DNA of 53,842 bases from Rhodanobacteraceae bacterium. Lineage in GTDB: Bacteria; Pseudomonadota; Gammaproteobacteria; Xanthomonadales; Rhodanobacteraceae. Shown piece by piece: positions 1 to 53,842 of the stretch; position 1 is the first letter of the stretch; each line of letters begins with the position of its first letter. A program made the position numbers and the translations under genes. The DNA lies in NCBI GenBank assembly GCA_004299705.1, contig SCQS01000069.1, forward strand, positions 1 through 53,842, given 5' to 3'. The notes under the pieces are model-generated. The model was not told the DNA's origin. It ran no database searches and was given only the letters and a program-made list of their open reading frames with translations.

Positions 1-24
1 CAGTTGCATCATCTCTTCGGTCAT
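1..24 (-). CDS. 5' end of a probable IS256-type (mutator) transposase, partial
   Basis: Reading leftwards from 24, the minus strand gives ATG plus seven codons (MTEEMMQL) before the window edge. A GAGGA ribosome-binding site lies about 8 nt upstream. Many IS256/mutator transposases begin with a very similar string (MTxEMMxL), so I infer that an insertion sequence runs off the left edge. The adjoining plus-strand gene lacks its 5' end, which fits. Eight residues cannot prove the family. Confidence 0.4.
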
Positions 25-121
25 CGGTGGTTCCTCGGGTGGGGTCAGGTGTCGCAACCCAAACCCTAAACCCGAGCACCACCGGTGACCTCAGTTACAC
101 CACGTCAGGGGACACAACCAA

Positions 122-709
122 CTGTGGCTTGAAACGCAGACCGACCTGCACAGTTCGATCTATTTGGCGTACGGAGGGTACTTCAGACAGGCACTTGGAG
201 TGCTCCGTTTCTGGCTAGAACTCGCTGTACAAGGTGTCTATTTCAGCGCTCACTACAAAGGTCCGACTAGTCGCTATCGTCAATGGCGCGCCGGGAACCG
301 TCAGGCTCCTGCCGACATGCGCAAGATTGCTGAATCGCTTGCGGTAAGGTCTGGCAAATCTTTCGATGCTGATGCAGGTTCGATTTTTCGGCGGCTTGAC
401 CCCGTATATGCAGCGCTTTGCAATCACACTCACGGTCGAGGCCTGGATGTGTACGATCTTCAGAACGGCCGTGACAATGTTCCACGCTTCCTTGAACGAA
501 GCTTCGACACATGGTGGCAAGGTCTGGTGCAGGTCTTTGCGGTGGCCTGTTACCTGTACCGCCTGTTCTACGTGAAACCACTTTGTCAATATTTTGCGGA
601 GTATGGATCTGAGAAGCGTCGTGCGGTGGCACTCGGCAAGGCGCTGCACGCCATCGTGCCCGAGTTCGCATTACTCGTTTCGTCTGTGCGGCAACCGTTG
701 CCAAAATGA
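122..709 (+). pseudogene. 5'-truncated hypothetical gene
   Basis: Coding-looking sequence runs in one frame from about 122 (LWLETQTDLHSS..) to the stop at 707-709. The only in-frame start candidates are a rare CTG at 122 and a TTG at 164. The protein-like sequence clearly continues upstream of the TTG, and an in-frame stop lies at 86-88. The gene therefore looks cut at its 5' end, probably by the insertion sequence on its left. The product is about 195 residues with several aromatic-rich, probably helical segments and a NHTHGRGLD stretch. I do not recognise the family. Its base composition is visibly poorer in G+C than the rest of the window, which suggests a transferred gene. Confidence 0.5.
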
Positions 710-802
710 TTGCTTGCGCGAGTGCGTACCCTCACCCGCCCTTCGGGCACCCTCTCCCGGAGGGAGAGGGAATAACGTGTAATGTCAAAGCGCCGTCAGC
801 GC

Positions 803-870
803 GTAGGGCGGGAGTAGCGTAGCGAATCCCGCCAATTGACTTGTTGAAGGCGGGTTATCACCCGCCCTAC
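803..870. repeat. GTAG-type REP pair
   Basis: The element begins GTAGGGCGGGAG and ends CCCGCCCTAC, with inner CCCGCC/GGCGGG stems. The same design recurs at 27741-27811, 28375-28451 and 38344-38412. The terminal GTAG at the foot of the hairpin matches REP elements mobilised by RAYT enzymes, and a RAYT relic lies at 27832-28355. Confidence 0.75.
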
Positions 871-1049
871 AGAAGCGGGCCATGGATGGCCGCGTCGATG
901 CGACAAACACGCCATGGGACGGCGCGGAAGAAGGTAGGGATGTCAAAGCAGCCAAAGCAAAGGCAATGGATTCCGGGTTCTGGCCTGCGGCCAGCCCCGG
1001 AATGACGACGTTTGGTGGGTGCTGCGATGCGCCGGGATGATGGATGTCG

Positions 1050-1097
1050 GCATCCCCCCACCGCTTCGCGGTGACCCCCTTCCTGCGGAAGGGGGTG
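1050..1097. repeat. Composite CCCCCTTC/GAAGGGGG repeat unit
   Basis: GCATCCCCCC is followed by a short GC palindrome, then GACCCCCTTCC and GGAAGGGGGTG. The same module recurs near 7816-7866, 17544-17652, 20480-20634 and 45126-45232. It lies directly downstream of the uvrD stop. Confidence 0.65.
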
Positions 1098-1101
1098 AAC
1101 G

Positions 1102-3345
1102 TCAAAGCGCCGTCAGATTCGCGTACGCCGCAACCAGCCACTTCGGTCCCGCGTCCGCGAAGTTCACCTGGATGCGGGTGTGCGCGCCGGAGCCTTCGGC
1201 GCTGATCACGACGCCTTCGCCGAAGCTGGCGTGGCGCACGTGCTGGCCGAGTTTGATGGGGAGTGTGTCGTCGAGGTCGGCGTGGCCGCGCGAGGCGCGC
1301 GTGGTGTACACCGGCCGCGAAATCTTCGCGCGCGGGCGCACTTCGGTCAGCAGGTGCGCGGGCAGTTCGTCGAGGAAGCGCGATGGGCGTTGCAGGGTTT
1401 CGCTGCCGTACTGACGGCGCGACTCGGCGTAGCACAGCACCAGCCGTTCGCGCGCACGGGTGATGCCGACGTAGGCGAGGCGGCGTTCCTCTTCCAGGCG
1501 TGACGGGTCTTCGACCGAGCGTTGGGTCGGGAACAGACCGTCTTCCATGCCGACCAAGAACACGATCGGAAACTCCAGGCCCTTGGCCGAGTGCAGGGTC
1601 ATCAATTGCACGCAATCGCTGCCGGCTTCGCCTTGGCCTTCGCCGGCTTCCAGCGCGGCGTGGGCGAGGAAGGCCGCGAGTTCGGAGAGGTTCGCTTCGA
1701 TGTCTTCGGGCGTGGGTTCGAAACGGCTGGCGACGTTGACCAGTTCATCGAGGTTTTCGACGCGCGCCTCGGCGTTGCCGCGGCTGTCGCGCTCGTAGTA
1801 ATCGCGCAGGCCGGATTGCGTGATCGCGCGTTCGACTTGCTCGGCCAGGGAAAGCTCGGGACCGGGGACTGGGGACAGGGGACCGGTCGAAGCGGCTTCT
1901 GTTCCATGGTCCCCGGTCCCTGGTCCCGTTGTGGTTTGCGCCAACCCATCGATCACGACTAAAAACCCCCGCAACGCATTCTTCGCGCGCGTGTTCAACT
2001 CGCCGCCCGCCAGTTCCGCGAGCGACGCGTCCCACAACGACGTGTCGTCGGCACGCGCGCGGCGACGCAGCGCCTCGACGCTGCGCTCGCCCACGCCGTG
2101 CGGCGGGGTCGCCAGCGCGCGCTCGAACGAAGCGTCGTCGTGGCGGTTGGCGGCAAGCCGCAGATACGCGAGGGCATCCTTCACTTCCGCGCGTTCGAAA
2201 TAGCGCTGGCCGCCGTAGACGCGATACGGGATGTTTTTCTGATGCAGTTGTTCCTCGAAGTTGCGCGACTGCGCGTTGGAGCGGTACAGCACCGCGATGT
2301 CGGACGCATGCCCGCCGCCATCGAGATATTCGCGGATGCGCTCGATCACGAAGCGCGCCTCGTCCTGCTCGTTGTAGGCCGCGTACAGCGCGATCGCCTC
2401 GCCCTTGTCGCCGGACGTCCACAATTTCTTGCCGAGACGCGATGGGTTCTGCGCGATCACCGCATTGGCGGCTTCGAGGATGGTCGCGGTTGAACGATAG
2501 TTTTGTTCCAGCCGCAGCGTTTTCGCGTCGGGAAAATCGCGCAGGAAGGCGCGCATGTTCTCGACCTTCGCGCCGCGCCAGCCGTAGATGGATTGATCGT
2601 CGTCGCCGACCGCGAACACTTTGCCGGTCTTGCCGGCGAGCAGCCGAATCCACGCGTACTGCAGCGCGTTGGTGTCCTGGAATTCGTCGATCAGCAGGTG
2701 CCGCCAGCGTTCCTGGTAATGCGCGCGCAGCGCATCGTTGTCGCGAATCAACTCATGCGCGCGCAGCAGCAGTTCGGCGAAATCCACCAGTCCTGCGCGC
2801 CGGCAGGCCTGTTCGTAGGCTTCGTAGATTTGCAGATACGTGCGTGCGACAGGATGGTCGCCGGGTTCGATGCCATCCGGCCGCTTGCCCTCGTCCTTCC
2901 ACTGGTTGATCTGCCAGCAGGCCTGGCGCGGCGGATAGCGCGCCTCGTCGATGCCGAGTCCCGCGACCACGCGCTTCACCAGCCGTTGCTGGTCATCACT
3001 GTCGAGGATCTGGAAGGTTTCCGGCAACTGCGCTTCCTGCCAGTGCTGGCGCAGCAGGCGATGCGCGATGCCGTGGAAGGTGCCGACGGTGAGTCCGCGC
3101 AGGCCGCGCGGAAGCAGGCTCGCAAGCCGCGCGCGCATCTCGCCCGCGGCCTTGTTGGTGAAGGTGACCGCGAGGATCGACCACGGCGGCGCGGCTTCGG
3201 CTTCGATCAGCCAACCGATGCGGTGGGTGAGCACGCGGGTCTTGCCCGAGCCCGCGCCGGCCAGCACCAGATAGTGGCCAGGCGGGGCGGCGACCGCTTC
3301 GCGTTGCGCGGCGTTGAGGGAATCCAGCAGGTACGAAACATCCAT
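1102..3345 (-). CDS. uvrD: ATP-dependent DNA helicase II (UvrD)
   Basis: A superfamily 1A 3'-5' helicase that unwinds DNA in nucleotide excision and mismatch repair. It has 747 residues; E. coli UvrD has 720. Walker A GAGSGKT lies at about residues 30-36 (motif I), DEFQDTN follows in motif II, and GDDDQSIYGWRGA, QNYRS and the C-terminal VGITRARERL are in the expected order. I start at the ATG giving MDVSYLLDSLNAAQ, because the UvrD family begins there and the longer reading frame adds unrelated sequence. Around residues 470-497 the protein contains a low-complexity Gly/Pro/Thr linker encoded by a GGGGAC-type dispersed repeat, which accounts for the extra length. The gene ends in a repeat block and is divergent from the YidB-like gene. 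Confidence 0.95.
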   Translation of the reverse strand: MDVSYLLDSLNAAQREAVAAPPGHYLVLAGAGSGKTRVLTHRIGWLIEAEAAPPWSILAVTFTNKAAGEMRARLASLLPRGLRGLTVGTFHGIAHRLLRQHWQEAQLPETFQILDSDDQQRLVKRVVAGLGIDEARYPPRQACWQINQWKDEGKRPDGIEPGDHPVARTYLQIYEAYEQACRRAGLVDFAELLLRAHELIRDNDALRAHYQERWRHLLIDEFQDTNALQYAWIRLLAGKTGKVFAVGDDDQSIYGWRGAKVENMRAFLRDFPDAKTLRLEQNYRSTATILEAANAVIAQNPSRLGKKLWTSGDKGEAIALYAAYNEQDEARFVIERIREYLDGGGHASDIAVLYRSNAQSRNFEEQLHQKNIPYRVYGGQRYFERAEVKDALAYLRLAANRHDDASFERALATPPHGVGERSVEALRRRARADDTSLWDASLAELAGGELNTRAKNALRGFLVVIDGLAQTTTGPGTGDHGTEAASTGPLSPVPGPELSLAEQVERAITQSGLRDYYERDSRGNAEARVENLDELVNVASRFEPTPEDIEANLSELAAFLAHAALEAGEGQGEAGSDCVQLMTLHSAKGLEFPIVFLVGMEDGLFPTQRSVEDPSRLEEERRLAYVGITRARERLVLCYAESRRQYGSETLQRPSRFLDELPAHLLTEVRPRAKISRPVYTTRASRGHADLDDTLPIKLGQHVRHASFGEGVVISAEGSGAHTRIQVNFADAGPKWLVAAYANLTAL
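1857..1928. repeat. GGGAC/GTCCC dispersed repeat inside uvrD
   Basis: The top strand reads CGGGACCGGGGACTGGGG and so on, then a mirror part with GGTCCCCGGTCCCTGGTCCC. It belongs to the same family as the arrays at 4481-4549, 16432-16462 and 21083-21111. Here it keeps the uvrD frame open and encodes a flexible loop. Confidence 0.8.
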
Positions 3346-3452
3346 CGCGTCAATTGTAACGTTCACTGTCCGGCTTACTTGGTGGTATCTTCGCCAGGAT
3401 CGCCGGAGGTTCTTCGGCGATTCCCACTCACGCAAAGGAAGGAGATAACACC

Positions 3453-3869
3453 ATGTCGATTCTCGATGCGTTGAAAGGCTTGGCGGGCGGGCAGGGCGCC
3501 AGCAGCGGCAATCCCACCCTGGACATGATCGGCGGCCTGATCCAGAAATCCGGCGGCGTCGGCGGTCTGGTGTCCACTCTGCAGCAGGGCGGGCTGGGCG
3601 GCGTGGTCAATTCCTGGGTCGGCAACGGCGCCAACCAGTCGGTCAGTGGCCAGCAACTCGGTCAGGCACTGCAGGGCACCGCGGCCGGCCAACACGTGCA
3701 AGCGATGGCACAGAAACTGGGTGTCGATCCTTCCCAGGTGCTGGGCCAGTTGGCGCAGCACCTGCCGAATGTGGTGAATCACCTGACCCCGGATGGGCAG
3801 GTGCCGGCAGGTGGCAGCGGCTTCAATCTGAGCCAGCTTTCGGGGCTTGCGAGCAAGCTGGGTCTTTGA
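3453..3869 (+). CDS. YidB-like (DUF937) protein
   Basis: A 138-residue Gly/Gln-rich protein of the YidB/DUF937 type. It shows the family pattern of an N-terminal MSILDALKGL helix, a GGLIQKSGGVGGLV segment, and QLGQAL with a Lxxhlp-containing C-terminal helical part. The function is unknown; family members are small soluble proteins found mostly in proteobacteria. A good ribosome-binding site (AAGGAAGGAG) lies about 10 nt before the ATG. It is transcribed away from uvrD, and the roughly 107 bp between the two starts must hold both promoters. Confidence 0.8.
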   Translation: MSILDALKGLAGGQGASSGNPTLDMIGGLIQKSGGVGGLVSTLQQGGLGGVVNSWVGNGANQSVSGQQLGQALQGTAAGQHVQAMAQKLGVDPSQVLGQLAQHLPNVVNHLTPDGQVPAGGSGFNLSQLSGLASKLGL

Positions 3870-3903
3870 CCCGCCGCCAGGAACATTCGAAACAAACCCC
3901 GTG

Positions 3904-3972
3904 CGTCATTCCCGCGAACGCGGGAGTCCAAACGACCTCTTTCAATGGATGCCCGCCTTCGCGGGAATGACG
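3904..3972. repeat. Inverted repeat with GTCATTCCCGCG / CGCGGGAATGAC ends
   Basis: The outer arms GTCATTCCCGCG and CGCGGGAATGACG pair, with a second partial palindrome (GCGGGAGTCC / GGATGCCCGC) inside. This is a common dispersed element type in proteobacteria. More degenerate relatives are at about 990-1010, 32751-32877 and 38455-38582. Confidence 0.7.
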
Positions 3973-3995
3973 TCAAAACTGGGGTGCTGCGGATG

Positions 3996-4033
3996 TAAAA
4001 AACGCGCGGCTCGTCGGGCCGCGCGTTTTGCGT
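3996..4033. terminator. Rho-independent terminator, probably serving the minus-strand membrane gene
   Basis: A perfect 10-bp stem AACGCGCGGC / GCCGCGCGTT with a 7-nt loop. On the minus strand it is followed by a run of T, so it would end the 4049-4267 transcript 15-50 nt past its stop. On the plus strand a shorter T-tract follows, so it could also act on the YidB-like gene. Confidence 0.75.
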
Positions 4034-4048
4034 CCTGAACGACGCTCG

Positions 4049-4267
4049 TCATTTTTTCTTCAGCGCGCCCGCAAGGATCAGCACGCCGCCCACCACGATG
4101 CCGGCATAGCCGATCGGCGCCGGCACCGGTTTCTGCACGGTGGTCTTGACTTCGAGCTGACCGAACTTGATCGGCGTTTCGGTGCTGGGGTAGGTGGGTT
4201 TGCCCGTGGCGATCCACACGCCCAGCCCGAGCAGCACGATGCCGACGATGATCAGTCCGATGCGCAT
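4049..4267 (-). CDS. Small two-TM membrane protein (DUF3185-like)
   Basis: A 72-residue protein. Residues 1-20 form one membrane helix (MRIGLIIVGIVLLGLGVWIA). A polar periplasmic or cytosolic loop (about 21-48) follows, and residues 50-69 form a second helix with GGV and ends in KKK. The layout resembles DUF3185 small membrane proteins. An AAGGAG ribosome-binding site lies 8 nt before the ATG. It is convergent with the YidB-like gene and the two share a terminator. The function is not known. Confidence 0.75.
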   Translation of the reverse strand: MRIGLIIVGIVLLGLGVWIATGKPTYPSTETPIKFGQLEVKTTVQKPVPAPIGYAGIVVGGVLILAGALKKK

Positions 4268-4394
4268 GTCACGATCTCCTTGGAATGAACCCCCGAGGCT
4301 ACGGGAATGCGCGGGGCCATGCCAGTGGGGGGCAGGCGGTCAGGTTGTTGCCGAATGGCTCGACCAAGGGGTCGCGCGAGCACGGCGTCCCTTC

Positions 4395-4450
4395 CCTCTC
4401 ACCCCATCCCTCGCCCCCAAGCGGTGAAGCCGCTTGGGGGCGAGGGGGTA
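4395..4450. repeat. Palindromic repeat with CGCCCCCAAGCGG / CCGCTTGGGGGCG arms
   Basis: A near-perfect inverted repeat around GTGAAG, flanked by TCACCCCATCCCT and GAGGGGGTATCCAT. It resembles a variant of the CCCCCTTC repeat modules seen elsewhere in the window. It lies downstream of prc, between the two minus-strand genes. Confidence 0.6.
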
Positions 4451-4480
4451 TCCATCCGAAGCCTGCTGCTTCACACTTTT

Positions 4481-4549
4481 CCGGTCCCCGGTCCCCGGTC
4501 CCCGGTCCCCGAGTCCCGAGTCCCGAGTCCCGAGTCCCGAGTCCCGAGC
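4481..4549. repeat. Tandem heptamer array (GGTCCCC)n(GAGTCCC)n
   Basis: About four copies of GGTCCCC run into about five copies of GAGTCCC and stop two bases before the prc stop codon. It is the same sequence family as the copies in uvrD (1857-1928), at the end of the glycosyltransferase gene (16432-16462) and before the acyltransferase gene (21083-21111). Copy number probably varies by slippage. Confidence 0.85.
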
Positions 4550-4550
4550 A

Positions 4551-6896
4551 TCAATGTGTGCTGCTGGCGCTTGCAGGAGCCGGCGTTGATTTCGCCGCCG
4601 CGGGTGCCGAGGCAGGCGCAGGCGCCGCCGCCGGCGCCGAACTTGCGATCGACACCGGGTGGATGAAGGCCTGCCTGGGCAGCACTTCGTGCGCGAGCTT
4701 GGGGTCTTTGGCCAACATCACGACTTCGTCGGACATGATGTGTGCGGCTTCGTCCAGCTCGATGTCCTTGGCCTGCTTGGCCGCCTTTTCGCGTGCCACC
4801 GACTTCTTGACGTTCTGCTCGCCCGGGGTCAGGCCGTTGTCCGGTTCCAGCATGATCGCGGACACGTCACCCAGCGCTTCGCGGCGCTTCTTGAATTCTG
4901 CATCCTGCGCATCCTGCTGCTTGCGTTCGGCCTCGCGCACCTTGTAGTTGAGCGACACGCTCTTCTGGTCGTGCAGCTTGCGGGCGGCGGCCAACTCGTC
5001 CAGCAGCAGTTTCCACGCCGGGTCGGTCTTGGCGCGCGCAGCGTGCTCGGCCGTCAGCGGCGCGACCAGCGGTTGCTGGGTCGCGACCGGCGTGTATTGG
5101 GCCGGCGGGATGTGGGTCCACGGCAGCGCGTTCGGATAGCTCGACTCGCCATAATCCTTGTAGCCGATCGAGTGCGGGAACAGGATGTTGGGTGTCACGC
5201 CGTGCAACTGCGTGGAATCGCCATCGACGCGGAAGAACTCGGCGATGGTCATCTTGAGTTCGCCCAGGGTTGGCTTGCTGTTCATCGCCAACTGGTCGAG
5301 ACTCATCAGGTTCTGCACCGTGCCCTTGCCGAAGGTCTGTTCGCCGATGATCAGGCCGCGACCGTAATCCTGGATCGCGGCGGTGAAGATTTCACTGGCC
5401 GAGGCCGAACCGCGGTTGACCAGCACCGCCATCGGGCCGGTCCACAGCATCTTCTTGTCGGAGTCGTCCTCCTGGATCTGGCCGCGGTTGTCGCGCACCT
5501 GCACGATCGGGCCCTTGCCGATGAACAGGCCGGCGAGGTTGATCGCTTCGTCGAGCGAGCCGCCGCCGTTGTCGCGCAGGTCGACGATCACCGCCGAAAC
5601 CTTGTCCTTCTTCAGCTCGACCAGCAGTTTCGCGACGTCGCGCGAGGCACTGCGGTAGTCGGGATCGCCGCGCCGGCGCGCGTCGAAATCCTCGTAGAAA
5701 CTCGGCAGTTCAATGATGCCGACCTTGATGGTGCGGCCGCCGTCCTTGACGTCGATGACCTTTTTCTTCGCGGCCTGGTCGGCGATGCTGACCTTGGCGC
5801 GTACCAGCGTGATCACCTTGGGCTTGGCGTCCGGGCCGCCCTCGGCGGGCAGGATTTCGAGCCGCACCACGGTGCCCTTCTTGCCGCGGATCTTGGAGAC
5901 CACGTCGTCGATGCGCCAGCCGACCACGTCGACCATCGGCCCGCATGCGCCCTGCGCCACGCCCACGATCTTGTCACCGACCTCGAGCTTGCCGGACTTC
6001 ATGGCCGGACCGCCCGGCACCACCTCGCGGATCACGGTGTATTCGTCGTGTTCCTGCAGCACCGCGCCGATGCCGTCCAGCGACAGGCTCATGGTGATGT
6101 TGAAGTTCTGGCTGGCGCGCGGCCCGAAGTAATTGGTGTGCGGGTCGATCGCCATCGCGTAGGAGTTCATGAACGTCTGGAACACGTCCTCGCTGTCGAG
6201 CTGGTGCACGCGGTCGAGGTAATTCTCGTAGCGGTGCGTCAGCGTCTTGCGGATCTTGGCATCGTCGTCGCCCGCGAGCTTCAGGCGGATCCAGTCGTTG
6301 GTGACGCGCTCTTTCCATATCTGGTCCAGCGCGGCGGTATTCGCGGCCCACGATGCCTTGTCGCGGTCGAAGGTGTAGGTTCCGTTGGTGTCGAGCTTGA
6401 CGCCCTGCTTCAGCAACGACAGCGCGTAGGCGGTGCGTTCGCCCGCGCGTTTTTCGTACAGGTTGAAGATCGCGAACGGGATCGACATGTCGCCGTTCCA
6501 GATCGCGTCGTCGAGCTTGGTGCGGTCGGGCGCGAACTGGTCGATGTCCTGTTGCGTGAAGAACAGCTTGCTGCCGTCCAGGGCCTTGAAATAGGCCTTG
6601 AAGATCTTCTGCGACATCGCGCTGTCGAGCGGCAGCGCCTCGTACTGGAAGCGGGTCAGCAGGCGCGCCGCGAGGATCGCGGCCTGGCCTTGCGCCGCGG
6701 TCGGTTTCAGCACCGGCGCGGGCGTCATCTTCCACGCGGTGACCGGCGTGGTCAGCGTGCTGGACGAGGAAGCCGGGCAGTTCGCCGGCGGCGTCAAGTC
6801 CTGCACGGGTGCGGCGCTGCGCGCGTACGCGGCGAACGAAGGCACGCCGAATGAAAGCAGGAGGGCGGTCAGGAGAACAAAAGCACGCTGCAACAT
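4551..6896 (-). CDS. prc: Carboxy-terminal processing (tail-specific) periplasmic protease Prc
   Basis: An S41A serine endoprotease of the periplasm that trims or degrades C termini; in E. coli it acts on PBP3 and, with NlpI, on murein hydrolases. The protein has 781 residues. A signal peptide covers about residues 1-25, followed by an N-terminal helical domain with DPHTNYF near 251. The PDZ domain spans about 270-365 (GIGAVLQ, GGPAMKSGKLEVGD). The peptidase core has NRGSASASEIF and FGKGTVQ; Ser499 and Lys524 are the expected dyad with the usual 25-residue spacing. A C-terminal DUF3340-like region and an Ala/Pro-rich tail follow. An AAGGAA ribosome-binding site precedes the ATG. A heptamer repeat array abuts the stop. 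Confidence 0.95.
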   Translation of the reverse strand: MLQRAFVLLTALLLSFGVPSFAAYARSAAPVQDLTPPANCPASSSSTLTTPVTAWKMTPAPVLKPTAAQGQAAILAARLLTRFQYEALPLDSAMSQKIFKAYFKALDGSKLFFTQQDIDQFAPDRTKLDDAIWNGDMSIPFAIFNLYEKRAGERTAYALSLLKQGVKLDTNGTYTFDRDKASWAANTAALDQIWKERVTNDWIRLKLAGDDDAKIRKTLTHRYENYLDRVHQLDSEDVFQTFMNSYAMAIDPHTNYFGPRASQNFNITMSLSLDGIGAVLQEHDEYTVIREVVPGGPAMKSGKLEVGDKIVGVAQGACGPMVDVVGWRIDDVVSKIRGKKGTVVRLEILPAEGGPDAKPKVITLVRAKVSIADQAAKKKVIDVKDGGRTIKVGIIELPSFYEDFDARRRGDPDYRSASRDVAKLLVELKKDKVSAVIVDLRDNGGGSLDEAINLAGLFIGKGPIVQVRDNRGQIQEDDSDKKMLWTGPMAVLVNRGSASASEIFTAAIQDYGRGLIIGEQTFGKGTVQNLMSLDQLAMNSKPTLGELKMTIAEFFRVDGDSTQLHGVTPNILFPHSIGYKDYGESSYPNALPWTHIPPAQYTPVATQQPLVAPLTAEHAARAKTDPAWKLLLDELAAARKLHDQKSVSLNYKVREAERKQQDAQDAEFKKRREALGDVSAIMLEPDNGLTPGEQNVKKSVAREKAAKQAKDIELDEAAHIMSDEVVMLAKDPKLAHEVLPRQAFIHPVSIASSAPAAAPAPASAPAAAKSTPAPASASSTH

Positions 6897-6956
6897 GGAC
6901 TTTCCTTGGACGGCCGCAACGGGACGGCCGGGTGCGCTCGGGGCGCGGACGTGGAT

Positions 6957-6985
6957 GAAAAATACGCCAGCCGTTCGCTGGCGCG
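6957..6985 (-). terminator. Probable terminator after lipB
   Basis: On the minus strand CGCCAGC-GAAC-GGCTGGCG is followed by TATTTTTC. It lies about 90 nt past the lipB stop and 60 nt before the prc start, so it would separate the two transcripts. Confidence 0.65.
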
Positions 6986-7076
6986 TGCGGGTACGTGGTG
7001 CGGGCGGGTGAGGCTCGTCGAGGCGCGGCCCGAAGCTACGGTATCCGAAAACACCGACGCCGGATACGGCCGCAAG

Positions 7077-7790
7077 TCATGCAGCGGCGCGGGGCAGAGC
7101 GGAGTCCGCTTCCTGCGGCGACAATCCGAATTGTCGGCCCAACTCAACAATCAGCACATCCTCGACATCCGCCAGCCGCGACGGGCCGCCCAAGTCTAGC
7201 ATCTGTGCCACCTGAAGACCCGCGTAACCGCAGGGGTTGATGCGCTGGAAGGGTTCCAGGTCCATCGCGATGTTGAAGGCGAGGCCGTGGAACGTGCAGC
7301 CGTGGCGCACGCGCAGGCCCAGCGCCGCGATCTTGGCGCCGGCCACGTACACGCCGGGCGCGCCTTCGCGGCGGACGGCCATGATGTTCCATTCGGCCAG
7401 GGTGTCGATGATGGCCTGCTCGATCCGGTGCACCATGTCGCGCACGCCGACGTGCAGCCGGCGCAGGTCCAGCAGCGGATAGGCCACGATCTGCCCGGGT
7501 CCGTGGTAGGTGACCTGGCCGCCGCGATCGACGTGGATGACGGGAATATCGCCCGGCGCCAGCACGTGTTCGGGCTTGCCGGCCTGGCCCAGCGTGAACA
7601 CCGGATCGTGTTCGACCAGCCACAGTTCGTCCGGCGTATCCGGCCCGCGCGCGTCGGTGAACGCCTGCATCGCGTGCCAGACCGGCTCGTAGGGCTGGCG
7701 GCCGAGGCGGCGGATGAGCAATGGCCGGGGATGGGATGGATTGCTTCCCCCTTCGCCTGCGAAGGGGGATTGAGGGGGATGGCTTTTCAT
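7077..7790 (-). CDS. lipB: Lipoyl(octanoyl) transferase LipB
   Basis: It moves octanoyl groups from octanoyl-ACP to lipoyl domains, the first step of lipoate synthesis. Family motifs are present: [31 protein letters not shown] (catalytic Lys) and INPCGYAGL (catalytic Cys). The start is doubtful. The ATG at 7788-7790 has no ribosome-binding site, and its first 20 or so codons are read from a dispersed repeat. The family homology begins at [12 protein letters not shown], right after a TTG at 7719-7721. Either the repeat has extended the protein or the TTG is used. It follows ybeD, as in many proteobacteria. Confidence 0.9.
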
Positions 7791-7866
7791 GATGTGACGC
7801 GTCGTTTGCGTGTGCGGGCATCCCCCCGCCGCTGCGCGGCGACCCCCTTCCTTCGGAAGGGGGTGA
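7743..7866. repeat. Two CCCCCTTC/GAAGGGGG repeat units around the lipB start
   Basis: One unit (about 7743-7783) has TTCCCCCTTCG / CGAAGGGGGATTGAGGGGGATGG and overlaps the annotated lipB N terminus. The other (about 7816-7866) has GCATCCCCCC, a GCCGC/GCGGC palindrome and CCCCCTTCC / GGAAGGGGGTG. Together they form the composite module also found at 17544-17652, 20480-20634 and 45126-45232. Confidence 0.75.
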
Positions 7867-7908
7867 ACGCGAGCGCATCAATGCACTCCAAGTTCCACAT
7901 CGCTGTGT

Positions 7909-8196
7909 TCACAACGTATACCGAATATCCGGATGTGCGCGCAGCGCCGCATGCGCTTCCTCGTATTTTTCGCGCGTCGGGCACACGAACACCACGCTCA
8001 CCGACACGTAGTTGCCCTGGCTGGACGCGCGCTCGCGCACGCTGGCTTCCAGCACCGACAGCCCGATCTCACGCAGGATTTCCTGCACGCGCTCGCGCAG
8101 TCTGGCGTTCGCGTTGCCCATCGCGGTGATCTCGAAACTGCCGGGGAACTGGAAACCCTGGCCGTCCTTCTTCTCGATATCGTCGAGTTCGCGCAT
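7909..8196 (-). CDS. ybeD: DUF493 (YbeD-like) protein
   Basis: A 95-residue protein of the UPF0250/YbeD family, a small alpha-beta fold reminiscent of regulatory ACT-type domains with no settled function. Recognisable segments are FQFPGSFEITAMG, the VRERASSQGNYVSVSV strand and the C-terminal IRYTL. It starts only 8 nt after the dacC stop and precedes lipB, giving the conserved dacA/C-ybeD-lipB order. A weak AAAGAACGG serves as ribosome-binding site. Confidence 0.9.
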   Translation of the reverse strand: MRELDDIEKKDGQGFQFPGSFEITAMGNANARLRERVQEILREIGLSVLEASVRERASSQGNYVSVSVVFVCPTREKYEEAHAALRAHPDIRYTL

Positions 8197-8204
8197 ACCG
8201 TTCT

Positions 8205-9518
8205 TTATTTCGATGCGGGCGGCGTGGCCGGAACGGCCGGCGCGGAAGCCGGGGCCGGCGACCCCGCGGTCACGACCGGGGCGGGCGTGGTGGTGGTGCC
8301 CTTGCCGTGGTGGAACCACAACAGGATCGCATCCCACAGCCGCTTGAAGAAGCCGCCCTGGGGCGCGTCCTTCAGCACCACCAACGGGTCCGACAATACC
8401 GGCTTGCCGTCGAAGCTGACCTTCAGCGTACCGACCTGCTGGCCCTGTTTGAACGGCGCGATCAGGGTGGCGGGCATTTCCAGCGTGGCCTGGAGCTTGT
8501 CGTACTGGCCGCGCGGGATGGTGACCGAGGCATCCTCGGCGATGCCGAGTTCAAGCGTGTTGGCCTCGCCCTTCCACAGACGCGGCGTGGCCAGCACCTG
8601 GCCCGCGGCGTACAGCTTGTGGGTGCGGTAGAAGTTGAAGCCCCAGTTCAGCAGCGCTTCGTCGCCGGCCGCCGCGTTGTTCATGTCGGGGCTGCCCATG
8701 TCCACCACGATCAGGCGCATGCCGTCGCGCACGGCCGAGGCCGCCAAACAGAAGCCGGCCTCCTTGGTCGAACCGGTCTTGATGCCGTCCACGCTCGGAT
8801 CGCTCGACAGCAGCGGGTTGCGGTTGTACTGCATGATGCCGTCCCACTCGAACTGCTTGATCGAGGTGATCTTGTAGATCTGGGGGAAGTGTTCGATCAG
8901 CGCGCGCGACAGGACCGCGATGTCGTGCGCGCTGCTGTAGTGGTCGTCGGCCGGGTAGCCCGAGGCGTTCACGAAATGCGTGTTGGTCATCCCCAGCCGC
9001 TGGGCGTAGGCGTTCATCAACGAAGCGAACGCCGTCTGGGTGCCGGCGATGTGGTCGGCCAGCGCGATCGCGGCGTCGTTGCCGGACTGGATCAGCATGC
9101 CGTACAGTAAATCATGCACCGGCACGTACGAATGCAGCTTCAGGAAACTGGTCGAACCGTCGGTGCCGGCGCCGCCCTGCTTCCAGGCGTCGGTGGTGAT
9201 GTAGACCTTGTCGTCCATGTGCAGCTTGCCGGCGGCGATCTGCGCGCCGACGATGTACGCGGTCATGATCTTGGTCAGCGAGGCCGGGGCGCGACGCTGG
9301 TCCATGTTGTTCGATGCCAGGATCTGGCCGTTGGCGTAGTCCATCAGCACCCATGACTGCGCGTTGGGCTGCGGTGCGGGCGGAATCGGCGTCTGCGGAA
9401 TCGTCGGCACAGGCTTCGGTGGCACCGTGGGTTTCGGCGGCAGCGCGGTTTGCGCGAACAGCACGCCGGTGAAGGCAGCCAGGGAAACCGTCAGCAGCGA
9501 ACGCAGAAGTTTTTTCAT
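8205..9518 (-). CDS. dacC: D-alanyl-D-alanine carboxypeptidase (PBP5/6 family)
   Basis: A periplasmic penicillin-binding protein that removes the terminal D-Ala from peptidoglycan pentapeptides. The chosen start gives MKKLLRSLLTVSLAAF, a clear signal peptide, with GAGG upstream. The mature part begins with a proline-rich linker (about 26-52). The catalytic motifs are Ser80-Leu-Thr-Lys83, then QSGNDAA, then IKTGSTKEAG. A C-terminal beta domain and an Ala/Pro tail follow; the AILLWFHH segment near the end could be the amphipathic membrane anchor. 437 residues. It could equally be called dacA. Confidence 0.92.
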   Translation of the reverse strand: MKKLLRSLLTVSLAAFTGVLFAQTALPPKPTVPPKPVPTIPQTPIPPAPQPNAQSWVLMDYANGQILASNNMDQRRAPASLTKIMTAYIVGAQIAAGKLHMDDKVYITTDAWKQGGAGTDGSTSFLKLHSYVPVHDLLYGMLIQSGNDAAIALADHIAGTQTAFASLMNAYAQRLGMTNTHFVNASGYPADDHYSSAHDIAVLSRALIEHFPQIYKITSIKQFEWDGIMQYNRNPLLSSDPSVDGIKTGSTKEAGFCLAASAVRDGMRLIVVDMGSPDMNNAAAGDEALLNWGFNFYRTHKLYAAGQVLATPRLWKGEANTLELGIAEDASVTIPRGQYDKLQATLEMPATLIAPFKQGQQVGTLKVSFDGKPVLSDPLVVLKDAPQGGFFKRLWDAILLWFHHGKGTTTTPAPVVTAGSPAPASAPAVPATPPASK

Positions 9519-9573
9519 GATGCCTCGGAAGTCACGGAACGGTTTGTGGCGGTTGCCCGCCGCATGAAACTGG

Positions 9574-10473
9574 CTACTGTACATCGACGCTGGCATGCGG
9601 CAAACCCAGCGCATCCAGTTTTGCCGTGGTGCGATCGACCGTATCCACGTCCGGCAGCGGCCCGATCTGCACGCGTTGCAGGGTGCGTCCGCCGACATTG
9701 GCCGCGACCACCCGCACCGCGCCCAGATTCAAACCGCGCAGGCGCGCCGCCAAGCGCTCGGCGTTGCCGGCGTCGGCGAACGCGCCGACCTGCACGTACA
9801 GTTGCGGTGCCTGGCCGGATCGCGGTGTGACCGCGGTGACGGGCGGAGGTTCCGCGTTCGGGTGCGCGGGGTCGATGCCCTGCACTTCGACCAGGCCGGT
9901 GCCCTTGGGCCATATTCCTATCCGCACCGCCGCGGCCAGTGACAGGTCGATGATGCGGTTGGGCATGAACGGGCCGCGGTCGTTGACCCTGACGATCACG
10001 CTCTTGCCATTCTGCAGGTTGGTGACGCGCGCGAAGCTCGGCAGCGGCAGCACCTTGCTGGCGGCCGAGAACTTGTACATGTCGTAGGTCTCGAAGTCCG
10101 ACGTCTTGTAACCGTTGAACTTGGTGCCGTAGTACGAGGCGATGCCGCGCTCGTCGTAGCCGGCCGCGCTCGACAGCACGCGGTAGGTCTGCCCGTTCAC
10201 GGTGTACGGTGACTTGTTGCCGTAGCGCGACAGCGGCAGCACCGTCGGCACCGGTTCGGGGATCTTGCTGAAATCGATCCCGGCGATGTCGGGGGTGGAA
10301 TCGTTGCGTTGGCGGTAGCGCTCGGACTGGGGCAGGCCGGTGTTGTCGCGCCAGGGTGCGTGCCAGCCGCGGTGTTCCGAACGCCGCGCGGGATTCGACG
10401 AACACCCCGCCAACGCCAGTACCGCCGACGCCAGCAGCGCGAGCGGCAGCGGGTCACGCAGCCAGCGGTTCAT
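9574..10473 (-). CDS. rlpA: RlpA-type septal lytic transglycosylase, SPOR-containing lipoprotein
   Basis: A 299-residue lipoprotein: signal peptide with lipobox LALAGC (Cys24), a double-psi beta-barrel (about 105-190) and a C-terminal SPOR domain (about 222-296) that would bind denuded septal glycan. In the P. aeruginosa enzyme a His in TAAHK and the Asp of NDRGP are needed for activity, as I recall. Here the Asp is kept (Asp165) but the His position reads SAASK (Ser139), and the conserved KFHG reads KFNG (Asn120). It may be inactive or act only as a glycan-binding structural protein. Its ATG overlaps the mltB stop by 4 nt. Confidence 0.9.
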   Translation of the reverse strand: MNRWLRDPLPLALLASAVLALAGCSSNPARRSEHRGWHAPWRDNTGLPQSERYRQRNDSTPDIAGIDFSKIPEPVPTVLPLSRYGNKSPYTVNGQTYRVLSSAAGYDERGIASYYGTKFNGYKTSDFETYDMYKFSAASKVLPLPSFARVTNLQNGKSVIVRVNDRGPFMPNRIIDLSLAAAVRIGIWPKGTGLVEVQGIDPAHPNAEPPPVTAVTPRSGQAPQLYVQVGAFADAGNAERLAARLRGLNLGAVRVVAANVGGRTLQRVQIGPLPDVDTVDRTTAKLDALGLPHASVDVQ

Positions 10474-11513
10474 TGCGCCGCGGGTGCCGTGGCGACGCCG
10501 CGCGCGATCGCGTCGGCCAGTTGCATCACCGCCAGCGCGTACATCGGGCTGTGGTTGTAGCGGGTGATCACGTAGAAATTCCGGAAGGTCAGCCAGTATT
10601 CGGGGCCGTCGCCGCCGGCCAGCGTCAGCAGGTTGGCCGGCATGGACGGATTTTCCTGCGTGGCCGGCGCGTAACCCTTGGCGGCAAATTGCTCAAGCGG
10701 TGTCCGCGGCATGACGTTCTCGTACGCGGGCGGCGGCGCGGCGTTGGCGTTGGGGTCGGCCTGCACCGCGACCGGCTGTCCGGTCTGCCAGCCGTGCGCA
10801 TGGAAGTAATTGGCGATGCTGGCGAAGGCGTCCGGCAGCGAGGCCAGCAGGTTGATGTGCCCGAGGCCGTCCTCGTTCACCGCGAAGTCGCGGATGCTGG
10901 ACGGCATGAATTGCGCGAGCCCGGTGGCGCCGGCGTAGGAACCGTACATGTCCTGGATCGGCCCCGGCAGTTTGTCGGGCGGCAGTTCCAGCAGCGTCTT
11001 CAATTCACCACGGAAAAATTTAGCGCGCGGTGGGTAGTGGAAGGCCAGCGTCACCAGTGCATCCAGCACGCGGTAGTTGCCGGTGTTGGCGCCGTAGTTG
11101 GTTTCGACCCCGATGATCGCGACGATGAACTGCGGCGGCACGCCGTATTGCCGGGCGACCTGCTCCAAGGCAGCCTGGTTCTGCCGGTAGAACACGATGC
11201 CTTCGCGGATCCGGTCCGGATTGATGAAGATCGGGCGGTACTGGCTCCACGGTTTTTTTTCGGCCGGACGACTGATCGCGTCGAGGATGCTTTGTTGCAC
11301 CACCGCGCTGTCCAGCAGCGCGTTCAGCGCGGCCGGGTTCTTGCCGGTGGCCGCCGCGACCTCGCTGACCAGTTCGGCCTGGCCGGGACTGGCGGTGGCA
11401 GTTGGCATGGTGGCCGGCGCTGGCGTGGAGGGAGCGGTTTGCGCGGCCAGCGCGAGCGGAATGACGCCCGGCAACAGCAAGGCGGAAAGCAGCAAGTGGA
11501 ACGGGCGGGTCAT
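10470..11513 (-). CDS. mltB: Membrane-bound lytic murein transglycosylase B
   Basis: It cleaves the MurNAc-GlcNAc bond to give 1,6-anhydro ends. From MTRPFHLLL, 347 residues: a signal peptide (1-24), a Pro/Ala/Thr-rich linker, and the SLT_2 domain with IIGVETNYG (catalytic Glu137), GPIQDMYGSYAGATGLAQFMPSS and SIANYFHAHGW. There is no clear lipobox, so it may be soluble or periplasmic rather than outer-membrane anchored. First gene of the mltB-rlpA-dacC-ybeD-lipB run, sharing an ATGA overlap with rlpA. It is divergent from the Y-family polymerase gene. Confidence 0.92.
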   Translation of the reverse strand: MTRPFHLLLSALLLPGVIPLALAAQTAPSTPAPATMPTATASPGQAELVSEVAAATGKNPAALNALLDSAVVQQSILDAISRPAEKKPWSQYRPIFINPDRIREGIVFYRQNQAALEQVARQYGVPPQFIVAIIGVETNYGANTGNYRVLDALVTLAFHYPPRAKFFRGELKTLLELPPDKLPGPIQDMYGSYAGATGLAQFMPSSIRDFAVNEDGLGHINLLASLPDAFASIANYFHAHGWQTGQPVAVQADPNANAAPPPAYENVMPRTPLEQFAAKGYAPATQENPSMPANLLTLAGGDGPEYWLTFRNFYVITRYNHSPMYALAVMQLADAIARGVATAPAAQ

Positions 11514-11670
11514 GCGGACTTTCGGGCGGTCGTAGAGTGCTGGGTGCAGCCTAGCATGTGCAGTGCGGCGTTCGCGGTGCAACGGCGAGCCCCCGCAAGT
11601 GCCTTAACCGTCTCCAAACATGCGACGGGGGTAGCCTATACAACCCGGGTTCCTGGCACCGTTCGCCACC

Positions 11671-13059
11671 ATGACCCTGCGCAGCCTGTTCGTCGATTTC
11701 AACAGCTATTTCGCCTCGGTCGAACAGGAGGACAGCCCGCGCCTGCGTGGGCGGCCGGTGGCGGTGACGCCGGTGATCGCGCCCACCGGTTGCTGCATCG
11801 CGGCCAGCGTCGAGGCCAAGACCTTCGGTGTGAAAACCGGTTGCCTGGTGCGCGATGCGAAAAAGCTGTGCCCCGGCATCGCGATCGTGGAAGCGCGGCC
11901 GTCGCTGTACGTGGCCTGGCACCGGCGCCTGATGGCCGCGATCGATCGCGCCGTGCCGATCGACGCGGTGCATTCGGTGGACGAGGCTGCGTGCGAACTG
12001 ATCGGGCGCCAATGCCGGCGCGACAACGCCATCGCGGTGGCGCACGCGGTCAAGCGCGAGGTCGCCGCGGCGGCACCGGGCGGCGCGATCCGCTGCTCGA
12101 TCGGCCTCGCGCCCAACCACTGGTTGGCCAAGACCGGCACCGACATGCAGAAGCCCGACGGGCTGGTGGTGATCGAGCAAAAGGATCTTCCGGAAATTTT
12201 GCATACGCTGGAACTCACCGACCTGTGCGGCATCAGCGCGTCGATGCAGGCACGCTTGCATGCGGTCGGCATCGACAGCGTCGCGCAGCTCACCGCTGCT
12301 TCCAAGCCGTTGCTGCGCATCGCCTGGGGCGGCATCGAGGGCGAACGGATGTGGGCGCGGTTGCGCGGCGAGTGGCTGCCCGAACGCCAGGCCACGCGCG
12401 GTTCGGTCGGACACTCGCACGTGCTGGAACCCGCGTTGCGCACGCCGCGCGGTGCGCGCGCGGTATTGACCAAACTTCTGGTGAAGGCCGCGATGCGCCT
12501 GCGCGGTTATGGCCTGCTCGCGGGCGCGCTGTCGGTGCGCATCCGCTATCTCGGCGTCGAGCAGCGTTGGGAATACGATGCGTCGTTCGATCCCAGCGAC
12601 GACAGCCGCGCGTTCCTGCACCGCATGAACGAGGCACTGGACCGCGCCGCGCCACGCGTCGGCGGGCTGCCATGGCCGCGCGCGAAACCGCTGTCGGTCA
12701 GCGTCACCCTGCATCGCGTACTGCCGTGCGCGGAATCGTCGCGCGATCTGTTCGACGATGGTCGCAAGGGCGAGGCGCTGTCGGTGTTGCTGGACGGCGT
12801 CAACGCGCGCTTCGGCAACAACACGCTGTACTTCGGCGGCATGCATTCGGCGCTGGGCGCCGCGCCCATGCGCATCCCGTTCACCCGCGTCCCGGAACTG
12901 GAACAGGAAGAAGACCACGAATTGTGGTTGACCGCGATGAACCAGGCCAAGGTGCTGGCCGAGGCCGAGCATCGCCGCCACGAACGCGAACGCGCGGAGC
13001 GCATCGCGCGGGCCAGGAAACCCGTGCCGCGGCCCCCATCGAACCCTCCCGCCATTTGA
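11671..13059 (+). CDS. Y-family DNA polymerase
   Basis: A 462-residue translesion polymerase of the DinB/UmuC superfamily. The palm motifs are LFVDFNSYFASVEQ (Asp9) and HSVDEA (Asp104, Glu105), the metal ligands. SIGLAPNHWLAKTGTDMQKPDG and the helix-hairpin segment TDLCGIS follow. A little-finger-like region runs from about 240 to 365, then a charged C-terminal tail. The sequence is not a standard Pol IV, and no imuA or dnaE2 partner is adjacent. I see no convincing LexA box in the 157-bp divergent gap to mltB; TATACA at 11637-11642 is a possible -10 element. Confidence 0.88.
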   Translation: MTLRSLFVDFNSYFASVEQEDSPRLRGRPVAVTPVIAPTGCCIAASVEAKTFGVKTGCLVRDAKKLCPGIAIVEARPSLYVAWHRRLMAAIDRAVPIDAVHSVDEAACELIGRQCRRDNAIAVAHAVKREVAAAAPGGAIRCSIGLAPNHWLAKTGTDMQKPDGLVVIEQKDLPEILHTLELTDLCGISASMQARLHAVGIDSVAQLTAASKPLLRIAWGGIEGERMWARLRGEWLPERQATRGSVGHSHVLEPALRTPRGARAVLTKLLVKAAMRLRGYGLLAGALSVRIRYLGVEQRWEYDASFDPSDDSRAFLHRMNEALDRAAPRVGGLPWPRAKPLSVSVTLHRVLPCAESSRDLFDDGRKGEALSVLLDGVNARFGNNTLYFGGMHSALGAAPMRIPFTRVPELEQEEDHELWLTAMNQAKVLAEAEHRRHERERAERIARARKPVPRPPSNPPAI

Positions 13060-13071
13060 CGGAGTCTTCCC

Positions 13072-13389
13072 ATGATCATGCGCATCTGGCGCGGCATCAC
13101 CGCGAAGGAACAGGCCGACGCCTATCTCGAACACCTGCAGCAGACCGCGCTGCCCGCGCTCAAGGGCTGCAAGGGGCAATGCGGCGCGTGGGTGCTGCGG
13201 CGGGTGCAGGGCGACCAGTGCGAGTTCCAGGTGCTGACGCTGTGGGATTCGAAGAAATCGCTGCAGGCTTACGCCGGTGACAAGCCCGAGCGCGCCGTGT
13301 ACTACGACGAGGACGACAAGTTCCTGCTGGACATGGAGCCGCTGGTGCGGTTGTACGAAGTCGCTGATACGGTGGCGCCGCCCGGTTGA
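13072..13389 (+). CDS. Antibiotic biosynthesis monooxygenase (ABM)-like protein
   Basis: A 105-residue small protein with the ferredoxin-like ABM pattern: IWRGITAKEQADAYLEHL, ALKGCKGQCGAWVLRRV, CEFQVLTLWDSKKSLQAYAG, and an acidic C-terminal region. Family members form dimeric beta-barrels and act as cofactor-free oxygenases, heme oxygenases or simple stress proteins. The substrate cannot be told. GGAG lies 8 nt before the ATG. It starts 12 nt after the polymerase stop and is probably co-transcribed. Confidence 0.75.
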   Translation: MIMRIWRGITAKEQADAYLEHLQQTALPALKGCKGQCGAWVLRRVQGDQCEFQVLTLWDSKKSLQAYAGDKPERAVYYDEDDKFLLDMEPLVRLYEVADTVAPPG

Positions 13390-13424
13390 AGCATTGACGT
13401 ACGTTACGCCAGATGGGAGCGCGC

Positions 13425-14300
13425 ATGTCGCAGGTCAAGTCATCCCACCCTGAAGTCGAGTCGTTCCACCACCACGACAGCGGCACGTGGACGCACGTCG
13501 TGCACGACGGTGCGGTGGCGGCGATCATCGATCCGGTGCTGGATTACGACGCGGCCGCCGTGCGTACTTCGACTGCCAGCACCGATGCGGTGCTGGCGTT
13601 TGTGCGGCAACGCGCGCTACGCGTGGCATGGATACTTGAAACCCACGCGCACGCCGATCACCTGAGCGCGGCGGGTTACTTGAAAGATCAACTGCAGGCG
13701 CCGGTCGCGATCGGGCGCGGCATCGTCGACGTGCAGGCGCATTTCAAAAATGTATTTGGCCTTGGTGACGATTTCGCCACCGACGGCAGCCAGTTCGATC
13801 GTTTGCTGGACGATGGCGACGGACTGCCGATCGGTTCGCTCACGCTGCGCGTGCTGGCCACGCCCGGCCACACCCGCGACAGCCTCACCTACGTCGCCGG
13901 TGATGCCGCCTTCATCGGCGACACCTTGTTCGCGCCCGACCTCGGCACCGCGCGCTGCGATTTCCCGGGCGGCGATGCCGTGGCCTTGTACGCATCCATC
14001 CGGCGCATCCTGTCGCTGCCGGAATCGACGCGCCTGTTCCTGTGCCACGACTATCCACCGCCGTCGCGCACGCCCTGGCGCGAAACCACCGTCGCGTGCG
14101 AGGCGCGCGAGAACGTACAGGTCGGCGGCGGCGTGGACGCGGACACGTTCATCGCGAAACGTCGCGCGCGCGATGCCACGCTGCCGGTCCCGCGCCTGCT
14201 GCTGCCCGCGCTGCAGGTCAACATCCGTGGCGGCCGCCTGCCGCCGCCGGAAGCCGATGGGCATGTCTACCTGCGCCTGCCGGTCAATCGGGTTGGTTGA
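13425..14300 (+). CDS. MBL-fold hydrolase, persulfide dioxygenase (ETHE1/Blh)-like
   Basis: A 291-residue metallo-beta-lactamase-fold protein. The metal motif THAHADH (His74, His76, Asp78, His79) is followed by TPGHTRDSLTY, FIGDTLFAPDLGTARCDFPGG and FLCHDY. The GTARCDFPGG stretch is typical of ETHE1-like sulfur dioxygenases, which oxidise glutathione persulfide. A C-terminal substrate-lid-type region with LLLPALQVNIRGG follows. I chose the second ATG (MSQVKSSH) because GGGAG sits 6 nt before it, while the earlier ATG has no ribosome-binding site. Confidence 0.85.
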   Translation: MSQVKSSHPEVESFHHHDSGTWTHVVHDGAVAAIIDPVLDYDAAAVRTSTASTDAVLAFVRQRALRVAWILETHAHADHLSAAGYLKDQLQAPVAIGRGIVDVQAHFKNVFGLGDDFATDGSQFDRLLDDGDGLPIGSLTLRVLATPGHTRDSLTYVAGDAAFIGDTLFAPDLGTARCDFPGGDAVALYASIRRILSLPESTRLFLCHDYPPPSRTPWRETTVACEARENVQVGGGVDADTFIAKRRARDATLPVPRLLLPALQVNIRGGRLPPPEADGHVYLRLPVNRVG

Positions 14301-14385
14301 ATCCAGGCAAACGCGCGATTGCCGTGGGCGTCACGATGCGCACCGGCCCCGCTAGCATGTCGGCTTTCATCGGTTGGTCGGATTG

Positions 14386-15696
14386 ATGGCTTTCTCCTTG
14401 CGTGCTGGTTTGGTCGCCGCCCTGCGTTCGCCGCTCACGCCGATCTGGCTGGTGATTTTTTTGCTGCCGTTCGGGCGATCCAGCGAACTCGGCACGCTGA
14501 TCTGCATGCTGGGCGCGATCATCCTGTTTTTCCGCGATCGCCATGCGCTGGCCGGGCACGCTGGTGCACGCTTGCTGCTGTGGCTGTGGGCGGCCTACTT
14601 CGGCGCGGCGTTGATTTCTTCGCCGGGCGCGGTCGACCCCGCGCGCAGCTGGGACAGCGTGGCGGCCTACATCCGCTTCGCGCCATTCGGGGTGTACGTG
14701 TGCTTCGCGGTGCGCCGCGAGTCGCGCCTGAACGCCTTGTGTCTCGCCACCGGCATCGTGGTCGCGTTGTGGGCGCTGGATGCGTGGGTGCAGGCGCTGA
14801 CCGGCTACAGCTTGGGCGGGCCGGCGCAGGCGCAACGGATTTCCGGCATCTTCGGCGCGGGCAACCTCAAGCTCGGGCCGGTGCTGGCTTCGCTGTCGCC
14901 GTTCGTGCTGTGGATGGCGAAGCGGCGTTTCGGGCGCACGGGATTGATCGTGGCGATGCTGTTCATGCTGGTGCCGATCCTGCTGGCCGGTTCGCGCGCG
15001 GCGTGGATCACCTACGGCGTTGCGCTGCTGGCGTTCTTCTGGGTCGAGGCGCGCTCGCCGCTCAAGTTCGCCGCGTGGATCGTGGCGGCTTGCGTGGTCG
15101 GCGCGGTGGCAATGGGCATCGCGTGGAAAACCTCGTCGCGCTTCGACGCGAGGATGGATCGCACGCTGGCCGTGCTGCACGACACCCGCCACGCGATCAA
15201 CTACGCCGGCAGCGGGCGGCTCGACATCTGGCGCGTGACCACGAAGATGATCGCGGCACACCCGGTGCTCGGCGTGGGCGTGCGCGATTTCCGCGAGGCC
15301 TACCCGCACTACGCGCCGCCGAACGACCACTTCGTCACCGTCGAGTCCTGCGGCGTGGGCGAGGGCGCCTGCCATCCGCACCAGATCGTGCTGGAGGTCT
15401 TGAGCGACACCGGCGCGGTCGGGCTGGCGTTGTGGCTGGCCGGCGTGGGCTTGGCGATCAGCGCGTGGCGCAAGGTCGGCCCCGAGGCGCGTCACCGCGC
15501 GTTTCCGGTGACGGTGGCGCTGGCCGTGACGGTGTTCCCGCTCAACACCCATCTCGCGTTCTATTCGGCGTGGTGGGGCTTGTTGTTTTGGTGGTTGCTG
15601 GCGCTGTGGTGCGCGGCGTTGCACGCCGACGTGCCCGACGATGCGCCGGTGAAGTTGCCCCGCATGCGAATGAGGGATGCCGCGCATGGCGCGTGA
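14386..15696 (+). CDS. O-antigen ligase/polymerase family membrane protein
   Basis: About 436 residues with around ten hydrophobic segments, typical of Wzy_C/WaaL-type enzymes that join or polymerise surface glycans at the periplasmic face. The cluster AGSRAAWITYGVALLAFF and the HPHQIVLEVLSDTGAVGLAL motif are family hallmarks, with the large periplasmic loop (about 255-345) between them. I use the ATG giving MAFSLRAG rather than the upstream TTG. It overlaps the following glycosyltransferase start by about 11 nt, so the two are likely translated together. The substrate is unknown. Confidence 0.85.
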   Translation: MAFSLRAGLVAALRSPLTPIWLVIFLLPFGRSSELGTLICMLGAIILFFRDRHALAGHAGARLLLWLWAAYFGAALISSPGAVDPARSWDSVAAYIRFAPFGVYVCFAVRRESRLNALCLATGIVVALWALDAWVQALTGYSLGGPAQAQRISGIFGAGNLKLGPVLASLSPFVLWMAKRRFGRTGLIVAMLFMLVPILLAGSRAAWITYGVALLAFFWVEARSPLKFAAWIVAACVVGAVAMGIAWKTSSRFDARMDRTLAVLHDTRHAINYAGSGRLDIWRVTTKMIAAHPVLGVGVRDFREAYPHYAPPNDHFVTVESCGVGEGACHPHQIVLEVLSDTGAVGLALWLAGVGLAISAWRKVGPEARHRAFPVTVALAVTVFPLNTHLAFYSAWWGLLFWWLLALWCAALHADVPDDAPVKLPRMRMRDAAHGA

Positions 15697-16480
15697 AAAG
15701 TTTTCGCTGGTGATCATCACCTTCAACAACGCTGACACGCTGGAGCGTTGTCTCGCTGAAGCGGATTTCGCCGACGAGATCGTGGTGCTGGATTCGGGTT
15801 CCAGCGACGCAACCATGGAAATCGCACGCCGCCACGGCGCGCGCATCGCCACACATCCGTTCGACGATTACGGCCCGCAGAAACAGCGCGCGATCGACAT
15901 GGCGACGCACGACTGGATATTGAATCTCGACGCCGACGAGATCCTGTCGCCGGGCACCCGCGCGGTGATCGAGCACGCGCTGGAAAATCCGCAGGCGGCG
16001 GGCTTTCGTCTGCCGCGCCGCGAACGGATGTTCTGGAGCGTGCAGCACCCGTGGAGTCACCGCAACGGCCATTTGCGATTGTTCGACCGCCGGCGCGGAC
16101 GCATGAACGCGGTGCCGATCCACGCCGCGGTGGGAGTGGACGGGCCGGTCGAGACGTTGACGCGTGCGGACTTCGTCAACATGGGCGACGACGACATCGC
16201 CGCGCGCGTCGCCAAGATCAACCGCTATTCGTCGGGCATGGTCGCCGACAAGCTCGCGCGCAAGCAGCGTTTCAGCGGCCCGATGATGCTGGTGTATCCG
16301 CCGATCTTCTTCGTGCGCCAGTACTTGTTCAAACGCTACTTCCTGTCCGGCTGGGCCGGCTTCATCGCCAGCGTGCTGGGCTCGTTCTACGTGTTCCTGA
16401 AATACGCCAAGCTGCACGAGGCGCGGAGAGACGGGACTCGGGACTCGGGACTCGGGACTCGGCCAAATCAGGAACAATAG
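15686..16480 (+). CDS. Glycosyltransferase family 2 (WaaE/KdtX-like)
   Basis: A 264-residue GT-A enzyme: FSLVIITFNNADTLERCL at the N terminus, VVLDSGSSDAT, and LNLDADEILS (DXD-like). The arrangement is that of WaaE/KdtX-type lipopolysaccharide core glucosyltransferases. A hydrophobic C-terminal segment (about 205-245) may bind the membrane. GAGG sits 10 nt before the ATG used; an ATG 9 nt earlier has none. The last 15 or so residues are encoded by a GGGACTC heptamer array and are probably not functional. Confidence 0.87.
   Translation: MAREKFSLVIITFNNADTLERCLAEADFADEIVVLDSGSSDATMEIARRHGARIATHPFDDYGPQKQRAIDMATHDWILNLDADEILSPGTRAVIEHALENPQAAGFRLPRRERMFWSVQHPWSHRNGHLRLFDRRRGRMNAVPIHAAVGVDGPVETLTRADFVNMGDDDIAARVAKINRYSSGMVADKLARKQRFSGPMMLVYPPIFFVRQYLFKRYFLSGWAGFIASVLGSFYVFLKYAKLHEARRDGTRDSGLGTRPNQEQ
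16432..16462. repeat. GGGACTC heptamer array at the 3' end of the glycosyltransferase gene
   Basis: About four copies of GGGACTC. In frame they give a GTRDSGLGTR tail. The reverse orientation of the same family occurs downstream of prc (4481-4549). Confidence 0.85.
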
Positions 16481-16575
16481 ATGTTGCTTGCTGTCATTGG
16501 CGGGCCCGATCGGGATTTGCCGTATGCAGAAGCCGGATTCGATCCCGCTCCGACATCGGAACGCAGGTTTTGCTT

Positions 16576-17514
16576 TCAGCTCTTCCCCGAGTCCCGTCCA
16601 TATACCGGCGGCTCGCCCGCCGGCCTGGTCTTGAACCGCTTGTGCGCCCACAGGTATTGCGCGGGCGCTTCGCGCACCATGCGTTCGATCGCGGCGTTGA
16701 CGCGCGTGGTGTCGGCGATCACGTCGTCGCTCGGGAAATCTTCGAGCGGCGCTTCCAGCCGCAGCACGTAGCCGCCGTCGCGCGTGCGACGATGGAAGAA
16801 CGGCATCACCACGGCGCCCGAAAGTCGCGCGAGATGATGCGTCGCGGTGATGGTGGACGCCGCCACGCCGAAGAACGGCGCGAACACGCAGTCCTTGCCG
16901 CGCATGTCCTGGTCGGGTGCGTACCACACGGTGCCGCCGTGTTTCAGGTATTTCACCGTCGCGCGCAACTGATCCTTGTCGAACATCGCATCCGCGTAAG
17001 CCAGTCGAGCACGCAGCACCTCGTATTCGAATACGTCCGAATCCATGCGCCGATACATTCCGGCGATGCGGATGCGTCGCGAGATCAGCCGCGCGCACAG
17101 CTCCAGATGCGAGAAATGCCCGCCCACCATCAACACGCCGCGGCCGGCGGCGCGCGCAGCTTCGAGATGTTCCAGACCTTCGATCTCGACATGCAAGCGC
17201 GCGAGCTTGGCGTCCGACGCGAACCAGCCCAGCGCGAACTCGCCCAGCATCCGGCCCATTTCGCGGGTGGCTTCGCGACGCAGTGCATCGCGCTGGCGCG
17301 CGTCCAGTTCCGGGAAACACACTTCCAGGTTGCGCGCGATCACGTGCCGCCGCGCGTGCAGCAATGGCGATACGAGTGCTCCGAACGTGGCGCCAGTCGC
17401 GACCACCCAGCGTGCCGGCAACCACACCAGCGCCTTGATGAACCCGATCGCGAGCCACGCCAGCCAGTGGCGCGGTGCGAGCAGTCGTCGCGGGGATGGT
17501 GGTGATGCGGACAT
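16576..17514 (-). CDS. Lipid A biosynthesis lauroyl/myristoyl acyltransferase (LpxL/HtrB family)
   Basis: It adds a secondary acyl chain to lipid A at the inner membrane. About 312 residues from MSASPPSPRR, with an N-terminal hydrophobic anchor (WLAWLAIGFIKALVWLP). The HX4E catalytic motif GGHFSHLE lies near residue 130, followed by RRMDSDVFE, the WYAPDQDMRGKDCVFAPFFG pocket segment, and RMVREAPAQYLWAHKRFKTRP near the end. It is convergent with the glycosyltransferase gene; the 95 bases between hold no gene. It suits the envelope-glycolipid context on its left. The exact acyl specificity is not visible. Confidence 0.9.
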   Translation of the reverse strand: MSASPPSPRRLLAPRHWLAWLAIGFIKALVWLPARWVVATGATFGALVSPLLHARRHVIARNLEVCFPELDARQRDALRREATREMGRMLGEFALGWFASDAKLARLHVEIEGLEHLEAARAAGRGVLMVGGHFSHLELCARLISRRIRIAGMYRRMDSDVFEYEVLRARLAYADAMFDKDQLRATVKYLKHGGTVWYAPDQDMRGKDCVFAPFFGVAASTITATHHLARLSGAVVMPFFHRRTRDGGYVLRLEAPLEDFPSDDVIADTTRVNAAIERMVREAPAQYLWAHKRFKTRPAGEPPVYGRDSGKS

Positions 17515-17543
17515 GGCCGGCGATGATAGCAACCGGTGGTGCC

Positions 17544-17652
17544 GTCCACCCCCTTCGCTTGCGAAGGGGGTCGTGCGCAACGCGCGCGGGGGGATGCAGT
17601 AAATCCAGAGCCATCCCCCTCAATCCCCCTTCCTTCGGAAGGGGGAAGCCGA
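17544..17652. repeat. Composite CCCCCTTC/GAAGGGGG repeat
   Basis: ACCCCCTTCGC-TTGC-GAAGGGGGT, then an AACGCGCG palindrome and GGGGGGATGC, then GCCATCCCCCTCAATCCCCC with TTCCTTCGGAA. The full two-part module lies between the rep stop and the acyltransferase start. Confidence 0.75.
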
Positions 17653-19629
17653 TCAACCCAACATCGCCGCGATCTTGGCCAGTTGCGCCGCCGCGACGTC
17701 GCGACGCACCTGCGCATCGGCCTCGGGGTCCGCGCCATCGCGGCGCAAATCAGCGGTGGGCAGTTCGTCGAGGAAACGCGAAGGTTTCTGCTTGAAGACC
17801 TGGCCGCAGCGGCGCCCCTGCGCGCTGTACGAGAGGTGCAGGAATTCCTTGGCGCGGGTGATGCCGACGTACAGCAGGCGGCGTTCCTCGTCGAGCCGGC
17901 CTTCGTCGATCGCGCCTTCGTGCGGCAGGGTGCCGTCCTCGCAGCCGACGATGTGCACGCAGCGGAACTCCAGTCCCTTGGCCGCGTGCAGCGTCATCAG
18001 CCGCACCGCGTCGCCGCCATCGTCGTTGTCGGCGTGGTTCAGCAGCGCGAGTTGCGCAGCAAGGTCGCTGGCGCGTGACCTGCCCGAATCCATCGCGCGA
18101 AACCAGTCCATCAATTCGCGCACGTTGCCGAGCCTGCGTTCCTGCAGCGCGGGATCGCGCGAGGCTTGCGCAAGGTGCTCCAGGTAGCGGGTGCGGTGCA
18201 GGATTGCCTCGACCAGCTCGGGCGCGCGCAGGCGCTTCGATTCCGCGTGCAGCGCATCGACCAGTTCGACGAATCCAGCGAGCGCGGATGCGGGTCGCGC
18301 GGCGAGTTGCTGCAGCGCCGCCGGGCTGTGCGCGGCGCGCAGCAGCGACAGGTGTTTCGATTGCGCAAGTTCGCCCAGTTTTTCCAGCGTGGTGGCGCCG
18401 ATTTCGCGGCGGGGCACGTTGACCACGCGCAGGAACGCCGCGTCGTCGTCGGGGTTGGCGACGAGGCGCAGGTACGCCAGCACATCCTTCACTTCCGCGC
18501 GATCCAGAAACGACAGCGCGCCGGTCAGGTGATACGGCACGCGCGCCAGTTGCAACGCCTTTTCCAATGGCCGCGCCTGATGGTTGCCACGATACAGCAC
18601 CGCGCAATCCGACCACGCGAGCTGCCGTTGCTCGTGCAGGTACAGCAGTTGCGAAGCCACGCGTTCGGCTTCGTGTTCGGTGTCGCGGCATTCCAGGATG
18701 CGGATGCGTTCGCCGTCCGGGTGCGCGCTCCAGAGTTTCTTCGGGTGCGCGTGCGGGTTGTTGGCGATCAGCGTGTTGGCCGCACGCAGCACGCGTTGCG
18801 CGCAGCGGTAGTTCTGTTCCAGCTTGACCACGCGCAGCTTCGGATAGTCGGCCGACAACTTGTCGAGGTTGCCGGGATCGGCACCACGCCACGCGTAGAT
18901 GGATTGATCATCGTCACCCACGCAGGTGAACGCGCCGCGCTCGCCGGCCAGCAATTTCAGGAACGCGTATTGCGCGGCGTTGGTGTCCTGGCATTCGTCC
19001 ACCAACAGATAACGGATACGTTCGCGCCAGGCGAGCCGCGCTTCCTCGTTGCGTTCCAGCACCGCGACCGGCAGTCGGATCAGGTCATCGAAATCCACCG
19101 CGTTGAATGCGGCGAGGCGCTTCTGGTAAGCCGCGTACAGTTGCGCGGCTTCCAGTTCGCGCGGCGCGCGCGCGGCGTCCAGCGCCTGCTCCGGTGTCAA
19201 GCTGTCGCTTTTCATGCGCGACAGCAGCGAACGCAGCTGGAACAGCTTGTCGGATTTCACCGCCGCGCCGGCCAGCTCCTTGACCAGCCCCGCGCTGTCG
19301 TCGGCATCCAGCACCGAAAAACCACGGCGCAAGCCGGAGCGCGCGTGCTCGATCTGCAGGAATTTCAGGCCCAGCGCGTGGAAGGTGCATACGCTCAAGG
19401 CGTCGCCGGCATCGCCCTTGATGCGCTTCGCCACGCGCTCGCGCATTTCGCGCGCGGCCTTGTTGGTGAAGGTGATTGCTGCGATTTTCGCGGGTGGCAC
19501 CAGGCCGCGCTCGACCAGGTGCGCGATCTTCTCGCTGATCACGCGGGTCTTGCCCGAGCCCGCACCGGCCAGCACCAGCAGGGGGCCGTCGACGTATTCG
19601 ACGGCGGCGCGTTGTTGGGGGTTGAGCAT
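17653..19629 (-). CDS. rep: ATP-dependent DNA helicase Rep
   Basis: A superfamily 1A helicase that clears proteins ahead of replication forks and supports restart. 658 residues, close to E. coli Rep (673). It begins MLNPQQRAAVEYVDGPLLVL with Walker A GAGSGKT. VDECQDTN (motif II), GDDDQSIYAWRGADP, EQNYRC, LMTLHAAKGLEF and YVGITRAKEFL follow in order. It is distinct from the UvrD at 1102-3345. Monocistronic, flanked downstream by a repeat module and divergent from the hypothetical gene at 19697. Confidence 0.93.
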   Translation of the reverse strand: MLNPQQRAAVEYVDGPLLVLAGAGSGKTRVISEKIAHLVERGLVPPAKIAAITFTNKAAREMRERVAKRIKGDAGDALSVCTFHALGLKFLQIEHARSGLRRGFSVLDADDSAGLVKELAGAAVKSDKLFQLRSLLSRMKSDSLTPEQALDAARAPRELEAAQLYAAYQKRLAAFNAVDFDDLIRLPVAVLERNEEARLAWRERIRYLLVDECQDTNAAQYAFLKLLAGERGAFTCVGDDDQSIYAWRGADPGNLDKLSADYPKLRVVKLEQNYRCAQRVLRAANTLIANNPHAHPKKLWSAHPDGERIRILECRDTEHEAERVASQLLYLHEQRQLAWSDCAVLYRGNHQARPLEKALQLARVPYHLTGALSFLDRAEVKDVLAYLRLVANPDDDAAFLRVVNVPRREIGATTLEKLGELAQSKHLSLLRAAHSPAALQQLAARPASALAGFVELVDALHAESKRLRAPELVEAILHRTRYLEHLAQASRDPALQERRLGNVRELMDWFRAMDSGRSRASDLAAQLALLNHADNDDGGDAVRLMTLHAAKGLEFRCVHIVGCEDGTLPHEGAIDEGRLDEERRLLYVGITRAKEFLHLSYSAQGRRCGQVFKQKPSRFLDELPTADLRRDGADPEADAQVRRDVAAAQLAKIAAMLG

Positions 19630-19696
19630 CGGTTGGTCCGGACGACGATCGACGATGTTACCGTGTCGACTTCAGGATTCCGAAGGAAACCGCGAA

Positions 19697-20461
19697 ATGG
19701 CCGAACCCGACTGGACGCGCCCACACTGGAGCCGTGACGAGGCCAAGGCGATGCTGCTGTATTTCGTGTTCGGTACGTTCGCCGCCGAACCCCAACTCGA
19801 CCTGTCCGCGCACGCCAGCGCGGGCCTGCCGCTGGCCGTCGAGATGCGGCGCATTCCGAAGGCGATGCTGGCGCATTGGGACGGCCACCCGCTGCGCGGT
19901 GCGCTGGGCGACATCCTGCGCGAAGGCAATCCCGAAGCATTCGAGGCCGCGCGCAAGGCGCCGGAGTGCCTGATGCTGCGCGGCGAGCTGTCGGATTCCG
20001 ACTCGCTCGGGTACTTGCGCGACACGCTGGGCGTGGTGTCGGCGTTGCTGGATGCGGGCGGCGTCGCGGTGGTCGATCCGCAGATGCTGGAAATCTTCTC
20101 CGCCGAGGATTGGCATAGGCGCTACGCCGGCGCCGAAGTTTCGGTGTCGCGCAACCACGTGTTGATCCTGTGCCAGGACGACGCCGGCGGCAGCGCGTGG
20201 ATCAAGACCCGCGGCCTGCGCAAGTTCGCGCGCCCCGACGTCAGCATCCGCCGCGTGCCGCAGACCGAGGTGCAGCGCGCCGGCGCGGTCGCGGCGCAGC
20301 TGGTGGAACTGCAGGCGCGCGGGATGCGCTTCGGCGATGGATCGGTGGTCGAGGCCGAAGGCGTGCCCGACGGTTTGAAGATCACGCGCGGCGGCTCGCT
20401 GGACGATCCGGAGTTCAACAACACGCATCTTGAATTGGTTTGGCCAAGCGTGGGCAAGTGA
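19697..20461 (+). CDS. Conserved-looking hypothetical protein
   Basis: A 254-residue soluble protein beginning MAEPDWTRPHWSRDEAK, with a good AAGGA ribosome-binding site. It has mixed alpha/beta character, with a GGVAVVDPQMLEIFSAEDWHRRY segment, a VSVSRNHVLILCQD strand and a charged C-terminal half (VQRAGAVAAQLVELQARGM). No signal peptide or membrane helix. I do not recognise the family. Base and codon use match the neighbours, so it is probably a resident gene. Confidence 0.7.
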   Translation: MAEPDWTRPHWSRDEAKAMLLYFVFGTFAAEPQLDLSAHASAGLPLAVEMRRIPKAMLAHWDGHPLRGALGDILREGNPEAFEAARKAPECLMLRGELSDSDSLGYLRDTLGVVSALLDAGGVAVVDPQMLEIFSAEDWHRRYAGAEVSVSRNHVLILCQDDAGGSAWIKTRGLRKFARPDVSIRRVPQTEVQRAGAVAAQLVELQARGMRFGDGSVVEAEGVPDGLKITRGGSLDDPEFNNTHLELVWPSVGK

Positions 20462-20479
20462 AGTAAGCGTCGACGAATA

Positions 20480-20634
20480 GATACCCCCTTCGGAACGAAG
20501 GAGAGGCTTTCACCCTCTTCCGAAGGAAGGGGGTCGCGCGCGTAGCGCGCGGGGGGATGCCATCGCGCGAAGAATCACCGCAAAAGCCATCCCCCTCGAT
20601 CCCCCTTCGCAAGCGAAGGGGGAAGACAAGCGGC
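20480..20634. repeat. Composite CCCCCTTC/GAAGGGGG repeat, long copy
   Basis: Starts TACCCCCTTCGGAACGAAGG, continues with CTTCCGAAGGAAGGGGGT, a GCGCGCGTAGCGCGC palindrome, GGGGGGATGCC, and AGCCATCCCCCTCGATCCCC with CTTCGCAAGCGAAGGGGGAAG. It fills the gap between the hypothetical gene and arfB. Confidence 0.75.
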
Positions 20635-20654
20635 AAATCGCGTAACCTTGCATC

Positions 20655-21074
20655 ATGCGCATTTCCGCATCCATCGACATCCCCGAATCCGAATTGATCG
20701 AGCGCTTCCTGCGCGCGGATGGCCCCGGCGGCCAGCACGTCAACCGCACCGAGAGCGCGGTGGAGTTGCGCTTCGATGTCGCGCATTCGCCGTCCTTGCC
20801 GGAAGCCGTGCGCGCACGCGTGCTGGCACGGCGCGATCGCCGCTTGACCGATGAGGGCGTGCTGGTGATCCAGGCGCGGCGCTTCCGCGACCAGGCGCGC
20901 AACCGCGAGGACGTGCGCGCGCGGTTGGTCGAAATCATCCGCAGCGTGCTCACCCCGCCGAAAAAACGCGTCGCGACCCGGCCCACCCGCGCTTCGAAGG
21001 AACGCCGGTTGGCCGGCAAGAAGCAGCGCGCCACGGTCAAGCGCAATCGCGGCCGCGCGTGGAGCGACGATTGA
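20655..21074 (+). CDS. arfB: Alternative ribosome-rescue factor ArfB (YaeJ)
   Basis: A peptidyl-tRNA hydrolase that rescues ribosomes stalled without a stop codon. It has a release-factor domain 3 with GPGGQHVN (GGQ at residues 25-27) and an Arg/Lys-rich C-terminal tail (TRASKERRLAGKKQR) that enters the empty mRNA channel. 139 residues, the normal family length. It follows a repeat block, so it probably has its own promoter. Confidence 0.93.
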   Translation: MRISASIDIPESELIERFLRADGPGGQHVNRTESAVELRFDVAHSPSLPEAVRARVLARRDRRLTDEGVLVIQARRFRDQARNREDVRARLVEIIRSVLTPPKKRVATRPTRASKERRLAGKKQRATVKRNRGRAWSDD

Positions 21075-21082
21075 AAACCACC

Positions 21083-21111
21083 GGGGGCCAGGGACCAGGG
21101 ACCAGGGACCG
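21083..21111. repeat. GGGACCA array between arfB and the acyltransferase gene
   Basis: GGGGGCCAGGGACCAGGGACCAGGGACC, three tandem heptamers of the dispersed GGGAC family. It lies upstream of the preferred acyltransferase ATG and inside the longer GTG-initiated frame. Confidence 0.8.
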
Positions 21112-21157
21112 GAGGCGTGAAGCACGCGGCGCGCTGCCTGCGCAGTTGCCACCTTCG

Positions 21158-21715
21158 ATGCCGCAGTTCCCGGATCGCGCCTGGCGCCATCTGTTTCGCG
21201 CGTGCGTCGCGGCCAGTGGCTGGCGGCTGGAAGGCGAGCTGCCCGACGTGCCCAAGCTGGTGCTGATCGTCGCGCCGCATTCGTCGTGGTGGGATGGCAT
21301 CTGGGGCTTGCTGTTCAAGGTGACGTTGGGCGTTGATATTTCGTTCATGGCCAAGCGCGAATTGTTTCGTTGGCCGCTGGGCTGGTCGCTGCGCAAGTTG
21401 GGCGGAGTGCCGATCGAGCGCGGCGTGGCGGGCGATGTGGTCGCGCAAATGGTCGAACGTTTTCACACCCGCGAACGGCTATGGCTGGGCATCGAACCCG
21501 AAGGCACCCGCAAGGTCGTCGTGAAATGGAAGTCGGGCTTCTGGCACATCGCGCGCCAGGCCGGGGTGCCGATCCTGCCGGGGTATTTCGATTACCCGCG
21601 CAAGGTGATCGGGCTGGGTCCGTTGTTCCATCCGACCGGCGACAAGGATGCCGACATCGCGGCATTGCGCGCCTTCTATGCTCCATTCAAAGGAAAACAC
21701 CGTGGCGTGTGTTGA
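21158..21715 (+). CDS. PlsC-type lysophospholipid acyltransferase-like protein
   Basis: About 185 residues from MPQFPDRAWRHLF. The acyltransferase motifs are APHSSWWDG (HX4D block I), FMAKRELFRWPLGW and GVPIERG (block II), then IEPEGTRK (block III) and GVPILPGYFDYPRKVIGLG (block IV). It probably acylates a glycerophospholipid or related acceptor at the inner membrane. A GTG at 21059 would give a longer protein overlapping arfB, but that extension is read from a GGGAC repeat, so I prefer the ATG. No strong ribosome-binding site is visible at either. Confidence 0.8.
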   Translation: MPQFPDRAWRHLFRACVAASGWRLEGELPDVPKLVLIVAPHSSWWDGIWGLLFKVTLGVDISFMAKRELFRWPLGWSLRKLGGVPIERGVAGDVVAQMVERFHTRERLWLGIEPEGTRKVVVKWKSGFWHIARQAGVPILPGYFDYPRKVIGLGPLFHPTGDKDADIAALRAFYAPFKGKHRGVC

Positions 21716-21744
21716 TGCGCACCCGCCACGGTTCAACCGACAAA

Positions 21745-22311
21745 CTACTGCTGCGAACCGTCCAACCCCGTCGGGCCGCCGATGGCCTGCGCGTAGTTGT
21801 GGTCGAGGTACTGCTGGACGACGGTGGAGATACGCGCCAGCATGCCGTTGTCGGTACCGCCGAAGCTCCAGGCGCCGCCATAGGCTGCCGCGCGCTGGTA
21901 GAACTCGGGGTCGGCGATCACGCGACCGGTTTGCGCGTCGGTGAACTTGACGTGCATCAGCACTGCCGAGCTTCCCGCAAGCGCGCCGGCGAAGAACCGC
22001 TTCCCGCCGCTGACGAATTTCAACTGGACGATGTACGGCTGCACGTCGAGGGTGCGGCCGTCCTGGCTGCGGTTTTCCCAGCCGGCCAGCGTGGTGCCGA
22101 CGCGTTGCTGCATGTAGACGGAAATCTTGTCGACGGCTGCATTCTCGTGCACGACTTCGTCGGAAACCTTGATCGGCTCCAGCATGAAATGCTGGAAGTG
22201 CGAGAACGCCTCTGTCGGTGGCGGGTTGCCAGTCACGTCGGGATGGATGTTGGTGACGCACGCGCAGCAAACCAGCGCCAGCCCGGCCGGAATCAACAAG
22301 CGGAATTTCAT
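21745..22311 (-). CDS. Putative lipoprotein (DUF4410-like)
   Basis: 188 residues. It begins MKFRLLIPAGLALVCCACV, a lipoprotein-like signal peptide with several cysteines near the cleavage point. The mature part has an FMLEPIKVSDEVVHEN strand, YMQQRVGTTLAGW, VQPYIVQLKFVSGGK and a VKFTDAQTGRVIADPEF segment, resembling DUF4410-type lipoproteins of unknown function. GGGAG lies about 8 nt before the ATG. It is divergent from the cNMP/GGDEF gene; TATGAT at 22406-22411 may be a -10 element for the latter. Confidence 0.7.
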   Translation of the reverse strand: MKFRLLIPAGLALVCCACVTNIHPDVTGNPPPTEAFSHFQHFMLEPIKVSDEVVHENAAVDKISVYMQQRVGTTLAGWENRSQDGRTLDVQPYIVQLKFVSGGKRFFAGALAGSSAVLMHVKFTDAQTGRVIADPEFYQRAAAYGGAWSFGGTDNGMLARISTVVQQYLDHNYAQAIGGPTGLDGSQQ

Positions 22312-22436
22312 GGTCCTGCTCCCTCTGGAAGGAGCCAGAGCCAAAGCAGGATTCGTGCCATGTTCCGGGTTCGATCCGGCCCATGCGCCAGGCACGTGGC
22401 TGGGGTATGATCCGGTCCTCATAAAAGGGGGCAGTC

Positions 22437-23468
22437 GTGGCCAGCGTTCTGTCGAATACCCGAGCCGGTGCATCCGCCGGCCCGGCGCGAGAGGCGCCCG
22501 TGATGGGCCGCTTGCCGCGCCATTTGTCCGGCCGGGAAATGGCGTTGTTCACGGGTGTCGGCCAACGCCTCGAACTGGGGTCGGGTCGCGCGGTGTTCCG
22601 GCGCGGCGAATACGGCCGCAGCATGTTCGTGATCGAATCCGGGCGCGTGCTGCTGGAATTCGCGGGCGACCTGCCCGACAAGCTGATCGGCCCCGACGAA
22701 TATTTCGGCGAACTGGCCCTGTTCGTGGGCAACCATGCCCGCTCGGGCAGCGCGCTGGCTTCCGAAGCCTGCGTCGTGTACGTGATCGAACCCGACGTGT
22801 TCGAGGAACTGTTGCGGCGCGAACCGCTGCAGATGGCGCAATTCATGCTGCGCTCGTTCACCTACCTGGTGGCCAGCGAACAGCAGTTGATCGCCAACTA
22901 CAAGCGCCGCAACGAAGACCTGATGCAGACGCTGGATTCGCTGCGCCAGACCCGCGACCAGTTGCAGCTGGCGCGGCGCCAGGTTTGCACCGACGACCTC
23001 ACCGGCCTCGCCAATCGGCGCGGCCTGTACCAGTTTCTCGAAAACGCGGCCGAGGTGCGCGACCGCAACCGCCAGTTCGGCCTGCTGCTGATCGACGTCG
23101 ACCACTTCAAGCAGATCAACGACCGCAGCGGTCACCTGGTCGGCGACGAAGTGCTGCGCGCGATCGCGTCCGAAGTCCAGGAAGCCGCGGGCGCAACCGA
23201 CCTGCCATGCCGCCTCGGCGGCGACGAATTCGCCTTGCTGAGCCAGGTGGGCGACCAGCGCGAGCTGACCGAGCGCGCCCTGCGCATCACCGAGGGCGTG
23301 CGCCAGCTGCGGTTCCCGAAATCCGCGCCGGAACTCACCGTGTCGGTCAGCGTCGGCGGCGGCCTGTGCCGCGACGACGACGAATGGTCGGTGTGGTACA
23401 GCGAAGCCGACTGCGCGCTGTACCACGTGAAGGGTTCAGGCGGCGACGGCGCGCACGTGATGAGTTGA
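22437..23468 (+). CDS. Cyclic-nucleotide-binding domain + GGDEF diguanylate cyclase
   Basis: 343 residues with two domains. An N-terminal cNMP-binding domain (about 30-150) has FRRGEYGRSMFVIESGRV and the phosphate-binding cassette YFGELALF with ARSGSALA, keeping the Glu and Arg that hold the cyclic phosphate. After a coiled-coil linker (about 155-180, RRNEDLMQTLDSLRQTRD), a GGDEF domain contains TDDLTGLANRRG, LLIDVDHFKQIND and an intact RLGGDEF, so it should make c-di-GMP. It starts at GTG with AGGGGG upstream. The next gene, 80 nt downstream, encodes a class III nucleotide cyclase, so this protein may read that enzyme's product (inference). Confidence 0.9.
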   Translation: MASVLSNTRAGASAGPAREAPVMGRLPRHLSGREMALFTGVGQRLELGSGRAVFRRGEYGRSMFVIESGRVLLEFAGDLPDKLIGPDEYFGELALFVGNHARSGSALASEACVVYVIEPDVFEELLRREPLQMAQFMLRSFTYLVASEQQLIANYKRRNEDLMQTLDSLRQTRDQLQLARRQVCTDDLTGLANRRGLYQFLENAAEVRDRNRQFGLLLIDVDHFKQINDRSGHLVGDEVLRAIASEVQEAAGATDLPCRLGGDEFALLSQVGDQRELTERALRITEGVRQLRFPKSAPELTVSVSVGGGLCRDDDEWSVWYSEADCALYHVKGSGGDGAHVMS

Positions 23469-23546
23469 GGAGTCGCGCGCAGGCGCGCTCCTACTGCAAG
23501 AACCAGCCTGCCGGCTGTAGGAGCCGGCCTGCCGGCGACAGGAGCC
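23469..23546. repeat. GTAGGAGC-type REP pair between the GGDEF and cyclase genes
   Basis: Two hairpins: GAG-TCGCGCGC-AGGCGCGCTC ending in CTAC (23491-23494), and a GTAGGAGCC (from 23517) with CGGCCTGCCGG palindrome. The closing AGGAGCC resembles the GTAGGAGC unit end and lies 5 nt before the cyclase ATG, so the repeat seems to supply its ribosome-binding site. A related pair is at 47275-47331. Confidence 0.75.
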
Positions 23547-23548
23547 CC

Positions 23549-26137
23549 ATGACCGCCGAAATCCGCCAGCTCGAAACCACCCCCGGTCCCGGCCGCATGG
23601 CCACCCCGCAACTGCGCACGCTGGTGGTCTGCGACATCGCCGATTCCACCGCACTGGTCGAGCGCATGGGCGACCAGAACGCCGCCAACATCATCCGCAA
23701 GCACGACCGCCTCGCGCGTGCGCTGATCGAGCAGCACAAGGGCCGCGAGATCGACAAGACCGACGGGTTTCTTTTGTTGTTCGACCGGCCCGTGCAGGCC
23801 GCGGCGTTCGCGCTGGATTACCAGCGCGGGCTGAAGCACATGTCCGCCGCCGAAGGCGTGGTGGTGCGCGCGCGGGTCGGCATCCACATGGGCGACGTGG
23901 TGATCTGGGAAAACGCGCCGGAAGACGTCGCGCGTGGCGCCAAGCCCATCGAGGTGGAAGGCCTGGTCAAACCCGTCGCCGCGCGCCTCGCGCAATTGGC
24001 GCGGCCCCAGCAAATCCTGATGTCGTCCGCTGCCGCCGCCATCGCGCACCGTGCCGAGGGCGAGCTGGGCGTGAAAGCGGCGGAACGCGTGCACTGGAAG
24101 GATCACGGCCGTTACACCTTCAAGGGCCTGCCGGAAGCGCTGGAAGTGGTCGAGGTGGGCGAGGACGACGTCGCGCCGTTGCACGCGCCGAAGTCCGGAC
24201 GCACCGCGAAGAAGATCCTGCCGTGGTGGCGGCGCCCGCTGACCCTGGCCGCCGAAGCCGCGGTGCTGGCGATCGGCGTCGGCGTCGGCCTGTGGTTCCT
24301 GCTGCAAAGCCCACCCACGCTGGCCTTCACCGCGCGCGACTGGGTGGTGGTGGGCAACGTGCACAACCTCACCGGCGACAGGGTGTTCGACCAGTCGGTC
24401 GATTCCGCGCTGCGCATCAGCCTGGAGCAGTCGCAGTACGTCAACGTGCTGCCGGAACTGTCGGTGCAGCAGACCCTGCAGCGGATGGAACTGAACCCGG
24501 ACAAGACCGACGTCAACCGCGCGATCGGCTCGCAGGTCGCGCTGCGCGACGGCGCGCGCGCCTTGATCCTGCCCACCGTCGCGGACGTCGGCGGCCGCGT
24601 GCGCGTCACCGCGGAAGTGGTCGATCCCAACACCCAGGCGACGGTGTATTCGGTGTCCGCCGATGGCTATGGCGCGCAATCGGTGCTGCCCTCGCTGGAC
24701 AGCGTCAGCAAGCAGTTGCGCGGCAAGCTGGGCGAGGCGCTGGCGATGGTGTCCAAGCAATCGTTGCCGCTGGCGCAGGTGGCGACACCAGACCTTAATG
24801 CCTTAAGGGCGTATTCGTTAGGAGAGCGGTTCTATAACCGTGCAGATCTGAAAAATGCTGAATCTTACTTCAAGGCGGCGCTGCTCATTGATCCGCACTT
24901 CGCACTGTCCCGTGTTTATTTGGCCGCAATCTATGAAGGGGAAGACCGACCCAGAAAGGCACAGCAGGAGATTTTGGCTGCACAAGCCGATCACAATCGA
25001 CTTTCGGCACGCGATGCACTGTACGTTGATGCGTGGGCTTCAAGTTATAGCATGCCTGGAAAGTCTCTGGCAAAGTGGAGGCTTTTGGCTACGGTGTATC
25101 CTGATTACTTTCCAGGGCTCGCCAATGGCGCTTACTTCATGTGGACGTACGGCAACCAGTTCAGAGCTGCTATTCCGTATCTTGAGCGGTCGGTATCGCC
25201 CAAAAATCCGCATCGTGCAACTAGCGAATATTTACTCGGGGCGCTTTATGTAGAAGCGGGGCGGTACACTGATGCCCTGCGTGTTTTCTCCAAGTCAGTT
25301 TCGGACGGTGCTCATTTTCAGAATGATTATTACGCGAGCGCATATGCTGCACAGCATAAATTCACAAGTGCAAGAACAATTCTCGATCGTGGCAAGGCGT
25401 CCGGCATAACGGATTTTGACCTCAAAGACGCTAGTACTCCTGTCGCAATGGCTGTGGACCAAGGGGACTGGCAAAAGGCCGAGAAATTGCTCAAGTCTGC
25501 GCAATCACGGGCGAAATTAGCTGGTTTTCGAGTTCTGAGTCGTTACGAAATCATGGGCCTGAGTCTACGTGCGCTTGATGGGACTTCTGCGAATCAGCAG
25601 ATAAGTGAACTGACTAACTATCTGGGGCTCGAAGAAAAGGTGCTTTCGAATACAAGTCAAATTGGCCGTCAGGAATTAAAATTTCAGATAGCGTTGATAG
25701 CCTACCTCGCTGCTCATGCCGGGGATGTAAAGCTCGCCACTGATGCGCTGAATCTTGTTCGGGCGAGGTCAGGAGAAGACACGCCTGTGTTGGATAACAT
25801 GCAAGGCGTCGCCAAAGCTGAGATTGAGCTAATGGCTGGGCATCCACTGGATGCAATTGCAACTCTTAGAGCTTTGATTAACGGCAGCGAATTGTTTATT
25901 ACCCACGTTGCGTTGATGGACGCCGAAGATGGAGCCGGTGATTATGCTGGTGCTCTTGCAGAGGCGCACTGGCTGTCTTCCCATCGCGGCAGAGCTTACA
26001 TGGAAAGTAATTCCAACCAGATACTCGCACCTTTTAATATTGCAGAATCTAATTTAGCGCTTTCGCGGGCGAAGAATTTTTCGAGCGATTTGCACGGAGT
26101 GCCGCCGCGAGAGGGGCGGTCAGGCGCATTTATGTAG
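23549..26137 (+). CDS. Class III nucleotide cyclase with TPR region (putative peptide modification system cyclase)
   Basis: 862 residues. The cyclase homology domain (about 20-200) has VVCDIADSTAL (metal Asp29), REIDKTDGFLLLF (Asp72, one residue shorter than the usual KTxGDG), RARVGIHMGDVV and VAARL (Arg146). By alignment the catalytic Asn position is Pro142 and the adenine-selecting Asp is Glu135, so activity or substrate may differ from standard adenylyl cyclases. One membrane helix follows (about 232-252, LTLAAEAAVLAIGVGVGLWF), then a FlgO/TolB-like domain (to about 410) and a C-terminal TPR-like helical region. The second half, from about 24786, is much poorer in G+C than the first. I place it in the NCBIfam-type family named putative peptide modification system cyclase because of the two following genes. 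Confidence 0.85.
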   Translation: MTAEIRQLETTPGPGRMATPQLRTLVVCDIADSTALVERMGDQNAANIIRKHDRLARALIEQHKGREIDKTDGFLLLFDRPVQAAAFALDYQRGLKHMSAAEGVVVRARVGIHMGDVVIWENAPEDVARGAKPIEVEGLVKPVAARLAQLARPQQILMSSAAAAIAHRAEGELGVKAAERVHWKDHGRYTFKGLPEALEVVEVGEDDVAPLHAPKSGRTAKKILPWWRRPLTLAAEAAVLAIGVGVGLWFLLQSPPTLAFTARDWVVVGNVHNLTGDRVFDQSVDSALRISLEQSQYVNVLPELSVQQTLQRMELNPDKTDVNRAIGSQVALRDGARALILPTVADVGGRVRVTAEVVDPNTQATVYSVSADGYGAQSVLPSLDSVSKQLRGKLGEALAMVSKQSLPLAQVATPDLNALRAYSLGERFYNRADLKNAESYFKAALLIDPHFALSRVYLAAIYEGEDRPRKAQQEILAAQADHNRLSARDALYVDAWASSYSMPGKSLAKWRLLATVYPDYFPGLANGAYFMWTYGNQFRAAIPYLERSVSPKNPHRATSEYLLGALYVEAGRYTDALRVFSKSVSDGAHFQNDYYASAYAAQHKFTSARTILDRGKASGITDFDLKDASTPVAMAVDQGDWQKAEKLLKSAQSRAKLAGFRVLSRYEIMGLSLRALDGTSANQQISELTNYLGLEEKVLSNTSQIGRQELKFQIALIAYLAAHAGDVKLATDALNLVRARSGEDTPVLDNMQGVAKAEIELMAGHPLDAIATLRALINGSELFITHVALMDAEDGAGDYAGALAEAHWLSSHRGRAYMESNSNQILAPFNIAESNLALSRAKNFSSDLHGVPPREGRSGAFM

Positions 26138-26198
26138 AGTATTACGCGGAGTGGTGGGTCGAAGCCCGCTCAGCATTGACGAATATGCGGTGAAGTGT

Positions 26199-26480
26199 TT
26201 AGCTCATGTCTATCTTGAGCATGGGTGGGATCATACCTACACATGAGTCGATGGCGTTATTTGCCAGCTCGGCATGGGCCCGCACGAAAAGATCTTTCAT
26301 GGCCAACGTTGTTGGAGCCAGGCATGATGCCTTGAGATTCACGATGGTTTCGTGCGGCACGCCCAACTCGGCCAGCGCAGCGGCGGGTTTTTGCTCGTAA
26401 CGGCTTCGGAAAGCATCATCGGTGGCAAGCTTGTGCAACAGGGCGAGCGAATGTTCGTGCGACAACTTCGAATCGGTCAT
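26199..26480 (-). CDS. Putative RiPP precursor with NHLP/Nif11-like leader
   Basis: A 93-residue peptide. The leader-like part reads LALLHKLATDDAFRSRYEQ, then PAAALAELGVPHETI, which fits NHLP (nitrile hydratase-like leader) patterns. It is followed by ASCLAPTTLAMKDLF and a C-terminal candidate core around NNAIDSCVGMIPPMLK, with Cys53 and Cys80 the only cysteines. The start at 26480 has AGGGG about 6-10 nt upstream, and a longer frame has no support. It matches my memory of the NCBIfam family putative modified peptide, found in Xanthomonadales. It is convergent with the cyclase gene and divergent from the dehydrogenase gene. Base composition is low like the cyclase 3' half (29 G+C of 60 in 26211-26270). 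Confidence 0.75.
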   Translation of the reverse strand: MTDSKLSHEHSLALLHKLATDDAFRSRYEQKPAAALAELGVPHETIVNLKASCLAPTTLAMKDLFVRAHAELANNAIDSCVGMIPPMLKIDMS

Positions 26481-26568
26481 GGGGTTCCCCTGAACAGTGG
26501 TGGTGGATGGCACAATGCAGGAATCGCGCCAACCATCGCGGCGCAAGTAGAGTGGGGAACCGGGGTTT

Positions 26569-27744
26569 ATGCAAGTGCGCCGTTGCGCGTTGGTGCTGGT
26601 CGAACCGCGCGAAGCCATCGACTTCGACCTGACCGAACTCGCATCGGGCGAAACCGGCGTGCGCGAGCGCCTTGGCTGGGTCGCCTTGGCTGCGCACCGC
26701 GACGAGGACATCCCGCTGACTGCGGCGGAAGTCGCGGCGCTGGGTGCATTGTCGCCTGGTCACTGGCGATCGCTGGATGAGTTGTCGCAGCGGCATCCGC
26801 GCGCGGTACTGGAAGCCCTGATGGCGAAAGGCCTGCTGATCGCGCAGGAACCGGTCGACGAAACCAGTCTGCAGTTTGCACGAGCCGATGATGCGGTACG
26901 TGCGGTGCACTGGCGCGGACTGCCCGCGGTCATGCACCGCCACACCCGCTGGCGCGACGTGGATTCGGAGGCAGTCGAGCGGCTGTTTGCCGAAGCCAGT
27001 TCGGAAACCTTGCTGGAACGGCTGGGTCCGGCGCAGCCGGTGGTGCCGGAACGTGTCGAGGCGGCGCGGCGCATGCCGCTGCCGCGCCCTGCGACGTCAG
27101 CATTGGACGCGTTGATGGAGCGGCGCGTGACCTGCCGCAACTACGAATCCGCACCGTTGTCGTTTGATGCGTTTTCCGCGGTGTTGTATCGCGCCTTCGG
27201 CGCGCGCGCGGTGTGTGATTACGCGCCCGGAGTGCAGTTGTTGAAGAAAGGCGTGCCTTCGGCGGGCGGCCTGCACGCGGTCGAGGCGTACCTGCTGGTG
27301 CGCAACGTCGAGGGCGTTCCGGCGGGTTTGTACCACTATCACGCGGTCGCGCACGCGCTGGAACCGCTGCGTCCACTGGATGCGGATGCGGCCGCGTCGC
27401 TGGCGCGCCGCTTCGTCGCGGCGCAGGCGTACTACGCCGGGGCGCCGCTGCAGATCGCGCTGGTGGCGCGCTTCGAACGCAACTTCTGGAAATACCGCAA
27501 CCACGCCAAGGCGTACCGCGCGGTGATCCTGGACGCCGGGCACCTGTCGCAGGCGATGTATCTGGCCGCCACCGAGTTGAACCTCGGCGCCTTCATCACC
27601 GCCGCGATCAACGAAGTCGAAATCGAGCAGGCGTTCGGGCTGGAACCGATGGCCGAAGGGCCGTTGGCCGTGTGCGGGTTCGGCGTACGGGCGAAGGAGC
27701 GTACAACCGTCGAATTCGATCCCGCGCACAAGGTGTGGGTGTAG
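26569..27744 (+). CDS. SagB-like FMN dehydrogenase (putative peptide maturation dehydrogenase)
   Basis: 391 residues. The N-terminal half contains a winged-helix-like stretch (about 48-95, LTAAEVAALGALSPGHW..LMAKGLLI) that could bind the peptide leader. The C-terminal half (about 175-375) is a nitroreductase/SagB-type domain with RRVTCRNY, SAGGLHAVEAYLLV, and FWKYRNHAKAYR (Lys308-Tyr309, the position of the catalytic Lys-Tyr of azoline dehydrogenases), followed by LDAGHLSQAMYLAATELNLG. Azoline dehydrogenases oxidise heterocycles formed by YcaO enzymes, but no YcaO gene is present here. The stop codon TAG is the first part of a REP element. G+C is high (45 of 60 in 27361-27420). Confidence 0.85.
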   Translation: MQVRRCALVLVEPREAIDFDLTELASGETGVRERLGWVALAAHRDEDIPLTAAEVAALGALSPGHWRSLDELSQRHPRAVLEALMAKGLLIAQEPVDETSLQFARADDAVRAVHWRGLPAVMHRHTRWRDVDSEAVERLFAEASSETLLERLGPAQPVVPERVEAARRMPLPRPATSALDALMERRVTCRNYESAPLSFDAFSAVLYRAFGARAVCDYAPGVQLLKKGVPSAGGLHAVEAYLLVRNVEGVPAGLYHYHAVAHALEPLRPLDADAAASLARRFVAAQAYYAGAPLQIALVARFERNFWKYRNHAKAYRAVILDAGHLSQAMYLAATELNLGAFITAAINEVEIEQAFGLEPMAEGPLAVCGFGVRAKERTTVEFDPAHKVWV

Positions 27745-27811
27745 GGCGGGAGAAGCGAAGCGAATCCCGCCAATCCCGCCGGAAATCATGGCGGGTTGTC
27801 ACCCGCCCTAC
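27741..27811. repeat. GTAG-type REP pair, left of the RAYT gene
   Basis: GTAGGGCGGGAG ... GCGGGTTGTCACCCGCCCTAC with inner CCCGCC/GGCGGG stems. Its TAG (27742-27744) is the stop codon of the dehydrogenase gene. Confidence 0.85.
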
Positions 27812-27831
27812 GAAAGCGTGGTAGCGACCTG

Positions 27832-28355
27832 TCATTCGAAATCCATCGCACGCACGTCATCACTTGCGCCCCAATCAGGCGCGTACATTTCACGTTCCAC
27901 GCAACCATGGAACGAGGAAAACGGCCAATCGGCGACGCGTCGCACGTGACCATGCTTGACGGGGTTGTAGTGGATGTAATCCATGTGGCGCGCGAAATCT
28001 TCATCGTCGCGGATGGCTCCCAGAAGCGTCGCTGCCATATGCCGCGTTCGCCTTTCGTGGTGCGGCGCGTCGACAGTTTTTCGCCTTTCGGCAGGGAACG
28101 GGAAAACCGCGATTTGATGGCGTGCCAGCGTCGGGAGAAATCCGCGTCGCCATCCGGCAACGTCCAAATGCAATGGATGTGGTCGGGAAGGATTACCACC
28201 GCGTCGGTCGTGAATGGATGTTGGGTACGTACCGATGAGAAGGCGCTGCGCAAGGCATTGATGTGTTCGGTCAACAACCGGCGTTTCCGTTCCAGCAAGG
28301 CGACAGTGAAGAAGAAGGTGCCACCCGGGACGCGTGCGCGTATGTATCGAGGCAT
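27832..28355 (-). pseudogene. REP-associated tyrosine transposase (RAYT), frameshifted
   Basis: An IS200-like Y1 transposase domain protein of the RAYT type, which moves REP elements. The first frame (from 28355) gives MPRYIRARVPGGTFFFTVAL, then VVILPDHIHCIWTLPDGD (HUH-type metal motif HIH) and GIWQRRFWE. The second frame then gives AIRDDEDFARHMDYIHYNPVKHG with the catalytic Tyr region and WPFSSFHGCV. The shift lies near 28008-28014, where 1 or 4 bases seem to be missing compared with the usual WEHAIRD. The gene is flanked closely on both sides by GTAG REP pairs, the classic REP/RAYT arrangement. Probably inactive, unless a frameshift is programmed. Confidence 0.85.
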
Positions 28356-28374
28356 GATGATGACTTTTGCAGGA

Positions 28375-28451
28375 GTAGGGCGGGAGAAGCGCAGCGCATC
28401 CCGCCACACAATCCGGCGGGATTCGCCGCTGCGCGGCTTCTCCCGCCCTAC
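28375..28451. repeat. GTAG-type REP pair, right of the RAYT gene
   Basis: GTAGGGCGGGAGAAGCGC ... GCGGCTTCTCCCGCCCTAC, with a central GGCGGGATTCGCC palindrome. The terminal CTAC (28448-28451) contains the stop codon TAG of comM on the other strand. Confidence 0.85.
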
Positions 28452-29959
28452 GGGTGTTGTGCGTGCGCGCGGCGGTACTGCACCGCCTCGGCCAGGTGTT
28501 CGCGCGCGATGCGTTCGCTGCCGGCGAGATCGGCGATGCTGCGGGCGACGCGCAGCACGCGGTGGTAGGCGCGCGCGGACAACGACAGTTTTTCCATCGC
28601 GCGTTCCAGCAGGCTGCGTTCCGCGTCGCCCAGCGCACAATCGCGTTCGAGTTCGCGCACTGCGAGCGTGGCGTTGGGTTTGCCGGCGCGTTGCATGGCG
28701 ATGGTGCGTGCGGCGATCACGCGCGCGCGTACCGTGGCGGAATCCTCGTCGTGCACGCCGCGCCGTGCGTTGAGTTCCGTCAACGGCATGCGCGGCACAT
28801 CGCTGAGGATGTCGATGCGATCCAGCAACGGCCCCGAGATGCGGCCGCGATAGCGCGCGATCGCGTCGGGCGTGCAACGGCAACGGCCGTTCGCATCGCC
28901 GGCGTAACCGCAGGGGCATGGGTTCATGGCCGCGACCAACTGGAAACGTGCCGGGAATTCGGCTTGTCGCGCCGCACGTGAAATGGTGATGCGGCCGGAT
29001 TCCATGGGTTCGCGCAGTACCTCCAGCACGCGGCGGTCGAATTCGGGCAACTCGTCGAGGAACAACACGCCGTTATGGGCCAATGAAACCTCGCCCGGCC
29101 GCGGATGCGAGCCACCGCCGACCAGCGCGACGCCGGAAGCGGTGTGGTGTGGCGCGCGATACGGGCGCTGGCGCCAATGCTTGACATCGAACGCTTCGTT
29201 GGCGACCGAGCGCACCGCGCAGGCCTCGATCGCTTCGGCGTCGGTCATCGGCGGCAGGATGCCGGGCAGGCGCTGGGCCAGCATGGATTTGCCGGTGCCC
29301 GGCGGGCCGATCATCAACAGGTGATGGCCTCCGGCCGCGGCGATTTCAAGCGCACGACGCGCCTGCAATTGCCCCCGCACGTCGGCGAGGTCGGGCAACG
29401 CGCTGATGGCTTCCCGCACGGCTTCCGCATCGGGCGCCGGCAATGTTTCCATGCCGCGCAAGTGCGCGCATACATCGGCCAGTGTGCGCGCGACACGCAC
29501 TTCCACGTCGCCCAGCAGGGCGGCTTCGTGCGCGTTGCCGGAAGGCACGATCACGCAGCGTTTGCCGTGGCGGGCGCGTAGCAGCGCCGGCAACACACCG
29601 GGCACCGGCCGCAGTTCGCCCGACAGCGCGAGTTCGCCCAGGAATTCGCAGCCTTGCAAGGCTTCGCGTGGCACCTGGCCGCCGGCGGCCAAGATTCCGA
29701 GTGCGATCGCCAGGTCGAAGCGGCCGCCGTCCTTGGGCAACTCGGCGGGCGCCAGGTTGACCGTGACGCGTCGCGCCGGATATTCAAACTGGGTGTTCTG
29801 GATCGCCACGCGCACGCGGTCGCGCGCTTCGCGTACCGCGGCTTCGGGCAGGCCGACGATGGAGGTGCCGGGCAGGCCGCCGGAAAGGTGCACTTCCACG
29901 GTCACCAGCGGTGCGGCGACGCCTTCGGATGCGCGTGTCAGGGCAACCGCGAGGGACAT
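28448..29959 (-). CDS. comM: ComM/YifB-like Mg-chelatase-family AAA+ helicase
   Basis: 503 residues. In Vibrio and Acinetobacter ComM is a hexameric helicase that extends branch migration during natural transformation. The N-terminal ChlI-like domain has VHLSGGLPGTSIVGLPEAAVREARDRVR. The AAA+ core has Walker A GPPGTGKS, the Walker B region VLFLDELPEF, and AMNPCPCGY. The C-terminal Mg_chelatase_C domain ends near YRRAHAQHP. The stop codon is the TAG of a flanking REP element. It is a common chromosomal gene and does not by itself prove competence. Confidence 0.93.
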   Translation of the reverse strand: MSLAVALTRASEGVAAPLVTVEVHLSGGLPGTSIVGLPEAAVREARDRVRVAIQNTQFEYPARRVTVNLAPAELPKDGGRFDLAIALGILAAGGQVPREALQGCEFLGELALSGELRPVPGVLPALLRARHGKRCVIVPSGNAHEAALLGDVEVRVARTLADVCAHLRGMETLPAPDAEAVREAISALPDLADVRGQLQARRALEIAAAGGHHLLMIGPPGTGKSMLAQRLPGILPPMTDAEAIEACAVRSVANEAFDVKHWRQRPYRAPHHTASGVALVGGGSHPRPGEVSLAHNGVLFLDELPEFDRRVLEVLREPMESGRITISRAARQAEFPARFQLVAAMNPCPCGYAGDANGRCRCTPDAIARYRGRISGPLLDRIDILSDVPRMPLTELNARRGVHDEDSATVRARVIAARTIAMQRAGKPNATLAVRELERDCALGDAERSLLERAMEKLSLSARAYHRVLRVARSIADLAGSERIAREHLAEAVQYRRAHAQHP

Positions 29960-29991
29960 TTCGAATCCACCAGCACACCCCCAGGAGACGA

Positions 29992-30017
29992 AAACGCCGG
30001 CGCGGAGCCGGCGTCAT
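29992..30017 (-). terminator. Rho-independent terminator of ubiK
   Basis: On the minus strand ACGCCGGC-TCCGC-GCCGGCGT is followed by TTTTC. It starts about 20 nt past the ubiK stop and lies before comM. Confidence 0.8.
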
Positions 30018-30037
30018 CGCCCCCAGCCGGCTGGACT

Positions 30038-30286
30038 TCAGGCCTTCCGCACCGCTTCCAGTTCGGTCACGCGCTTTTCCAGTTGCGTGACCTGCTCGCG
30101 CGCCCGGTCGAGGACGGCGCGCTGGGCGTCGAATTCCTCGCGGGTGACAAGGTCGAGGCGGCGCAATCCGTGCGCCAGCACATCCCGAAAATTGGCTTCC
30201 ATGTCATCTCGCGCCTGCGCCAGGCCCGGAGGAACCAGGGTAGCCAGCCGGTGCGCGAGTTGGTCTATGGAGTGCACGTCGATCAT
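30038..30286 (-). CDS. ubiK: Ubiquinone biosynthesis accessory factor UbiK
   Basis: An 82-residue BMFP-domain protein that associates with UbiJ and aids aerobic ubiquinone synthesis. It begins MIDVHSIDQLAHRLATLVP and continues ARDDMEANFRDVLAHGLRRLDLVTREEFD. A C-terminal coiled coil (DRAREQVTQLEKRVTELE) mediates trimerisation in the family. GAGG lies 8 nt before the ATG. It is divergent from the PII gene, with a 280-bp gap that holds a GCGATCA/TGATCGC palindrome. Confidence 0.9.
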   Translation of the reverse strand: MIDVHSIDQLAHRLATLVPPGLAQARDDMEANFRDVLAHGLRRLDLVTREEFDAQRAVLDRAREQVTQLEKRVTELEAVRKA

Positions 30287-30360
30287 GTCGTGGCCTCGAT
30301 GCGTCCACAGGTTAGGGCGCCTAAAAGGGGCGCGCCAATCGGCGGACAGCGTGTTGTGGC

Positions 30361-30406
30361 GTAGGGATTTTCCTACAAAGGTGTTATTGCGATCATCCAT
30401 GATCGC
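30361..30406. promoter_or_regulatory. Small palindromes in the ubiK/PII divergent region
   Basis: Two inverted repeats stand side by side: GTAGGGATTTTCCTAC (30361-30376) and GCGATCATCCATGATCGC (30389-30406). The second recurs almost exactly at 53678-53695, also 70-105 bases upstream of a minus-strand gene. They could be a protein-binding site or a minimal repeat element; the sequence alone does not decide. Confidence 0.4.
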
Positions 30407-30504
30407 TGCTTCGTGGAGCATCGTGGTTACGGTGCAGGCTCAAGTTTACAGCCATCAGAACGGACTCAAAAGCCGCCATCCATGGCCAAGAACTCCGTCC
30501 CTGA

Positions 30505-30906
<402 letters not shown>

Positions 30907-30940
30907 CCCGCGACCAACCTGCTGCGCCCGGCAGGCGCGC

Positions 30941-31080
30941 AATGTCCGCCGTTGCGCAAACGAAGCGGAAATCTTTTGACACGGATTCACGCGGATCGAC
31001 ACGGATGCAGAAAGCAAAACCGCGCTCATTCGTCTTTATCCGTGTCCAATGCTTCTGCTTCGGTCGACGTGGCAGACGAT
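30941..31080. repeat. Left copy of an inverted repeat pair around the DUF1453 gene
   Basis: The core TTTGACACGGATTCACGCGG and a distal TTTATCCGTGTCC with GCTTCTGC. The reverse complement of 31734-31870 matches it over most of its length, including a 25-base identical run (about 30973-30997). A third, more diverged copy is at 49706-49797. Confidence 0.85.
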
Positions 31081-31108
31081 GTCCTGCCGGCATCGTGAAT
31101 CCGTCATC

Positions 31109-31636
31109 TCATGAAGGCTGCTTTGACTGGATCGCCGTCAGTGCCTGGCGATGGTGCAGCAGCAAGCCCGCGTAGTAGGCGATGTAGTAGCCGAACCAGA
31201 GTCCGAAGAAGGCCATGGTCAGCGGGCTGCGTTCGTACGCGGCATAGCCGCCCGCGGCGCCATGCGTCATGGCCGGATACAGCACCATGAAGCGGTACAG
31301 CAGCCGCGCCAGCAACAAGGCGGTCAGCGCAAGACCGATCCATGGATTCGGCACGTAGCAGTCGTTGCTGCCATCGATCTCGAAATGGGTGAACCGCAAT
31401 CCTGCCCAGCCGAGCGCGACGCCGCAAATCAGCCCCGCGACCAGCCATTCGGCCAGCAGCGGATTGCGCAGGCCCTGCGTTGCGAACAACACGATCAGCA
31501 CCGACAGGATCGCCACGCGTGTCCACATCCGCTTCGGCCGGATTGGCTGGCGTCCGAAATTGCGACGCATGCGTATGTAAAGGCGCCATACGATCAACGG
31601 CGCGATCACGATCGGAACGATGACGTTGGGGGACAT
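31109..31636 (-). CDS. DUF1453 (CcdC-like) membrane protein
   Basis: 175 residues with about four to five membrane segments: VIVPIVIAPLIVWRLYIRM, then RVAILSVLIVLFATQGL, LVAGLICGVALGWAGLRF, NPWIGLALTALLLARLLYRF and LTMAFFGLWFGYYIAYYAGLLL. A RRNFGRQPIRPKRMW basic loop and a FTHFEIDGSNDCYVPN turn resemble DUF1453/CcdC-like proteins of unknown role. I start at MSPNVIVP; upstream in-frame sequence is unlikely coding. The gene sits alone between two oppositely oriented copies of a dispersed repeat, between the PII gene and mutM. Confidence 0.75.
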   Translation of the reverse strand: MSPNVIVPIVIAPLIVWRLYIRMRRNFGRQPIRPKRMWTRVAILSVLIVLFATQGLRNPLLAEWLVAGLICGVALGWAGLRFTHFEIDGSNDCYVPNPWIGLALTALLLARLLYRFMVLYPAMTHGAAGGYAAYERSPLTMAFFGLWFGYYIAYYAGLLLHHRQALTAIQSKQPS

Positions 31637-31733
31637 GGCGATGTACCGGCCGCAGGCGACAGTGCACATTCTGGTGCAATCGATGTGTCCGTGTCTCGTG
31701 ACGACTGTCGTGCAGTCTCGGACAGGGTGAACG

Positions 31734-31870
31734 CAGTCCGCCATGTCGACCGCAGCAGAAGCATCGGACACGGATAAAAGCGGATTGCCACGGATTTGCT
31801 TTCCATCCGTGTTGATCCGCGTGAATCCGTGTCAAAAGCTTTTCCGGTTCGTTGCGCAATGGCGGCCAAT
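31734..31870. repeat. Right copy of the inverted repeat pair around the DUF1453 gene
   Basis: Reverse complement of the element at 30941-31080, with a few substitutions and small indels. It starts around GTCGACCGCAGCAGAAGC and ends around CGCAATGGCGGCCAATG, the counterparts of both ends of the left copy. Confidence 0.85.
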
Positions 31871-31888
31871 GCCCGCGCTGCGCGGCGG

Positions 31889-32701
31889 TCATTTCTGGCA
31901 GTGCGGACACCAATATGTCATGCGCTGGCCGATCACCTCGGCCCGGATTGGCGTGCCGCAGACCTTGCACGGTTCGCCCGCGCGGCCGTACACGTGGAGT
32001 TCCTGCTCGAAATAGCCGGGCGCGCCGTCGGGCGCGATGAAATCGCGCAGGGTGGTGCCGCCGCGCGTGATCGCGTAATTCAGGATGCGGCGGGTCTCCA
32101 CGGCGATGCGTGCGTAGCGTGCGCGCGACACCGTGCCCGCTGCGCGTTTGGGATGCACGCCGGCCGCGAACAGCGCTTCGCTCGCGTAGATGTTGCCGAC
32201 GCCGACCACGATGGACTGGTCCATCAGGAAGGTTTTCACCGCAGCGCTGCGTCCACGCGAGGCGTTCCATAGCCAATCGCCGTCGAATGCATCGCCCAAT
32301 GGTTCGGGGCCGAGGTCTTGCAGCAGCGGATGCACCTCGCCGGGCTTCTGCCACAGCAGGCAACCGAAGCGGCGCGGATCGTTGAAGCGCAGCGCCTTGC
32401 CGGAATCCAGCACGAGGTCGTAATGATCGTGCGGCCGCAGCGGAAAATCGGGTTCGACGATGCGCAACGAACCCGACATGCCGAGGTGCAGCAGCGCCGA
32501 ACCCGCCTGCGTGTGCAACAGAAGATATTTCGCGCGGCGCTCGACCGCGTCGATGCGCTGGCCCGGAAGCTTGGTGGTGAGCGCGCGCGGAATCGGCCAG
32601 CGCAGGTCTTTCCTGCGCAGCAGCACGCGTTCGACGATCCGTCGCTCGACGAACGGCGCAATGCCGCGACGGGTGGTTTCGACTTCGGGAAGTTCGGGCA
32701 T
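31889..32701 (-). CDS. mutM: Formamidopyrimidine-DNA glycosylase MutM (Fpg)
   Basis: It removes 8-oxoguanine and formamidopyrimidines and nicks the abasic site. 270 residues. [13 protein letters not shown] carries the catalytic N-terminal Pro2 and Glu3. [12 protein letters not shown] and DPRRFG line the DNA-binding core, and [16 protein letters not shown] is the helix-two-turn-helix region. The C-terminal zinc finger CKVCGTPI...YWCPHCQK has all four cysteines. I start at the ATG of MPELPE because Pro must be exposed. Upstream lies a repeat (32751-32877). Confidence 0.95.
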
Positions 32702-32750
32702 GGGTTGAAGCGTATCGAATCGAATTGCGTTTCGGGCGCGTGTATCCATC

Positions 32751-32877
32751 GTCATTCCAGGGCCGCCCGCGCGGGGCGCGGGCGGAACCCGGAATCCGCT
32801 TGTCACATCTATCGATGCTTCGAGAGCGGATTCCAGGTTCGGCCTGCGATGGAGCTGCAGGCCGCCCCGGAATGACG
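32751..32877. repeat. GTCATTCC...GGAATGAC inverted repeat, long copy
   Basis: GTCATTCCAGGGCCGCCCGCG at one end and GGCCGCCCCGGAATGACG at the other, with inner GCGGAACCCGGAATCCG / CGGATTCCAGGTTCGG arms. Same type as 3904-3972 and 38455-38582. Confidence 0.7.
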
Positions 32878-32882
32878 AGTTG

Positions 32883-33377
32883 TCATGGTTGCCCAGCACC
32901 CGGCTTCGTCAGCATCACTTCCGGCGAATATTGCCTCGGCACCAGCGCGATTTCGTCGCCGACGCGCACGTAGCGCAGATCGCCGATCGCGGTGAGGCCG
33001 CCGTATTCAAGTCGTACGCCGTCCAACACCAAAGTGGCGGAGGGATGTTCCAGCCCAACCTTGGCGGGGTCGATGTCCCTGCCTGCAATCCAGCGCGCGA
33101 CGGGGCTGGCGGCGAGCTTGGCGAGTCGCTGCACGCGCGCGTCGTCGGCGCGTACCTGGGAGGGCTTGACGCGCCACCAGTCGCCGTCGCGGTGTTCGAA
33201 CACTTGCGGCGCGATCGGCGGGATGTCGAGTTCGATGCTTGTCACCGCAGCGGGATCGAGTTGCGTCACGGTGGGCGGATCACGCAGGTATTCGCGTCGT
33301 CCGACCCACAGCACCGCCGCGACCAGCACGACCGCGATGATCGCGAGAACAATCAGGTTGCGGTTCGCGCGCGTCAC
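32883..33377 (-). CDS. DUF4340-like membrane-anchored protein of a Gld-type ABC operon
   Basis: 164 residues starting at GTG, which overlaps the upstream gene's TGA (GTGA). One N-terminal membrane helix ([20 protein letters not shown]) is followed by a soluble domain: [22 protein letters not shown], then [18 protein letters not shown] and [14 protein letters not shown]. This matches the DUF4340 pattern that accompanies GldG-like proteins. The partners suggest a periplasmic auxiliary part of the ABC exporter. Last gene of the four-gene operon. Confidence 0.75.
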
Positions 33378-34702
33378 CGCCGGCGTCGCCGCCAGGCAAT
33401 CGCAAGGCCGATCAGGATCAGGATGATCGGCAGCGCAATCATGTAGCCGAAGGTCAACCCGCCCAACTCTGCGCGCGTGGGTTTCAGCACCGCATCGGGT
33501 GCAGCTTGCGGCACGCTCGCCAGCGCGTCGTCGCCCAGCAGCCAATCGATCACGCGCTCGCCGAGCGCGAGATTGCCGCCATCGGCAAGGTAGGCATTGG
33601 CAAGGAAATCGCCGTCGCCGATCACCACCACACGCTGCTGGTTGCGCGCGGGGCTGGGCGACAGCCGGCTCAACGCATAGCCGAAGGTCAGCGGGCCTTT
33701 AAGTTCGCCCGAGGCCGGACCGAACGCGGCTTGGTCGGGATCGACCGCCGCAGTCTGGTTCCAGCTGCGCGCGCTCGATTGCAGAATGGCTTGCGCGTTC
33801 CACTGCGCGCCCGTCAGCGCCGCCAACGCCGCCGCGCGTGGGAACAGCGTGTTGATGTCGAAGCCGTCGGTGATCGCCTGCGCCGGATAGTGCGTCGCCA
33901 CCAGCATGCGCGGGTCGCTGACGCCGGCTGAGGCGCCTTGCGCGTCGAACAGGGTGCCCGGCAAGCGCTTGATGCCAAGCGCCTGTGCCAGCGGCGCAAG
34001 CCCGAGCCCGTCGCTGCCGGGTTCGGTCAACCACAAGAGGTTGCCGCCGTTGCCGACGTAATCTTCGAGCTTCTGCACCGACGTCGGCAGCAGTGCCGCC
34101 TGCGGGCTGGCCAGCACCACGAGGTCGGCGTTGCGCGGTACTTCCGCCGCTTCAGCCAAATTCAATGGGACTACGCGCACGCCGCGTGCGGAAAGTTGCT
34201 TGACGAAATCGCCGAGGTCGGCGGCGTTCTTGCCGGTGGGGTCGCGCTCGCCATCGCCAGTGATGAACGCAACCAGCTTGGGGCCGCCACGCGCCAGCCG
34301 CACCAGCGCGTCGGAAAAATCCTGCTCGTCGAGCTGGGTGACGTGCTGGCTGCGGCCGTGCCAGTGCAACACCAGTTCGCCATCCACCGTGATGTTGGCG
34401 TCCTGGGTTGCGACGGGGTCGAGGTCGGGATCGACGAACTTCAGGTCGATGTCGTGCTTGAAGCGACGGTAGCGATCGACCAGCAAGCTGGTCTTGGCGC
34501 GCAGCGTACCCGGTCGCGCGTAGCTCGTGACTGCGATCGGCCCCTTCAATTGCGCGAGCAGTGACCGGCTCTGCGGCGGGATCGTCGCGCGTGCGCCGGC
34601 GCTCCAGTCTGAGGTGAAACCGAAGCGCGCCGACAACGCGGCCAGGCACACCGCGATCACCACGCACAGCAGCGCGTATAGCCAACCTTGCCAGACACGC
34701 AT
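33374..34702 (-). CDS. GldG-family ABC auxiliary protein
   Basis: 442 residues. An N-terminal membrane helix (WLYALLCVVIAVCLAAL), then a large extracytoplasmic domain with LLVDRYRRFKHDIDLKFVDPDLDP, LVAFITGDGERDPTG and ADLVVLASPQAALLPTSVQKLEDYVGNGGNLLWL, the pattern of ABC_transp_aux (GldG-type) proteins. Near the end are VVVIGDGDFLANAYL and a final helix (FGYMIALPIILILIGLAIA) with an Arg-rich tail. Its ATG overlaps the permease stop (ATGA). In Bacteroidetes such proteins serve gliding; in proteobacteria the substrate is unknown. Confidence 0.85.
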   Translation of the reverse strand: MRVWQGWLYALLCVVIAVCLAALSARFGFTSDWSAGARATIPPQSRSLLAQLKGPIAVTSYARPGTLRAKTSLLVDRYRRFKHDIDLKFVDPDLDPVATQDANITVDGELVLHWHGRSQHVTQLDEQDFSDALVRLARGGPKLVAFITGDGERDPTGKNAADLGDFVKQLSARGVRVVPLNLAEAAEVPRNADLVVLASPQAALLPTSVQKLEDYVGNGGNLLWLTEPGSDGLGLAPLAQALGIKRLPGTLFDAQGASAGVSDPRMLVATHYPAQAITDGFDINTLFPRAAALAALTGAQWNAQAILQSSARSWNQTAAVDPDQAAFGPASGELKGPLTFGYALSRLSPSPARNQQRVVVIGDGDFLANAYLADGGNLALGERVIDWLLGDDALASVPQAAPDAVLKPTRAELGGLTFGYMIALPIILILIGLAIAWRRRRR

Positions 34703-35457
34703 CAGCCGCGCTCCCGTTCGCTCGCCACGCGGCGGATCGCGAGTGCCAATGCCAATGCGATGATCAGGACGAAATACACGATGTCCTCGCTGCGCAGCAG
34801 TCCGCGCATCGCCGGCGCGAGATGCGTGTGCAAGGCAAGATAACCCAGCCAGCCAGTATCGCCGCCGGTGATGCGCACGCCCGCGTCGATCAGTGACAAG
34901 CCTTCGCCGATCAATAGCGCCGCGGTCGCGGCCAGCGCCGGCTCGCGCGTGAACGCCGAGCAGGCGATGCCGATGGCGCAGAGCGCAGCGATGCACAAAG
35001 CAGTCAGGATCAACGCCGCGCCGAATTGGCCCCAATCGGGATGGGTCGCGTGCGCCAGCACCAACGGCATCGTCGCGACGAGGATCAGCAGCAGCCACAG
35101 GAACACCAGCCGTGCCGCGAATTTTCCGAACACGATGCCGGTGCCGGATGCGCCCGATGCCGTGAGCAATCCCAGCCGCTGCGCGCCGCGCTCGCCGGCC
35201 AGCGCCTGCATCGTGATCAACGGCGCGATCACCAGGCACAACTGGATGTAGTTCAGAAGGTAGGGCGCGACCACCGCGTCGACGAAACCGGGGCCGGTCG
35301 CGGGGCCGGGCAGCGTCGGCTGCGCATGCATGAACGCGGACACGCCCAGCAGGAATTGCCACGCCATCATCGCCAGCGCGATGCCGGCCAGCGTCCACGC
35401 GAACGGGCGCACAGCGAAGCGTTTCAAGTCGATGCGCGCGATCGTGAAGGCGCTCAT
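34702..35457 (-). CDS. ABC-2-type permease (GldF-like)
   Basis: 251 residues with about six membrane segments: FAWTLAGIALAMMAWQFLLGV, LLNYIQLCLVIAPLITMQAL, LVFLWLLLILVATMPLVLA, LILTALCIAALCAIGIACSAF and others. ALAGERGAQRLGLLTASGASG is the cytoplasmic coupling-type motif of ABC-2 permeases. It overlaps the ATPase stop by 4 nt upstream and the GldG-like start by 3-4 nt downstream. It forms the channel with the preceding ATPase. Confidence 0.85.
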   Translation of the reverse strand: MSAFTIARIDLKRFAVRPFAWTLAGIALAMMAWQFLLGVSAFMHAQPTLPGPATGPGFVDAVVAPYLLNYIQLCLVIAPLITMQALAGERGAQRLGLLTASGASGTGIVFGKFAARLVFLWLLLILVATMPLVLAHATHPDWGQFGAALILTALCIAALCAIGIACSAFTREPALAATAALLIGEGLSLIDAGVRITGGDTGWLGYLALHTHLAPAMRGLLRSEDIVYFVLIIALALALAIRRVASERERG

Positions 35458-36188
35458 GCGGCGGCACTCGCGGGTTGCGCGGCAATCGCGCGGAATTGCG
35501 CGTCGAGCCCGCCGTGTTGTCCGTCGAGTTTCGCGTCGTGACGCACCCGGCCCGCGTGCAGGATCACCACGCGGTTGCACATCGCCTCCACCTCGGCCAG
35601 CACGTGGCTGGACAGGATGATGCCGCGTTTGGGGCGCAGCATTCCGATCAGCTCGCGCAGTTGCGCGGTCTGCACCGGATCGAGGCCGTTGCCGGGCTCG
35701 TCCAGCACCAGCAAATCGGGTTCGTGAAGCAGCGCCTGCGCCAAGCCTACGCGGCGCTTCTGGCCCAGCGACAACTGGCCGCACAAGCGGCGCGCGACGG
35801 TCGTCAGCTCCAGCCGTGCGAGTTCGCGCTCGCAGGCAGCCTTGCGTGTCGATGTCGCCAGACCGCGCAAACGCCCGCAGGCATCCAGCGCTTCGATCAC
35901 CGTCAGTTCCGGCCACAGCGGCACGCTTTCCGGCACCCAGCCAATACGCTCGCGCATGGAACGTGCGTCGTCGATGGCATCGCGTCCGTCGATGCGCACG
36001 CTGCCCGAGTCGGGCCTCAACACGCCCGCAATGATCGCCAACGTCGTCGATTTTCCCGCGCCATTCACGCCCAACAAGCCCAGCACGTCTTCACGTTGCA
36101 GGCTGAACGAAACGTCCTGCAGTACCGGGTGCCCGGCCAGCCGACGGTTCACGTGATCGAGTTCCAGCAACGCCGGCGTCGCGGCCAT
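35454..36188 (-). CDS. ABC transporter ATP-binding protein (GldA-like)
   Basis: 244 residues. Walker A GVNGAGKST, the Q-loop region ERIGWVPESVPLWPELT, signature LSLGQKRRVGLAQAL, Walker B LLVLDEPGNGLDP, and the switch His in IILSSHVLAEVE. The first gene of the operon, with the permease start overlapping its stop. The Gly-Gln form of the signature (LSLGQ) is common in this ABC-2 subfamily. It is divergent from the desaturase gene, with about 145 bp between the starts. Confidence 0.92.
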   Translation of the reverse strand: MAATPALLELDHVNRRLAGHPVLQDVSFSLQREDVLGLLGVNGAGKSTTLAIIAGVLRPDSGSVRIDGRDAIDDARSMRERIGWVPESVPLWPELTVIEALDACGRLRGLATSTRKAACERELARLELTTVARRLCGQLSLGQKRRVGLAQALLHEPDLLVLDEPGNGLDPVQTAQLRELIGMLRPKRGIILSSHVLAEVEAMCNRVVILHAGRVRHDAKLDGQHGGLDAQFRAIAAQPASAAA

Positions 36189-36332
36189 GGGTTACGCCGA
36201 TGTAAAACGGTTGAAATCATTGTCGCGGCCATCACATTGTTTAGGCAAGCCGGGTAGCAGCGAGGGGTTTTCTGCCCTAAACTCGCGGCTACGGGTTTGC
36301 GTTGGCCCGTTCCCTTCTCCCGCGTGATCGTG

Positions 36333-37532
36333 ATGCTCGATATCTTCCTCAACTTTGCCGCGCACGGCTTGGCGAATGCCGGCTGGCTGGCGATCCTTGT
36401 TTACGTGCTGGTGACGACCCAGCTCACCATTTTCGCCGTCACCCTGTACCTGCACCGCAGTCAGGCGCACCGCGGCGTGGATTTCCATCCCGCCGTGTCG
36501 CACTTCCTGCGTTTCTGGAACTGGCTGACTACGGGCATGGTCACCAAGGAATGGGTGGCGGTGCACCGCAAGCATCATGCGCATTGCGAAACCGAAGACG
36601 ATCCGCACAGCCCGCAGATCGCCGGTATCCGCAAGGTGTTCTTCGAAGGCGCGGAGCTGTATCGCGTCGCGGCGGCCAACGAAGCCGATCTGGAAAAATA
36701 CGGCCGCGGCACGCCCGACGACTGGATCGAGCGGCACTTGTACACCCCGCATGCCTATCTCGGCGTCATTTTGCTGCCGGTGATAGACATTGCGTTGTTT
36801 GGCGCCTTGGGTGTGGTGATTTGGGCGGTGCAGGCTGCGTGGATTCCGTTCTGGGCCGCCGGTGTCGTCAACGGCCTCGGCCACTGGTGGGGCTATCGCA
36901 ACTTCGAGACCGCCGACAAGGCCACCAACCTCACGCCCTGGGGCGTGTGGATCGGCGGCGAGGAGCTGCACAACAACCACCACGCGTTCCCGAGCTCGGC
37001 CAAATTCGCGCTGCGCAAGTTCGAGGTCGACATCGGCTGGATCGTGATCCGCGGCTTGGAAAAGGTCGGCATGGCGAAGGTGTTGCGCGTGGCGCCGTCA
37101 CTGGATGAGCGCCCCAACGTGTCGCTGCCCGACATGATCACCTTGAAGGCGCTGCTGACGCACCGTTTCGAAGCCATGACCGATTACTACAAGACGGTCA
37201 TCAAGCCCACTGTACGCGAGCAGTCCGATGCGGAAGGCACGCGCCGTTTCGGTGTGATGACCCGTCGCCGCTTGCGCCGGGCACTCGCCAACGGCGGACG
37301 CTGGCTGGACAAGAGCGGCAAGGCGCGCCTGGCCACCGTCGTCGAGGACCGTCCGCGCCTGCAGCAGATCAGCGAATACCGCGCGCGCCTGGCCGCGCTG
37401 ATGGAACAGCGCAAGCCCGAATCCGCGCTGGCCGCGCTGCAACAGTGGTGCCGCGAAGCAGAGGCCAGCGGCAATCGCAAGCTGGCCGAGTTCGCCGCGC
37501 GCCTTAAACGCTATTCGGTGGCGCGGGCGTAG
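36333..37532 (+). CDS. Fatty acid desaturase (membrane acyl desaturase)
   Basis: A di-iron integral membrane enzyme that introduces a double bond in fatty acyl chains, for membrane fluidity. From MLDIFLNFAAHG, 399 residues. The three histidine boxes are present: HRSQAHR, VHRKHHAHCE and ELHNNHHAFP. Hydrophobic segments lie around 8-35 and 140-185. After the last box comes a charged helical tail of over 100 residues, with an RLKRY ending. A terminator follows the stop. A GTG 9 nt upstream is an alternative start. Confidence 0.9.
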   Translation: MLDIFLNFAAHGLANAGWLAILVYVLVTTQLTIFAVTLYLHRSQAHRGVDFHPAVSHFLRFWNWLTTGMVTKEWVAVHRKHHAHCETEDDPHSPQIAGIRKVFFEGAELYRVAAANEADLEKYGRGTPDDWIERHLYTPHAYLGVILLPVIDIALFGALGVVIWAVQAAWIPFWAAGVVNGLGHWWGYRNFETADKATNLTPWGVWIGGEELHNNHHAFPSSAKFALRKFEVDIGWIVIRGLEKVGMAKVLRVAPSLDERPNVSLPDMITLKALLTHRFEAMTDYYKTVIKPTVREQSDAEGTRRFGVMTRRRLRRALANGGRWLDKSGKARLATVVEDRPRLQQISEYRARLAALMEQRKPESALAALQQWCREAEASGNRKLAEFAARLKRYSVARA

Positions 37533-37560
37533 GTGGCTCATCGCGATTCGGATCAAACGA

Positions 37561-37585
37561 GAACCCGCCGCAAGGCGGGTTTTTG
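37561..37585 (+). terminator. Rho-independent terminator of the desaturase gene
   Basis: ACCCGCC-GCAA-GGCGGGT followed by a run of T, 30 bases past the stop. Confidence 0.85.
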
Positions 37586-37754
37586 ATAGGGGCTAGAAAA
37601 ATTTGTCGTCATGCCGGGGCCGTCCGATTTCATCGGGCGGAGCCCGGAACCCAGCGTCTTGGCTCGAAAAATCGCTCACGCAGTAAGCTCTTGCCACCCG
37701 CAAGCCTTCGCGGTGGGTAAGCTTCATGACAGTCAGGAATTCAAGGAGCTCGTC

Positions 37755-38347
37755 TTGGAGCTGCTTTACACGCCCAATTCGCCCTACTCGCGCATCGTGA
37801 GGGTGCGGATTCTGGAACAGGCGCTCGAGGTCAAGTTCACGCGCGTGTCCGTGCGCGAGGCGGCCGACGCATTGCTTGAATAACCCGGCAGGCAAGGTGC
37901 CGACGTTGCTGCTCGACAACAGGTGCGCGCTCAGCGACACCCGGCTTATCTGCGAGTACCTCGATTCGCTGAGTCCGAGCGGGTTCCTTGCGCGCCCGGA
38001 TGATCTCGACGGTCGCTGTCTCGAAGGGTTGGCGGCGGGTTTCCTGGACGGGGTGGCCGTATGGATTCGCGAACTGCGGCGGGATCGAGCCGAACAATCG
38101 CCGGGAGTCCTGGAGCTGGAAGCCGAGCGCTTTGTTTGATCGATGCATGCGCTACTTCGAAGGGAAGTCCTTGAGTAGTGGCTGCCTGAACTATGCTTCC
38201 ACGGCAATCGCGAGCGCCATCGAACTCGTCGACACGCGCTTCTCGGAGGCCTGGCGATCCGAATACCCTGCAATGCGTCGCTGGTTCGACGCGATATCGG
38301 AGAATGCGAGCCTGCGCGCAACCAAGCCGCTCAAAATAGCGAAGTAG
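37755..38347 (+). pseudogene. Glutathione S-transferase gene broken by two frameshifts
   Basis: A TTG start at 37755 with AAGGAG upstream begins LELLYTPNSPYSRIVRVRI, a typical GST thioredoxin-like N terminus. The first frame stops at 37881 (LLE-stop). The next frame continues NPAGKVPTLLLDNRCALSDT and runs through RLICEYLDSL to about 38125. The third gives DRCMRYFEGKSL and ends WRSEYPAMRRWFDAISENASL at 38345-38347. All the parts of a roughly 195-residue GST are there, in three frames, so the gene is recently dead. Its last codon TAG belongs to a REP element. Confidence 0.85.
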
Positions 38348-38412
38348 GGCGGGAGGAGCGCAGCGCATCCCGCCGCGTCGTTGCAACGACGGCGGGTTGT
38401 CACCCGCCCTAC
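38344..38412. repeat. GTAG-type REP pair
   Basis: GTAGGGCGGGAGGAGCGC ... GGCGGGTTGTCACCCGCCCTAC. TAG at 38345-38347 is the stop codon of the GST pseudogene. Confidence 0.85.
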
Positions 38413-38418
38413 GAAAGC

Positions 38419-38442
38419 AAAGCCCGCCTTGCGGCGGGCTTT
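38419..38442 (-). terminator. Probable terminator after rpmG
   Basis: Minus strand AAAGCCCGCC-GCAA-GGCGGGCTTT followed by GCTTTC. It lies about 175 bases past the rpmG stop and is symmetrical, so it may work in both directions. Confidence 0.6.
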
Positions 38443-38454
38443 GTAAGAGCCAAG

Positions 38455-38582
38455 GAGCTGGATCCCGGGTTCAACGCTTCGCGTTGCCCCGGGATGACGT
38501 TCTGACCAAGGCGTGCGCGTTGCGCACGCACAAGGTATTGGATCCCGGATCGCCGCTGCGCGGCGTCCGGGATGACGCATCG
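38455..38582. repeat. GGATCCCGG/CCGGGATGACG repeat pair
   Basis: Two units, each with GGATCCCGG or GATCCCGGAT and a closing (C)CGGGATGACG, separated by GCGCACGC-type sequence. Related in design to the GTCATTCC repeats at 3904 and 32751. Confidence 0.6.
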
Positions 38583-38616
38583 GCAAAGGCGCGCACCGCG
38601 TGCGCGCGCCGATGCG

Positions 38617-38781
38617 TCACTTGATCTTGCCTTCCTTGTAGATCACGTGCTTGCGGACGACGGGGTCGTATTTCTTGACTTCCATCTTGTCCGGGGTGTT
38701 CTTCTTGTTCTTGTCGGTGGTGTAGAAATGACCGGTGCCGGCCGAGGACGTCAGGCGGATCTTGTCGCGTTTGCTTGCCAT
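38617..38781 (-). CDS. rpmG: 50S ribosomal protein L33
   Basis: 54 residues: [20 protein letters not shown] and [20 protein letters not shown], ending VIYKEGKIK. No cysteines, so it is the zinc-independent form. It starts 12 bases after the rpmB stop, as in most proteobacteria (rpmB-rpmG). Confidence 0.97.
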
Positions 38782-38792
38782 GGGGATTCTCC

Positions 38793-39029
38793 TTACACCT
38801 TTTGCCCGTTCTTGCGCAGGTCCGCGAGCACGGCGTCGATGCCGTTCTTGTCGATGGTGCGCAGGGCCTTGCCGGACACGCGCAGTTTCACCCAGCGGTT
38901 CTCGCTCGCGACCCAGAACTTGCGTTCGTGCAGGTTGGGCAGCCAGCGGCGGCGGGTTCTGTTGTTGGCGTGCGAGACGTTGTTGCCGGTGCTCGCAGCT
39001 TTACCGGTGACCTGGCATACACGTGCCAT
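38793..39029 (-). CDS. rpmB: 50S ribosomal protein L28
   Basis: 78 residues: [38 protein letters not shown], and [17 protein letters not shown] single cysteine, hence no zinc ribbon. AGGAG lies 6 nt before the ATG. First gene of the rpmB-rpmG pair, divergent from secB with about 250 bp between them, which must hold both promoters; I see no clear boxes there. Confidence 0.97.
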
Positions 39030-39279
39030 GGCATTCTCCTCATGATGATCCGCGTAGCCCGCGGAAGTTCGGCCCGACGGTGGTACTTGCGCGAGGTGTC
39101 GGAATGCCGCTTGGGCCCCGCGCCGCGCGGCGGGGCATCCGGAATGCCCGGATCGGCTTGAAGACAGCCGTGTAATGTAGCAGGCGGCGGGTTTCAGGGC
39201 AATCGGAAAGCGTGCACTATCCCTAAGGGTGTGGGACAATCCCCGGTCTTTGACCCTTTCCCAGCGGAGCTTTCAGAAC

Positions 39280-39780
39280 ATGGCAGAAGAGACCCCGGCC
39301 CCGAGCAACGGCCAAGCCGCCCCCCAGATGCAGATGGCGCTGCAGAAGATCTATGCGCGCGACGTCTCGTTCGAGGTTCCCAATGCACCCAAAGTGTTCC
39401 AGGAAGAGGGCCAGCCGCAGGTTCAGTTGAACCTCAGCCACAAGGCCACCCCGATCGAGGGCGACAACTACGAAGTGGTGCTGACCCTCACGGTCACCTG
39501 CACCCTGAACGAGCGCACCGCGTACCTGGCCGAAGTGCACCAGGCCGGCGTGTTCTCGTTCACCGGTTTCGACCCGCAAAATCTTTCGGTGGTGCTGGCC
39601 ACGTACTGCCCGAACGTGTTGTTCCCGTTCGCGCGCCAGGTGATTTCCGACCTGGTACTGAACGGCGGTTTCCCGCCCCTGTTGCTGCAGCCGATCAATT
39701 TCGACGCGTTGTATGCCGAACAGCAGCGCCAGCAGGCGGGCCAGGACGGCGGCAACATCAGGCCGGCGCTGAACGCCTAA
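39280..39780 (+). CDS. secB: Protein-export chaperone SecB
   Basis: A cytosolic tetrameric chaperone that holds preproteins unfolded and hands them to SecA. 166 residues from [32 protein letters not shown] is the family's N-terminal strand region; [30 protein letters not shown] and [17 protein letters not shown] are conserved. It precedes gpsA, as in E. coli. Confidence 0.96.
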
Positions 39781-39943
39781 GGGGTCTGGCCGGCAGAAAC
39801 GCAAGCGGCTGCGGCTTCGCCGTTTTGGGCATCTTCCGCGCTGCTTTTCGACCCATAGAACCACTATGGGCCTTCAAATCGGCACGAAACCTGCCTCAAA
39901 ACGGCTTTGCCTCGCTCGCATGGTTCCTACCGCCCAGACCCCC

Positions 39944-40960
39944 ATGACCCGCGCGACGGTTGCCGTTCTCGGCGCCGGCTCGTGGGGCACCGCGCTGGCT
40001 GCGTTGCTCAGCGGCAACGGCGTTGCGACCCGACTGTGGGGACGTGACGCCGCAGGGCTGGCACGCATCGCGGCCAGTCACCACAACCCGCGTTATCTGC
40101 CGGATCTGGAATTGCCGGCAGGCTTGGCCTGCGTGCCGGATCTGGCCGAAGCGCTGCACGGCGTCGACGTGGTGCTGGTGGTCGTCCCCAGCCACGCCTT
40201 TCACGAGGTCCTGGACGAAGTCGCGCCGCTGTTGCCGGCAGGCGCCGGCTACGCGTGGGCGACCAAGGGCTTCGAGCCCGGAACGGGACGCTTCCTGCAC
40301 GAACTGGTGGCCGAACGCTTGCCGGATACCCCGGCCGCGGTGGTCACCGGGCCGTCGTTCGCGCGCGAGGTCGCGGCAGGGATGCCGACCGCCGTCACCG
40401 TGCATTCGACCGACGATGCTTTCGCGCACCGCGTGGCCGAGCTGTTGCATACCCATACCTTTCGCGCCTACACCGGCAACGACATGCTGGGTGCCGAGTT
40501 GGGTGGCGCGATGAAGAACGTGCTGGCGGTCGCAACCGGCGTCGCCGACGGCATGCAGCTGGGCCTGAACGCGCGTGCCGGCCTGATCACCCGCGGCATG
40601 AACGAGATGCTGCGTCTCGGCGCGGCACTCGGCGCCAAGCCGCAGACCTTGATGGGGCTGGCGGGGCTGGGCGACCTGGTGCTCACCTGTACCGGCGACC
40701 TTTCCCGCAACCACCGTTTCGGTTTCGCGCTGGGTCGCGGCGTGCCGCTGCAACAGGCGCTGGCCGACATCGGGCAGGTGGTCGAGGGCGCGGTCACGGC
40801 CGACGAGGTGATGCGGCTGGCCGAGCGACACGGTCTGGACCTGCCGATCTCGCAACACGTACAAGCCGTGCTGCGCGGCGAGATGACCCCGACGGACGCC
40901 CTGCATTCGCTGCTGGCGCGCGAGCGCAAGCCTGAGTATCCGGAAAACCTGTTTCAGTAG
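39944..40960 (+). CDS. gpsA: Glycerol-3-phosphate dehydrogenase [NAD(P)+]
   Basis: It reduces dihydroxyacetone phosphate to sn-glycerol 3-phosphate for phospholipid synthesis. 338 residues from [10 protein letters not shown]. The nucleotide-binding motif GAGSWGTAL, then [45 protein letters not shown] (catalytic Lys) and [19 protein letters not shown]. An ATG at 39920 would add 8 residues; neither start has a good ribosome-binding site. A CCCATAG/CTATGGG hairpin (39851-39869) lies upstream. Confidence 0.95.
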
Positions 40961-40984
40961 GTTATCCCTGTCGCGCTCTGCGGT

Positions 40985-43900
40985 ATGCTTGGGCCTTTTG
41001 ATCGCCTGAAGGCACGGCGGATGCAACACCGCGGCAGCCAAACCACAGCGACATACACCCCTGCCAAGGCGGCCGGCGCGCCGTTGCCGGCGGAATGGGC
41101 GCGCCTGTTCGATGCTGCCGAGGGTGACGCGACGGCGGCATCCCGGCGTGCGCCTATGCTGGGCTTTTTGCTGGAACTGTTCCAGGACGAGCCCCCCATC
41201 GCTCGGGTCGAAGTGGCCCCGGTCTTGTTGGAGATGCTCGCAAAGGGGCGCCTCGGTCGCGCCGTGCCGCTGGATTCGAAGCAGATCCTCGGCGCCGGCT
41301 TGCCCGAAGCCGAAACCCGTCTCGCGGCCAGCGTGCTGGGCCTGCCGCAGATCCAGCGCAAGGGCCGCACCTACGCACACCTCGCGGGGCCGTTCGGCGA
41401 CGCGTTGCTGCGCGAAATCCTGACGGCAGCGCCCAGCTTGCTGGGTGGCGTGGCCGGCCTGCGGCTTGCGCTCGGCAAACCGCGCCCGCTGGAATGGGAC
41501 TGGCAACTCGAACGCGATGGCCGCCAGCGCTTGCTGCCGAAGCTTCCGGCACACCAGCGCCTGATTCGCGCCGGCGGCTTGTGGTACCTCGACCCCGAGC
41601 GCGCGGAACTTGGTCCACTGGACGCCGACGCCGCCGAAGTCGCGCTGGTCGAGGCGCCGCCGCTGTCGCCCGAACACGCGGAAGCCCTGGCCCTGTGCGT
41701 CGCCGCATCGCCCTGGGCCGCACGCATCCCCGCGCCGCAGGCGTTCGCTGCGGTGCAGCGTTCCGAACTTGCGCCCAAGCCGGTGATGATTTTCCAGGCG
41801 CTGACCCGCCACGCCCGGATCGGCGCCGGCACCCCGCCGCTGGCGTATGCACGGCTCGCCTTCGACTACGGCGGCGAACGCCTGCCGGGCCGCGGCGGCG
41901 AAGCCATCGTGCGACGCGTGCGCAACGGCAAGCTGGTCGAAATCGTGCGCAAGCGCGCCGAGGAACTGGCGACCATGGAACGCCTCGAATCCTTCGGCCT
42001 TGCGCCCGCGGTCGATTGCGAAGGCCTGCCGTGGGACATGGCCGACGCGCTGCCGGAAGACGCGTGGGTGTTTCCCGGCAAGGGTTACGCCGGCGCGCTG
42101 GAAGTGAACACGCCCGCACGTTGGTTGGGCCTGCGCGAGAAGCTGGAGAAGGAAGGCTTCATCGTGGAGTACGCCTCGACGTTCCCGTTCGAGGTACTGG
42201 AAGGGCCGCCGCGCTGGTACGGCGTCGCGCACGCCGACGACGGCAACGAAGCGTTCGAATTCGAGATGGGCAGCGAGGTGGAGGGCAAACGGGTCAACCT
42301 GCTGCCGACCGTCGCGCGCGCGCTGTCCGAACACACGCTGTCGCTGACCGCACCCGAAAACGAAACGAAAGACGCCGTCTGGTACGCGCCGGTGGACGAG
42401 CGCCGCCGCGTCGCGGTGCCCTTGGCGACACTGCGCAAGCTGCTGGCACCCTTGGCCGAGTACCTCGCGCACCCGCGCGACAAATTGCGCTTGCCGCGCG
42501 TGCAGGCGGGCCGGCTGGAGGAATTCGAAAATGCGTTGCCGAAGAACGGCAAGCTGGATGCGCCGAAGGATCTCACGGGCTTCACCACGCGCCTGCGCGA
42601 AGCGGCGGAACACGCGTCCGACGCGGTACCGGAAGGTTTGGCCGGCGAATTGCGTCCGTACCAGCGCGAAGGCCTGCGCTGGTTGAACGCGCTGGCCGAT
42701 GCGGGTTTGGGCGGCGTGCTGGCCGACGACATGGGCCTCGGCAAGACCGTGCAGTTGCTCGCACACATCCTGTCGCTGAAACAGAACTCCGCACTGACGC
42801 AACCCGCGCTGATCGTCGCGCCCACCAGCCTGATCCCGAACTGGCAGTCCGAGACGGAACGCTTCGCACCATCGTTGAAGGTGTTGACGCTGCACGGGCC
42901 GGAGCGCGTCAAGAGTTTCGACCGGCTCGCGGGCCACGACATCATCCTCACCAGCTATGCGCTGCTGCCGCGCGATCTTTCGGTGCTGCGCGAACAGCCG
43001 TTCGCGGTTGTAGTGCTGGACGAGGCGCAGCAGGTGAAAAATCCGCGCACGCAGGCGCGCCGTGCGTTGCTGTCGATCGCATCGAAGCGCCGCGTGTGCA
43101 TGACCGGAACCCCGCTGGAAAACCACTTGGGCGAACTGTGGTCACAGGTCGATCTGGCCGTACCGGGATTGCTCGGTGACGAAGGCTCGTTCCGCCGCCA
43201 CTACCGCATACCGATCGAACGCCAGGCCGACGCCGATTGCCAGGCTCGGCTCAACCACCGGATTGCGCCGTTCATCCTGCGCCGCACCAAGGCGCAAGTC
43301 GCGAAGGAGTTGCCCGAGAAGACCGAGATCGCGCGTCGCGTGGTGCTGTCCGGCAAGCAGCGTGAACTGTACGATGCGTTGCGCATCTCGCTGGGCGACG
43401 AAGTGCGCGAAGTGGTGCGCCAGCGCGGCCTCGAACACAGCGGCATCATCGTGCTGGATGCGCTGCTGAAGCTGCGCCAGACCTGCTGCGATCCGCGCCT
43501 GGTGAAACTCGAATCCGCACGCAGCGTGCGCGAATCGGCCAAGCTCGAATTGCTGATGGACATGCTGCCCGATCTTTTGAGCGAAGGTAGGCGCGTGCTG
43601 TTGTTCTCGCAGTTCACCGAGATGCTGGCGCTGATCGCGCGCGAGTTGAATCGTCGCCACCTGCAATACGTCACGCTGACCGGCGACACCCGCGATCGCG
43701 CCGAACCGGTGCGCAAGTTCCAGGACGGCGAGGTGCCGCTGTTCCTGTTGTCGCTGAAGGCCGGCGGCGTGGGCTTGAACCTCACCGCCGCCGACACCGT
43801 GATCCATTACGACCCGTGGTGGAATCCCGCGGCGGAAACCCAGGCCGCCGACCGCGCGCACCGCATCGGCCAGGACAAACCGGTGTTCGTGTACCGGCTG

Positions 43901-44047
43901 ATCTGCGCCGACACCGTCGAGGAACGCATCGAGGATCTGAAGGCGCGCAAGGCCGAACTCGCGCAAGCCGTGCTGGAAGGCGGCGGCACCCGCGACAAGC
44001 TGAAGTTCGACGAGGACGACCTGGACGCGTTGTTTGCGGCTGAGTGA
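40985..44047 (+). CDS. SNF2/SWI2-family DNA-dependent ATPase (DEAD/DEAH-box helicase)
   Basis: 1020 residues. The N-terminal roughly 550 residues are a long, poorly defined bacterial SNF2 accessory region. The ATPase core begins ELRPYQREGLRWLNALADAG, with Walker A ADDMGLGKT near 580, DEAQQVKNPRTQ near 678, TGTPLENHLGELWS, and the second RecA lobe with VLLFSQFTEML and ADRAHRIGQDKPV. Family members remodel protein-DNA complexes, and the closest bacterial relatives (RapA/HepA-like and others) have various roles. It could start at the ATG 36 bases later. It begins 24 bases after gpsA and may be co-transcribed. Confidence 0.9.
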   Translation: MLGPFDRLKARRMQHRGSQTTATYTPAKAAGAPLPAEWARLFDAAEGDATAASRRAPMLGFLLELFQDEPPIARVEVAPVLLEMLAKGRLGRAVPLDSKQILGAGLPEAETRLAASVLGLPQIQRKGRTYAHLAGPFGDALLREILTAAPSLLGGVAGLRLALGKPRPLEWDWQLERDGRQRLLPKLPAHQRLIRAGGLWYLDPERAELGPLDADAAEVALVEAPPLSPEHAEALALCVAASPWAARIPAPQAFAAVQRSELAPKPVMIFQALTRHARIGAGTPPLAYARLAFDYGGERLPGRGGEAIVRRVRNGKLVEIVRKRAEELATMERLESFGLAPAVDCEGLPWDMADALPEDAWVFPGKGYAGALEVNTPARWLGLREKLEKEGFIVEYASTFPFEVLEGPPRWYGVAHADDGNEAFEFEMGSEVEGKRVNLLPTVARALSEHTLSLTAPENETKDAVWYAPVDERRRVAVPLATLRKLLAPLAEYLAHPRDKLRLPRVQAGRLEEFENALPKNGKLDAPKDLTGFTTRLREAAEHASDAVPEGLAGELRPYQREGLRWLNALADAGLGGVLADDMGLGKTVQLLAHILSLKQNSALTQPALIVAPTSLIPNWQSETERFAPSLKVLTLHGPERVKSFDRLAGHDIILTSYALLPRDLSVLREQPFAVVVLDEAQQVKNPRTQARRALLSIASKRRVCMTGTPLENHLGELWSQVDLAVPGLLGDEGSFRRHYRIPIERQADADCQARLNHRIAPFILRRTKAQVAKELPEKTEIARRVVLSGKQRELYDALRISLGDEVREVVRQRGLEHSGIIVLDALLKLRQTCCDPRLVKLESARSVRESAKLELLMDMLPDLLSEGRRVLLFSQFTEMLALIARELNRRHLQYVTLTGDTRDRAEPVRKFQDGEVPLFLLSLKAGGVGLNLTAADTVIHYDPWWNPAAETQAADRAHRIGQDKPVFVYRLICADTVEERIEDLKARKAELAQAVLEGGGTRDKLKFDEDDLDALFAAE

Positions 44048-44065
44048 ACGCGTCCGTTCGCGTTG

Positions 44066-44120
44066 AGCCACTCGACAAGCTCAGGGCAGGCTACGCTTGC
44101 GTGGTGAGCGAAGTCGATAC
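44066..44120. repeat. Short dispersed repeat of the CTCGACAAGCTCAGG...GAGCGAAGTCGA type
   Basis: CCACTCGACAAGCTCAGG on one side and GTGAGCGAAGTCGATAC on the other. Elements of this type are scattered in many proteobacterial genomes, often near gene ends. Only one copy is visible in this window, so the call rests on recall. Confidence 0.4.
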
Positions 44121-44133
44121 GCGTTGGCCGGGA

Positions 44134-44358
44134 TCAAGGGTGAGGGCCGACGTGTTTGGCAACCTTGAGGAGCGCACGCAACGCATCATTGACGGATGCG
44201 CTGTCCGGGAAGGCAGCCGAGATTTCGGGGTCGAGCACAACGATATTCGAACTTGCGGTAGCTTTCTGCGCGTACTTGCCGCGTACAAGGCCACCCGGAA
44301 AATCCGAAGCTTTGTATTCGGTGCGAAGGGCGTCTCTTGTGTTTTTAGACTTGCTCAT
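44134..44358 (-). CDS. Putative BrnA-type antitoxin
   Basis: 74 residues: MSKSKNTRDALRTEYKASDF, GLVRGKYAQKATASSNIVVL, and a C-terminal helix-rich part (PDSASVNDALRALLKVAKH). The gene follows the BrnT-like toxin and overlaps its end by 14 bases, the usual toxin-antitoxin order for this family. The C-terminal segment looks like a ribbon-helix-helix, the DNA-binding fold expected to autoregulate the pair. The assignment rests mainly on the partner. Confidence 0.7.
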   Translation of the reverse strand: MSKSKNTRDALRTEYKASDFPGGLVRGKYAQKATASSNIVVLDPEISAAFPDSASVNDALRALLKVAKHVGPHP

Positions 44359-44617
44359 AGAGTTTCCGTTCGGAGGCGGTGCAACGACGGGCACTGATGA
44401 TGCGAGTCGAGTTGCCTTGATCGGCGTGTGATACCACAAGAAGACGGCCAGTCGACGAGTATCCGAACGTCAGCCAGCGCGCCTCACCAAAAGAATGGTC
44501 TGGGTCGGCACCCGTTGCCGACAGCGGATCGAGAAAGACGGTACACGCTTCCTCGAACGTGATGCCGTGTTTCGTTACGTTGCCGGTAGCCTTGGCGGGA
44601 TCCCAGACGAACTCCAT
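44345..44617 (-). CDS. BrnT-family toxin
   Basis: 90 residues: MEFVWDPAKATGNVTKHGIT, FEEACTVFLDPLSATGADPDHS, WLTFGYSSTGRLLVVSHAD, and RIISARRCTASERKLYEQ. This is the canonical BrnT layout, a RelE-fold ribonuclease that cuts RNA and slows translation when its antitoxin is lost. Base composition is lower than the neighbours (gpsA, SNF2), which suggests acquisition. The pair lies between the SNF2 helicase and the DUF971 gene. Confidence 0.88.
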   Translation of the reverse strand: MEFVWDPAKATGNVTKHGITFEEACTVFLDPLSATGADPDHSFGEARWLTFGYSSTGRLLVVSHADQGNSTRIISARRCTASERKLYEQV

Positions 44618-44659
44618 GTCAGACAGTATAAGCGGCGCTTGCCTTGAAGGATGCGGCGA

Positions 44660-45067
44660 CTACTTCGGTCGCGGCCCCCGCATCGGTACCGCATGACCGT
44701 ACAACGAGGCCGGATCGCGTGAAAGCTTGTTGGTGTCCAGCGCGTCGAGGTACGACTGCCAGTTCTTCTGCTGGTTGACGCCGAGGTCGTGCAGGGTTTC
44801 CCAGGAATAGATGCCGGTGGCGTGGCCGTCGGTAAAGCGCAACGTCACCGCATAATTGCCGACCGGCTCCAGTTCCATGATGCCGACTTCGCGCTTGCCC
44901 GCGACCAGCACCTGCTGGCCCGGGCCGTGGCCCTGCACCTCGGCGGACGGTGAATACACGCGAAGGTATTCGGCGGGCAGGACGAAATGCTCGCCGGAGT
45001 CGAACGCGACTTCCAGCGTGCGTGATTTCTTGTGCAGGGTGATGTCGGTGGGTTTGGGCGTGGTCAT
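44660..45067 (-). CDS. DUF971 (gamma-butyrobetaine hydroxylase N-terminal-like) protein
   Basis: 135 residues. KPTDITLHKKSRTLEVAFDSG and EHFVLPAEYLRVYSPSAEVQGHG at the N terminus, VLVAGKREVGIMELEPVGNYAVTLRFTDGHATGIYSWETLHDLG in the middle. These are the marks of the DUF971/GBBH-like N-terminal domain, often a stand-alone gene near hslUV in gammaproteobacteria. No metal-binding cysteines are evident. Function unknown. Confidence 0.88.
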   Translation of the reverse strand: MTTPKPTDITLHKKSRTLEVAFDSGEHFVLPAEYLRVYSPSAEVQGHGPGQQVLVAGKREVGIMELEPVGNYAVTLRFTDGHATGIYSWETLHDLGVNQQKNWQSYLDALDTNKLSRDPASLYGHAVPMRGPRPK

Positions 45068-45125
45068 GCCAGCGATTTTATCGGCACGTCACGGGAAAAT
45101 GCCTGATGCGCGTCAGCAAGGCGGG

Positions 45126-45232
45126 ACGCATCCCCGCGCGCGCCTGCAGCGCGCGATCCCCTTCCTGCGGAAGGGGGTGAAAGCGATCGCTTCCCCCTTC
45201 GGTACGAAGGGGGATCGAGGGGGATGGCTTTT
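45126..45232. repeat. Composite CCCCTTC/GAAGGGGG repeat
   Basis: GGACGCATCCCCGCGCGCGCC with a GCGCGC palindrome, CCCCTTCC-TGCGGAAGGGGGTGA, then TTCCCCCTTCGGTACGAAGG and GATCGAGGGGGATGGCTTT. It fills the gap before the hypothetical gene at 45255. Partial GAGTCCC/GGCTCCC heptamers follow at 45235-45255. Confidence 0.75.
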
Positions 45233-45254
45233 TGCGAGTCCCGGCTCCCGGCTC

Positions 45255-45869
45255 TCAATGCACGCTGCCGAGCCCCGACCCCGCGAAATCGATCCGCGGC
45301 GGCTGGCCGGCGACGTCCAGCAGTACCTGCGCGTAGGGTTCGTCGAAGCTGATCGTCGAGATTTCATCCCAGCCGAAGAACGATGGCTCGCGCAGCCATT
45401 CCGCGTCGGGGGTGATCTCCTGCAGGGTGAAACCATCGTCCTCGATGCCGAGCGGGCGGCCGATGTAGCACACCTCGTGCTCGTCTTCGGTATCGACGTG
45501 CACGCACATCACCGCCGCGTACTCGGCGGCGGCGCGCACGACCTGCGTGATGTCGTCCAGCGGGAAGTTGCGCGGCAGGCGCGGGTGGATGTTGCGAATC
45601 GCCAGTGCCTTCTCGATGAAGACGTGGTGGCTGTCGGGCGCCTCGACCTCGGTGATGTCGGCCAGTCGCATCGCATAGAGGCCGTCGAAGCCGATCTGGT
45701 CGCCGAGCACCCACAGCAACAGCCATTCCTTGCCGAGGCCGGCGAGATAACCGCAGAAGCTGCCATCCTCGATGTTGCCGCGCCACACCCGCACCAGTTC
45801 ACCGCGTTGCATGGCGCCGCGCAGCTTCGGGCGTGGACTCATCGACTGGAATTTCAGGACCTTGCCCAT
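45255..45869 (-). CDS. Hypothetical protein next to hslU
   Basis: 204 residues, cytosolic and acidic. LVRVWRGNIEDGSFCGYLAG, LLLWVLGDQIGFDGLYAMRLADI, HHVFIEKALAIRNIHPRL and VRAAAEYAAVMCVHVDTED are alpha/beta segments, with a GRPLGIEDDGFTLQEITPD region. I do not recognise a named family. It reads like an orthologous gene kept in this neighbourhood, since composition matches. It begins 46 bases after the hslU stop, so it may be in the same transcript. Confidence 0.7.
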   Translation of the reverse strand: MGKVLKFQSMSPRPKLRGAMQRGELVRVWRGNIEDGSFCGYLAGLGKEWLLLWVLGDQIGFDGLYAMRLADITEVEAPDSHHVFIEKALAIRNIHPRLPRNFPLDDITQVVRAAAEYAAVMCVHVDTEDEHEVCYIGRPLGIEDDGFTLQEITPDAEWLREPSFFGWDEISTISFDEPYAQVLLDVAGQPPRIDFAGSGLGSVH

Positions 45870-45915
45870 GGCGTCATTCTAGCGGGGGCGGGCAGGGGCT
45901 GCCCGACTCCCGTTC

Positions 45916-47259
45916 TCACAGGATGTAGCGCGACAAATCCTCGTTGGATGCCAGATCTTTGAGGTTTTTATCCACGTAATCGGCGTCAATGACGTATTTT
46001 TCACCGCTTTTGTCGGCAGCCTCGAACGAGATCGATTCCAGCAGACGCTCCATCACGGTCTGCAGGCGGCGGGCACCGATGTTCTCGGTGCTCTCGTTGA
46101 CCTTGAAGGCGACTTCGGCCAGCTTGGCGATGCCCTCGTCGGTGAACTCCAGCTTCACGCCTTCGGTGTTCAGCATTGCGGCGTATTGCTTGGTCAGCGC
46201 GTTGTGCGGCTCGGAAAGAATCCGCTCGAAGTCCTTTACCGACAGTGCCGACAGTTCGACCCGGATCGGCAGGCGACCTTGCAACTCGGGGATCAGGTCG
46301 GACGGCTTGGCCATCGAGAACGCGCCCGAGGCGATGAACAGCACGTGGTCGGTCTTGACCGGTCCGTATTTGGTGGACACGGTCGAGCCCTCGACCAGCG
46401 GCAACAGGTCGCGCTGCACGCCTTCGCGCGACACGCCCGCGCCGCCCCAGTCGCTGCGCTGCGCGACCTTGTCGATTTCGTCGATGAACACGATGCCGTT
46501 CTGCTCGCAGTTTTCGATCGCCTGCGCACGCAACTCGTCGTCGTTCAGGAGCTTGCCGGCTTCCTCGTCGATCAGCATCGGCCGCGCGGCCTTGATCTGG
46601 AGTTTGCGTTTCTGGGTCTTGCCGCCGCCCATGCTCTGGAACATCGAACTCAGTTGCTGCGACATTTCCTCCATGCCGGGCGGCGCCATGATCTGGACCC
46701 CCACGTTGGTGGAAAACTCGAGCTCGATCTCGCGCTCGTCCAGCGCGCCTTCGTGCAGTTGCTTGCGCAGCTTGCCGCGCGTGGACGAGTCGGCGTCGAT
46801 CTGTTGCGCATCGCCTTGGCTGTCCCAGCCGCCGCTCTGCTCGCGGCGCGGCAGCAACGCATCGAGGATGCGCTCGTCGGCGTGTTCCTCGGCCTGCGAT
46901 TTGACGCGTTCCTTGGCCTGGTCGCGTGTCAATTTGTAGGCGACGTCGGCGAGATCACGCACGATGGAATCGACATCTTTCCCGACGTAACCGACCTCGG
47001 TGAACTTGGTGGCTTCCACCTTCACGAAAGGCGCCTTCGCAAGCGTCGCGAGGCGACGCGCGATCTCGGTCTTGCCGACACCGGTCGGGCCGATCATCAG
47101 GATGTTCTTGGGCGTCACTTCGTTGCGGAACGACGGATCGAGCTGCATCCGCCGCCAGCGGTCGCGCAGTGCGATGGCCACCGCGCGCTTGGCGTTGTGC
47201 TGGCCGATGATGAAGCGGTCGAGTTCGTTGACGATTTCGCGGGGGGTGAGTTCGGACAT
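45916..47259 (-). CDS. hslU: ATP-dependent protease ATPase subunit HslU
   Basis: It unfolds substrates for the HslV peptidase. 447 residues: [20 protein letters not shown], Walker [10 protein letters not shown], Walker [10 protein letters not shown], and an intermediate domain around 115-240 with [20 protein letters not shown]. The C terminus [16 protein letters not shown], ending in the docking residues, is intact. It follows hslV, with a REP hairpin pair in the gap. Confidence 0.97.
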
Positions 47260-47274
47260 TGGATACCTTGCCGG

Positions 47275-47331
47275 GTAGGAGCGCGCCTGCGCGCGATCGG
47301 AGGTGCGGGTCGCCTGCAGGCAGGCTCCTAC
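47275..47331. repeat. GTAGGAGC-type REP pair between hslV and hslU
   Basis: GTAGGAGCGCGCCTGCGCGCGA and an inverted partner with CGCCTGCAGGCAGGCTCCTAC. CTAC at its right end (47328-47331) provides the hslV stop codon TAG on the minus strand. It could form strong hairpins in the hslV-hslU mRNA. Related to the pair at 23469-23546. Confidence 0.85.
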
Positions 47332-47864
47332 AACTCTTCGATGGTGACGTTGTGGTTGGTGTAAATGCAGATGTCGCCGGCGATGCCCAGCGCCTTTTCG
47401 ACGATGGCGCGCGCATCCATGTCGGTGTTTTCCATCAGTGCCCGCGCGGCGGATTGTGCGTACGGGCCGCCCGAGCCAATCGCGATCAGGCCGTGTTCGG
47501 GTTCAAGTACGTCGCCGTTGCCGGAAATCAGCAGGGATGCTTCCTTGTCGGCAACGGCGAGCATCGCTTCCAGCCGGCCGAGGCGGCGGTCGGTGCGCCA
47601 TTCCTTGGCCATTTCCACCGCGGCACGGGTCAGCTGGCCGTTGTGCTTGGCCAGCTTGTCCTCGAACAGCTCGAACAGGGTGAAGGCGTCGGCGGTCGCG
47701 CCCGCGAATCCCGCCAGTACGTCGGCGTTTTTCCCGAGCCGGCGGATCTTGCGTGCGTTGGCCTTGACCACGGTATTGCCCAGCGTGACCTGGCCATCGC
47801 CGCCGAGGACGACCTTGCCGCCCTTGCGCACGGACAGGATGGTGGTGGCGTGGAAGGATTCCAT
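47328..47864 (-). CDS. hslV: ATP-dependent protease peptidase subunit HslV
   Basis: 178 residues: [42 protein letters not shown], and [17 protein letters not shown]. Thr7 in HATTILS is the expected N-terminal nucleophile after processing. GAGG lies 8 nt before the ATG. The 200 bases upstream, to xerC, contain no gene; they are rich in G-tracts. Confidence 0.95.
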
Positions 47865-48064
47865 GGCGGCCTCGTATGGGGAACTCTGCCCACTAGGTGG
47901 GGCCGGCGAGGCGGATCGCAACCCGGGCGGGGGGATGGGGGACGGGTGGTGGGGGTGCGTGCATGCGGCGTTCCGGCAAGATTGCACCACTTGCCATGCG
48001 TATTCCGCCGCTGCGGATTTGCACAGTGGTCTTTCTTTGCGCCCCCACGACCCGTCCCCCGCCC

Positions 48065-48958
48065 CTAGCTTTTTCGCTTTGCCCGCGGATGCGCGGCGTC
48101 GTAAACCTTGGCGAGGTGCTGGAAGTCCAGATGGGTGTAGATCTGGGTGGTGCCGATGTCGGCGTGGCCCAAGAGTTCCTGCACCGCGCGCAGGTTGCCC
48201 GAGGATTCCAGCAGGTGCGAGGCGCAGGAATGCCTGAGCAGGTGCGGATAAACGCGTTTCCACACGCCCTGCGCGCGCGCGCGGCGCTTGATCGCGGCGC
48301 GTACCGCGCCGGGCGTCAAGGCGTGATTGCCGCGCCCGTGCAGGATCGGTTCGTCAGCGTCGGCAGGCTGCGCTTCGCGCAGGGCCGCCAGCGCCTGCAG
48401 CGCCATCCGTCCCACCGGCACGATCCGGGTCTTGTTGCCCTTGCCGGTGACGCGCAACAAACCCTGCTCGACGTCGAGGTCGCGCCAGCGCGCGCCGCAT
48501 AACTCGGACACGCGCAGCCCACTGGAATACAAAAGTTCCAGCAGTGCGCGATCACGCAGCGCCAGCGGGTCGCCCGCGGTCACCTCCACCAGCGTCGCGG
48601 CCTCGTCCACGTCCAGCACTTCAGGCAACTTGCGGCGTACCTTGGGCGAGCGCACGCCGGCGGCGGGGTTGTTCTGGAGCTTGCCTTCGCGCGCCAAGAA
48701 ACGGAAGAAGCTGCGGAACGCCGACAGCATCGCGCGCAGCGAGGGTGGCTCGAGTCCGCGCCGGTGTTCGTTGGCGACCAGCGTCTGCAATTGCTCGCCG
48801 CGCAACTCGTTCCAGTCGCTTAGCGACAGTCCCTCGGCAAAACGCGCCAACGCTTCCAGCGCATGCGTGTAATTGCGCAGCGTGCCCAGCGAATAATGCC
48901 GTTCGACCTTCAGGTATTCGAGGAATCTTGCAGTGTCGCCGGCAAGCGCCGTGTTCAT
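48065..48958 (-). CDS. xerC: Site-specific tyrosine recombinase XerC
   Basis: With XerD it resolves chromosome dimers at dif. 297 residues. The N-terminal SAM-like domain has [23 protein letters not shown]. The catalytic residues are Arg in [11 protein letters not shown], Lys in [10 protein letters not shown], His and Arg in [12 protein letters not shown], His in [10 protein letters not shown], and the nucleophile Tyr in IYTHLDF. Its ATG overlaps the DUF484 stop (ATGA), in the conserved dapF-DUF484-xerC order. Confidence 0.95.
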
Positions 48959-49644
48959 TTCGGCTCGACGGGAAAACGTGCGATTGCGGCGTCCAGCGCC
49001 TGTGCGATCAGTTTCAGGAATAGTGTGCCGATGCCGGGATGGAAACGGTTGGGATCGTGGCTGCCGATCGCGAGCATGCCGGTGCCGCCGATCTTCAGCA
49101 GCGCCGCCGACTGCACCTTGCCGGCGTCGCTGCCGAACAGGCGGTCGAGTTTTTCCTGCGCCAGCCGCCCGCAAGCGGGTTCGCCGCGGGCGAGGAATTC
49201 GGCGAACGCGGGCAGCGCCTGCTTGCCTTGCGGCGCGCAGACCAACCAATCGGTGCGCGGCAGCTCGGCGCCATCGCGGAACAGCACCACCCGCACCAGG
49301 TCGGTGTGGAAATCCTCGTGCAGGGCGGCGACGAAGCTTTTCAGGATGTCCGCCAGGTTGTCATCGCGCAGCAGCCCCACGGTCAGTGTGTGCACGCGCA
49401 CCATCAGTTGCTCGTTGTCGCCCGCGACCGCGACCAGCTCCGCCAACCGCTCGTTGAGTTCGCGATTACGCGCGCGCAGCGCTTCCAGTTGGTAGGCCGC
49501 CAGCGAGGCCGCGGGGCCTTGCTCGCGCGGCATCACCAATTCGGCGGCCACGTCCGGGAAGTTTCCCAGGAAGCACGGGTGCTGGCGCAGGTATTCGGCG
49601 ACGTCCATCGCCTCGAGACTTTGTTTCAGGGTCAGGTCGGCCAT
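48955..49644 (-). CDS. DUF484 protein
   Basis: 229 residues. AEYLRQHPCFLGNFPDVAAELVMP and LEALRARNRELNERLAELV (coiled coil) at the N terminus, then a GAF-like domain with LRDDNLADILKSF, DWLVCAPQG and GTGMLAIGSHDPNRFHPGIGTLFL. This is the usual xerC-upstream DUF484 gene of gammaproteobacteria. No function is settled; the GAF-like part suggests a ligand-binding role. Confidence 0.93.
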   Translation of the reverse strand: MADLTLKQSLEAMDVAEYLRQHPCFLGNFPDVAAELVMPREQGPAASLAAYQLEALRARNRELNERLAELVAVAGDNEQLMVRVHTLTVGLLRDDNLADILKSFVAALHEDFHTDLVRVVLFRDGAELPRTDWLVCAPQGKQALPAFAEFLARGEPACGRLAQEKLDRLFGSDAGKVQSAALLKIGGTGMLAIGSHDPNRFHPGIGTLFLKLIAQALDAAIARFPVEPK

Positions 49645-49705
49645 GCGTGTTCAACTTTTGGGGTTGCCGCGAAGTTTGGAAGTGCGCGGACGCGAACGCA
49701 AATGC

Positions 49706-49797
49706 CAGCAAAACTTTGACACGGATCAAGTCGGATCAGCACGGATTTGCGCACTGTTTTATCCGTGGCATCTGCTTTTATCCGTGTCAAATGCTCT
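49706..49797. repeat. Third copy of the TTTGACACGGAT dispersed repeat
   Basis: TTTGACACGGATCAAGTCGG, CAGCACGGATTTGC, TTTATCCGTG and TTATCCGTGTCAAATGC. It lies between dapF and DUF484, in the middle of an otherwise tight operon, and ends at the dapF stop codon. It is the more diverged relative of 30941-31080 and 31734-31870. Confidence 0.75.
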
Positions 49798-50649
49798 TCA
49801 CGGCCGCTTGGGTCCGGATCCAAGCCATTCACCTTCGAAACTGAATGCCGCAGGGCCGGTCATCCACAACGCATGCCCTGGGCCGTGCCATGCGATCGAG
49901 AGCACTCCGCCCGGCAGCTCCACGCGCACGTCGTCGCCGACGCGGCCAAGCCGGTGCAGTGCCGCAACCGCCGCGCAGGCGCCGCTGCCGCAGGCCAGCG
50001 TCCAGCCGGCGCCGCGTTCGTGCACGCGCAGGCGGATGACGCGATCGTCCAGTACTTGCGCGAAGCCGGCATTGGCGCCGCGCGGAAAACGCGGGTGCAT
50101 GGTGATGCGTGGCCCGAGGCGGTCGACGCGCGTGTCGGCGACATCATCCACTTCCAGCACCGCGTGCGGGTTGCCCATCGACACGGCAGCGACGTCCACG
50201 CGTTCGCCATCGACGTCGAGCGGGTAGGTGTCGGCGGGCGCGGGTGCCTCGAACGGAATCCGCAAGGGCTCGAATTCGGGTTCGCCCATTTCCACCGCGA
50301 CCGTGGTGGCGTCGAGCAGGTGCATGTCGATGATGCCCGCCGGGCTTTCCAGTTTGGCTTCGTCGCCGATCGCCAAGGCTCCGGCGCGATGCAGCCACGC
50401 GCCGATGCAGCGCGCGCCGTTGCCGCATTGCTCCGCGAAGGAGCCGTCGGCGTTGCGGATCGAGTACGCCGCGAGGTGCGCAGCGTTCCGCGCGGGTTCG
50501 ATCACCAGCAACTGGTCGAAGCCGATGCCGGTATGCCGGTCGGCCATCGCGCGGATGCGTGCGACGTCGAACGGCAGTGTCGAGCCGCGCATGTCCAGCA
50601 CGACGAAATCGTTGCCGAGGCCGTGCATCTTGGTGAAGCGTGTTGCCAT
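49798..50649 (-). CDS. dapF: Diaminopimelate epimerase
   Basis: It converts LL- to meso-diaminopimelate for lysine and peptidoglycan. 283 residues: MATRFTKMHGLGNDFVVLD, GIGFDQLLVIEP, AEQCGNGARC (first active-site Cys) and LACGSGACAA (second). The start follows lptM by 16 bases. It ends at a dispersed repeat. Confidence 0.96.
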   Translation of the reverse strand: MATRFTKMHGLGNDFVVLDMRGSTLPFDVARIRAMADRHTGIGFDQLLVIEPARNAAHLAAYSIRNADGSFAEQCGNGARCIGAWLHRAGALAIGDEAKLESPAGIIDMHLLDATTVAVEMGEPEFEPLRIPFEAPAPADTYPLDVDGERVDVAAVSMGNPHAVLEVDDVADTRVDRLGPRITMHPRFPRGANAGFAQVLDDRVIRLRVHERGAGWTLACGSGACAAVAALHRLGRVGDDVRVELPGGVLSIAWHGPGHALWMTGPAAFSFEGEWLGSGPKRP

Positions 50650-50665
50650 GGTGGCTGGGACGCGA

Positions 50666-50872
50666 TCAGCCGCTGCTCGCCGCGGTTGCGGGTCTCGCCG
50701 CCGTTGCCGCGGTGGCTGGCTTGGCAGCCGTGGCCGCGGGCGCGGGCGTCGAGGCGGCCGCCGCTGGGGCCACGGGTTTGGTCGGGAGATACAGCGGACC
50801 CTTCTGTCCGCAGCCGGCGAGCAAGCCGAAGCCAAGCAACAACAGCGACGCTGAGACGACGTGATGGCGCAT
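50666..50872 (-). CDS. lptM: LptM (YifL)-type small lipoprotein
   Basis: 68 residues with a signal peptide and lipobox LLAGCGQKGPLYLP, the hallmark of LptM, which in E. coli stabilises the LptD outer-membrane lipopolysaccharide translocon and its disulfides. The tail is Pro/Ala/Thr-rich and low in complexity. lptM-dapF is a conserved order in gammaproteobacteria. A roughly 90-base gap precedes it, in which no gene is seen. Confidence 0.9.
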   Translation of the reverse strand: MRHHVVSASLLLLGFGLLAGCGQKGPLYLPTKPVAPAAAASTPAPAATAAKPATAATAARPATAASSG

Positions 50873-50963
50873 TGCACGACCTGGTTTTGAGTTCGCTCCG
50901 AGTATAAGGGTACGATTGGCCGATGCGCCGCGCGGGCCGTCCGCGGCCCACCGCATGCGCGGT

Positions 50964-51182
50964 TCAGTGACCCGCGCTGGATGCGGATGCCGGGGCCGTC
51001 TTGTCGCCCGTTTTTTGCCGCCGGGTCTCGGCGCGATCGTTTGCCGGAGGGCGCAGATCGTGACCGTGCCACGCCGCGACCTTGTCGCCGCATTCGGACA
51101 GCAATCGGTCGAGTACCGCGACCGCCCGGTAGTGCTGGATGGGCCGGTGTTCAACGGTGAACCGTGGCGCGGGCCCGCGCAT
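50964..51182 (-). CDS. Short hypothetical ORF downstream of the GNAT gene
   Basis: 72 residues starting 18 bases after the GNAT stop: MRGPAPRFTVEHRPIQHYRA, LDRLLSECGDKVAAWHGHDL and an Arg/Lys-rich tail. The composition is high in G+C and no motif or clear ribosome-binding site is seen. It could be a genuine small gene of the same transcript or a chance frame. Confidence 0.35.
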   Translation of the reverse strand: MRGPAPRFTVEHRPIQHYRAVAVLDRLLSECGDKVAAWHGHDLRPPANDRAETRRQKTGDKTAPASASSAGH

Positions 51183-51200
51183 GTCCCGGACGTCACCGGT

Positions 51201-51677
51201 TCAGCGGGTGACAGGTGCCAGGGGTTTGGCATAACGCCAGGCATCCGCGCCGTCTTCGTAGAAGCGTGCTTCACGCGCGCCGCGTGCATAGCCGCGGCGT
51301 TCGTACAGCGCGATCGCGGCGGGATTGTCGACCCGCACTTCCAGCCGCATCGAGGTGCAGCCGCGTGCGCGGGCGTCGGTTTCGGCGGCGGCCAGCAGCG
51401 CGCGGCCAAGGCCGGTGCCGCGCGCATGCGCGCCGACCGCCAGCGAGTACAGCCGCGCACCGCGCGAATCCCGGCGATAGAACACCACCACCGCGGCATC
51501 GGGTGCGCCCGGATCGCCGCTCACCAGCACCGTGGCGCTGGCACTGTGGATGTGCCGGCGCCATTGCGCGCGGCTGATGCGGTCGCTGTCGAAGGTCGCT
51601 TCTTCCAGTGCCAGCAGCGCATCGAGGTCGGCGAGCGTGGCGGGGTGGATACGGGCGGGATGGCGTGCTGGCGGCAT
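51201..51677 (-). CDS. GNAT-family N-acetyltransferase
   Basis: 158 residues from MPPARHPARIHPAT. ATLADLDALLALEEATFDSD, LYSLAVGAHARGTGLGRALL (acetyl-CoA pyrophosphate loop) and NPAAIALYERRGYAR are GNAT motifs. The sequence FYEDGADAWRYAKPL near the end resembles the GNAT half of GNAT/peptidase C39 fusion proteins, which accompany RimK-like ATP-grasp genes in other bacteria. Here the peptidase half is missing. It is divergent from the ATP-grasp gene with about 160 bases between. It could also be a RimI-type enzyme. Confidence 0.8.
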   Translation of the reverse strand: MPPARHPARIHPATLADLDALLALEEATFDSDRISRAQWRRHIHSASATVLVSGDPGAPDAAVVVFYRRDSRGARLYSLAVGAHARGTGLGRALLAAAETDARARGCTSMRLEVRVDNPAAIALYERRGYARGAREARFYEDGADAWRYAKPLAPVTR

Positions 51678-51836
51678 GCGCGCAGCGTGGCGTGCGCGTC
51701 CGTGGCGCGCAAGCCTGAATCCCCGCCGATCCCCGGATCGCCGCCCCTTGCGTTCGGTGCCCGCGGTGTCGACACTGCGAGCCTTCCGGGCGCCATGCGA
51801 GGGATGCCGTCCGGCATCGAACAGGAATGCTTCAAC

Positions 51837-53318
51837 ATGAGCCGGCTGGCCATCGTCGTCGAGAAACCTTCGGACTGGGGCTCGTACTACCCGTCCGACA
51901 ATGTCGTCACCGCGATGCAGTACCTGCGCGAGCCCATCGGCGGCGACGAGCGCACCCATGTCATCAATCTGTGCCGCAGCTACAAATACCTCGGCATCGG
52001 CCACTACGTCTCGCTGCTGGGCGAGGCGCGCGGGCACCGGGTGATCCCCTCGGTGCGCACCATCAGCGACCTGCGCAAGCGCGCGCTGTACAACCTCGAC
52101 GTCGAGGACCTCAACCAGAAGCTCACGCATTTCCTGCCGACCGGCGGACAGGACACCACCGACCTCGGCATCCTGGTGTATTTCGGGGTGACGTCGTATC
52201 CCGCGCTGCAGGATCTGGCGCGGCAGGTGTTCGAAACCTTCCCGTGCCCGCTGCTGCGGATCGAGTTCGAGCGCGACCGGGTGTGGCAGATCAGCGCGAT
52301 CAAGCCGGTCGGGCTGCACACGCTGGACGACGCGCAGGAAGACGCCTTCGCGCAGGCGCTGGATGCCTTCTCCAGGCGACTGTGGCGCAAACCACGCGCG
52401 CGCAAACAGTTCCGCTACGACCTCGCGATGCTGGTCAACCCCAAGGAGGCGATGCCGCCCTCGAACGCGCGCGCCCTCAAGCAGTTCATCACCGCGGGCA
52501 AGGACCTGGGCATCGAGGTCGATCCCATCCAGAAACACGATTACCCGCGCCTGGCCGAGTACGACGGCTTGTTCATCCGCGAGACGACTGCGCCGGACGA
52601 CCACACTTACCGCTTCGCACACAAGGCCGAGCGCGAAGGCATGGTGGTGATCGACGATCCCACCTCGATCCTGCGTTGCACCAACAAGATCTATTTGAAC
52701 GATCTGCTGCGCGCGCACAAGATCGCGGTGCCGCGCTCGGAGGTGCTGTACCGCGAGGATTCGAAGCAGTTGCGTGAGTTGCCGGACAAGCTTGGCTTCC
52801 CGCTGGTGCTGAAGATTCCGGATGGGTCGTTCTCGCGTGGCGTGGTGAAGGTGGACGACCCCGAACAACTCGCAAAAGCCGCGGCGCACCTGTTCCAGAG
52901 CACCGCGCTGCTGATCGCGCAGGAATTCCTGTACACCGAGTTCGACTGGCGCATCGGCGTGCTCAACCGCAAGCCGCTGTACGCCTGCAAATACTTCATG
53001 TCGCGCGGGCACTGGCAGATCTACAACCACAGCGCGCGTGGCAGCGTGCGCTCGGGCGGGTTCGAGTGCATGCAGGTCGAAGACGCCCCGCCGGAAGTGA
53101 TCAAGCTGGCGCTGCGCGGCGCGTCAGCGATAGGCAATGGCCTGTACGGCGTGGACATCAAGCAGACCCGCGACCGCACCGTGCTGATCGAGGTGAACGA
53201 CAACCCCTCGATCGACGCCGGGGTGGAAGACGCGGAGATGGGCGACGAGGTCTATCAGCGCATCATGCGCGAGTTGCTGCGGCGGATGGAGGCCAAGCGC
53301 AATGGGGTGGCGGCGTGA
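51837..53318 (+). CDS. RimK-like ATP-grasp ligase with RLAN N-terminal domain
   Basis: 493 residues. The N-terminal domain (about 1-150: MSRLAIVVEKPSDWGSYYPS, VINLCRSYKYLGIGHYVSLLGEARGH) fits the RimK-like ATP-grasp N-terminal (RLAN) family. The ATP-grasp core (about 265-480) has FPLVLKIPDGSFSRGVVKVDD, LLIAQEFLYTEFDWRIGVLN and LIEVNDNPSIDAGVEDAE, the metal and phosphate ligands. Such enzymes form amide bonds using an acyl-phosphate intermediate, adding amino acids to proteins or small molecules. The substrate is unknown; the divergent GNAT gene is a likely partner. AGGA lies 9 bases before the ATG. Confidence 0.85.
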   Translation: MSRLAIVVEKPSDWGSYYPSDNVVTAMQYLREPIGGDERTHVINLCRSYKYLGIGHYVSLLGEARGHRVIPSVRTISDLRKRALYNLDVEDLNQKLTHFLPTGGQDTTDLGILVYFGVTSYPALQDLARQVFETFPCPLLRIEFERDRVWQISAIKPVGLHTLDDAQEDAFAQALDAFSRRLWRKPRARKQFRYDLAMLVNPKEAMPPSNARALKQFITAGKDLGIEVDPIQKHDYPRLAEYDGLFIRETTAPDDHTYRFAHKAEREGMVVIDDPTSILRCTNKIYLNDLLRAHKIAVPRSEVLYREDSKQLRELPDKLGFPLVLKIPDGSFSRGVVKVDDPEQLAKAAAHLFQSTALLIAQEFLYTEFDWRIGVLNRKPLYACKYFMSRGHWQIYNHSARGSVRSGGFECMQVEDAPPEVIKLALRGASAIGNGLYGVDIKQTRDRTVLIEVNDNPSIDAGVEDAEMGDEVYQRIMRELLRRMEAKRNGVAA

Positions 53319-53608
53319 AGCGTGAGGGCCGGCGTCGGCGTGCGTGACGGGCGGTGCACGCGCCGCGCCTGGGCCGTGGTGCGAACGCGACGCACGCGTG
53401 ATCGTGTCGGCGCAGTGGTGACGGCCGACCGGCATAGATAGCGTGCGAGCAATACAGTGGTCGGCGCAACCAGCAACCAGAAAGCGGCTGACCAACCCAG
53501 GGTCGGGTCGTGCAGCGGCAGCGGGGTCAATCCATACAGCACCAGGCCGCAGGCAAGCCAGGTGCCGGCGGCGAGGGTCAGCGGGTCTTGCAGGCGAGTC
53601 GGTTGCAT
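53255..53608 (-). CDS. Small membrane protein convergent with the ATP-grasp gene
   Basis: 117 residues with a strong AAGGAGAA ribosome-binding site before the ATG. Two hydrophobic segments (LTLAAGTWLACGLVLYGLTP and WSAAFWLLVAPTTVLLARYL) are followed by an Arg-rich C-terminal region. The 3' end overlaps the last 64 bases of the ATP-grasp gene on the other strand. The Arg-rich part may be only an unconstrained read-through. No family recognised. Confidence 0.55.
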   Translation of the reverse strand: MQPTRLQDPLTLAAGTWLACGLVLYGLTPLPLHDPTLGWSAAFWLLVAPTTVLLARYLCRSAVTTAPTRSRVRRVRTTAQARRVHRPSRTPTPALTLHAATPLRLASIRRSNSRMMR

Positions 53609-53677
53609 GGCGTTCTCCTTGCGGACGTCGCAGGCAGCCTGTCACCACCTCGTCTCACGGGTTGCGACCGTTTTTTT

Positions 53678-53695
53678 GCGATCATCCCTGATCGC
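53678..53695. promoter_or_regulatory. GCGATCA/TGATCGC palindrome, second copy
   Basis: GCGATCATCCCTGATCGC, one base different from 30389-30406, 70 bases upstream of the 53608 start. It may be an operator or a minimal repeat. Confidence 0.4.
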
Positions 53696-53723
53696 TTTTT
53701 CGTGCAGTTCCACCTCATTTGTC

Positions 53724-53842
53724 TAGGGTGTGTTAACACTAATGGTTATTCGTGAGATACTGCGCGGATGGAGATTACCGAAGCACAGTATCGTCTGATC
53801 GAGCCTTGCTTGCCGACGCAGCGCGGCAACGTAAGCCTGTCC
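53724..53842 (+). mobile_element. Left end of an IS5-type insertion sequence
   Basis: TAGGGTGTGTTAACACTAATGG looks like a terminal inverted repeat with a short spacer, followed 44 bases after its start by a transposase start codon. The right end is outside the window. Confidence 0.65.
53768..53842 (+). CDS. IS5-family transposase, partial
   Basis: 25 codons: MEITEAQYRLIEPCLPTQRG and NVSLS, then the window ends. The MEITxxQYxxIEPxLPxQRG start is the usual N terminus of IS5-type DDE transposases (DUF4096-type N-terminal domain). Only the start is present, so activity cannot be judged. Confidence 0.75.
   Translation, partial: MEITEAQYRLIEPCLPTQRGNVSLS

What the first reader, a model, noticed from the sequence alone, without database searches (positions are those of the whole stretch)
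24786..26480. Abrupt composition break in the middle of the cyclase gene, extending through the precursor peptide gene
Counted directly: 45 of 60 bases are G+C in 24241-24300 (cyclase half), 24 of 60 in 25321-25380 (TPR half), 29 of 60 in 26211-26270 (peptide gene) and 45 of 60 in 27361-27420 (dehydrogenase). The frame is continuous across the break near 24786. The TPR half and the peptide appear to form a foreign block between resident cyclase and dehydrogenase sequence. If so, the partner-recognition domain and its peptide were swapped as a pair, as in immunity or specificity cassettes.
Basis: partly seen in the sequence, partly recalled or inferred. Interest (0 to 1): 0.85.

Follow-up and report, generated by a model that had tools for sequence, protein, structure and literature searches.

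The report
Swappable peptide-receptor cassette in guanylate cyclase
Half of a bacterial signalling enzyme, probably the half outside the inner membrane, is exchanged between related bacteria together with the small peptide gene beside it, which suggests that the peptide is the unknown signal this enzyme listens to.

Summary
The composition break is real: GC at third codon positions falls from 0.90 to 0.48 at codon 412 of the cyclase gene (position 24785) and recovers less sharply around the peptide gene. It is not a private import mark: the TPR half has the lower third-position GC in 101 of 104 related genes, and Lysobacter genes with exchanged halves show no step.

Exchange is shown by other evidence. 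On 11 taxa, peptide data accept the TPR-half tree and reject the trees of the catalytic half and the dehydrogenase. Against species G011, DNA homology stops at 24826 and resumes at 26475, the start of the peptide gene. Silent sites approach saturation only in the TPR half. Two neighbouring copies in one genome have near-identical first halves but unrelated TPR halves and different peptides.

The locus matches the XC_0249/XC_0250 cGMP-to-c-di-GMP pathway of Xanthomonas (PMC3770947), whose TPR domain has no known function. Best explanation: the peptide is the cognate ligand of a periplasmic TPR receptor on a guanylate cyclase, diversified into pherotype-like types. Exchange is shown; ligand binding is inferred.

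The parts
22437..23468 (+). cNMP-binding + GGDEF protein (343 aa), likely orthologue of the cGMP effector XC_0249
   Evidence: PF00027 52 bits and PF00990 125.7 bits; homologue upstream on the same strand in 79 of 96 units with at least 1.5 kb upstream; cGMP-contact positions F73, E90, H98, E146 of XC_0249 kept in 79 of 79 aligned proteins, window included
23549..26137 (+). cyclase gene (862 aa), NCBIfam TIGR04510 mod_pep_cyc, likely orthologue of guanylate cyclase XC_0250
   Evidence: 851 bits, cut-off 400
23549..24238 (+). conserved class III nucleotidyl cyclase catalytic domain (residues 1-230)
24236..24304 (+). single predicted membrane helix (residues 230-252), positive side inside
   Evidence: hydropathy 2.03; K/R 6 in the stretch before, 1 in the stretch after; no other window above 1.6 outside this region; helix 230-252 in the model
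24338..24757 (+). conserved alpha/beta domain (residues 264-403), the recombination anchor
   Evidence: model; silent divergence in codons 271-412 lower than in codons 1-230 in 15 of 15 pairs
24785..26134 (+). hypervariable TPR superhelix half (residues 413-862), low GC3, exchanged part
   Evidence: change-point; identity drop; linker 397-408 pLDDT under 50, TPR helices from 416
26199..26480 (-). convergent precursor-peptide gene (93 aa), TIGR04509; conserved leader, variable C-terminal 40 residues
   Evidence: 56.7 bits, cut-off 34; adjacent convergent peptide in 101 of 104 units; mean pairwise identity 0.72-0.95 per block in residues 1-50, 0.42-0.59 beyond
26569..27744 (+). SagB-type dehydrogenase (391 aa), TIGR04511; resident flank in type A exchanges
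   Evidence: 474.9 bits, cut-off 240; dehydrogenase data reject the TPR-half tree and do not reject the catalytic-half tree

Best explanation
The block is a receptor-ligand specificity cassette. The gene is a membrane guanylate cyclase with a cytoplasmic catalytic domain, one membrane helix, a conserved domain and a TPR superhelix predicted to lie in the periplasm. The convergent gene makes a precursor peptide, probably altered by the SagB-type dehydrogenase. The mature peptide binds the TPR half and controls cGMP synthesis; cGMP then acts on the cNMP-GGDEF protein encoded upstream, which makes c-di-GMP. The TPR half and the peptide diversify together and are exchanged as one unit by homologous recombination anchored in the conserved sequence on either side (from the membrane-proximal domain of the cyclase to the peptide leader and dehydrogenase), giving pherotype-like types. 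Shown: the break, the exchange, the co-variation of TPR half and peptide, and the conserved cNMP-GGDEF neighbour. Inferred: topology, peptide export, processing, binding and signalling.
For: Co-history: in AU tests on 11 taxa peptide data accept the TPR-half tree (p 0.084) and reject the catalytic-half (0.0012) and dehydrogenase (0.0007) trees; dehydrogenase data do not reject the catalytic-half tree (0.077) and reject TPR-half (0.0025) and peptide (0.016) trees. Boundaries: window against G011 homologous at 89.5% to 24826 and at 84.0% from 26475, nothing between. Silent sites: four-fold sites differ 0.20-0.34 in the catalytic domain, 0.62-0.81 in the TPR half, 0.26-0.47 in the dehydrogenase, in 10, 10 and 9 comparisons with the window. 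Mosaic inside one genome: G025 tandem copies 100% identical at nucleotide level over 270 codons, then 20-36% amino-acid identity in most later windows, with different peptides. Replacement at the locus: G015 (L059) resembles the window in flanks (90% and 90%) and catalytic domain (93%) but not in TPR half (31%) or dehydrogenase (49%). Co-variation beyond relatedness: partial rank correlation TPR-peptide given catalytic half 0.75-0.80 against null means 0.25-0.35, 0 of 2000 permutations at each of three thresholds. In-locus control: L084 against L096, adjacent peptide 63%, second peptide 90%, dehydrogenase 97%. Pathway: and PMC3770947 (abstract and the first half of the text seen).
Against: The peptide lies beside the TPR half, so linkage alone would make them travel together; binding was not tested. 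In L040/L047 the second peptide has diverged as well (61%). At the loosest threshold (catalytic half at least 80% identical) the dehydrogenase follows the TPR half almost as strongly as the peptide does (partial 0.51 against 0.55). TPR half data reject the peptide tree (5e-5) and catalytic-half data reject the dehydrogenase tree (7e-6). Variability is not concentrated on the A helices that usually line a TPR groove. No exporter or protease is encoded beside the peptide; one C39 peptidase gene lies elsewhere in the genome. The isolated XC_0250 cyclase domain restored biofilm formation without the TPR part (PMC3770947), so the TPR part is not essential for that output.
Confidence: 0.6

Rival explanations
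1. Linked hypervariability without binding: the TPR half and the peptide are exchanged together only because they are neighbours; the TPR half binds something else and the peptide has another role.
For: The two genes are convergent with a median stop-to-stop distance of -4 bp, so any tract that replaces one tends to take the other. No binding data exist.
Against: The tract ends at or near the peptide in several close pairs, while the next gene is unaffected; an adjacent convergent peptide is present in 101 of 104 units across families of the order, which is hard to explain without a functional tie.
Confidence: 0.2
2. Modification scaffold: the TPR half recognises the precursor and helps the dehydrogenase to modify it, as the NCBIfam name (putative peptide modification system cyclase) suggests.
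For: The three genes form the NCBIfam trio TIGR04509, TIGR04510, TIGR04511; the dehydrogenase is downstream on the same strand in 87 of 101 units.
Against: The sequence predicts that the TPR half is periplasmic (one membrane helix, positive side on the catalytic half), away from a cytoplasmic dehydrogenase. The neighbour and the published activity point to second-messenger signalling. In type A exchanges the dehydrogenase does not follow the TPR half.
Confidence: 0.1
3. Polymorphic toxin and immunity or kin-discrimination cassette, as in Rhs genes: the peptide is an antagonistic molecule and the TPR half senses or neutralises it.
For: Same layout as Rhs: conserved G+C-rich core, variable A+T-rich tip, small neighbouring gene (Rhs: 67.7% against 46.4% G+C in one example, passages of PMC2935791). 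Some loci carry extra peptides and two carry a copy without the catalytic domain.
Against: The conserved part is a cyclase with a published second-messenger role, not a delivery scaffold; the variable part keeps one fold and alignable sequence throughout.
Confidence: 0.07
4. No exchange: fast evolution in place, with the composition step as an old property of the gene.
For: The step is present in 101 of 104 units, and the window's TPR half groups with those of its genus.
Against: Silent-site saturation in the TPR half alone (also 36 of 36 pairs), incongruent trees, the G025 mosaic and the type switch in G015 and G004.
Confidence: 0.03

Closest known systems
XC_0249/XC_0250 cGMP pathway of Xanthomonas campestris (PMC3770947)
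   Same: cNMP-GGDEF gene next to a class III cyclase with C-terminal TPRs (the paper places TPRs at residues 413-625); cGMP-contact residues of XC_0249 kept.
   Different: The paper reports no peptide, no dehydrogenase and no exchange: 'peptide' and 'transmembrane' have 0 occurrences in its main text, and it calls the TPR domain of uncharacterised function. Orthology was inferred from architecture, neighbour and X. arboricola loci; XC_0250 itself was not fetched.
NCBIfam trio TIGR04509/TIGR04510/TIGR04511
   Same: All three genes pass the curated cut-offs.
   Different: The family names propose peptide modification; the neighbour and the mosaic structure point to ligand-receptor signalling.
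ComQXPA pherotypes of Bacillus (PMC4008528, PMC4408185; passages seen)
   Same: Most variable part is the C-terminus of the precursor peptide; the peptide-binding half of the receptor is variable and its cytoplasmic half conserved; types differ within one locus.
   Different: Receptor there is a histidine kinase with a multi-helix N-terminal sensor; here a guanylate cyclase with a C-terminal TPR half. Pherotype behaviour is untested here.
Rhs C-terminal displacement (PMC2935791; passages seen)
   Same: G+C-rich conserved core, A+T-rich variable tip, decoupled histories, neighbouring small gene.
   Different: Tips there are non-homologous and leave silent arrays; here the variable half stays alignable and no tip arrays were seen in the loci read, only two catalytic-domain-less copies.

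Membership tests
TIGR04510 mod_pep_cyc | score above curated cut-off over the whole protein | tested here: met
   851.3 bits, cut-off 400, residues 19-837
TIGR04509 NHLP-related RiPP peptide | score above curated cut-off | tested here: met
   56.7 bits, cut-off 34
TIGR04511 putative peptide maturation dehydrogenase | score above curated cut-off | tested here: met
   474.9 bits, cut-off 240
XC_0249/XC_0250 cGMP pathway | cNMP-binding plus GGDEF gene linked to the cyclase gene | tested here: met
   79 of 96 units, 17 of 96 without
XC_0249/XC_0250 cGMP pathway | cGMP-contact residues F73, E90, H98, N145, E146 | tested here: met
   F, E, H, E in 79 of 79; N145 is N in 31, S in 46 (window S), R 1, G 1; Xanthomonas loci read F E H N E
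XC_0249/XC_0250 cGMP pathway | guanylate cyclase activity and cGMP-stimulated c-di-GMP synthesis | not testable with these tools
   biochemistry needed
RiPP azole system (SagB with YcaO) | YcaO cyclodehydratase in the genome | tested here: not met
   0 matches to PF02624 in the own genome, 99.99% complete
Pherotype system (ComQXPA-like) | receptor sensor half and peptide vary together while the output half is conserved | tested here: met
Pherotype system (ComQXPA-like) | histidine kinase receptor, isoprenyl transferase, response regulator | tested here: not met
   receptor is a cyclase and the adjoining modifier is a nitroreductase-fold enzyme; hence works like, not member of
Pherotype system (ComQXPA-like) | signalling within but not between types | not testable with these tools
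   bench test needed

The most novel reading that the evidence does not exclude
A widespread Gram-negative peptide pheromone system whose receptor is a guanylate cyclase: cognate peptide and periplasmic TPR receptor halves are traded as cassettes across Rhodanobacteraceae and Lysobacteraceae, setting private channels that feed cGMP and then c-di-GMP.
Probability: 0.5. Interest if true: 0.9.

Novelty: new variant of a known kind. Interest (0 to 1): 0.75.

Why it matters
The cGMP pathway of Xanthomonas has a known enzyme and a known effector but an uncharacterised TPR domain (PMC3770947; the 2019 review passage in PMC8042644, repeats this). The exchange pattern names a candidate input, the adjacent peptide, and makes it testable. 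If right, polymorphic peptide signalling of the ComX kind would also exist in Gram-negative bacteria, with a cyclase as receptor. It also shows a caution: an abrupt composition step can be an old, shared property even where the segment is truly exchanged.

Tried and rejected
Recent foreign import as the cause of the step: rejected as a general reading, because 101 of 104 units show lower GC3 in the TPR half.

Mobile carrier: no match of the TPR half in the plasmid or phage collections; the scan of viral contigs with the catalytic-half alignment gave 18 loci, with matches confined to query residues 14-276 and 32-43% identity. The TPR half was not scanned in viral contigs.

Ligand groove: TPR A helices are not more variable than B helices (mean identity 0.58 against 0.50 in the genus, 0.31 against 0.26 over all), so the structure gave no support for a hypervariable groove.

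Literature: no paper found with the family names, with the domain combinations tried, or linking a peptide pheromone and precursor peptide to guanylate cyclase in Xanthomonas. The library holds only open-licence papers.

Faulty or weak steps: some peptides were cut wrongly (seen for L093); searches are therefore replaced, and may carry the same fault. Its permutation counts were 2 of 2000 (all 51 rows), 187 (window's genus), 0 (g3), 76 (g4), 106 (g24) and 248 (g25). The dehydrogenase part failed and was repeated. Distances to the peptide start rest on uncertain starts and are not used. The AU test for genus g25 did not finish. The six genomes were chosen; taken singly, 6 of its 15 pairs reach one-sided p below 0.05. 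In the 11-taxon TPR tree G011 falls outside the other eight of its genus (support 100; peptide 97), but in the 64-row tree it joins them with support 94, not starred, so its donor is unknown.
Full report
What is there. The window is one contig (C62) of a 3.6 Mb genome that is 99.99% complete; the nearest named records are metagenome bins of Rhodanobacteraceae. The genes in question are a cyclase (23549-26137, +), a convergent peptide gene (26199-26480, -) and a dehydrogenase (26569-27744, +). All three pass the NCBIfam cut-offs for TIGR04510, TIGR04509 and TIGR04511, a trio known by computation; two searches found no paper naming these families in the library. In the family 57 of 233 genomes, and in a sample of the order 121 of 398, pass the cyclase cut-off.

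The observation. The break is in third codon positions, 0.90 to 0.48, with the most likely position at codon 412, 24785. The block is far below any other stretch of its size in the contig (0.513; minimum elsewhere 0.604). The right edge is gradual and lies in or just beyond the peptide gene.

The step is shared. I assembled 104 cyclase units: 67 from the window's family and 37 from named loci L139-L178, after removing three duplicates. GC3 is lower in the TPR half in 101 of 104, median difference 0.11; the window has the second largest step, 0.43. Two of the three exceptions noted by inspection are in Lysobacter-type high-GC genes; a swapped Lysobacter pair (L140, L152: catalytic half 95.6% identical, TPR half 40.7%) has equal GC3 on both sides. 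So composition and exchange are separable.

Identity breaks at the same place. Against eight same-genus orthologues the window is mostly 75-100% identical per 30 codons up to codon 420 and about 20-85% beyond. Two further members of the genus, G015 and G004 (L059, L061), break earlier, near codon 271. Four-fold silent sites with an unchanged amino acid differ from the window at 0.20-0.34 in the catalytic domain, 0.09-0.33 in codons 231-412, 0.62-0.81 in the TPR half (10 comparisons each) and 0.26-0.47 in the dehydrogenase (9 comparisons). Silent divergence is higher in the TPR half than in the first half in 36 of 36 pairs of nine genomes. Protein-level selection alone cannot do this. In six genomes the anchor just before the junction has lower silent divergence than the catalytic domain in 15 of 15 pairs (6 of 15 with one-sided p below 0.05; the six were chosen), as expected if recombination tracts enter there.

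Trees. In a 64-row tree of the first half, genera are almost intact: 9 label changes, least possible 8. The TPR half needs 16, with tip branches five times longer (median 0.43 against 0.083). Holding the window's genus together in the TPR tree is rejected (p 3e-5), as are genera g3 (0.001) and g24 (2e-6); the g25 test did not finish. The sharpest test uses nine genomes of the genus and two outgroups. Catalytic-half data reject the TPR, dehydrogenase and peptide trees; TPR data reject all three others; dehydrogenase data do not reject the catalytic-half tree (0.077) but reject TPR and peptide trees; peptide data do not reject the TPR tree (0.084) but reject catalytic-half and dehydrogenase trees.

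Clear single cases. (b) G025 has two neighbouring copies, 100% identical in DNA over nine successive 30-codon windows, then dissimilar from the junction on, with different peptides; because this is a metagenome bin, an assembly fault is not excluded. (c) L084 against L096: first half 96%, TPR half 56%, adjacent peptide 63%, second peptide 90%, dehydrogenase 97%. (d) L040 (Mizugakiibacter sediminis by matching contig and coordinates, L111) against L047: 93%, 46%, 58%, second peptide 61%, dehydrogenase 97%. Case (d) shows that the tract can reach the second peptide too.

Co-variation. An adjacent convergent peptide is present in 101 of 104 units, median stop-to-stop distance -4 bp; the three without are divergent cyclases (L068, L070, L071). 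Among pairs whose first halves are at least 80, 85 or 90% identical (277, 121, 47 pairs), the partial rank correlation of TPR half and peptide given the first half is 0.75, 0.80 and 0.78; with peptides shuffled within clusters the mean is 0.25, 0.34 and 0.35, and 0 of 2000 shuffles reach the observed value each time. Adding the dehydrogenase as a control (87 of 101 units have one downstream), the TPR-peptide partial is 0.55, 0.65 and 0.60 and the TPR-dehydrogenase partial 0.51, 0.16 and 0.15: at the loosest threshold the dehydrogenase follows too, as the type A/B switch in G015 would lead one to expect.

Anatomy. The predicted structure (mean pLDDT 87.7) has a cyclase domain, a membrane helix 230-252, an alpha/beta domain to about 403, a flexible linker (397-408, pLDDT under 50) and a TPR superhelix from 416. 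The break thus falls at a domain boundary. There are six K/R before the helix and one after, so the TPR half is predicted to be periplasmic. The peptide has a conserved leader and a variable C-terminal 40 residues. The genome has no YcaO match, one C39 peptidase match and one TIGR04509 peptide, so classical azole chemistry is unlikely.

Pathway. The gene 80 bp upstream has a cyclic-nucleotide-binding domain and a GGDEF domain; a homologue stands there in 79 of 96 units with enough upstream sequence. This is the arrangement of XC_0249 and XC_0250 of Xanthomonas campestris. According to PMC3770947 (first half of the text and found passages seen) XC_0250 makes cGMP, XC_0249 binds cGMP and makes more c-di-GMP in response, and both are needed for full biofilm formation and virulence. 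Four of the five cGMP-contact residues tested there are kept in 79 of 79 upstream proteins, the fifth is N or S in 77; the Xanthomonas loci in my set read exactly as published. That paper reports no peptide. Against a simple on-switch, it also reports that the cyclase domain alone restored biofilm formation.

Mechanism. I conclude that TPR half and peptide form an exchangeable specificity cassette (shown), that the TPR half is the receptor and the peptide its ligand (inferred, about 0.6 with the rest of the chain), and that the output is cGMP and c-di-GMP (inferred from orthology). It works like a pherotype system such as ComQXPA, where the variable parts are likewise the C-terminus of the peptide and the sensor half of the receptor (passages of PMC4008528), without being a member of that family. 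Linkage between neighbours remains the main rival.

Noticed in passing
L189 6666-8591, L190 6582-8360: A second copy after the dehydrogenase keeps the membrane helix, the conserved domain and the TPR half but lacks the catalytic domain (profile match 206/208-810), while the sister locus L191 has two full cyclases. It could be a decoy receptor or a displaced cassette.
   Followed up: partly
window 28448-29959: A comM/yifB-like Mg-chelatase family gene lies beside the locus in the window and near it in many related loci; ComM is recalled to act in natural transformation, a possible route of exchange.
   Followed up: no
L047, L048, L084, L096, L156, L157, L178: Several loci carry two or three related peptide genes between the cyclase and the dehydrogenase or beyond.
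   Followed up: partly
window 27741-28451: Short perfect inverted repeats of 16 nt (27741-27756 with 28436-28451; also 28375-28390) flank an ORF (27832-28638, -) without a Pfam match, which by eye resembles a REP-associated transposase.
   Followed up: no
L059, L061 (G015, G004): A second cassette type in the window's own genus, with its break near codon 271; in L059 the dehydrogenase is replaced as well.
   Followed up: yes
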